In this document: positions 1 through 35,267 of the stretch, piece by piece | How positions within the stretch are numbered: position 1 is the first letter of the stretch | Layout of the letters: every line of letters starts with the position of its first letter | Program-made: the position numbers and the translations under genes | The notes under the pieces: generated by a model | What the model was told of the DNA's origin: nothing | Databases searched by the model: none | What the model saw: only the letters and a program-made list of their open reading frames with translations | Assembly: GCA_013153515.1 (NCBI GenBank) | Contig: JAADEI010000018.1 | Coordinates: 1-35,267, forward strand | Source of the DNA: Chlorobiota bacterium | Lineage (GTDB): Bacteria; Bacteroidota; Bacteroidia; JAADEI01 | Direction of reading: 5' to 3' | Length of the DNA: 35,267 nucleotides

Positions 1-47
1 GTTCATATTGCAAACCTACACAATTTTGACAATAAAACCCCCTATGT

Positions 48-1199
48 TCAATGGTGGGCATTAGCAAGAGCCCTAACAAAAACGAACATTATCAATGACA
101 CGCCCAATGGAACAATCCATATCGCTGATGGAACATGTTGCATAATTAATCCAGCCAGTGGACCGCCCACTGCCATGCCCCCATAGCCTACGAAGTTATA
201 CATAGCCATTGCGATGCCTCGCCGACCCTCCCCCACCCTGAAAGAGATAAACGAAGGAAGCAATGGTTGGAACAGGGAATATCCCATAAGATAGACTGTT
301 GTTCCGCCAAGGATTGCTACTATGGGAAGGATGTTATCATAGCCAAGTGTGTATAGCAATGAAGCGAACATGACAAGCAGATATCCAAGATAATATGTCA
401 TTTTGATTTTCCCCCTTTTTTCGGCAATGTGGATGATGGGATAAACAAAAGCCGAAGGGATGATTATTAATGCAGTTGCTTTTGCACGGTCAATGTTGAG
501 TTCTGTCAAAGCAAGTGGCAGCACAAAGAAATAGACTTGCATCAGCAGGGTGAGAGCGAAAACTACGTATAATGCCGGTGATATAAGGGAAAAAATCTCG
601 GATAGTTTAAGGTTCGTGTTTGTTGATTGGGACACAGGCTTTTTGGGTAAGGGCAACATAAGTGCTATGAGAACTCCGATGAAAGACAGTATAGCCAGAA
701 TAAGGAACAGTTTCCTGAAGCCTATTATGTCATAAAGGATGCCTCCAAGGATAATTCCAAGGAAGATGGAACTTCCTATTGCCATTCCGGAAAGCATATA
801 TGACCGTGCTCTGTATTGCGGCGGCGATATATCGCCCATTGCAGCCATTACGACGGCAGAGACCCCTCCCAAGCCCTGCACAAGCCGGGCAATAATGAGA
901 CCCTCTATAGTAGTTGTTAAATATGCCCATAATCCCCCTATTCCGAAGATAAGCAAACCAATGACAAGGGCTATTTTCCTGCCCCATCGGTCGCTTATCC
1001 AACCCATTGGGAACTGAGAGATAGCCTGAGTGACCGCATAGCCCCCCAAGGCAACCCCTGCAAGGAACTTAGTTGAGCCAGCATATTCAGTCAAGGTGCC
1101 GAGGCTAAACACGGGAATAACAAGGAAGATGCCCAGCATCCTCAGAAACACGACGAATGCAAGAGACAATACTCCCCATATCCATCGCCTATCAGACAT
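48..1199 (-). CDS. MFS transporter (drug/solute efflux type)
   Basis: Probable 12-helix major facilitator superfamily permease of the inner membrane; the substrate cannot be told from sequence. The loop between helices 2 and 3 carries the MFS signature A-like motif GWISDRWGRK, and the strings GLGGVSAVVMAAMGD and GSSIFLGIILGG match the helix 4-5 region of drug:H+ antiporters of the YajR/multidrug group. Length (383 aa) is normal for a compact MFS protein without a C-terminal domain. I chose the ATG at 1199 (MSDRRW); the longer frame begins at a TTG at 1220 and adds only seven polar residues. It lies 36 bases downstream of frr (15 from the TTG) on the same strand, so it is probably co-transcribed with frr. 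Family is clear, substrate unknown. Confidence 0.88.
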   Translation of the reverse strand: MSDRRWIWGVLSLAFVVFLRMLGIFLVIPVFSLGTLTEYAGSTKFLAGVALGGYAVTQAISQFPMGWISDRWGRKIALVIGLLIFGIGGLWAYLTTTIEGLIIARLVQGLGGVSAVVMAAMGDISPPQYRARSYMLSGMAIGSSIFLGIILGGILYDIIGFRKLFLILAILSFIGVLIALMLPLPKKPVSQSTNTNLKLSEIFSLISPALYVVFALTLLMQVYFFVLPLALTELNIDRAKATALIIIPSAFVYPIIHIAEKRGKIKMTYYLGYLLVMFASLLYTLGYDNILPIVAILGGTTVYLMGYSLFQPLLPSFISFRVGEGRRGIAMAMYNFVGYGGMAVGGPLAGLIMQHVPSAIWIVPLGVSLIMFVFVRALANAHH

Positions 1200-1235
1200 T
1201 AACCCAGAGAGATTACTCAATAGTTGCCAGAATGC

Positions 1236-1799
1236 TTATACCTCAAGGATTTCCTGCTCCTTCTTTTCAATATGTTTGTCAACTAACTTGACATACTTGT
1301 CTGTGAGTTTCTGAATTTCCTCCTCCATGTGTCGTGCCAAATCCTCAGAAATCCCTTCTTTTTTGAGTTTTCTGACCTGTTCAATAGCGTCTCTTCTGAT
1401 ATTCCTAATGGCTATTCTTGCTTGTTCGGCGACCTGATGGGCTTTCTTAACAAGGTTCTTCCGGGTTTCTTCGCTCAACGGTGGGAAGGCAAGCCTAATC
1501 ACTTCCCCATCATTAGTGGGATTGACTCCCAGATTGGCTTCCTGAATAGCCCTATCAATTGCTTCCAGTGCCCCTTTGTCCCACGGCTTGATAACAAGTG
1601 TTCTGGCGTCCAGATTGTTTATTGAAGCAAGTTGGTTAAGTGGCATTTGAGTGCCGTAATAGTCAACCTTAATGCCTTCAACCAGTTCAGGGACGACCTT
1701 TCCAGCCCTAATTTTAGCAAGTTCAGCCTCCAAATGCTCAATAGCCTTTTTCATGTCTGTCTCCGCCTCTTCATATATCTTCTGCAACTTCGGGTCCAT
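1236..1799 (-). CDS. frr: ribosome recycling factor
   Basis: Ribosome recycling factor, which with EF-G splits the post-termination ribosome in the cytoplasm. The 187-residue length is typical. Family hallmarks are visible: an N-terminal helix with RAGKVVPELVEGI, then VDYYGTQMPLNQLASI, the PWDKGALEAIDRAI segment, LGVNPTNDGEVIRL, and PPLSEETRKNLVKK starting the long C-terminal helices. The three-helix bundle plus beta domain order is complete. It has its own promoter box (TACCTTTG, 17 bases upstream of the ATG) and is followed by an MFS gene. In many genomes frr follows pyrH; that is not the case here, where rlmH lies upstream on the same strand. Confidence 0.97.
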   Translation of the reverse strand: MDPKLQKIYEEAETDMKKAIEHLEAELAKIRAGKVVPELVEGIKVDYYGTQMPLNQLASINNLDARTLVIKPWDKGALEAIDRAIQEANLGVNPTNDGEVIRLAFPPLSEETRKNLVKKAHQVAEQARIAIRNIRRDAIEQVRKLKKEGISEDLARHMEEEIQKLTDKYVKLVDKHIEKKEQEILEV

Positions 1800-1816
1800 G
1801 GCTACCTATTTTTTCA

Positions 1817-1824
1817 CAAAGGTA
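1817..1824 (-). promoter_or_regulatory. Bacteroidota-type -7 box for frr
   Basis: TACCTTTG on the minus strand fits TAnnTTTG, the -7 consensus of the Bacteroidota primary sigma factor. It ends 17 bases before the frr ATG, the same distance as for other genes in this window. No TTTG -33 element is seen at 17-23 bases upstream, so the call rests on the -7 box and its position. Confidence 0.5.
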
Positions 1825-2007
1825 GTGAATTCATAAGTAATTATGTTATGATTGCAAGGTCTGGGTTCCCTCGCTTTGGATTTCATACTGAGCAATTTAA
1901 AACCATCATAATGGACGGAGAATATAGTCAGAAAGCACAAAGGAGAAAAATTTTTAACAAGAATTGGCTCAATGTCCTCATATTTCATTTTCATAAGAAC
2001 TCTAATA

Positions 2008-2475
2008 TCACTTATGATAAGGATGTCCTTTAATGATAGATAGGATTCTCCATGCCTGTTCAGCACATATGACTATGCACACCTGATGGCTAAGGGTCCA
2101 GGGCGAAATGGATATTTTCAAGTGGGCAAGGCTCCACAGCTGATGAGGCTTCGCAATACCCACATCACTACCTATAATAAAGTTAATTTTGGCAAATTGC
2201 TTAACTATATTGGTCAATTGATTTGTGGGCACTGGCTTGCCCTCCGGGTCAAGAATGACGTTCATTGCTCCGCTACTGTCTCGCCTGAGCCAGTCCAAAA
2301 GTAAGTCTGTGTCATATCGCCTCTGGTCATCCCGACCCTTAAACCTTTTTTGTCTTTTGAGAAGAGTTAGTTCAAGCCTTCCACCAAGGGACTTGAGGTT
2401 TTTACTGTAGTGGTTCACCGCCAACTCCACAAAGTCAATGAGTTTATTGCTCACGGTTATAATCCTGAAAACCAT
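2008..2475 (-). CDS. rlmH: 23S rRNA pseudouridine-1915 N3-methyltransferase
   Basis: SPOUT-family methyltransferase that methylates pseudouridine 1915 of 23S rRNA (helix 69) using AdoMet. The 155-residue length matches the family. The C-terminal trefoil-knot region is recognisable: FIIGSDVGI corresponds to the usual FxIGGaxG, and ISPWTLSHQ followed by RILSIIKGHPYHK matches the invariant end of RlmH. The glycine-rich GGA is replaced by GSD and the usual LS(L/M)SPMT by ISISPWT, so it is a diverged but complete copy. It is divergent from fabI, with only 50 bases between the two starts. A weaker -7-like box TAATTTTA (2511-2518, minus) lies upstream. Confidence 0.93.
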   Translation of the reverse strand: MVFRIITVSNKLIDFVELAVNHYSKNLKSLGGRLELTLLKRQKRFKGRDDQRRYDTDLLLDWLRRDSSGAMNVILDPEGKPVPTNQLTNIVKQFAKINFIIGSDVGIAKPHQLWSLAHLKISISPWTLSHQVCIVICAEQAWRILSIIKGHPYHK

Positions 2476-2500
2476 AAGCTAATGTTTATGCTTTTTGCTT

Positions 2501-2508
2501 TAAGTTTG
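2501..2508 (+). promoter_or_regulatory. Bacteroidota-type -7 box for fabI
   Basis: TAAGTTTG fits TAnnTTTG and ends 17 bases before the fabI ATG at 2526. The intergenic space with the divergent rlmH is only 50 bases and carries a second, weaker box for the other strand (TAATTTTA, 2511-2518), so the two promoters overlap back to back. No clear -33 TTTG is seen. Confidence 0.55.
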
Positions 2509-2525
2509 AGTAAAATTACGAGGAA

Positions 2526-3341
2526 ATGGGTCTATTAGAAGGGAAGAAATTGCTCATTACAGGGGCTCTTGACGAGAAATCTATTGCATGGAAGGTTGCC
2601 GAGCGCTCTTTTGAAGAAGGGGCTCAAATCGTCCTGACTAACGCCCCAGCAGCCCTCCGCTTCGGAAAAGTGAAAGAATTAGCAGAGAAGATAACTGCAC
2701 CCATTATCCCTGCCGATGCGACCAACCTTGATGACATACATAACCTTATTGAGAAAACAATGGAACACTTTGGAGGTCCGTTTGACGGCTTCCTGCATTC
2801 AATAGGGATGTCTCCAAACATTCGTAAGAAACGGGAATACACAAATTTGAACTATGACTTTTATATAAAAACCCTTGATATTTCTGCCATTTCACTCCAC
2901 AAAATGCTTCAAGTGTGCTGGGAAAAAGATGCTTTGGCTGAATGGGCTTCTGTTATAGCATTATCATACATCGCTGCCCAACGAGTGTTCCCTAAATATG
3001 GCGACATGGCGGATGCCAAAGCCCTCCTTGAGTCAATCGTAAGAAACTTCGGGTATTGGTATGGCAAAAGGAAGAAGGTTAGGATAAATGCTGTGTCTCA
3101 GTCTCCGACATACACCACTGCTGGTAGTAGTGTGCCGGGCTTTGATGCCTTTTTCAACTATGCCGACAAGATGTCTCCGTTAGGCAATGCTGATGCCGAC
3201 GAATGTGCAAACTTCTGTGTCGCTCTCTTCTCTGACCTCACTAAGAAGATAACCATGCACACCATCTATCACGACGGCGGATTCCATGCCACCGGAGTTA
3301 GCGTGGAAATAATGACCGAATTTGAGACAAAAAATGAATAA
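2526..3341 (+). CDS. fabI: enoyl-[acyl-carrier-protein] reductase (NADH)
   Basis: Catalyses the last reduction of the fatty acid elongation cycle, trans-2-enoyl-ACP to acyl-ACP, with NAD(P)H. It is a short-chain dehydrogenase: ITGALDEKSIAWKVA at residues about 11-25 is the nucleotide-binding start. The FabI active-site pattern is complete in LSYIAAQRVFPKYGDMADAK, giving the Tyr-x6-Lys pair. SQSPTYTTAGS and SPLGNADADECA match FabI of Bacteroidota very closely, as do the HSIGMSPNIRKKR and YHDGGFHATG segments. Length 271 is usual. It stands alone in transcription direction from rlmH and ends 7 bases before the sdhC promoter -7 box. Confidence 0.97.
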   Translation: MGLLEGKKLLITGALDEKSIAWKVAERSFEEGAQIVLTNAPAALRFGKVKELAEKITAPIIPADATNLDDIHNLIEKTMEHFGGPFDGFLHSIGMSPNIRKKREYTNLNYDFYIKTLDISAISLHKMLQVCWEKDALAEWASVIALSYIAAQRVFPKYGDMADAKALLESIVRNFGYWYGKRKKVRINAVSQSPTYTTAGSSVPGFDAFFNYADKMSPLGNADADECANFCVALFSDLTKKITMHTIYHDGGFHATGVSVEIMTEFETKNE

Positions 3342-3355
3342 CTACTATAAATTTG
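3321..3355 (+). promoter_or_regulatory. promoter of the sdhCAB operon
   Basis: TTTG (3321-3324), 23 bases, TAAATTTG (3348-3355). This is a Bacteroidota promoter with both elements; published spacings in the phylum are about 17-23. The -33 element lies inside the end of fabI. The TTG at 3353 that could open the sdhC frame lies inside the -7 box and therefore cannot be the translation start. Confidence 0.6.
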
Positions 3356-3370
3356 CAAAAAAATACTACC

Positions 3371-3997
3371 GTGAACGCAAAACCTTATTTGCTCAGGAAG
3401 ATAATAAGTGCCTTGACTGGACTGTTCCTGATCATGTTCCTGATAGTGCACCTCTACGATAACTTCTTCCTCTTGTTGGGAGAACAGGCTTTTAACATAA
3501 AAGCAAAAGAGTTGCTAAACAATCCATTCATCAGAGTGGTTGAAGTCCTGCTCTTTATATCACTACTCCTTCACGTAATTTACGGTATTTATATCACCGC
3601 AAAAAACAAACAAGCCCGAAACACATCATATAAGAAAATTAATTGGCAAACGCCTTTCTATAAACGCATGATGTGGCTTTCCGGAACAGTCATATTGCTA
3701 TTTTTAGTTGTTCACTTGCAAAGTTTCTTAGTGCCATATAGGATCACCGGCGAAGCAAATAACCTCTATCAGCTTGTTGTACTTTCCTTCAAAAATCCCT
3801 TCTATACAGGGTTCTACGTATTGGCTTTCATATTCCTTGGATTTCATCTATTGCATGCTTGGGAAAGTGCATTTCAAACGCTTGGATTCAATCATCCTGT
3901 GTTCACTCCAATAATAAAAATAATCGGTTGGATTTTGGCTCTTGGCATCACCATAGGCTACTCAGCTATTGCCATTGCAGCGTACATCCAACTTTAA
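3371..3997 (+). CDS. sdhC: succinate dehydrogenase/fumarate reductase cytochrome b subunit
   Basis: Membrane anchor of complex II; it should bind heme b and quinone (menaquinone in most Bacteroidota). Five hydrophobic helices can be traced, with KIISALTGLFLIMFLIVHLYDN as helix 1 and conserved histidines in helices 1 (IVH), 2 (LLHVIYGIY), 3 (VVHLQ) and 4 (FHLLHAW), as in the diheme type-B family (about 210-240 aa, single subunit). I chose the GTG at 3371 (208 aa) because the upstream TTG at 3353 falls in the promoter -7 box; the GTG begins 15 bases after that box. The C-A-B order with sdhA and sdhB downstream fixes the function. Confidence 0.93.
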   Translation: MNAKPYLLRKIISALTGLFLIMFLIVHLYDNFFLLLGEQAFNIKAKELLNNPFIRVVEVLLFISLLLHVIYGIYITAKNKQARNTSYKKINWQTPFYKRMMWLSGTVILLFLVVHLQSFLVPYRITGEANNLYQLVVLSFKNPFYTGFYVLAFIFLGFHLLHAWESAFQTLGFNHPVFTPIIKIIGWILALGITIGYSAIAIAAYIQL

Positions 3998-4009
3998 AAT
4001 GACCCTCCG

Positions 4010-5965
4010 ATGACAGAGAAGCTATGGATAGAAGGCAGAACGCTTGATTTAAAGGAAGATTCCCGCATCCCAGACGGTCCCATTGAAGAGAAATGGACTC
4101 GGTATAAGAACACTGTTCCGTTGGTTAGCCCTGCAAACAAGCGCCGATTTACAATCATTGTAGTGGGGTCCGGGCTTGCCGGAGCCTCCGCCTCCGCCTC
4201 CTTAGCTCAATTGGGATATAACGTATTGCTTTTCACATATCACGATTCACCCCGCCGTGCCCACTCAATAGCAGCACAGGGAGGCATAAATGCAGCGAAG
4301 AACTATCAAAACGATGGAGATAGCGTGTGGAGACTGTTCTACGACACGATGAAAGGTGGTGATTTCAGGGCTCGCGAAGCAAACGTGTATAGGCTCGCTG
4401 AAATAAGCCCGCAAATAATTGACTATTCAGTTGCAATCGGTGTGCCCTTCGCCAGGGAATATGGGGGATTGCTCGCCAACCGATCCTTCGGAGGAGTCCT
4501 CGTCCAAAGAACATTTTATGCCAGAGGGCAAACAGGACAACAACTATTGTTAGGGGCTATCTCTCAGGTTCTACGCTGGTGGAATGAAGGTAGGATAAAG
4601 ATTTTTCCAAGGCACGAAATCCTTGATGTTGTTTTAATTGATGGGCATGCTAAGGGAATAATTGCTCGCGACCTAATCACTGGTGAGCTAAAACGATATG
4701 CTGGACACGCTGTCGTGTTAGCCACTGGAGGATACGGAAACGCCTACTTCCTCTCCACAAACGCCGTCAATTCAAATGCCACAGCTATATGGCGAGCCTA
4801 TAAACGCGGGGCGTACTTTGGCAATCCGTGTTTCGTTCAAGTTCACCCCACTGCCCTGCCAGAAACACACGAATATCAATCCAAGAGGACATTAATGAGT
4901 GAGAGCTTGCGTAACGATGGACGAGTCTGGGTTCCCCGTAAGAAAGGAGACACCAGGCATCCTAACGAAATTCCCCACGAGGAACGATGGTACTTCCTTG
5001 AAGAGTGGTATCCTGCCTATGGAAACCTTGTCCCAAGGGATGTAGCAAGCCGTGCTATAAAGAAAGTTTGTGATATGGGATATGGCTTGCCTCCCACTGG
5101 AAGAGCTGTCTACCTTGACCTGCTGGACGCTATTAAAGAACAGGGCCGGGAGAGGATAGAAGCCAAATATGGCAACCTGTTTGAAATGTATGAAAAAATC
5201 ACTGGCGAAAGCCCATGGGAGGTCCCAATGAAAATTTATCCTGCTGTTCACTATACAATGGGTGGATTATGGGTTTCCTACGAATTGCAAACCTCCATCC
5301 CGGGGCTCTATGCTATTGGGGAAGCTAACTTCTCAGACCACGGAGCCAACAGGCTCGGTGCCTCAGCCCTAATGCAAGGATTAGCAGATGGATACTATAT
5401 TCTCCCTTACACTATCGGAGCATATCTAGCAAACAGATTGGGAGAAAAATTGCCCGACACAGAATCAGAAGAATTCAAGAAAACAGAGCAAGAAGTCAAA
5501 GAACGGATTGAAAAACTCCTTTCCATAAACGGAAACACACCACCTGACGAGTTCCATATGAAACTGGGACACATACTATGGGACAAAGTGGGTCTATCTA
5601 GGAGCAAGGAATCCCTACTGCAAGCCCTCCAAGAAATCAGGGAATTAAAACAAGAATTTTGGAAAGATGTTAAAGTGGTTGGAGATGCCAACACAATAAA
5701 TCAGGAGTTAGAGAAAGCAGGCAGAATAGCCGATTTTATTGAATTAGGCGAGCTTATTACAATAGATGCTCTGCATAGGGAGGAGTCCTGCGGAGCTCAC
5801 TTCAGAGAAGAATACCAAACAGAAGAAGGAGAACCATTGCGTCGTGATGACGAGTTTGCATACGTAGCAGCCTGGGAATACAATGGCGAAGGCAACCCGC
5901 CAATCTTAAACAAAGAACCTCTTAAGTTTGAAGCTATCAAACCAACCGTCCGTTCATACAAATAA
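4010..5965 (+). CDS. sdhA: succinate dehydrogenase/fumarate reductase flavoprotein subunit
   Basis: Oxidises succinate to fumarate (or the reverse) on a covalently bound FAD. The Rossmann glycine motif [16 protein letters not shown] lies at about residues 50-65. [16 protein letters not shown] contains the histidine to which FAD is normally attached. HPTALPE and the [13 protein letters not shown] segment near residue 605 belong to the substrate/FAD site, and HYTMGGLWV plus [22 protein letters not shown] match the FAD-binding C-terminal part. Length 651 aa is usual for the type-B enzyme. It is 12 bases after sdhC and 6 before sdhB. Confidence 0.97.
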
Positions 5966-5971
5966 GATGCC

Positions 5972-6736
5972 ATGAGTGAAAAGAAAAACCTGCGGTTAAC
6001 ATTGAAAGTATGGCGGCAAGACGGTCCACAGGACCAAGGACGCTTTGAAACCTATGAATTGGATAACGTCAATCCAGATTGGTCATTTCTTGAAATGCTG
6101 GACATTCTTAATATGAAACTTGTGAGGGACGGTAAGGAACCCATCGCATTTGAATCAGATTGCCGAGAAGGAATCTGCGGCACCTGTGGGTTCGTCGTTA
6201 ATGGTCGGGCTCATGGACACCTCCATAAAACCACCGTTTGCCAACTTCATATGAGACACTTCAAAGATGGCGAGACAATTGTTATTGAACCATTCCGAGC
6301 AACAGCCTTCCCCGTCCTTAAAGACCTTATCATAGACAGAACTGCTATGGATTTCATCTTGAAACGCGGTGGATACATATCTGTTAATGTTGGAAGTCCT
6401 CCAGATGCCAATACAATACCTGTCCCTAAGCACAATGCAGATAAAGCTTTTGATTTCGCTACGTGTATTGGTTGTGGGGCATGTGTTGCAGCCTGCCCGA
6501 ATGCCAGTGCAGCCCTGTTCACCTCAGCCAAGATAACTCATTTGGCTCTGTTGCCTCACGGACACCCAGAAAGGGAAAAGCGGGTTGCGGAGATGCTTAC
6601 TGCTATGGAGGAACAAGGTTTCGGTGGGTGTTCCAACACATACGCTTGTGAGGTTGAGTGCCCCAAAGGAATATCAATCACAGGCATTGCAAAAGCAAAC
6701 CTTGAATACTGGCGAGCTAAACTGAAAGGTCATTAA
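5972..6736 (+). CDS. sdhB: succinate dehydrogenase/fumarate reductase iron-sulfur subunit
   Basis: Carries electrons from the flavoprotein to the quinone site. The [2Fe-2S] ligands are in CREGICGTCG plus a later Cys (residues about 62-90). The C-terminal ferredoxin-like part has CIGCGACVAACPN and CSNTYACEVECPKGI for the [4Fe-4S] and [3Fe-4S] clusters. Length 254 is normal. The frame ends in TAATG, where the final A of its stop is the first base of the next gene's ATG, which implies translational coupling to the thioesterase gene. Confidence 0.97.
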   Translation: MSEKKNLRLTLKVWRQDGPQDQGRFETYELDNVNPDWSFLEMLDILNMKLVRDGKEPIAFESDCREGICGTCGFVVNGRAHGHLHKTTVCQLHMRHFKDGETIVIEPFRATAFPVLKDLIIDRTAMDFILKRGGYISVNVGSPPDANTIPVPKHNADKAFDFATCIGCGACVAACPNASAALFTSAKITHLALLPHGHPEREKRVAEMLTAMEEQGFGGCSNTYACEVECPKGISITGIAKANLEYWRAKLKGH

Positions 6737-7206
6737 TGGGATACATCTGGACAGTTGACAATTTCACCGTTGAGGACCTTAACCTGCGCCTAAAAGGCAA
6801 TATGGGAGAAGCCCTCGGCATTGAGTTTATTGAAATAGGGTCCGATTATTTGAAAGCCAAAATGCCCATAGACAACAGAACCGTTCAGCCTCTGGGCATT
6901 CTACACGGCGGAGCTTCTGCCGTCTTAGCTGAAACGATAGGGTCCATTGCCACCAACCTAGCCATTGATAGGACTAAATTCTACGGAGTTGGACAGCAAA
7001 TCCATACCATACACCTACGTCCAGCACTCAAGGAAGATAAATATGTTATTGGCATTTGCAAACCCGTGAGGCTTGGCAGAACAACTCATGTCTGGCAAAT
7101 ATGGATATACACCCCCGACGAGCGGTTAATTAGCACCTCTCTGCTTACTGTATCTATTCGTCCCAATGATGACCTTTCAAACAGGAAACGCACCTACGCG
7201 ACATAA
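6736..7206 (+). CDS. hotdog-fold acyl-CoA thioesterase, MenI/YdiI type
   Basis: A PaaI/YdiI-family hydrolase. The signature LHGGASAVLAETIGS (residues about 55-69) is nearly that of YdiI/MenI, in which the glutamate after the HGG helix is the general base; the GQQIHTIHLRPA strand and GRTTHVWQI also fit. YdiI/MenI hydrolyses 1,4-dihydroxy-2-naphthoyl-CoA in menaquinone synthesis. The start overlaps the sdhB stop by one base. Placement directly in the operon of a menaquinone-dependent complex makes a MenI role attractive, but this is inference; PaaI-like substrates (phenylacetyl-CoA or other aromatic acyl-CoAs) are also possible. Length 156 aa is somewhat longer than E. coli YdiI (136). Confidence 0.85.
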   Translation: MGYIWTVDNFTVEDLNLRLKGNMGEALGIEFIEIGSDYLKAKMPIDNRTVQPLGILHGGASAVLAETIGSIATNLAIDRTKFYGVGQQIHTIHLRPALKEDKYVIGICKPVRLGRTTHVWQIWIYTPDERLISTSLLTVSIRPNDDLSNRKRTYAT

Positions 7207-7223
7207 AAATCAACGCTCCCAAT

Positions 7224-8081
7224 ATGAAGGTCCATCCCTTTGAACCCTTCTCCTTAAACCTCAGAGGAAAACCTTTTTTCGTTAAGAAACCCATAATAAT
7301 GGGAATACTGAATGTTACACCTGATTCCTTTTATGACGGCGGGAGATACACGGACATAAAAAAAATTATTGAAAGAGCGAGACAACTCCTTAAAGAAGGA
7401 ACAGCAATCATTGACTTAGGAGCCGAATCAACCAGACCGGGAGCAACTCCCGTGTCATCGGACCAAGAATTGGAAAGGCTACTGCCAGCAATCAGGGAAA
7501 TAAAAAAGAACTTTCCAGAAGCTATCATTTCGGTTGATACATATAAACCAGAGGTTGCCGAGGAAGCAATTAAAGAAGGTGTCCAGATAATAAATGATAT
7601 TTCGGGGGGGCTATACGACAAACGTATATATGACATAGCTGCCAAATATAAAACCCCCTACATCCTCATGCACTTCAAAGGAAACCCACCTGTAATGGAC
7701 AGAAACCCTCAGTATGACAATGTGGTATTAGAGGTCATTCAACAACTTCAAAGGCTAATGAGAGAAGCAGTGGATGCCGGCGTCCACGATATAATTTTAG
7801 ATCCGGGATTTGGCTTTGGAAAAACACCTGACCACAACTATGAAATTTTACTCAATTTGGAACTTCTTCATAGGCTTGGCAAACCCATATTAGTCGGCTT
7901 GTCCCGGAAGTCAATGATTTGGCGTGTCGCTAACACCACCCCTCAGGAAGCATTGCCCGGAACATCGGCATTAAACCTAATCGCCTTAATGAAAGGTGCT
8001 GCTATACTGCGGGTTCATGACCCCAACCCAGCCAATCAAATCATTAAGATCTATTCCAAAATAAAACAAATTTCCCAATAA
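7224..8081 (+). CDS. folP: dihydropteroate synthase
   Basis: Condenses p-aminobenzoate with 6-hydroxymethyl-dihydropterin diphosphate in folate synthesis; cytoplasmic TIM barrel. Family signatures are complete: MGILNVTPDSFYDGG (phosphate loop), IIDLGAESTRPGATPVS, ISVDTYKPEVAE, INDISGG, the LDPGFGFGKTPDHNY segment, and PILVGLSRKSMI with the lysine that contacts substrate. Length 285 is normal. It follows the thioesterase gene after 17 bases and is the last gene of the plus-strand run starting at sdhC. Confidence 0.97.
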   Translation: MKVHPFEPFSLNLRGKPFFVKKPIIMGILNVTPDSFYDGGRYTDIKKIIERARQLLKEGTAIIDLGAESTRPGATPVSSDQELERLLPAIREIKKNFPEAIISVDTYKPEVAEEAIKEGVQIINDISGGLYDKRIYDIAAKYKTPYILMHFKGNPPVMDRNPQYDNVVLEVIQQLQRLMREAVDAGVHDIILDPGFGFGKTPDHNYEILLNLELLHRLGKPILVGLSRKSMIWRVANTTPQEALPGTSALNLIALMKGAAILRVHDPNPANQIIKIYSKIKQISQ

Positions 8082-8262
8082 AACCTATTAATCGTAGAGT
8101 GAATTTTCCGCAACAGAACAACTGTTTCCATCTTATAAAAAAAGCCATAAACCTCAATAAAGAAAGGAAAAGCAGAGTACTACTGGGCAATAACCAACAC
8201 AGAGAAATCACTCGTGCCTTCCCCTGGTGTAACCCCGCGAATTAAATACTTATTACTTTCTC

Positions 8263-8730
8263 TCAATGGGCGTGTCCATGATCCAACTCCTCAGGGGAGG
8301 CATCTCTAACCTCCTTAACATGGACATCAAAAACTAAATCCTTTCCGGCAAGAGGATGGTTCATATCAACCACCACGGTTGAATCATTGAAGGAAACAAC
8401 CTTCATATCAATGGGGTAGCCTTCCGGAGTTGTGGCTGTAAGCATAAGTCCTTCCTTTAACTCAATGTCCCCGAAGTATTCCCTTGGAACTTCTTGAATC
8501 AATTCCTGAGATGGCAAGCCATAAGCCTCCTCAGCAGGAACTTCTATCGTCTTCTTCTCACCGGGTTCCATCCCCATCATTCTCTCTTCCAGACCTGGAA
8601 TTATTTGTCCGTGTCCAAACAGGACTTTTATGGGTTGTCCATGTTGCTCACTTGAATCAATCACTTCGCCAGTTTCTTTGTCCCTGAGGACGTAATCAAA
8701 AACCACAACCTTGTTCTTATCCACTTTCAT
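8263..8730 (-). CDS. slyD: FKBP-type peptidyl-prolyl isomerase, SlyD-like
   Basis: Folding helper of the cytoplasm with the FKBP catalytic domain and the inserted IF chaperone flap. The FKBP part shows DYVLRDKETGEVIDSS, IPGLEERMMGMEPGEKKTIEVPAEEAYG (residues about 45-72), then the flap, and MNHPLAGKDLVFDVHVKEVR, the classic SlyD C-terminal segment. The last residues DHGHAH are a short remnant of the histidine-rich metal-binding tail of enterobacterial SlyD, so nickel binding is likely weak at best. It is a single minus-strand gene between two plus-strand runs. Upstream a degenerate box TATTTTTA (8745-8752, minus) could serve as -7. Confidence 0.95.
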   Translation of the reverse strand: MKVDKNKVVVFDYVLRDKETGEVIDSSEQHGQPIKVLFGHGQIIPGLEERMMGMEPGEKKTIEVPAEEAYGLPSQELIQEVPREYFGDIELKEGLMLTATTPEGYPIDMKVVSFNDSTVVVDMNHPLAGKDLVFDVHVKEVRDASPEELDHGHAH

Positions 8731-8856
8731 TGAACTAATCGTTTTAAAAATAATGTCTTAATAACGCAAAGACTACGTGATTTATTGCCTTGACGGAGTG
8801 GGAACAACATTTCTCAGAAGCAGGTTATTTAACATTAGTTAAAACAAAAAACAGTA

Positions 8857-9630
8857 ATGACCGAACGAACAGCAGTGGTAATTCCTGCTAGATATGGCTC
8901 CACGAGACTTCCCGGGAAACCATTAGTTTCAATAGGGGGGACGCCGTTAATTATTCATATAATTGAAAACATTCTGACGGCTGGCTTTCCCGTTTGGGTA
9001 GCTACTGATGATGAGCGAATAGTTCAGGCAGTGGGCAACACACCAGCCAAATCAATAGTCATAGATGGCGATTTCAAATCTGGGACTGAACGAGTGCAAG
9101 CAACCCTCAAGCATATTCCAGAAGAATTTGACATAATAGTCAATTTCCAAGTTGATGAAATAGGTTTTAGTGCCGCTTCCCTGACAAGATTAGTATCAGT
9201 CCTTAGTGAGTCTGAGCTTGGCATAGCAACGCCAATATGTCCCATTTCCAAGAAAGAAGAGTTATTTGACAGGAACACGGTCAAGGTTGTCAGGAGGCGG
9301 GATGGACGGGCTTTATACTTTAGTAGGCAAGCAATACCCTATATGTGGGAATCTCCCGACACATGGCATCAAAGCAATTTGTTTTATCGGCATTTAGGGA
9401 TTTATGCTTTCAAACGAAACATCTTAAACGAAATAGCTGAATTGCCCGAATCCCCCTTGGAGAAAGCGGAGAGGTTGGAACAACTCAGATGGCTTGAGAA
9501 CGGTTATGACATCCTAACAGTGGAAGTTGAACCAGTTATGTTGCCGGCTATTGATACCCCCAGCGACGTTGAACTGGCAAACAAACTATTTACTAATGCC
9601 TCCGAAACCTCCAATAGTCCTAAGTACTGA
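8857..9630 (+). CDS. kdsB: 3-deoxy-manno-octulosonate cytidylyltransferase (diverged)
   Basis: Activates Kdo as CMP-Kdo for lipid A/LPS core assembly. The N-terminal nucleotide loop VIPARYGSTRLPGKPL is standard, and VATDDERIV, the GTERVQ segment, FSRQAIPY, YRHLGIYAF and AIDTPSDVE all fit KdsB. Two usually strict motifs differ: NxQGDEP reads NFQVDEIGF, and GTDR reads GTER. The acidic residues are kept, so activity is plausible, but the sugar acid could differ (for example an amino-Kdo variant). Length 257 is normal. The 3' end overlaps the next gene by 35 bases when that gene starts at 9596. Confidence 0.88.
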   Translation: MTERTAVVIPARYGSTRLPGKPLVSIGGTPLIIHIIENILTAGFPVWVATDDERIVQAVGNTPAKSIVIDGDFKSGTERVQATLKHIPEEFDIIVNFQVDEIGFSAASLTRLVSVLSESELGIATPICPISKKEELFDRNTVKVVRRRDGRALYFSRQAIPYMWESPDTWHQSNLFYRHLGIYAFKRNILNEIAELPESPLEKAERLEQLRWLENGYDILTVEVEPVMLPAIDTPSDVELANKLFTNASETSNSPKY

Positions 9631-10390
9631 TTTTGGCTTGTCAGATGGGTTTGTTGGAGTGATGCACAGTGTTATATATTCCATTTCTCCCGAGGCACGG
9701 GTCATTGACCTTACCCACTTCATTGAGCCTCAGGATGTTCAGCAAGCCGCTTTCCTCCTCTTCGCTCACTGGAGATACTTCCCCGAGGGGACCGTCTTCG
9801 TTGCAGTAGTGGACCCCGGCGTTGGAACAACAAGAAAACCCATAATTCTACATACTAACGACGACAGATTTATTATAGCTCCTGACAACGGATTAATTGA
9901 CCTTGTCATTGACCACTATGGCGTCAAGAGTTTAATCCATTTCACAAACAGAGAATTCTATCTTTCTCAAATAAGCACTACTTTCCATGGGAGAGACATT
10001 TTCTCTCCCGGTGCTGCCCATCTGTGGAAAATTGGCAACCCACTCTCTTTCGGAAAACCCATTTCTTACCGACGAAAATTGCCATACTACATATTGCATG
10101 TCTATCAGGGAGATACAGCAATTATAGAAGGACGAATAATTCATATTGACCGATTTGGGAACGCTATGACAAATGTTATGTGGCACGGCAATGAACCCCC
10201 CAGAGGATATATTGAAGTGAAAGGAAAGAAAATTTCTTTTTTTCCATCTTATGGATATGTGAACCCGGGAGAACCCCTTGCTTTGGTTAATAGCGAACAA
10301 ATGATTGAAATCGCTATAAATCAAGGAAGTGCCAGATTTGCCCTAGCGATTAGCCGGGGTGAGCGTGTAAGGATAGTTATCGTGAACTAA
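9596..10390 (+). CDS. S-adenosyl-L-methionine hydroxide adenosyltransferase (SAM hydrolase, DUF62)
   Basis: Member of the DUF62/SAM_adeno_trans family, whose characterised non-halogenating members hydrolyse AdoMet to adenosine and methionine. STDFGLSDGFVG opens the protein, VVDPGVGTTRKPI gives the Asp and Arg, and FHGRDIFSPGAAHL the His of the Asp-Arg-His set that marks the hydroxide-using members rather than fluorinases. APDNGLI and IDRFGNAMTN are further family signatures. I chose the ATG at 9596 (264 aa, MPPKPPIVLSTDFG); the frame could begin at 9527 but that lies deep in kdsB and adds residues foreign to the family. Physiological role is uncertain. Confidence 0.92.
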   Translation: MPPKPPIVLSTDFGLSDGFVGVMHSVIYSISPEARVIDLTHFIEPQDVQQAAFLLFAHWRYFPEGTVFVAVVDPGVGTTRKPIILHTNDDRFIIAPDNGLIDLVIDHYGVKSLIHFTNREFYLSQISTTFHGRDIFSPGAAHLWKIGNPLSFGKPISYRRKLPYYILHVYQGDTAIIEGRIIHIDRFGNAMTNVMWHGNEPPRGYIEVKGKKISFFPSYGYVNPGEPLALVNSEQMIEIAINQGSARFALAISRGERVRIVIVN

Positions 10391-10442
10391 CCTTTTATGT
10401 TCTTTGTTAATCAAAGAAACGAAGATGATTAATTAATCCGGT

Positions 10443-10853
10443 ATGGATTGGGTTCATATACTGGCTATTGCAGGGATTGTTTCTATGATTCTGGAGATTT
10501 TCATCCCTTTGCATTTCGGATTCATTGGTATTGGCGTTGGCTTCCTGTCTGCAGCATTAATGACATATTTCGGTGTTTCCCCTTGGATACAGGTTCCAGT
10601 AGCTACAGTCATTGGCTTAGCAACTATATATATTCTACGCAAACTAATTAAGCCTGAAGAGGGGGTTGATTTCACGCCCGAGACGATTGTTGGCAAAACA
10701 GGATTTGTCAAAAAAGTTCTCAATGGGAAGGTCTTGGTCTTCGTTGATGGCGAAGAATGGCTTGCATACAATGGATCGCAGTTATTAAGACCCGGCGATA
10801 AAGTTAAAGTTGTTGGAATTGAAGGTGTTCACTTAAAAATCCAGAAACTATGA
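10443..10853 (+). CDS. NfeD-like membrane protein
   Basis: Short NfeD family protein (136 aa, the 'NfeD1b' type without protease domain). Two to three hydrophobic helices occupy residues about 3-65 and are followed by a soluble OB-fold domain with the pattern IVGKTGFVKKVLNGK and PGDKVKVVGIEGVHLKI. NfeD proteins are nearly always encoded next to an SPFH/stomatin protein and are thought to act with it in membrane microdomains. That is exactly the case here: the stop overlaps the ATG of the stomatin gene (ATGA). Confidence 0.92.
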   Translation: MDWVHILAIAGIVSMILEIFIPLHFGFIGIGVGFLSAALMTYFGVSPWIQVPVATVIGLATIYILRKLIKPEEGVDFTPETIVGKTGFVKKVLNGKVLVFVDGEEWLAYNGSQLLRPGDKVKVVGIEGVHLKIQKL

Positions 10854-11785
10854 TAAGCAACATAACCCTAATTGTTCTAGCTCTACTGGCTCTGATCTTT
10901 TTATACAAGGCTGTTGTAATGATTAGACCCCATCAGGTGGGTTTAGTAGAACGCCTTGGTAAATTCAGGAAGAAGCTTTCTTCGGGAATTCACATAATCA
11001 TTCCATTTATTGACCGAGTGATTAAGGTTGACATGAGGGAACGGGTTGTTGACGTGCCCCCTCAGGAAGTGATTACTAAGGATAACGTGGTTGTTACCGT
11101 TGACGGAATAATTTACTATCGGGTCATAGAGCCTGAATCAGTGGTCTATAAAGTCCAGAACTTTGTTCAGGCAGCCGTTGCATTGGCTCAAACAAACCTC
11201 CGTAATATAATTGGTGAATTAAGCCTTGACGAGACATTAACAAGCCGTGAAGTAATTAATGAAAAACTCAGGTCTGTACTTGATGAAGCAACCGACGCAT
11301 GGGGGGTTAAGATAACCCGAGTTGAACTCAAACGAATTGACCCGCCGGCGGATGTAATGGAAGCAATGCACAAACAAATGAAAGCGGAACGGGAAAAGAG
11401 AGCTATGATTCTTGAAGCAGAGGGATTCAAACAAGCAGAAATTCAGAAGGCGGAAGGTATCAGGCAATCAGAGATATTAAAAGCAGAGGGCAAGGCTAAA
11501 TCAATGCAATTAATTGCCGACGCAGAGAAATATAGACTTATGAGGGAAGCGGAGGGGCAGGCAGAAGCCTACAAAATAATCCTTTCGCATATTAAAGCCA
11601 CAGAACCAACAAAAGAAGTAATACTCCTCAGATATCTTGATTCCTTGAAGAAAATAGCGGATGGTCAATCAACTAAGTTGGTTATTCCTGTTGAACTGTC
11701 CGAGCTGGCATCTGCCCTTAAAGTGCTTAATCACGTAAAGGAAAAGGATTCCTCTGATAATGAGGGTAAAAGAGAATCTTCTTAA
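10850..11785 (+). CDS. SPFH/band 7 stomatin-like protein (QmcA/paraslipin type)
   Basis: Bitopic inner-membrane protein with one N-terminal helix (residues about 4-22), the SPFH/band 7 domain beginning at IRPHQVGLVERLGKFRKKL and including VDVPPQEVITKDNVVVTVDG and YRVIEPE, then a charged coiled coil rich in AEG and KAEG repeats (about 195-245). Such proteins form large membrane rings and assist quality control by membrane proteases. It overlaps the NfeD gene by four bases and the next gene by 26, so the three are one transcription unit. Length 311 aa is normal. Confidence 0.93.
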   Translation: MISNITLIVLALLALIFLYKAVVMIRPHQVGLVERLGKFRKKLSSGIHIIIPFIDRVIKVDMRERVVDVPPQEVITKDNVVVTVDGIIYYRVIEPESVVYKVQNFVQAAVALAQTNLRNIIGELSLDETLTSREVINEKLRSVLDEATDAWGVKITRVELKRIDPPADVMEAMHKQMKAEREKRAMILEAEGFKQAEIQKAEGIRQSEILKAEGKAKSMQLIADAEKYRLMREAEGQAEAYKIILSHIKATEPTKEVILLRYLDSLKKIADGQSTKLVIPVELSELASALKVLNHVKEKDSSDNEGKRESS

Positions 11786-12488
11786 GGTTTTCGCTATATT
11801 ATCTGTCCTACTCAGTGTAGGGAGTTCATGGGGGCGTGGGGCAACCCTTGAGTTGCTCCAGGGGATGTATCCTATCTATGGCAAAGGAATCAGTTTCCCC
11901 GTATCTGGATTCTTTTTATTTGGCTACCCTTTCGGAACAGAGCGGTTTAACTTGTCTGTCCCGGCGTTTACATTAGTTGGAATGAGGGGTGCTCCTTTCG
12001 GAAATAAGGAAAATCCTATTGAAACTTTTAACTTTTTCGTTGCAAGCCTTGGAGTTGAAGTGAATGCTGCTACGCCAATAGGCACGCGTTGGGAAATAGA
12101 ATTTTCAGTCGGTGGACTCTGGAACTTCCCATTTTCAAGAGTTATCCTACACACGGAGCAACTTAACCAAATTTTACTAAATAACAAATCTCAAATTGGC
12201 ACTCCCAACGACGCAAATATAATATCTGTGGTTACCTATCAAGCGAAGATTAATTCATTTCCATCTGTATTTATGAGCCTCAAACCTATTCTATGGTTCA
12301 ATAAATCCACTTTCGGACATGTGAGAATTGGCTATATGCATGGATTCAATAGTCATTTGAGCGTTTCGGGAGAATATCTTGCATTCAACTCATCCACTCA
12401 TCAAGGGGTGAGAGGCACTTTTGAAGCATCTCTGCCCGGAGTGTGGCAGTGGATTTTCGTTTCAATAGGCGGAGGTGTTAGTTTTTAA
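11760..12488 (+). CDS. probable outer-membrane beta-barrel protein, unknown function
   Basis: Not recognised as a named family. An N-terminal signal peptide (Lys-containing n-region, hydrophobic residues about 8-22, cut probable near GSSWG) is followed by alternating strands rich in aromatic and glycine residues, e.g. PVSGFFLFGYPFG and VRIGYMHGF. The chain ends in VSIGGGVSF with a terminal Phe, as in outer-membrane barrels recognised by BamA. The start overlaps the stomatin gene by 26 bases. The ATG at 11760 is the only start that keeps the signal peptide. A small porin-like or adhesin-like barrel is the most likely nature; no functional claim is made. Confidence 0.6.
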   Translation: MRVKENLLKVFAILSVLLSVGSSWGRGATLELLQGMYPIYGKGISFPVSGFFLFGYPFGTERFNLSVPAFTLVGMRGAPFGNKENPIETFNFFVASLGVEVNAATPIGTRWEIEFSVGGLWNFPFSRVILHTEQLNQILLNNKSQIGTPNDANIISVVTYQAKINSFPSVFMSLKPILWFNKSTFGHVRIGYMHGFNSHLSVSGEYLAFNSSTHQGVRGTFEASLPGVWQWIFVSIGGGVSF

Positions 12489-12531
12489 GGAGTATACAAT
12501 TTAATTACAGTAGATGCCGAGTATTTTTTTA

Positions 12532-12560
12532 ACCACGGTATTACACAGAGTATTAAAGGA
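12532..12560. repeat. dispersed intergenic repeat copy (ACCACGGT...CACAGAG type)
   Basis: ACCACGGTATTACACAGAG followed by TATTAAAGGA. Related stretches occur at 28168-28187 and 28212-28241. The rest of the 265-base gap 12,489-12,753 shows nothing else except a weak -7-like box (TATATTTA, 12718-12725). Confidence 0.4.
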
Positions 12561-12753
12561 ATAGGAAATTTTATAAAAACTTTGTGTAATTTTACTTTAA
12601 CTATATTTTTAAAAGCGTAACCTACGATTGTGCAGAGCCGCAATGTCCCACTTGGAAACGCCGAAACAGAAAAAGACAATACTTAGCTAAAGTCATTTCC
12701 TTTTAAATTTTACTTCGTATATTTATGACCGAATAAATCAATTATTGAGGCAT

Positions 12754-12948
12754 ATGCAGGAACACCACGGACTGCCTATGAGGCACCCTATGGATTCCGC
12801 TGAAACCCATGGACTGCCAATAGGACAAGCCCTTAAAGCAACAGTGTATAACGTTGAATTGAACAAGTTGGACATTACAGACCTCTATGAACAAATCAAT
12901 ACACTCAAACAAGAAATCGCACAACTCAAACAAAACAATCAAAATTAA
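12754..12948 (+). CDS. small coiled-coil protein, possibly a remnant of a longer surface protein
   Basis: A 64-residue frame from the ATG at 12754 (a TTG nine bases upstream is also possible; GAGG at 12747-12750 is the nearest purine stretch). The N-terminal half contains an imperfect internal repeat (HHGLPMRHPMDSAE then THGLPIGQAL). The C-terminal half is a charged amphipathic helix with Leu/Ile spaced as in a coiled coil (LYEQINTLKQEIAQLKQ). The end resembles the C-terminal coiled coils of some surface proteins and tail-fibre-like proteins, so it may be a surviving 3' end. It sits 18 bases upstream of the lipoprotein gene. Confidence 0.4.
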   Translation: MQEHHGLPMRHPMDSAETHGLPIGQALKATVYNVELNKLDITDLYEQINTLKQEIAQLKQNNQN

Positions 12949-12966
12949 CCTCTAAATCATCTTGCC

Positions 12967-13755
12967 ATGAAAAAGTTTTTCAACACTCTCCCCGCAATTG
13001 CTATATCAACTCTGTTCCTTTCCCTTATCGTCTTCCATGCTTGCAAAAAAGAGAAAATCATCATCCAAGGTTCCAGAACAGACACCATCTACATCCAATA
13101 TGAACATTGCCAGTATGATACCTCCTTGCCAATTAATTGCTACACTACACATTTGAGAAGTTCTGCCCAAAGGCTTGGGAATGCTCAGGAAGACACGATT
13201 GTGTGGTATGAATCTCAGTGCATAACTTTGGGACATTGCAAGTTTGATGAGTTCTATCCGTATTATAAGGTTTGCCTTATAAGTATTGTTCCCGGACGCA
13301 TTCCAGACACAGCCATGTGCAGAGCCGCTGGAATCCCTCTTTGTTGCCCCGAATTTATTGATTATTATGGCGATGACGTTGTAGTTCCTAATATTGATAT
13401 TGCTATGGTTATGATGGGAATAAACAATATTTGCAACAAGAACTCAAGACTTATAGGGTTCGACGTGCTAGGGCAAACTAGCTATTTAGAACATCCTGAC
13501 TCCAATCCAAATTTTTCGTGTCAGAATCATTTGCAGTCGTGGTCTATATTTCCGGACTTTATACAAAGATACCAATTTAAAAATTGTTCAATACGGTTAA
13601 TAGAGTATCCCAAGAAGTTTGACTATGATACAGTTACTGTAGTATATGCTATGCAAGGACCAAATGGCAATTTCACACCTTGTTGTGCAGGATCATTTAG
13701 CACTGGCATTGACATTTTCAGCATTCATGCCAAGATTGGCTTGCAGTGCCAATAA
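12967..13755 (+). CDS. cysteine-rich lipoprotein, unknown function
   Basis: No known family recognised. The N-terminus has KK, a hydrophobic stretch and the lipobox-like VFHAC, with Cys26 as the probable lipidated residue followed by KKEK, so it should be exported and anchored. The mature part is unusual in cysteine content, about 15 Cys in 236 residues, including CCPE and PCCAG pairs, which suggests several disulfides in an extracytoplasmic protein. GC content is low compared with the housekeeping genes. The neighbour upstream is a small coiled-coil ORF in the same direction; downstream lie the tRNA genes on the other strand. Confidence 0.7.
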   Translation: MKKFFNTLPAIAISTLFLSLIVFHACKKEKIIIQGSRTDTIYIQYEHCQYDTSLPINCYTTHLRSSAQRLGNAQEDTIVWYESQCITLGHCKFDEFYPYYKVCLISIVPGRIPDTAMCRAAGIPLCCPEFIDYYGDDVVVPNIDIAMVMMGINNICNKNSRLIGFDVLGQTSYLEHPDSNPNFSCQNHLQSWSIFPDFIQRYQFKNCSIRLIEYPKKFDYDTVTVVYAMQGPNGNFTPCCAGSFSTGIDIFSIHAKIGLQCQ

Positions 13756-13816
13756 AAACTATAAAAATCTATAATAGGAAACAAGATAAACTCTCAACTT
13801 GGACAGAAATTCTTTG

Positions 13817-13888
13817 AGCGGGCGACCGGATTCGAACCGGCGACCCTCAGCTTGGAAGGCTGATGCTCTACCACTGAGCTACGCCCGC
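13817..13888 (-). tRNA. tRNA-Gly(TCC)
   Basis: Complete cloverleaf on the minus strand: acceptor GCGGGCG pairs with CGCCCGC, D arm GCTC..GAGC, anticodon loop CTTCCAA with anticodon TCC, and T loop TTCGAAT. The 3' CCA is not encoded. Third gene of the Thr-Tyr-Gly cluster; 8 bases separate it from tRNA-Tyr. Confidence 0.96.
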
Positions 13889-13896
13889 TATTCCAG

Positions 13897-13981
13897 TGGG
13901 GGGACCAGGATTCGAACCTGGGAAGGCCTTTCGGCCAATGGGTTTACAGCCCACCCCGTTTGGCCACTCCGGCATCCCCCC
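13897..13981 (-). tRNA. tRNA-Tyr(GTA)
   Basis: Class II tRNA with a long variable arm (GGCCGAAAGGCC hairpin). The acceptor GGGGGGA pairs with TCCCCCC, the anticodon loop is CTGTAAA with anticodon GTA, and the T loop TTCGAAT is standard. CCA not encoded. 85 bases including the discriminator A. Confidence 0.96.
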
Positions 13982-13995
13982 AACATTTTCCCGTG

Positions 13996-14068
13996 AGCCA
14001 GGGAGGGGATTCGAACCCCTGACCTGGTGATTACAAATCACCCGCTCTGCCGACTGAGCTACCCTGGC
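13996..14068 (-). tRNA. tRNA-Thr(TGT)
   Basis: Acceptor GCCAGGG pairs with CCCTGGC, D arm GCTC..GAGC, anticodon loop TTTGTAA with anticodon TGT, T loop TTCGAAT. CCA not encoded. First gene of the minus-strand cluster. A weak -7-like TATATTAG lies 13 bases upstream (14082-14089). Confidence 0.96.
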
Positions 14069-14127
14069 AGCCCAGTTCACGCTAATATAACAACGGGAGC
14101 CAACCCGAAAGTTCCCATTTAAGATTA

Positions 14128-16665
14128 TCATTCCAAACGAGTTGCTACAACACATCTCTTCATCACTCTTATTGTCTCACCATCAGGGTTAAATGCCTCA
14201 AACAGAACAATGTAATTCCCCACAGGAACCTTAAATCCTTTGTCTGAGGAGCCATCCCACTTAAGGAATCCTTCTTGGGGCACCAGCCCATTGTTGAGAA
14301 GTGTTTTCACCAGTTTACCTTCCATGTTAAAAATTCTCACCTGGGCAATAAAGTCCCCACTTGGCAAAGAGAATTTAATCAAGACATAGTCGTTATAGCC
14401 GTCTTCATCTGGCGAGAAAATTTCTGGCTCAACAACGACAATTTCCTGACTGGCTTGGTCTTCCAGTGGTCTGTATTGCGAGTTTTGATATGTAGGCGTG
14501 GCGTAGCCCACTGTACTGGCTGCCGATTGCCAGGAGGAAGGTTCATTGCTTGGAAGGTCCGGATTGATTTTCTCGAGGGAAACACCTCGCCCATAGTCAT
14601 TCTCCCTGACCAGTGGATGATGGAGTTCTTCGCTATAATTGAACAAGTCAATGACCTGAAGGTTTTTGGTTAACACTGCCACACCGCCCCAGTAGTCGCA
14701 AGAGGAAGACGGTCGTAAATATGGCATATTTATAACTCTGATCATCTTCTCAGGATATTTAACATAATAAAAGGAATCAACTGCCTGAGGGTCATCGGTA
14801 AGAACAATATATTCACCGGGGAAAAATAGATAACCAGCAGTATCAATATCTGAAACGAAATTTATTTGTGGGGTTCCACATTTAGTGTTAGCTATTCTCA
14901 ATGTTCTGAGGTCAAATGTTTTACTGCTTCTGTTATATAGTTCAACGAATTCGGAGCCACCCCGTGGAGCATTAAAGAGAACTTCATTGATCGTGATGTC
15001 AAAACTGTCGGCTTCAAGGGGAATAGCCACTTGCACTTGTCCGTTTATGGTTGTTCCATCGCAGGCGGTGAGCCCAGAGATTGAGATAACATAAATGATT
15101 CCTGTGTCTAAGGATGGGGAGACGCTAAGAAGAACTCTGTTTGTCCTGCCTGCTTTGAATTTTGCATTGACCACTGTCAACGCAGGCTCAAACGAGTAAA
15201 AGGATGGCAAAGTAGCTATTTCAGGGAGGGGACCGGAGAAAACAATAACCACCTGAGAATCATTTTCAACATATGCTCTAACTGGATAAGGAGTGATTGG
15301 CTCGATTGTTCCGGCTACCGAATTAGGTTTTCCTGGAGTTCCGCCGAGTGGGTCCACACTAGCTCGCCAATTTTCCTTTCCGGCACAGGGAACATTAAGG
15401 TCTATGCGTTCAAGAGTCCAGCCTCCCTCCGCTTTTACTTCATTTCTGTAAAAGGATTTATCATATTCAAGATAGTCTATCGTGTTACCCTGATTATCTT
15501 TAATAATGAGGAATCCCTCTGTGTTATGAATGTATGGGAATGCTGAGAATGCAAGGACCTCACCGAATTGGGTGTATTGCTGTGCACCGCCATCATCAAT
15601 AAGAATAAGGTATTGATCAGGAAGGAGTAGCCCTTCTGGGAACGTGGCAGTAAAGCCCGTTTGGTTAGTGATAGTCCAATTAGTGAGATGAATAGCATAG
15701 TTGGCGCGATTATATATTTCAACGAATTCGCAGGCAGAGCAATCTGGCAAGCCTACTGGGGGAGATGGGTCAGGGAATATCTCTGAGATAACAACATCAT
15801 ACATTGCGGGCAAGCCAACAACCACAGTATCAGGACTCATTGTAAATCCAGCAAGGTCGGCAAATCCAGATATAAAAAGTTTATAGTCAACGCCCTTTTG
15901 AAGTGCTGATGCCAATTTAATGGTTATTCTTGAAGGGTTGTCGGAGGTGAACTTGAAGTTGGCTATTGCCGGTCCGTTAAGTAATTGGATGCTACCAATG
16001 ACTGCGGTATCAAGGGGTTCAGAGAATTGGATCAAGAGGCTATCTAGGGAAACAGCAACTGCCCATTCTACATAAGGAAAGGCGGTGTCTTCCGCCAGAG
16101 TAACAGCATCAACAAAGTAGTAATCATAAAAAGAAGAGAAAGAAGAGTTAATCACATACCTGATTGCCACTTTAACTTCCGCGACACCTGCGGGCAAATA
16201 GTGAATGTAAGGGTTCATATAAGCATCCGCATAAGGGTCAACTTCCCCAAATTGTAATGATTTATTGCTGTATCCATCAACTAATTTTATAGTGTCTTGC
16301 CATGTGATGCCGTTGTCATAAGAAAGCAAGAGGAACAGGTCATCTCCCCCATCTGGACCATCAGCGGCGAAAGCAACTGAAACAAAATATGTCTTGGAGG
16401 GATTCAAGCTAACGTTGTTAAATAGAATGGTTGGGGTGTCAGTGGTGCCTTGAACAGTGCCTCTTAATCGCAAACTCTTACTGCCTTCAAAAGCTTGCTC
16501 ACTAACAATCTCAATAAGTGAATCAGGAATTTCCGTATAATTCCAGTTATCCAGAGGGGACCCTTCAAATCCTTGGAACGACAACACTCTTTGGGCATTG
16601 ACTATTCCTGGAAAGGCAGTGGCTATAAACATTAGAATTCCTACTGACAGTGAATTTTGCTTCAT
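14128..16665 (-). CDS. secreted multidomain protein with lamin-tail and FlgD-like C-terminal domains
   Basis: Exported 845-residue protein. Residues 1-24 are a signal peptide cut near VNAQ. About 25-190 form a jelly-roll-like region (FQGFEGSPLDNW start, SKTYFVSVAFAADG). About 195-285 and 455-550 look like Ig/SbsA-type domains (SLLIQFSEPLDT; VVIVFSGPLPE). Two lamin-tail domains begin at VVISEIFPDPSPP (about 290-450) and ITINEVLFNAPRGGSEFVEL (about 555-735). The C-terminus (FSPDEDGYNDYVLIKFSLP, KWDGSSDKGFKVPVGNYI) is the FlgD-Ig-like/gliding-type domain often found on type IX-secreted proteins. Lamin-tail domains are common in extracellular nucleases and adhesins, but no nuclease domain is visible. 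Function unknown; cell-surface or secreted location is well supported. Confidence 0.82.
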   Translation of the reverse strand: MKQNSLSVGILMFIATAFPGIVNAQRVLSFQGFEGSPLDNWNYTEIPDSLIEIVSEQAFEGSKSLRLRGTVQGTTDTPTILFNNVSLNPSKTYFVSVAFAADGPDGGDDLFLLLSYDNGITWQDTIKLVDGYSNKSLQFGEVDPYADAYMNPYIHYLPAGVAEVKVAIRYVINSSFSSFYDYYFVDAVTLAEDTAFPYVEWAVAVSLDSLLIQFSEPLDTAVIGSIQLLNGPAIANFKFTSDNPSRITIKLASALQKGVDYKLFISGFADLAGFTMSPDTVVVGLPAMYDVVISEIFPDPSPPVGLPDCSACEFVEIYNRANYAIHLTNWTITNQTGFTATFPEGLLLPDQYLILIDDGGAQQYTQFGEVLAFSAFPYIHNTEGFLIIKDNQGNTIDYLEYDKSFYRNEVKAEGGWTLERIDLNVPCAGKENWRASVDPLGGTPGKPNSVAGTIEPITPYPVRAYVENDSQVVIVFSGPLPEIATLPSFYSFEPALTVVNAKFKAGRTNRVLLSVSPSLDTGIIYVISISGLTACDGTTINGQVQVAIPLEADSFDITINEVLFNAPRGGSEFVELYNRSSKTFDLRTLRIANTKCGTPQINFVSDIDTAGYLFFPGEYIVLTDDPQAVDSFYYVKYPEKMIRVINMPYLRPSSSCDYWGGVAVLTKNLQVIDLFNYSEELHHPLVRENDYGRGVSLEKINPDLPSNEPSSWQSAASTVGYATPTYQNSQYRPLEDQASQEIVVVEPEIFSPDEDGYNDYVLIKFSLPSGDFIAQVRIFNMEGKLVKTLLNNGLVPQEGFLKWDGSSDKGFKVPVGNYIVLFEAFNPDGETIRVMKRCVVATRLE

Positions 16666-16687
16666 GTTAGCAGCAACTTTATTTAAA

Positions 16688-16695
16688 CAAAGATA
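16688..16695 (-). promoter_or_regulatory. Bacteroidota-type -7 box for the lamin-tail protein gene
   Basis: TATCTTTG on the minus strand fits TAnnTTTG and ends 22 bases before the ATG at 16665. No convincing -33 element. Confidence 0.5.
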
Positions 16696-16753
16696 CGGAT
16701 TTAAGGAACAATAGTGGTGCAGTTATTGGTTTGGAAAACTAAAAAGGGAAAGA

Positions 16754-18055
16754 ATGTCCAGAGATTCTCTTGGAAGGCACGTTTTGGTAGAGTTCTTCGG
16801 GTGTTCACCGGAAATACTTAATGATGTAGTGGCAATTGAGCATGCTATGTTAACAGCTGCTGAGAAAGCTGGTGCAACGATTATAAACTCAACTTTCCAT
16901 CATTTTTCTCCTTTTGGGGTTTCAGGGGTTGTTGTTGTTCAGGAAAGCCACTTGGCTATTCACACCTGGCCTGAATACGGATATGCGGCGGTGGACATAT
17001 TCACTTGCGGCGAGCCTGTCGACCCATGGGCTGCTTATCATTATTTAAAGAAAGCATTGGAAGCTGATAGCGGTGCTGCGTTAGAAATGCACAGAGGACA
17101 ATTGGACATTTTAAGCAAGTATCCCGGATGGGAATTGTCTGAAAACGGCTATCCACAGCAAGTGTTGAGCCCAACTATTACAAGAAATGTATGGTTCACA
17201 GAAAGGCATGAGTATATAGCTCAATCATTTAGGCATCGGGGAGATGTGGTCTATAGGAAGCAATCAGATTATCAGAAAATAGAGATTTATGATACCTATG
17301 CCTATGGCAAGATGCTTGTACTTGATGGAATTGTTCAAACCTCTGAAAAAGATGAATTTATTTATCACGAAATGATTGCCCATCCTGCAATGCAACTACT
17401 TGGCGAAGATGTGGAAAGGATTCTTATTGTTGGTGGAGGAGACGGTGGTACTGTCCGAGAACTTTGCAGGTACACGCATGTGAAGCATATAGATGTCGTG
17501 GAAATAGACAAGGATGTTGTGGAAGCATCGCGTAAATACTTGCCTTCCATTTCGTATGCCCTTGATGATGAAAGGGTACATATTCATCACACTGATGGGA
17601 TAAAATTTGTTCATAGTGCAGATAGCGAGCATTATGACCTTGTTATAGTGGATTCTTCCGACCCAGTGGGTCCTTCAAAAGGGCTTTTTTCAACAGAGTT
17701 TCACAGGAACATTTATAGGATATTGGAGAATGGGGGCATTATGATCGCTCAAAGTGAATCGCCTTTCTTCAAACCCGACCTGTTCATTGATTTCTATGAC
17801 ATGTTGGAAGATATTTACAGCGAAGAAAAGGTGTTTCCATACTTTGTTTTCATCCCCACTTATCCCACTGGAATGTGGAGTTTTGCTATGGCAATAAAAG
17901 GTAACAGACACCCTATTAAAGATTTTGATGAAGAGAAAGCCCGACAATTTGTTGATGAACATAGGTTGAGATATTACAACCCTGAGATTCACAGGGCAGC
18001 CTTTGCTATGCCAAACTTCGTGAAAGAAATGCTTGACGTTAGGGAGCACGCTTAA
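16754..18055 (+). CDS. fused S-adenosylmethionine decarboxylase and spermidine synthase
   Basis: Two enzymes of spermidine synthesis in one chain. Residues about 1-125 are a prokaryotic class 1B AdoMet decarboxylase (SpeD/SpeH): Glu64-Ser65-His66 in [16 protein letters not shown] is the self-processing site, with Ser65 becoming the pyruvoyl group, and His70 and Cys85 (FTCGEP) are the expected processing and catalytic residues. Residues about 145-430 are spermidine synthase (SpeE): [28 protein letters not shown], the AdoMet loop [21 protein letters not shown], and the catalytic Asp in [10 protein letters not shown]. Cleavage before Ser65 would leave the synthase joined to the pyruvoyl alpha chain. 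The agmatinase gene follows after 8 bases and supplies putrescine. Confidence 0.95.
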
Positions 18056-18063
18056 ATCATTGT

Positions 18064-19110
18064 ATGTTAGAAACAGAAAGGTTTAATCCGGAGGAAGTAA
18101 GCAGGCGGGGTCTATTGTTTGGACTGCCCTATTCCTTAGAGGAATCGCGACTCGTTATTATTGGGGTTCCCTGGGAGGTTACAGTGACCTATAAAGGGGG
18201 GACTTCGGAGACTCCGGAACAGGTCCTTTTAGCTTCCAATCAAATTGATTTATTCCATCCTGAGCTTGGCACGCCTTGGAAATCTGGGATAGCGTGGGAT
18301 AACTCTTTGTTTTTTTTAAAAAAACATTCTCAGAACTATTCGCCTATTGCAAGGCAATATCTTGATGTGTTGGAGCGAACCGGTGCCGACCCAAACAAAT
18401 CCCCAGAACTCTTAAACGTGGCGAAAAATTTAGATGTTGCAAGCAATATGATGCTATCTAAAGTGGAAGAAACAGTAAAAAAACACAGAGATAATGGTAA
18501 AATCATTGGTCTCGTTGGTGGCGAACATACTATCTCTATCGGGTCTGTACGAGCCCTCTCTTCAAAAATGCCTATATCTATCCTTCACTTAGATGCCCAT
18601 GCTGATATGCGTCCCAGTTATGCTGGAATGCAATACACTCACGCTTCCACTATATATCATATTAGCCGGTTAGACAACATCAAAAGCATAACGAGTGTAG
18701 GAATAAGGAGCCTGTCCCCGGCAGAATTTGAGATTATAAGCAGTCAACCCAATTTTTACTTATTCACTGCTCACAGGATTTGGGAACGTGTTTTCAAAGG
18801 GGTCACATGGGACCAATTAGCAGAGGAAATCATTTCTTCCATTGATACAGATGATGTTTATGTAACATTTGACATTGATTCCCTTGAGTCGTCTTTGTGT
18901 CCCAGCACTGGAACACCTGTTCCGGGCGGGTTAACCTACGCTCAAGCCATATACCTCATCAAAAAACTTGTCTGGAAGGGCAGAAGAATAGTAGGTTTTG
19001 ACATTGTTGAAGGGGGGAACAAATTTCCCTTTGAAATTGATTTAATTGTTAACCTGCTTTTTGAGTTGTCGTGCTGGACACTTTACTCTCAAAATGAAAA
19101 ATCATCGTAA
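18064..19110 (+). CDS. speB: agmatinase/arginase-family ureohydrolase
   Basis: Mn-dependent ureohydrolase, most likely agmatinase (agmatine to putrescine plus urea). Metal ligands are all present: His in VGGEHTISIG, LDAHADMR, and the DID of TFDIDSLESSLCP. The TGTPVPGGLTY segment is typical of agmatinases. The N-terminal IGVPWEVTVTYKGGTSETPEQ matches the longer (about 350 aa) agmatinase-like proteins of Bacteroidota. No arginine decarboxylase is in the window, so the agmatine source must lie elsewhere. Direct adjacency to the SpeD-SpeE fusion supports the polyamine role over arginase. Its 3' end contains the rpsF promoter. Confidence 0.9.
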   Translation: MLETERFNPEEVSRRGLLFGLPYSLEESRLVIIGVPWEVTVTYKGGTSETPEQVLLASNQIDLFHPELGTPWKSGIAWDNSLFFLKKHSQNYSPIARQYLDVLERTGADPNKSPELLNVAKNLDVASNMMLSKVEETVKKHRDNGKIIGLVGGEHTISIGSVRALSSKMPISILHLDAHADMRPSYAGMQYTHASTIYHISRLDNIKSITSVGIRSLSPAEFEIISSQPNFYLFTAHRIWERVFKGVTWDQLAEEIISSIDTDDVYVTFDIDSLESSLCPSTGTPVPGGLTYAQAIYLIKKLVWKGRRIVGFDIVEGGNKFPFEIDLIVNLLFELSCWTLYSQNEKSS

Positions 19111-19115
19111 CTTTG
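19108..19115 (+). promoter_or_regulatory. Bacteroidota-type -7 box for rpsF-rpsR-rplI
   Basis: TAACTTTG fits TAnnTTTG and overlaps the stop of speB. It ends 15 bases before the ATG at 19131. A TTG at 19113 that could extend the rpsF frame lies within this box and is therefore not a start. The possible -33 is only TTTA (19082-19085, 22 bases upstream). Confidence 0.55.
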
Positions 19116-19130
19116 CAAGATGAAATTAAA

Positions 19131-19523
19131 ATGCAGGAAATGGAAAGGATAAACAGATACGAGACAATTTTCATTGTGGATGCTGAATTGCCTGAGGAAG
19201 AGGTGAAAGCCACAGCAGATAAGTTTATTGGTTGGTTGAAGGAACACGGTGCTAAGATAGTGGCTGTGGTGGACTGGGGACGCAAAAAGTTTGCATATCC
19301 CATTAAAAAGAAGGAATACGGACGGTATTTTGTTGTTGAATTTGACGCCCCCAGAAATATCGTTCACGAGCTTGAAACGGAATACTTGCGAGACGAGCGA
19401 ATCCTTAGATTCCTCACAACTAAATTAGACAAATACGCCATTGAATGGAACGAAAGATGGCGTAAAAGGATTAAAGAAGAACAGAGCAAAAACAAAGAGA
19501 CCAAAACAACTAAAACTAGATAA
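19131..19523 (+). CDS. rpsF: 30S ribosomal protein bS6
   Basis: Small-subunit protein that binds bS18 on 16S rRNA. RYETIFIVDAELPEEEV opens the ferredoxin-like fold; DWGRKKFAYPIKKKEYGRYFVVEFD and LRDERILRFLTTKLDKYA are standard bS6 segments. The C-terminus is extended by a Lys/Glu-rich tail (RIKEEQSKNKETKTTKTR). Start is the ATG at 19131 (130 aa) or 19140; the second has AGGA just upstream and the N-terminus MERINRYETIF. The upstream TTG is excluded by the promoter. Confidence 0.95.
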   Translation: MQEMERINRYETIFIVDAELPEEEVKATADKFIGWLKEHGAKIVAVVDWGRKKFAYPIKKKEYGRYFVVEFDAPRNIVHELETEYLRDERILRFLTTKLDKYAIEWNERWRKRIKEEQSKNKETKTTKTR

Positions 19524-19536
19524 ATAAAGGTGCTTT

Positions 19537-19854
19537 ATGCCAATGAATGTAGAAAACACTAATGGTCAAGAACAGAAAACAGCCGAAATAAAATACGTTC
19601 TACCGCCCAGGATAGAGCGAAAGCGACCGAAGAAATACTGTCGCTTTACCAAATATGGCATTAAACATGTTGACCATAAGGACGTTGAATTCCTAGTAAG
19701 ATTCCTGAGTCCCCAAGGCAGGATTTTGCCCCGTCGTATCACAGGGAACAAGAAGAAATGGCAGCGTCGGGTGGCTGCCGCCGTTAAGAGAGCCCGAATC
19801 CTGGGGCTCCTACCTTTCGTAACTTCCGATATTTCTCAACACCTTAATAAATAA
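19537..19854 (+). CDS. rpsR: 30S ribosomal protein bS18
   Basis: Partner of bS6. [22 protein letters not shown] and [33 protein letters not shown] are the conserved core. At 105 aa it is longer than the usual 75-85 because of a roughly 30-residue N-terminal extension rich in Asn, Glu and Lys. A single N-terminal Cys is kept in the YCRF motif. Thirteen bases after rpsF, 11 before rplI. Confidence 0.97.
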
Positions 19855-19865
19855 ATGGCGAAGTC

Positions 19866-20327
19866 ATGGGTAAAAAAATTCCTGTTATTTTGGTTGAAGA
19901 TGTGGATAATTTAGGTAATAAACTGGATATAGTTCAGGTTGCAGCTGGATATGCCCGTAACTATTTAATTCCCAGAAGGCTTGCAATAGAAGCTTCTGAG
20001 CGAAACCTGAAATGGCGGGAGCAAATGCTTGCCAAGATAGAAGCGAAACGACAAAAAGAGTTGAAGAAAGCAGAGGAATTAAAGGAAATTCTCAAAGGTA
20101 AGGTTATTACTATCCCAGTTAAAGTCGGTAGCAATAATAAGATATTCGGTAGTGTCAACTCTCTGTTGCTTGCCCAAGCATTGAAGGAGCAAACTGGCTT
20201 TGATGTAGACAGGAGGAATATAGAGATTCTGGAGGAAGTCAAAACCCCCGGAACATATAGTGCTAGGATTAAGTTAAAGCCTGATGTTGTTATAAATTTC
20301 ACTTTTGAAGTTGTTCCCGAAGCATAA
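19866..20327 (+). CDS. rplI: 50S ribosomal protein bL9
   Basis: Two-domain ribosomal protein. The N-terminal domain shows VILVEDVDNLGNKLDIVQVAAGYARNYLIPRRLA (family signature), followed by the long connecting helix rich in Lys and Glu, and the C-terminal RNA-binding domain (KVGSNNKIFGSVNSLLLAQAL). Length 153 is normal. Last gene of the S6-S18-L9 operon. Confidence 0.97.
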   Translation: MGKKIPVILVEDVDNLGNKLDIVQVAAGYARNYLIPRRLAIEASERNLKWREQMLAKIEAKRQKELKKAEELKEILKGKVITIPVKVGSNNKIFGSVNSLLLAQALKEQTGFDVDRRNIEILEEVKTPGTYSARIKLKPDVVINFTFEVVPEA

Positions 20328-20410
20328 TAACCTGATTTCTTTTAGGCTTTAGGGGAACTCTGTGTGTGTATGAACGTTCTTTTATATTGAAAATAAGGTT
20401 AGTCGTGGCA

Positions 20411-21544
20411 ATGATCAAAAAAAGCGATTATAATTACGACCTCCCGGAGGAACTCATTGCTGAGGAGCCTATTGAAGCTGAGGAGGGCAAATTTAGAGAT
20501 GATGCTCGTTTGCTTGTCCTTGATAGACAAACGGGCGATATGACTCACGCCTATTTCAAAGACTTATATAAGTTTCTTGAACCGGGAGATGTTGTAGTGG
20601 TAAACAACGTTAAAGTGTTTCCTTCCAGGCTATATGGCATCAAAGAGCGCACTAATGCTAATATTGAGATGTTGCTGTTGAGGGAGCTTGATCCAGAACT
20701 TCATTTATGGGACACCATTGTTAGCCCGGCAAGGAAAGTGAGGGTAGGTAATAAAATTATTTTCCCGATCCCTAACAGAATTAAAAAGAGGCTACAGAAA
20801 GAGGCACCACATCTCCTTGAAGGAATTAAGGATAGCGGCCTAATTGCTGAAGTGATAGACAACACCACCAGTCGCGGCAGAACAATTAGATTCCTGTATA
20901 GTGGCTCCTCCAAAGACTTGCGAGATTTATTGCGGGAAGTTGGCTATATGCCCATACCTCCATATATGAAGAGGAAACCAGATGATAGGGACAGGGAATG
21001 GTATCAAACAATTTTTGCCAAGGACGAAGAAGAATTTGGAGTAGCGGCTCACACCTCCGCTCTACACTTCACTGAGACCCTTTGCAAGAGGCTGTATTTA
21101 CACGATATTGACCTTGTGGAAATAACTTTGCATATTGGCGTTGCTTCTTTTAATCCGATTAACGTTGAAGATTTAAAGAAATTTCAATTGGATGCTGAGT
21201 TTTTCCGTATTACGCCGGATGCTGCTAAAGTGATCAATAGGGCTTTGGAGCGGGGGAAACGGGTTGTGGCGGTGGGCACCTCGGTAGTCAGAGCCCTTGA
21301 GAGCTCAGTGAGTGCAGATGGATTTGTTCTGCCCCGCGAAGGATGGACAAACTTATTTATATATCCCGGGTTCAAGTTCAGAATAGTAAAAGCTATGGTC
21401 ACTAACTTCCACCAACCTCAAAGCACAAACATAATAATGACTGCCACCTTCGCAGGAAAGGAATTGCTCTTCAAGGCTTATGAAGAAGCCATCAAACAAG
21501 GCTATCGGTTCCTCAGTTATGGAGATGCAATGCTAATTCTGTAG
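20411..21544 (+). CDS. queA: S-adenosylmethionine:tRNA ribosyltransferase-isomerase
   Basis: Transfers and isomerises the ribosyl group of AdoMet onto preQ1 in tRNA to form epoxyqueuosine. SDYNYDLPEELIAEEP starts the family alignment, DDARLLVLDRQTG, VVVNNVKVFPSRLYG, LHIGVASFNPI and MVTNFHQPQSTNIIM are clear. The usual AAPTAGLHFT core reads AAHTSALHFT, an unusual change in a very conserved segment. I chose the ATG at 20411 (377 aa); the frame extends back to a GTG at 20366 but those 15 residues are foreign to QueA. It ends 6 bases before ispD, in the same reading frame. Confidence 0.93.
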   Translation: MIKKSDYNYDLPEELIAEEPIEAEEGKFRDDARLLVLDRQTGDMTHAYFKDLYKFLEPGDVVVVNNVKVFPSRLYGIKERTNANIEMLLLRELDPELHLWDTIVSPARKVRVGNKIIFPIPNRIKKRLQKEAPHLLEGIKDSGLIAEVIDNTTSRGRTIRFLYSGSSKDLRDLLREVGYMPIPPYMKRKPDDRDREWYQTIFAKDEEEFGVAAHTSALHFTETLCKRLYLHDIDLVEITLHIGVASFNPINVEDLKKFQLDAEFFRITPDAAKVINRALERGKRVVAVGTSVVRALESSVSADGFVLPREGWTNLFIYPGFKFRIVKAMVTNFHQPQSTNIIMTATFAGKELLFKAYEEAIKQGYRFLSYGDAMLIL

Positions 21545-21550
21545 AGGGAG

Positions 21551-22243
21551 GTGACGTGGATTTTGATAGTGGGCAGTGGCACAGGAACACGATTCGGCAG
21601 TGAAATCCCTAAGCAATTTCTTGACTTAGCAGGCATTCCAGTCATTGCATGGTCCATATTGGCTTTTAAAAGGGCACTTCCAAAAGCCAGTTTAGTACTA
21701 ACAATTCCAAAGGGCAAAGCATACCAACAATTAGCCAAAGAACGATTGAGTAGATTCAGGGATTTCTGTGAAGGCATTGTGGAAGGTGGGGCTCATCGTC
21801 AGGAATCAGTTATCAAAGGACTAAAATGGATCCACAACGATTGTAATGACTGCAAAGTTTTAATTCACGATGGCGTAAGACCATTTGTTAATGTTGATTT
21901 GATAAAGAGGGTTCATAAACAAATAGAACGTGGCAAAGCAGTGGTGCCCACAATCCAACCTCCTGAGTCTGTAAGAATCCAGACAGGTAATGTTAATCAA
22001 CCAATCAATAGAGAATTGGTGCATCTTGTTCAGACACCACAAGGTTTCTATCTGCAAGATTTATTAACCAAATTAGACGAACTATCTGAGACATATAGCA
22101 CAGATGAAGCATCCCTGTTTGGACCACGTGTCAACATTGTTGAAGGAGACAGAAGAAATATCAAGATCACTTTCCCTGAAGACTTGATTATAGCCAAAGC
22201 TATGATTTCTGCGGGCTTAATTGAAAAGCCTGATGTAGTATGA
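21551..22243 (+). CDS. ispD: 2-C-methyl-D-erythritol 4-phosphate cytidylyltransferase
   Basis: MEP-pathway isoprenoid enzyme: MEP plus CTP gives CDP-ME. Nucleotide loop GSGTGTRFGSEIPKQFL has the Arg and Lys that contact CTP, followed by GGAHRQESVIKGL, LIHDGVRPFV and LVQTPQGFYL, all typical. Length 230 is normal. The start is unusual: GTG at 21551 lies directly within a purine-rich GGGAGGTGA stretch that looks like a Shine-Dalgarno itself. An in-frame TTG at 21563 would cut the first beta strand. Stop of queA (TAG) is two codons upstream in the same frame. The 3' end overlaps the WbqC-family gene (ATGA). Confidence 0.93.
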   Translation: MTWILIVGSGTGTRFGSEIPKQFLDLAGIPVIAWSILAFKRALPKASLVLTIPKGKAYQQLAKERLSRFRDFCEGIVEGGAHRQESVIKGLKWIHNDCNDCKVLIHDGVRPFVNVDLIKRVHKQIERGKAVVPTIQPPESVRIQTGNVNQPINRELVHLVQTPQGFYLQDLLTKLDELSETYSTDEASLFGPRVNIVEGDRRNIKITFPEDLIIAKAMISAGLIEKPDVV

Positions 22244-22938
22244 ATGATAAAGGCATTAGTGTTATAGCACCGGCTATGTACTTACCTCCAATTCCCCTTT
22301 TCGCTCCCTTCTATAATGGCGGCAAGCTGTTCATTGACGTTTCCATGCATTTTGAAAAGAGGTCATACATAAACAAAGCATTTATTCTTCAAGCGAATGG
22401 TCCTTTGCTTCTAATTGTAACCACCAAAAGGGAAGGCAGAAGCCGAACACCTTTAAAAGAATTAAAAATAGATTACAGCCACAACTGGCATATAAAGCAT
22501 TTCCTTGGCATTTCTGCATCTTACAGAGCATCGCCTTTTTTTGAATTCTACGAAGATGAGATTCGGGACCTAATCCATGTGAAGCGATGGGAAACAATAG
22601 CTGAGCTAAACATTGCTCTGATAAAGTGGATAATTGAGAAAATGGCACTGCCAGTGGAGGTTGTTATTGTTGATTCATTCAAAAAAGATTTCCCAGATGC
22701 TCAGATAGACCTGCGATGGCACTGGTTGCCATACAAGAAATTGCTTAATATTACCCATCCTGATTTGCCACAATACATCCAACATTTCCAAGAGATCACA
22801 GGCTTTGTTCCGAACCTATCAATCATTGACTTGCTCTTTAATATGGGACCTCACAGCAGTGAATATCTTGAACAATACTGGAAATTTGCCCTTTCTCACG
22901 AAGGCTTTATGCGTGAAATGTATAACTTAGTAGTGTAA
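22240..22938 (+). CDS. WbqC-family protein
   Basis: WbqC-like family (often annotated in O-antigen/polysaccharide clusters; biochemical activity not established). The family pattern is visible: YLPPIPLFAPFYNG near the start, FEKRSYINKAFILQANGPLLLIV, the TPLKELKIDYSHNW segment, SASYRASPFFEFYEDEI and the C-terminal GFVPNLSIIDLLFNMGP. Length 232 is normal. It overlaps ispD by four bases and shares one base with the methyltransferase start, so it is translationally coupled to both. Confidence 0.85.
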   Translation: MNDKGISVIAPAMYLPPIPLFAPFYNGGKLFIDVSMHFEKRSYINKAFILQANGPLLLIVTTKREGRSRTPLKELKIDYSHNWHIKHFLGISASYRASPFFEFYEDEIRDLIHVKRWETIAELNIALIKWIIEKMALPVEVVIVDSFKKDFPDAQIDLRWHWLPYKKLLNITHPDLPQYIQHFQEITGFVPNLSIIDLLFNMGPHSSEYLEQYWKFALSHEGFMREMYNLVV

Positions 22939-23537
22939 TGGCTAAGTGGAACAAAGTATATTCAACCAAAGAGTTTTTCTACGGTAAAAATCCCAATGAA
23001 TTTATAAAAAAGTATTATGGTTTAATTCCGCAAGGTGGAAGGGTTTTAGAGTTGGCTTGCGGTGAGGGACGCAATGCTATTTTTCTGGCACAACAAGGGT
23101 TCCATGCAGATGCTATTGATTTGTCGGAAGTGGCTATAGAAAAAGCAGAATCATGGACAAGGGACCTAAACGTTGAAGTAAACTTCATAAACACTGATGC
23201 TTTCCGGTGGACCCCGCAATATCGTTATGATGGCATAATTATAACATTTTTCCACGCACCTCCAGAAAAAAGAATTTTACTTTATCAAAAAATAAAAGAG
23301 TTGCTGAAACCAGAGGGAATCTTTCTTGGAGAGTGGTTCTCTCCTTTACAGCGTCTTCACGGGTTTACCAGCGGTGGTCCGCCATTTTATGAATATATGC
23401 CCACAATTGAGGAGTTAAAGGACAATTTTCAAAATGGAGAGATACTCTTACTTGAAACAGAAGAAAGAGTTTTACATGAGGGATCCGGACACCGAGGTCC
23501 AGCATCTTTGGTCCATCTGATCTGGCGCAAGAAATAA
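22938..23537 (+). CDS. class I SAM-dependent methyltransferase (TehB-like)
   Basis: Small Rossmann-fold methyltransferase. Motif I is VLELACGEGRNAIFLAQQG (residues about 36-54), motif II DAIDLSEVAIEKAES, and motif III is around LLKPEGIFLGEWF. It resembles TehB/thiopurine-type enzymes of about 200 aa. Substrate unknown. The start overlaps the WbqC stop (TAATG). It is the last gene of the queA-ispD-WbqC block and is convergent with the thioredoxin gene, 16 bases apart. Confidence 0.87.
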   Translation: MAKWNKVYSTKEFFYGKNPNEFIKKYYGLIPQGGRVLELACGEGRNAIFLAQQGFHADAIDLSEVAIEKAESWTRDLNVEVNFINTDAFRWTPQYRYDGIIITFFHAPPEKRILLYQKIKELLKPEGIFLGEWFSPLQRLHGFTSGGPPFYEYMPTIEELKDNFQNGEILLLETEERVLHEGSGHRGPASLVHLIWRKK

Positions 23538-23553
23538 GTGCGTACAATAAACG

Positions 23554-24381
23554 TCAAAACAAAAGCATATTAAATCGTCGTCTGTATTTCTGAGTTAATG
23601 GGTTTTCGTCTCCCAAGTATGCAAATATTCCCAGTCCCACATCTTTGGGCAAACCATTGGCGTATCCCTTGTCTTCCATTAATGCATCAAGAATAAGCTT
23701 AATTGCCTCTTCTAAGTTCTTTTCCTTCAAAGCAGAATGCACACGTTTCATTATGTCTTTAACCGAACCTTCTGGCAATTGCTCTGGGTCTGAACTGAGA
23801 AATTCAGCTAATTTTTGTAGTGCTTTGACTTTTAGATAGTGCTCATAGGCTTCATCAAAGCCATTCAATAGTGTTTTAGCAAATTGAGGGTTGTCCAGCA
23901 CCGAAGCTCTTGCCAGAAGAAACTTAACATCAAGGTTTGACGGGTCTTTGGCATAAAGTCCTTCCAGAGTGGAAATGTGCTCTGGAGTTATGTTTCCTTT
24001 TTCAAAATCCTGCAAAATTTGTTTTATCTGTTGTGCCGATGAGTCTGGCAAAAGATTTTCTATCCACTGACGAAGCTGAGGCTCTGGAAGAGCGCCCATT
24101 ATAGAATCAATCTCCTGACCTTTATAAAACGCTTTGATAGTCGGGATACTCCTAATGCCAAATTTTTGAGCCAGCACAGGCATTTCGTCAACATTAACCT
24201 TTACAAGTTTCCACTTGCCGCCTGACTGAGCATGCAACCGCTCCAAAACAGGTCCGATATACTGACAGGGACCGCACCACGGTGCCCAGAAATCAACAAT
24301 CACTGGTTTTTCATAACTAGCTTTCTCTACCTCTTCCTCCCAGAATTTTAACTCATCTTGTCCGATACCGGTCGAATACAT
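23554..24381 (-). CDS. thioredoxin-TPR protein, CnoX/YbbN type
   Basis: Residues about 1-110 form a thioredoxin domain with a complete active site WAPWCGPC and the cis-Pro in IRSIPTIKAF. Residues about 120-275 are helical repeats ending in YRRRFNMLLF, as in YbbN/CnoX. E. coli CnoX has lost the second Cys, but this protein keeps CGPC, like redox-active CnoX versions that protect proteins from oxidation and hand clients to GroEL/DnaK. It lies 33 bases downstream of purA on the same strand. katG, an oxidative-stress gene, is the next gene beyond purA. Confidence 0.88.
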   Translation of the reverse strand: MYSTGIGQDELKFWEEEVEKASYEKPVIVDFWAPWCGPCQYIGPVLERLHAQSGGKWKLVKVNVDEMPVLAQKFGIRSIPTIKAFYKGQEIDSIMGALPEPQLRQWIENLLPDSSAQQIKQILQDFEKGNITPEHISTLEGLYAKDPSNLDVKFLLARASVLDNPQFAKTLLNGFDEAYEHYLKVKALQKLAEFLSSDPEQLPEGSVKDIMKRVHSALKEKNLEEAIKLILDALMEDKGYANGLPKDVGLGIFAYLGDENPLTQKYRRRFNMLLF

Positions 24382-24414
24382 TGCTGAATTGGATTTTTAT
24401 AAGTGAACTCAATC

Positions 24415-25683
24415 CTACGAAGCCATAGTTCCCATAGATTTAACACTAAGGATTTGGTCTCTGTGAGGTCCGTAGGAAACCATGGTTACTGGAATGCTGA
24501 GATAATCTTCAATGGTTGCTATAAATGACATAAAGTTTTCGTCATCTAAGCTAACCTGTTGCCATGGCTTCAATTCCTGATAAATAGGTTTCACTCTGTC
24601 AAGATATGGCACCACCTCCCTAATTCGCTTACCCTCCAGATCGTATTCAACAGCCACTTTCAATGGTTCAAAGTCAGTTAAGACATCTGCCTTGGTTATA
24701 ATTAATTCATCCACGCCATTAAGCATAGTGGCATATTTAAGTGCCACAAGGTCCAGCCAGCCACATCGTCTTGGCCTTCCTGTTGTTGAGCCATACTCCC
24801 CTCCCCGCTGTCTCAATTTTTCCGATATCTCCTCTGGCATTTCAGTAGGAAATGGTCCATTGCCAACCCTTGTTGTATAGGCTTTTGCCACCCCAATAAC
24901 TTTTCGTATTTTGCTAGGCGGTATCCCCAAGCCTATAGCTACAGACCCCGTTATGGTGCTTGACGACGTAACATAAGGATATGTTCCCCATTGAATATCC
25001 AACATTGTTCCCTGAGCCCCTTCTGCTAAAACACTTACATCCCTGAGGCTTTCCCACAAATAAGGGTCATTAACAAATTGGAAAGACCTCAAAAATTCAA
25101 TAGATTCAAACCACTGAGGTTCCATATCCTCCAAATGGCTTATTAAATCTTCTGCCTCGTAAACCTTCAAAAGTTTAAGATGCTTTTCCTTCAAACGCTT
25201 GTATCTGTCTTCAAAATCTTTCTGATGAATATCTATCATTCTGAGGGCGTTACGTCCAGTCCTGTCCATATATGATGGAGCAATTCCTCGCTGCGTGGAA
25301 CCAATAGATGATTTGCCCTTAGACCTTTCACTTGCTTTGTCCAAAAGAATGTGTGTTGGCATAATCAACGCGGCACGAAGCGAGATTAAAAGCCTTTCCT
25401 TCACACTATCCACCAGTTCCGTTAGAGAAATGATTTCTCTCTTCAAAGTAATAGGGTCAACAACCATTCCAGCACCAATAAGGTTATATCTGGTTGAGGC
25501 TACTATCCCAGAAGGAAGATGATGAAGAATGATTTTTTTATCATTAACATAAATAGTGTGCCCAGCATTAGGACCTCCTTGGAATCGTGCTACAACATCA
25601 TAATCATCAGCAATAGTGTGAATAATCTTGCCTTTCCCTTCATCTCCCCATTGCGAGCCAAGCAACACATCAACAGTTATCAT
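24415..25683 (-). CDS. purA: adenylosuccinate synthase
   Basis: GTP-dependent condensation of IMP and aspartate in AMP synthesis. GSQWGDEGKGKI (GTP loop), RFQGGPNAGHTI, LPSGI, the GSTQRGIAPSYMDR segment, EGAQGTMLDI.WGTYPYVTSS, and GVAKAYTTRVGNGPFPTE are all standard. C-terminal TKADVLTDFEPLKVAVEYD is conserved. I chose the ATG at 25683 (422 aa), one codon inside a TTG-initiated frame. A box TAACTTTA (25715-25722, minus), one base off the consensus, lies 31 bases upstream. Confidence 0.97.
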   Translation of the reverse strand: MITVDVLLGSQWGDEGKGKIIHTIADDYDVVARFQGGPNAGHTIYVNDKKIILHHLPSGIVASTRYNLIGAGMVVDPITLKREIISLTELVDSVKERLLISLRAALIMPTHILLDKASERSKGKSSIGSTQRGIAPSYMDRTGRNALRMIDIHQKDFEDRYKRLKEKHLKLLKVYEAEDLISHLEDMEPQWFESIEFLRSFQFVNDPYLWESLRDVSVLAEGAQGTMLDIQWGTYPYVTSSSTITGSVAIGLGIPPSKIRKVIGVAKAYTTRVGNGPFPTEMPEEISEKLRQRGGEYGSTTGRPRRCGWLDLVALKYATMLNGVDELIITKADVLTDFEPLKVAVEYDLEGKRIREVVPYLDRVKPIYQELKPWQQVSLDDENFMSFIATIEDYLSIPVTMVSYGPHRDQILSVKSMGTMAS

Positions 25684-25714
25684 CAAAAGGAAATTTAAGT
25701 GCTTGTATGTATTG

Positions 25715-25722
25715 TAAAGTTA
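25715..25722 (-). promoter_or_regulatory. possible -7 box for purA
   Basis: TAACTTTA differs from TAnnTTTG only in the last base. Position (31 bases before the ATG) is a little further than for other genes here. No -33 element recognised. Confidence 0.3.
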
Positions 25723-25772
25723 GGTCATATTTTGTTGAGGGAACCCTTAAGATGCCCCTCCCGTTCTATTAA

Positions 25773-25803
25773 TTTGAACTAAATCTAAATTTTCATAACT
25801 TTG
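25773..25803 (+). promoter_or_regulatory. promoter of katG
   Basis: TTTG (25773-25776), 19 bases, TAACTTTG (25796-25803): a perfect match to the Bacteroidota housekeeping promoter. The ATG at 25807 lies only 3 bases after the -7 box, at or before the expected transcription start, which argues for translation from a later Met. No OxyR-type site was recognised. Confidence 0.7.
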
Positions 25804-25806
25804 TAA

Positions 25807-28056
<2,250 letters not shown>

Positions 28057-28112
28057 TTTGAGTTTCTCACCGTCGCTCTCCGCATAGGGAACACGCCTCA
28101 TACAACACCGAA

Positions 28113-28147
28113 GGGGTGGGGTTCCCACGGGGAGCCCGCCCTTTTTT
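28113..28147 (+). terminator. rho-independent terminator after katG
   Basis: GC-rich imperfect hairpin (GGGTGGGGTTCCC, loop ACG, GGGAGCCCGCCC) followed by six T. It lies 57 bases after the katG stop and is the clearest terminator of the window. Confidence 0.7.
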
Positions 28148-28167
28148 GTTTTATAATTTGACCCAAT

Positions 28168-28241
28168 GGACACAGAGTATTAAATGAATGTAAAATTTAA
28201 GTGATCTAAAGACCACGGTGAACACAGAGGATTGAAAAAAC
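28168..28241. repeat. two dispersed CACAGAG-type repeat units
   Basis: GGACACAGAGTATTAAATGA (28168-28187) and ACCACGGTGAACACAGAGG (28212-28230, continuing to 28241). The first shares ACACAGAGTATTAAA with the unit at 12532-12560, the second shares ACCACGGT and CACAGAG. Together with the terminator they fill the gap 28,057-28,279. Confidence 0.4.
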
Positions 28242-28279
28242 AATAAAGGTTTACTTGTAATCCATGTTTTAACTTAACA

Positions 28280-28918
28280 TCACCAATAATGCAGGCACTT
28301 TAATTTAATCGGTTCTTCAACTGTATACAGCTCTTGGCACTTACGATTTATCTTTACATAACATTTAGCAGTTAAACATTTAAGTAATTGAATTACACTC
28401 CTTTTGCTACAACACACAGTGCCATCCACATAAACATCAACTTTGCATGTGTTATTATGATTAGTAGCATGGCTACTTATTATGCTATCTGTATATTTTC
28501 CAATATCTCCTGCTATATTGTAGCTGATAGTTGTATCATTTATTTTTAAGTCATTTAACGCTTGCAGTAAGTTTTCAACTTTAAAAACAGTATCACCTGT
28601 GATATTAACATATAATAATTTTTCAACAGACCTATTAGGAAAATATCTGTTATCAACTGCTTTTTTAAAATTTCCAATTAGAGTGAAAGAATCACTATGT
28701 ATTACAAATTTACTTGTTATTGAGTTAATGTAAAACTCATATGTTTCATTGACGTTAAATATTACTTGCCATTTGCCACTGCTAATGTACAGATACACGC
28801 TATAATTTCCATGTTTCCTACAATTACCAGAAACTGTCCATTCTATAATAATAAGAGCAATAACAAACAAAGAAACAAACAAAGCAACAAACATTGTAAA
28901 TTTAAATATCCTTTTCAT
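28280..28918 (-). CDS. hypothetical membrane-anchored protein, AT-rich
   Basis: Not recognised. One N-terminal membrane helix (residues about 6-27, FKFTMFVALFVSLFVIALII) is followed by an extracytoplasmic domain of about 185 residues with several Cys near the C-terminus (VCCSK, KCLTAKC, RKC, LKCLHYW). The pattern TM helix then a periplasmic domain with VNITGDTVFKVENLLQALNDL has a faint ExbD/TolR flavour, too weak for annotation. Start chosen at the ATG 28918 (212 aa, MKRIFKF); the frame extends to a TTG at 28930. Base composition is much more AT-rich than the housekeeping genes, pointing to an acquired or fast-evolving gene. A small ORF overlaps its start. Confidence 0.55.
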   Translation of the reverse strand: MKRIFKFTMFVALFVSLFVIALIIIEWTVSGNCRKHGNYSVYLYISSGKWQVIFNVNETYEFYINSITSKFVIHSDSFTLIGNFKKAVDNRYFPNRSVEKLLYVNITGDTVFKVENLLQALNDLKINDTTISYNIAGDIGKYTDSIISSHATNHNNTCKVDVYVDGTVCCSKRSVIQLLKCLTAKCYVKINRKCQELYTVEEPIKLKCLHYW

Positions 28919-29066
28919 CATAATTATCAATTAAACCGGCTTCTTCACCAGCTTCCTTAGGTTCAAGAATGGCAAGACTTTCATATATTCGCCAATGGTC
29001 TAATTTGAGCGTGTTTTTACTTTGCAATAAGTTGCCTTGAACTGCTATAAACAAAAACATCTTCAT
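28902..29066 (-). CDS. small ORF or 3' end of a broken gene
   Basis: A 54-residue frame not previously obvious: begins MKMFLFIAVQGNLLQ and ends KEAGEEAGLIDNYDEKDI. The composition of its end (Glu, Asp, Gly) looks like a genuine protein C-terminus, and its stop overlaps the start of the AT-rich membrane protein gene by 17 bases, as in a coupled operon. It also overlaps, in another frame, the last part of the interrupted frame 29017-29640, so it may be that gene's continuation after a frameshift. Confidence 0.3.
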   Translation of the reverse strand: MKMFLFIAVQGNLLQSKNTLKLDHWRIYESLAILEPKEAGEEAGLIDNYDEKDI

Positions 29067-29640
29067 TCTGATTTAATGCTCCGCTTAAAAACCGATAGAT
29101 AAAGGAATTGTTGTTCATTCTAATGGTTCTGCTAGCGAAGCTAATAAATTTTGGTCTATTGGGATGGGTGTATTGGACACTTAGAGCTCGGGATGTGTCA
29201 TAAATCATGTTAATCCGCAATCACCACTTTCCTTTAGGCTTGACTAAACAAATTCCCAGTGAATCGTCCCACTCGCCAGTGGCAGTAAATTCATATCCCA
29301 ATATTTTCAGGTTAACTCCTTTACAATTTTGGCAGTGGTTCATTAAGCGGATTTTTGCAACGTGTTAATCACCAATGTATTTTGGGCAGTATTTAAGATA
29401 GAAAATTTCCGCCATATCTGGTAAAGTAAGCATTAGATTGCAATACCCGGAATCAATCACGTGTTCTCTACTAGCTATTTCAAAAATTCCGTCGTTCAGT
29501 ATACCTCAATAATTTAACTTTGGTGCATTGTTTATTTCACAGAAATTCTGTGCCTCGTTAATCAAATTATTCTGGTAACAATTGCCATGAATCTGTGTGC
29601 TTTTCCTTACCGTCGTTTTTATCAGCTCCGCTCGGGGCAA
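29017..29640 (-). pseudogene. possible decayed gene, one frame with three internal stops
   Basis: On the minus strand a single reading frame runs 208 codons from 29640 to 29017 with only three internal stops (TGA 29506-29508, TAA 29365-29367, TGA 29221-29223). For AT-rich noncoding DNA ten or more would be expected. The pieces look protein-like: MLTLPDMAEIFYLKYCPKYIG, then MNHCQNCKGVNLKILGYEF with a CxxC pair and GEWDDSLGICLVKPKGKW, then RINMIYDTSRALSVQYTHPN. No family is recognised. It may instead be two or three genuine small ORFs that happen to share a frame. Confidence 0.3.
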
Positions 29641-29716
29641 TTAAAGGAACTTTATGGGTTGCGATAACAGTATATTAAACCACAAGGCTTTATCGTTTTA
29701 CCCAAAAACTTTAAGC

Positions 29717-30541
29717 ATGAAGAGGACGACATGGGTTGTTTTGGCAATTTTCCCTATGATTTTGGTTTTTCTTACATCTTCTGGTATGATAATTGGGGAG
29801 AAAGAATCTTCTGATTCTGTTGTTTCAAAGGGCGAAATGCTCTACAACTTGAATTGTGCTGGGTGTCATGGTCCTAATCTGGAAGGAAGACCTCCTGTTT
29901 TTCCTCCACTAACAGACCTTTCAGAACGAATGACAAAGGAAGAAGTCAAGGAGCTAATCGTTAACGGCAGGGGCTCCATGCCCCCATTAAAACATTTGTC
30001 TGAGGAAGATATTCAAGCAATCATAGATTTCTTGTGGGGCGAGGAACATTCGGAAGATTCCAATGCTTCTGGGAGCAATGAGAATAATACCAATAATGAC
30101 AGTGATGGCACTACAGACACCAGTGTAGATAATAGTGAGATTACGGTTAGTAGTGCTCCTCTTTCCCTTGTTGCTCAAGGTGAAATTATTTATAAAAGCC
30201 ACTGTGCTGGATGCCACCCTGCGACGCCCGGCGAAAAACCATTAGTGGACACACGGAATTTACATCCCGGGAGGGAACCTGTTGCCTTGGCGGGAATAAC
30301 CAAGTACATGCCCAAGGAGAGATTTAACAAGATTCTGGATGAGGGTCCGTGCTACATGCCTTCCTTTGAACATCTCACCACGGACCAACGGGATGCTTTG
30401 TGGGCATATCTTGACTCATTGTCCCAATACTATAAATATACTCCACCGCCACCGTGTGGATGCCGAACCAAGCGAGGCAGGGGCGGATGCGGACGCGGTT
30501 GTTCAGGCAGAGGATGTGGGCACGGGGGACACGGTAGATAG
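29717..30541 (+). CDS. di-heme cytochrome c with cysteine/glycine-rich tail
   Basis: Exported electron-transfer protein with two cytochrome c domains. Start at the ATG 29717 (274 aa, MKRTTWVVLAIFPMILVFL) gives a proper signal peptide/anchor; the frame extends 21 codons further up without such character. Domain 1 has CAGCH and the Met ligand in GRGSMPPL; a Ser/Asn/Asp-rich linker follows (about 120-150); domain 2 has CAGCHP and the Met in GPCYMPSF. The last 28 residues after PPPPC are an odd tail with five Cys, two His and many Gly and Arg (CGCRTKRGRGGCGRGC). It is a candidate for metal binding or surface attachment. No oxidase genes are nearby. Confidence 0.85.
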   Translation: MKRTTWVVLAIFPMILVFLTSSGMIIGEKESSDSVVSKGEMLYNLNCAGCHGPNLEGRPPVFPPLTDLSERMTKEEVKELIVNGRGSMPPLKHLSEEDIQAIIDFLWGEEHSEDSNASGSNENNTNNDSDGTTDTSVDNSEITVSSAPLSLVAQGEIIYKSHCAGCHPATPGEKPLVDTRNLHPGREPVALAGITKYMPKERFNKILDEGPCYMPSFEHLTTDQRDALWAYLDSLSQYYKYTPPPPCGCRTKRGRGGCGRGCSGRGCGHGGHGR

Positions 30542-30558
30542 GGTCCTCAGTGACTTAA

Positions 30559-30855
30559 TTAATTGGTCATATCAGATTCTAAGACCCCTCTGACCCATTG
30601 TTTGTATCTTCCTTCTGGGTGGAAGCCATATCGTTCATAGAACCTGCGGGGCTCGGTCGTTATGCTCTCTGCCCATGGGATTATTCTGTCGTGGAATTGT
30701 CTGAGGTGTTCAACGGCATCATCAAATAGTTTTTTGCCGATTCCTTTGTGGCGATATGCTGGATGGAGCAAGCCAATGGTTTTGAAATAGATTTTTCTGT
30801 TAAAGTAGTGATTCTCAAAGGGTTCTGTGTTTTCTGCAAGGAAGTGAATAGGCAC
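30559..30855 (-). pseudogene. truncated, drifting duplicate of the GNAT acetyltransferase at 32715
   Basis: The C-terminal half (AYRHKGIGKKLFDDAVEHLRQ) is almost identical to the intact GNAT gene at 32715-33209, while the N-terminal half is not homologous and has no start in the right place. Relative to the intact copy it has an extra G in 30648-30651 and one base missing at about 30666-30670, so about seven codons between are read in the wrong frame (ESITTEP in place of GEHNDRA). The acetyl-CoA motif RHKGIG is present but the fold is incomplete. Very probably non-functional. Confidence 0.7.
30576..30767. repeat. direct duplication, copy 1 (partner 32735-32925)
   Basis: About 190 bases, estimated by eye at over 90% identical to 32735-32925, same orientation, 2.1 kb apart. 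It covers the 3' half of the GNAT gene. The LtaS-like gene lies between the copies. Confidence 0.75.
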
Positions 30856-30974
30856 AATGATTTTCTGATAACGTATAGGCGCCGAAAACCACTTGCATTA
30901 ACATATCCATTGCCCTCGCTCAAGTTTGTAAATACCATTCAGAGAAATTTTAGTAAATAAATACAAGATATTTT

Positions 30975-32672
30975 CTACATGCCTGAAAAACCATATTTTA
31001 TAATGTCATCATAAATTTTGACGTATATATTACTATCCAGGTATAGGCTATCAGCATAAATTTCTGTACATTGTTGCGTTACAAGGCATTTGTGAATAAT
31101 TCGGTTAATTATGTAAAATGGTATTGCATGTTTCTTGGTACTTATTGTTACCACTCTGCCTTTATTAATAATGAGAAAAGGTGCTGCATCGGGTTGTTTT
31201 CTGTAGGCAATACCATCCCAGTTCACTTGTGGTGGTGTATGGTCTCCATAAAAAACAATAATTGCGGATGAATCCATGGTTAGGATATGGGAAATGAAGT
31301 TATATAGGTCTCTTGTTCTCCAGTAGGTAGCATTTGCAAGAAATTCAATCTCCGGAATGTTCGGATTGACAGATATTTCTTCCTTCCCTGCCGGTGGGTT
31401 CATCTGCCAAGGCCAGTGTTCATACATCGTTACAAAATATACGATAAATGGTTTTCTTACATTATTTCGAATAAAATCAAGGCCGAAGTTATAAAGGGAG
31501 CTATCCATAACTCTAAGCAAATCTCTATACTCAGGCAATTCTTTCAAGAAAATAGTAGAATCGAACCCAAGGCTTTTATATGCATTTGCCATGTTGTAAT
31601 AATCTTTTCCTGTTGCGACAAATGCTACCGTTGAATAGTCGTTTTGTTTAAGCCATTGTAATAGTGACGGCACGGGATATGCGTTAAACATTGCAAACTC
31701 AACATCTGAGTATTTATGTAATGCAGGGATTCCGGTGAATACTTCAAAAGTTGTTTGAGCGGTGCCCCAACCTATGTATGAACTTTTAGCATAATAAAAT
31801 GTATCTCCTGGCAAAAAGTGTAAAAATTTATGATATATTGGATTTTTATTGAATGTTACTCCATGTAAATCTCTTACATCAATAAAACTTTCAAGTAAGA
31901 TAACATAAACATTACTTTTACCTGTTGATTGTAATGGATATAAAGTATCTAAAATCTCATTCCAAGTGAAATTCGGTCGTTTTTCTTTCATCTGTTCTTG
32001 CTTGTATTGAAGATGCCGGGAATAGAGTATGAAGGAAGCCATTCTGCCATTATCAACCAGCGTGTAAGCGGGGATTACAGTATGTAGTTTAAAAAGGAAA
32101 ATTCCTTTACTTTCTATCATTTTGTTGGACTCAATGAATACAAAATATATTAGAAATAGTAGCGAAACTAACTTAATTATCAATACTATTCGTGCTTGCC
32201 AATCATTTAAAGATTTTTTCACTATTTGCAAAAATCCTATTGTTATCACTAATAGGACTAAACAAATCCAGAGTATTACTGCAATAATTAACCATAGGGG
32301 CATGAAATCGAACCAACTCCAGAAGTGTGTTTTTACTGCTTGCCAAGTTGGTATAACCCCTGTCATGCGAAAAGCCCAGTCAAGCATTATCCAGAAAGGT
32401 GCAATTAAAACCGTTGAGAGGAACCAATCTGTGAAGCGGTTGAACACTTTATGTATGACTGCTAAAAGGCTTAATATTAAAAGGTGCTCCAATAAGGGGA
32501 TAGAATAGGAAATATAGGTTACTTGTAAAACCCAATCTATTAGTTTTTCATGAATGACGTGAATTAGCAACATGTAATTTACGAATAAAGAAAACGTCCA
32601 ACGAAAAAGATAATTTGATAGAAGAAAATCTTTTACTTTACCCCAACTGATACTAAGTGGCAATGCTTTCAT
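30975..32672 (-). CDS. LtaS/phosphoglycerol transferase-type membrane sulfatase-fold protein
   Basis: Alkaline phosphatase superfamily enzyme of the lipoteichoic-acid-synthase/OpgB group. About five N-terminal helices (residues 1-190) precede an extracytoplasmic catalytic domain: VYVILLESFID, then YIGWGTAQTTFEVFTGIP with the Thr nucleophile region, MYEHWPW in place of the usual SNHxPF, and FYGDHTPP with the metal-binding Asp and His. In Gram-negative bacteria such proteins transfer phosphoglycerol or phosphoethanolamine-like groups to glycans or lipids; the substrate here is unknown. Start ATG 32672 (565 aa); a TTG at 32693 lies in the promoter box. The gene is AT-rich. Confidence 0.85.
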   Translation of the reverse strand: MKALPLSISWGKVKDFLLSNYLFRWTFSLFVNYMLLIHVIHEKLIDWVLQVTYISYSIPLLEHLLILSLLAVIHKVFNRFTDWFLSTVLIAPFWIMLDWAFRMTGVIPTWQAVKTHFWSWFDFMPLWLIIAVILWICLVLLVITIGFLQIVKKSLNDWQARIVLIIKLVSLLFLIYFVFIESNKMIESKGIFLFKLHTVIPAYTLVDNGRMASFILYSRHLQYKQEQMKEKRPNFTWNEILDTLYPLQSTGKSNVYVILLESFIDVRDLHGVTFNKNPIYHKFLHFLPGDTFYYAKSSYIGWGTAQTTFEVFTGIPALHKYSDVEFAMFNAYPVPSLLQWLKQNDYSTVAFVATGKDYYNMANAYKSLGFDSTIFLKELPEYRDLLRVMDSSLYNFGLDFIRNNVRKPFIVYFVTMYEHWPWQMNPPAGKEEISVNPNIPEIEFLANATYWRTRDLYNFISHILTMDSSAIIVFYGDHTPPQVNWDGIAYRKQPDAAPFLIINKGRVVTISTKKHAIPFYIINRIIHKCLVTQQCTEIYADSLYLDSNIYVKIYDDIIKYGFSGM

Positions 32673-32690
32673 AGGATAAATTTTATGTAT

Positions 32691-32698
32691 CAAAATTA
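32691..32698 (-). promoter_or_regulatory. Bacteroidota-type -7 box for the LtaS-like gene
   Basis: TAATTTTG on the minus strand, ending 18 bases before the ATG at 32672. It lies just after the GNAT stop, so the LtaS-like gene can be transcribed separately from the MFS-GNAT pair. Confidence 0.5.
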
Positions 32699-32714
32699 AA
32701 AGAACTGCTTGATA

Positions 32715-33209
32715 TTATTTTGGGGGCTTTTGTAATTCTAAGACCCATCTGACCCATTGTTTGTATCTTCCTTCTGGGTGGAAGCCGTATTGTTCATAGA
32801 ACCTGCGGGCTCGGTCGTTATGCTCCCCTGCCCATAGGATTATTCTGTCGTGGAATTGTCTGAGGTGTTCAACGGCATCATCAAAGAGTTTTTTGCCGAT
32901 TCCCTTGTGGCGATATACTGGATGGACGACCCATTCGTGGATGTGCCCTCCTCTGCCGAACCTACTGAACCAATTGGCGTCTGCAACAACAAATCCGATA
33001 GGCTTGCCTTTCTCGTCAAGGGCTATTTCAAACAGGGTGTGATGGTCTTTGAGCCATTGGAGGTAGCGAAGGGCATCTTCTGGCGACGGCTCGCCATATT
33101 CAGGCATGTCGGCATAGGCTTCCATATAGAGCGGCACTAATTGTTGTGGGGCAATCCCTGATTCCTCCAGTGTTACGTAGCGAACTTTGTCTTGCTTTGT
33201 TTCAGGCAT
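32715..33209 (-). CDS. GNAT-family N-acetyltransferase
   Basis: Acetyl-CoA-dependent acyltransferase, 164 aa, substrate unknown. The core is clear: IGFVVADANWF (beta 4 region), HEWVVHPVYRHKGIGKKLF with the acetyl-CoA loop RHKGIG, and RRFYEQYGFHPEGRYKQW at the C-terminus. The ATG at 33209 shares a base with the stop of the MFS gene (TGATG), showing translational coupling. Its 3' half is duplicated in degenerate form at 30576-30767. Confidence 0.9.
   Translation of the reverse strand: MPETKQDKVRYVTLEESGIAPQQLVPLYMEAYADMPEYGEPSPEDALRYLQWLKDHHTLFEIALDEKGKPIGFVVADANWFSRFGRGGHIHEWVVHPVYRHKGIGKKLFDDAVEHLRQFHDRIILWAGEHNDRARRFYEQYGFHPEGRYKQWVRWVLELQKPPK
32735..32925. repeat. direct duplication, copy 2 (partner 30576-30767)
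   Basis: Intact copy within the functional GNAT gene. Homology with copy 1 begins at the shared ATTCTAAGACCC and fades after GGATGG. Confidence 0.75.
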
Positions 33210-34438
33210 CAATCGGATTTCCGTTGTAGGAATAACAAAGCCAGAAGGAGGATAATTCCAGAGATTATGAGTATGGTTCCATTAAAGATTACGGGGAGAT
33301 GTGCTGTTTCGGGACTTTCGGACAATCCAGTTATAGCAAAGAAGGAAATTATCAATATCCTAAGAAAAACGTTAAAAGCGTCAAAAAATCCGAGGACTCT
33401 GCCTATGAGGTGGTTGGGGACCCTATGGAACAGGTATGTTAGTCTCATCACTCGGGCTCCCCCATTGGCAAAGCCAAAGAAAAACCTAAGGATTAATAGG
33501 AGAGCCACTGTGGGCATCAGTCCAAGAATCACATAGCTTATTCCCACTGTGAAAAGTAAAATCAATATCCTGACAGGGATGTTTCCCGTGCCGAACTTCC
33601 ACAGGAGGAGAGCTACGGTTACTGCCCCTGCCCCGAAAAGCCCTTCTGAGAATGTATAGACCTGTCCCTGAGCATTGAGGACTCTATCCACGAAAGCAGG
33701 CATGACATAAAACGAATCAAGAAGTGTAACAAGGAAAATCATATATGAGGTGATTCCGAAGATGAACAGGAAGGGTCGTTTTTTCAGGAACGTGAAGGCG
33801 TCTCTCAAGCGGTCAAAGACAGATGCTGTGGACTGCTTCGGCGGAATGTATGTCTCTGTAATGAATTTCCACAGGGCAACGAGCATAACTATTACTGACC
33901 CGATGAACAGGAGGGAGGCAACCCCTAAGACCTTTTCCGGCGTAGCAAACTTCTCAAACAGGACTGTTGAGATGAGTCCTGATGACATGGCGGCTATCTG
34001 CCCGGAAATTTCAATCCATATGTTGAGTTTGGCATACCATTGGGGAGAGACCATTGATTGCCCAAGGGCATAAATGGAAGGATAGAAGATGGTTGCCAGA
34101 ATGGTTAAAGGAACGAACAGTCCAACAAACACATAGGACAATGCTGAATTGGAAACGAAGGCTATGATAGTGCCTATGACGAGAACAAGGGAGTAAAGCG
34201 AGACGGCAATCATAAGCAATTTCCGTCTTGGAAACCGATCAACGATTGTCCCGCCGTGCAACGACCAATACAAGCCCAAAATAGTTATGCCCAGATAGAG
34301 CAAATCAAACCAATTCTTCGTCTCAGGTAGGCTATTGAGAAACCAAATGAACACAAGGAAAAGGAGCCACTGAGTGGTGTTCATGAACAGAAATGCAACC
34401 AAAAGCCACGTTAAACTTGTTCTTATTTGTGAAGTCAT
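33209..34438 (-). CDS. MFS transporter, enterobactin-exporter/MFS_3 type
   Basis: Twelve-helix permease of 409 aa from the ATG at 34438 (MTSQIRTSLTWLLVAFLF). The loop 2-3 motif reads GGTIVDRFPRRKLL, as in the MFS_3 group that includes enterobactin exporter EntS and macrolide pumps. Further helices are evident, e.g. FFFGFANGGARVMRLTYLF with the loop PNHLIGRVLGFFDAF. The frame extends upstream to 34558 but that part is antisense to recX. Coupled to the GNAT gene, it could form a two-gene export and modification unit for one compound; this is inference. Confidence 0.88.
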   Translation of the reverse strand: MTSQIRTSLTWLLVAFLFMNTTQWLLFLVFIWFLNSLPETKNWFDLLYLGITILGLYWSLHGGTIVDRFPRRKLLMIAVSLYSLVLVIGTIIAFVSNSALSYVFVGLFVPLTILATIFYPSIYALGQSMVSPQWYAKLNIWIEISGQIAAMSSGLISTVLFEKFATPEKVLGVASLLFIGSVIVMLVALWKFITETYIPPKQSTASVFDRLRDAFTFLKKRPFLFIFGITSYMIFLVTLLDSFYVMPAFVDRVLNAQGQVYTFSEGLFGAGAVTVALLLWKFGTGNIPVRILILLFTVGISYVILGLMPTVALLLILRFFFGFANGGARVMRLTYLFHRVPNHLIGRVLGFFDAFNVFLRILIISFFAITGLSESPETAHLPVIFNGTILIISGIILLLALLFLQRKSD

Positions 34439-34447
34439 AGGACTACG

Positions 34448-34455
34448 CAAAATTA
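34448..34455 (-). promoter_or_regulatory. Bacteroidota-type -7 box for the MFS-GNAT pair
   Basis: TAATTTTG on the minus strand, ending 9 bases before the MFS ATG. It lies in the 22-base gap to recX, so the -33 region would be within the recX coding sequence. The leader would be almost absent. Confidence 0.45.
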
Positions 34456-34460
34456 AAACG

Positions 34461-34928
34461 ATGGAACCGGAATTGAAGATGGAGCAACTTCTGAGGAAAG
34501 CAATCAGATGGTGTATCAGGACGGAACGCACGCCGGCGGAGGCTAAAGCATGGCTCAAACGGAAATATCATCTGGACGACTCGGAAGCAAGCAAAATAGT
34601 ATCTCTTCTGGAGCAATGGGGCATCATTGACCTTAACAGGTTCATGGAATATGCCTATTATGAACTATGGGAGCAGAAAAGGTACGGGCGGCTCAAAATA
34701 CGTGGCTTATTGGAATCACACATGTTGCCAGAACCTTTCATTGAAGTGATTATCGCAATGATTGACGACGAGGAATATGCCCAATTTTTGAGGAATAAAA
34801 TCCTTGAACTATACGAATCGGGGCTATCGGCTCAAAAAGTACTCTCCAGATTGCTTAGCAGAGGATTTGAAAAAGACCTTATAGTTGAAATAATGCGGGA
34901 ACATGGGTTGATTCCTGATGAGGAGTGA
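34461..34928 (+). CDS. recX: RecX family regulatory protein
   Basis: Modulator of RecA filaments, 155 aa, all helical. RKAIRWCIRTERTPAEAKAWLKRK and IVSLLEQWGIIDLNRFMEYAYYEL match the first RecX three-helix repeats (the usual DxxF/YA), RYGRLKIRGLLESHMLPEPFIE the second, and AQKVLSRLLSRGFEKDLIVEIM the third. I chose the ATG at 34461 because upstream codons overlap the divergent MFS gene. recA is not in the window. No promoter was recognised for it; it would have to lie inside the MFS gene. Confidence 0.9.
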   Translation: MEPELKMEQLLRKAIRWCIRTERTPAEAKAWLKRKYHLDDSEASKIVSLLEQWGIIDLNRFMEYAYYELWEQKRYGRLKIRGLLESHMLPEPFIEVIIAMIDDEEYAQFLRNKILELYESGLSAQKVLSRLLSRGFEKDLIVEIMREHGLIPDEE

Positions 34929-35002
34929 CTGCTAAATATGCCAACCATTTCCAAGGAAAAACGCATATTGAAGCAATCTAATTTCATTTAATTTTTATTC
35001 CG

Positions 35003-35010
35003 TATATTTG
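35003..35010 (+). promoter_or_regulatory. Bacteroidota-type -7 box for the heptamer-repeat gene
   Basis: TATATTTG fits TAnnTTTG exactly and ends 20 bases before the ATG at 35031, within the range seen for other genes here. No -33 TTTG at 17-23 bases. Confidence 0.5.
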
Positions 35011-35030
35011 TAATACAAAATAACAGTGCG

Positions 35031-35267
35031 ATGAGTAAGAGACATTACTTTCTGGCTTCTGGCTTCTGGCTTCTGGCTTCTGGCTCTAACGCCTCTACAC
35101 CTCGTGGCTCAAATAAAACTTGAACCGTGGATAAACGGGATTATAAGTTGTCAAAAAATGGGGCTTCAAAATACAACAAGAAATGCTATGGCTAAAACAA
35201 GTTCATTAATTCTTACTTGTAATCTCCGCTATTTATTTTATATAAGCGATGCAAAATCAATAAACTA
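35031..35267 (+). CDS. candidate phase-variable secreted/surface protein, OFF allele, 3' end beyond window
   Basis: The ATG at 35031 opens a 30-codon frame (MSKRHYFLASGFWLLASGS...) that stops at 35121-35123 as sequenced. It passes through five TTCTGGC units. From 35086 on, the +1 frame is open to the window end (about 60 codons) and encodes LTPLHLVAQIKLEPWINGI. Removing one unit (four copies) puts the ATG in that frame and gives basic SKRH, a hydrophobic core, and LVA before Gln, a textbook signal peptide. Copy numbers 1, 4 or 7 would be ON; 5 and 6 OFF (six gives an immediate TAA at 35087). The mature product is not recognised. A repeat-count assembly error would look the same. Confidence 0.55.
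35050..35084 (+). repeat. tandem heptamer TTCTGGC, five copies
   Basis: Five perfect consecutive copies of TTCTGGC, 35 bases, in the hydrophobic core of a signal-peptide-like coding region. The unit is not a multiple of three, so each gain or loss by slipped-strand mispairing changes the reading frame. Confidence 0.95.

Follow-up and report, generated by a model that had tools for sequence, protein, structure and literature searches.

A heptamer array within the putative signal peptide of an exported protein in an uncultured Bacteroidota genome: a probable translational contingency locus

The stretch of DNA analyzed here (35,267 nucleotides; hereafter "the window") is the whole of contig G000:C125, which belongs to the draft genome of a deep-sea-type Bacteroidota (2.2 Mb in 146 contigs). 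Close to its 3′ end, a recX-like gene (34374–34928) is followed by a Bacteroidota-type −7 box (TAnnTTTG, here TATATTTG; 35003–35010), an ATG 20 nt 3′ of the box (35031–35033) and an array of five perfect TTCTGGC copies (35050–35084) 16 bases past the ATG; all of these features are on the plus strand. As sequenced, the frame opened by this ATG (35031–35123) comprises the n-region MSKRHY and the array and ends with a TGA after 30 codons (translation MSKRHYFLASGFWLLASGSNASTPRGSNKT). Repeat, start codon, box and 30-codon frame were read directly and are as described in the initial annotation. The chance expectation for perfect five-copy arrays of period 7 is approximately 1e-12 per window and 6e-11 per 2.2 Mb, and chance is a negligible source of the array.

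A heptamer does not divide into whole codons, so that one unit gained or lost changes the frame in which the array is left. Further, 7 and 3 share no factor, and consequently the same heptapeptide, LLASGFW, is encoded whichever frame is read, the copy number altering the exit frame only. This peptide is the hydrophobic core of a putative signal peptide, which was called from the n-region, the core and the LAAQ/LVAQ end. The end (LTPLHLVAQ; 35086–35112) is encoded in the +1 frame, which also starts the coding sequence of an exported protein and runs to the contig end (35086–35267). With four units, the same ATG leads into this frame and the translation, MSKRHYFLASGFWLLALTPLHLVAQIKLEPW..., contains a complete signal peptide and is open to the window end, as had been proposed for an array shortened by one copy. 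According to a table of unit numbers, the +1 frame is reached (ON) at 1, 4 or 7 units and missed (OFF) at 5 or 6. In these features the locus resembles a contingency locus: a perfect repeat, with a unit that does not fill whole codons, lies within the start of a coding sequence.

Position 35267, 183 bases past the array, is the contig end, and the exported gene can therefore not be read further in G000. The rest of it is absent from all other G000 contigs, so that the sequence of the gene past the array amounts to no more than 60 codons in this genome. An orthologous locus was found in a genome of the same genus (G001, L086; JAJRPU010000118.1, isolate Dive100_bin10.107). In a study of the Southwest Indian Ridge (PMC9769843), "Dive100" labels a diffuse vent sample; G001 is linked to that study by name only. 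In G001 the frame is open (MSKRNYWLLVTGYWLLALTPLHLAAQLQ...) and encodes an exported protein of 584 aa, 5′ of a gene for a protein with a type IX secretion system (T9SS) tail. The +1 frame of the window matches residues 5–76 of this protein up to the contig end (64% identity, E-value 1.2e-26), and the 60 codons past the array contain neither an indel nor a stop relative to G001. The box (in the same letters), the ATG, the n-region MSKR and the signal-peptide end LTPLHL (LTPLHLAAQ in G001) are conserved. From the open orthologue and the homology of the +1 frame it follows that the window is OFF and G001 ON; unit number would thus decide between a full-length product (G001, 584 aa) and a truncated one (window, 30 codons). 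The sequence comparison strongly supports two suggestions of the initial annotation, namely that an exported protein is genuinely encoded in the +1 frame and that this assembly is OFF; its expectation of a frame that has a homolog and does not close early also held, as G001 is open over 584 codons. For this homolog, neither Pfam or NCBIfam models nor a PDB sequence search gave a match to a known family or structure, and these same searches revealed no sequence homology to the Opa family. A structure prediction without alignment was uninformative (pLDDT 31).

At the position orthologous to the (TTCTGGC)5 array, G001 carries (TTACTGG)5. Both arrays have five units, every unit differs at two positions, and the flanks are conserved. 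G001 is ON at 2, 5 or 8 units and hence at its five, in contrast to the window, because the 5′ junction differs as well. Exactly four copies in relatives, which would have spoken for an assembly error, were therefore not what was seen. A sample of about 166 kb from G001, plus two pieces of G002, a further related genome, contained no other perfect short-unit arrays. The two genomes thus carry distinct arrays at one site and none elsewhere in their sampled parts, which suggests that the array expands or is exchanged more quickly than the flanking DNA and argues for active expansion or replacement of arrays at this site. In G000 itself, no further TTCTGGC array of at least three units occurs anywhere in the genome. 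G000 was also considered as a genome rich in repeat switches, but this was rejected, as 270 kb sampled from it contain no second perfect short-unit array (periods 2–12), in which it differs from classical contingency-rich genomes.

The surroundings of the array are partly shared between these genomes. G000 and G001 have in common the order MFS-type transporter (on the opposite strand, labeled from a reading of its sequence), recX-like gene, box, ATG, heptamer array and exported gene. The recX-like ORF of the window extends from a GTG at 34374, although its conserved start is probably an ATG near 34449–34479. Its match to the NCBIfam RecX models is weak (E-value 3e-7, far below the cut-off); its orthologues are 94% identical in G001 and 84% in G002. 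Between window and G001, dN and dS are 0.29 and 0.53 for the exported gene and 0.025 and 0.48 for recX (dN/dS 0.54 and 0.05, respectively); the exported gene evolves fast, and the place where it lies is variable. In G002, a CRISPR-like repeat tract lies 3′ of recX in place of the exported gene. Fast evolution and replacement of the locus are as expected for a variable surface gene, but the dN/dS of 0.54 is also compatible with relaxed constraint. The gene following the exported gene in G001 (588 aa) ends in a Por_Secre_tail-like sequence, a T9SS C-terminal tail which scores just under the curated cut-offs (Pfam 23.5 vs. 27; NCBIfam 22.7 vs. 23). From this neighbor, a surface location of the exported protein may be surmised. 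The 588-aa gene was not found anywhere in G000, while G002 has a 35% identical relative of it next to a sequence that looks like the remains of a transposase; 3′ of the 588-aa gene, G001 encodes a protein of 241 aa whose start resembles a signal peptide. The CRISPR-like repeats of G002 (GTCAAAGACCACC.TCCATTAAAACAAGGA; G002:C276, end of L047) lie directly 3′ of recX. G003 contains a distant relative of the 584-aa protein (21% identity) without a heptamer array. Near the start of this relative (L050:3100–3250), a CA dinucleotide run is translated as THTHTHTHT and is possibly another repeat-based control.

In our assessment, these data are best explained by a translational contingency locus with phase variation similar to that of opa genes, and we consider this reading probable. 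An ATG and an n-region containing lysine and arginine would be followed by the heptamer array, from which the hydrophobic signal-peptide core is translated, and past the array by the signal-peptide end and the mature exported protein. Slipped-strand mispairing would add or remove one unit and thereby shift the exit frame, with the array still coding for LLASGFW. Four units (or one or seven) would then give the full exported protein, five or six a short peptide, and the G000 assembly with its five units would represent the OFF state. We infer that such slippage takes place in living populations and that the switch has an adaptive value.

CTCTT repeats share with TTCTGGC the property that all three frames give the same hydrophobic peptide. 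Such repeats occur in the leader-peptide coding sequence of the Neisseria opa genes (PMC3745409), which are the closest working analogue of the window locus: in opa, a unit that does not fill whole codons lies within the coding sequence of a signal peptide, and the number of copies determines whether an exported protein is read in frame, as predicted for the window and its putative signal peptide. In contrast to opa, the window unit has 7 bases instead of 5, the host belongs to the Bacteroidota and the protein is unrelated; moreover, the window array stands alone where opa genes form a family, its unit differs between sister species, and switching is deduced from sequence. In Haemophilus influenzae, the hmw repeats sit in the promoter region and tune transcription. 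These heptamers are cited as phase variable (PMC5953494) and, as predicted for the window, control an exported protein, whereas the window array lies inside the gene and acts on the reading frame. TAACTGA heptamer repeats of Beggiatoaceae, Cyanobacteria and Bacteroidetes are mostly intergenic, 5′ of start codons, and a regulatory role was proposed for them (PMC4679880). They too form tandem arrays of heptamers, in some Bacteroidetes as well, but with another unit and with a regulatory role as opposed to the frame switching proposed here. Unit length is the only feature which both hmw heptamers and TAACTGA repeats have in common with the window array. The literature covered, which is incomplete, contains no account of Bacteroidota signal peptides coded by heptamers.

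Other genomes were searched for comparable arrays by patterns which took in the GGYTWCT family of units only. Arrays of four such units were present in 11 of 395 genomes of the class; many are intergenic and several lie in signal peptides. The four-unit and three-unit searches together yielded the signal-peptide arrays MKKHFYLFLLASGFWLLASSDSFAQ, MKKIFFWLLASGFWLFVACTS, MKTTLLTSFWLLATGYWLLATENQ, MHLRRLNILSWLLASGFWLLTSLSYSQ and MNTLYIAQRVCFWLLASGFWLLGISCG. A scan of contigs for ATGA followed by a GGYTWCT-type array returned 88 stretches, 80 of which were analyzed. Among these 80, ten resemble signal peptides and are ON; they come from Bacteroidota (G001 among them), Omnitrophota, Elusimicrobia and Levybacteria, and no signal-peptide array is clearly OFF; the window, which is OFF, is itself outside the 80. 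Altogether, the pattern searches gave at least 15 further heptamer arrays in signal peptides that are ON, where random frames would leave about one third ON, which indicates that such arrays are usually kept in frame. The initial annotation had called it hard to explain by chance that the alternative frame completes the signal peptide. As an argument for a switch this is weakened, since heptamer arrays form signal-peptide cores in many unrelated genes and are nearly always in frame, so that the architecture alone does not prove switching.

L095, L113 and L133 were rejected as out-of-frame candidates, because ordinary starts lie past the array. The Poribacteria loci L132 and L154 initially seemed to be OFF but were left out of the count, as an upstream GTG is in frame with the gene. 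In these two Poribacteria (L132:5610–5810, L154:5890–6090), a GGTTACT signal-peptide array is preceded on its 5′ side by complementary CCAGTTA-type repeats, which could pair into a long hairpin where the gene begins. Which codon starts translation is uncertain, the ATG being out of frame with the gene and the GTG in frame.

A TPR-type lipoprotein in the genus of G159 (L207–L213) provides a second orthologous comparison. In five of seven species, its signal peptide contains different heptamer arrays (units TTCTGGC, CTTCTTG, TTGTACA, TGTACTT or TTTTTAC), all ON, and in at least one further species degenerate heptamers, likewise ON; the flank SCSQKKNTF/GCSQKKNTF is conserved. In a 249-kb sample of G062, one of the genomes with these lipoprotein arrays, the lag-7 identity of signal-peptide-like starts, classified by a simple rule of our own, is 0.312 compared to 0.279 ± 0.007 after codon shuffling. 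No such excess exists in other G062 gene starts (0.266 vs. 0.264), and at the signal-peptide starts of G000 and G001 it is not significant.

These observations bear on a different reading of the window, namely that heptamer expansion merely builds the signal-peptide core, selection keeps its frame, and the OFF state is a fixed or recent lesion in a dispensable, fast-evolving gene. The wide ON bias of heptamer arrays favors this reading in general. It is in keeping with in-frame cores in unrelated proteins of Bacteroidota, Omnitrophota, Elusimicrobia and a Levybacteria genome, with the lipoprotein arrays exchanged within one genus, with the lag-7 excess in G062 and with the dN/dS of the window gene. 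A lesion in a dispensable gene fits less well with codons past the window array that have acquired neither stop nor indel, with an intact promoter box and n-region, and with a frame that a one-unit change is enough to restore. For the window we regard this reading as possible but rather unlikely, and the frame difference between the sister species favors switching at this locus.

Two further explanations would make the OFF state only apparent. A contig end 183 bases past the array, in a draft metagenome-assembled genome of 146 contigs, is a place where a sequencing or assembly error could hide a true number of four units and thus a gene that is ON. Nevertheless, the sister assembly G001 likewise has five units, and a perfect array of 35 bases is shorter than a read and should be assembled correctly; ordinary short reads span more than 35 bases. 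An error is, therefore, quite improbable. The exported protein might also be made in spite of the OFF frame if ribosomes shifted frame in the array or initiated within or after it, and a slip in the array would presumably still yield a signal peptide, as the peptide is the same in all frames. On the other hand, G001 needs no such event, the +1 frame contains no ATG, GTG or TTG between its TGA at 35032–35034, which overlaps the window ATG, and the array, and later starts would lose the signal peptide. We consider such expression very improbable.

Seen together, the window and the other arrays may point to heptamer microsatellites as recurrent raw material for signal-peptide cores, with expansion creating and repeatedly replacing cores of unrelated exported proteins in several bacterial phyla and with frame-differing loci as the subset which acts, or is able to act, as switches. 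This generalization, on which our own opinion is evenly divided, would exploit the property that a heptamer array encodes one hydrophobic heptapeptide in all three frames. Host-adapted pathogens such as Neisseria are known to have repeat-driven signal-peptide switches. If the window locus is indeed a contingency switch, the mechanism would extend to environmental bacteria (uncultured, probably free-living Bacteroidota), and the gene fed by a heptamer switch would adjoin that of a type IX substrate. That sister species have rebuilt orthologous signal peptides from arrays of different units suggests a general route for the origin and turnover of secretion signals, which is testable in existing genomes.

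Heptamer arrays of the same family were also observed outside signal peptides. A dTDP-glucose dehydratase-like gene of Shewanella sp. c952 (L149:320–545, reverse strand) has six GGTTACT units in the region coding for the LVTGGTGFIGS motif; its ATG does not lead into the frame of the gene, which is possibly a phase-variable polysaccharide gene. G070 has 31 matches to the four-unit pattern, and its contigs C197 and C300 (L069, L076) carry GGTTACT/GGTTTCT arrays of up to 23 units.
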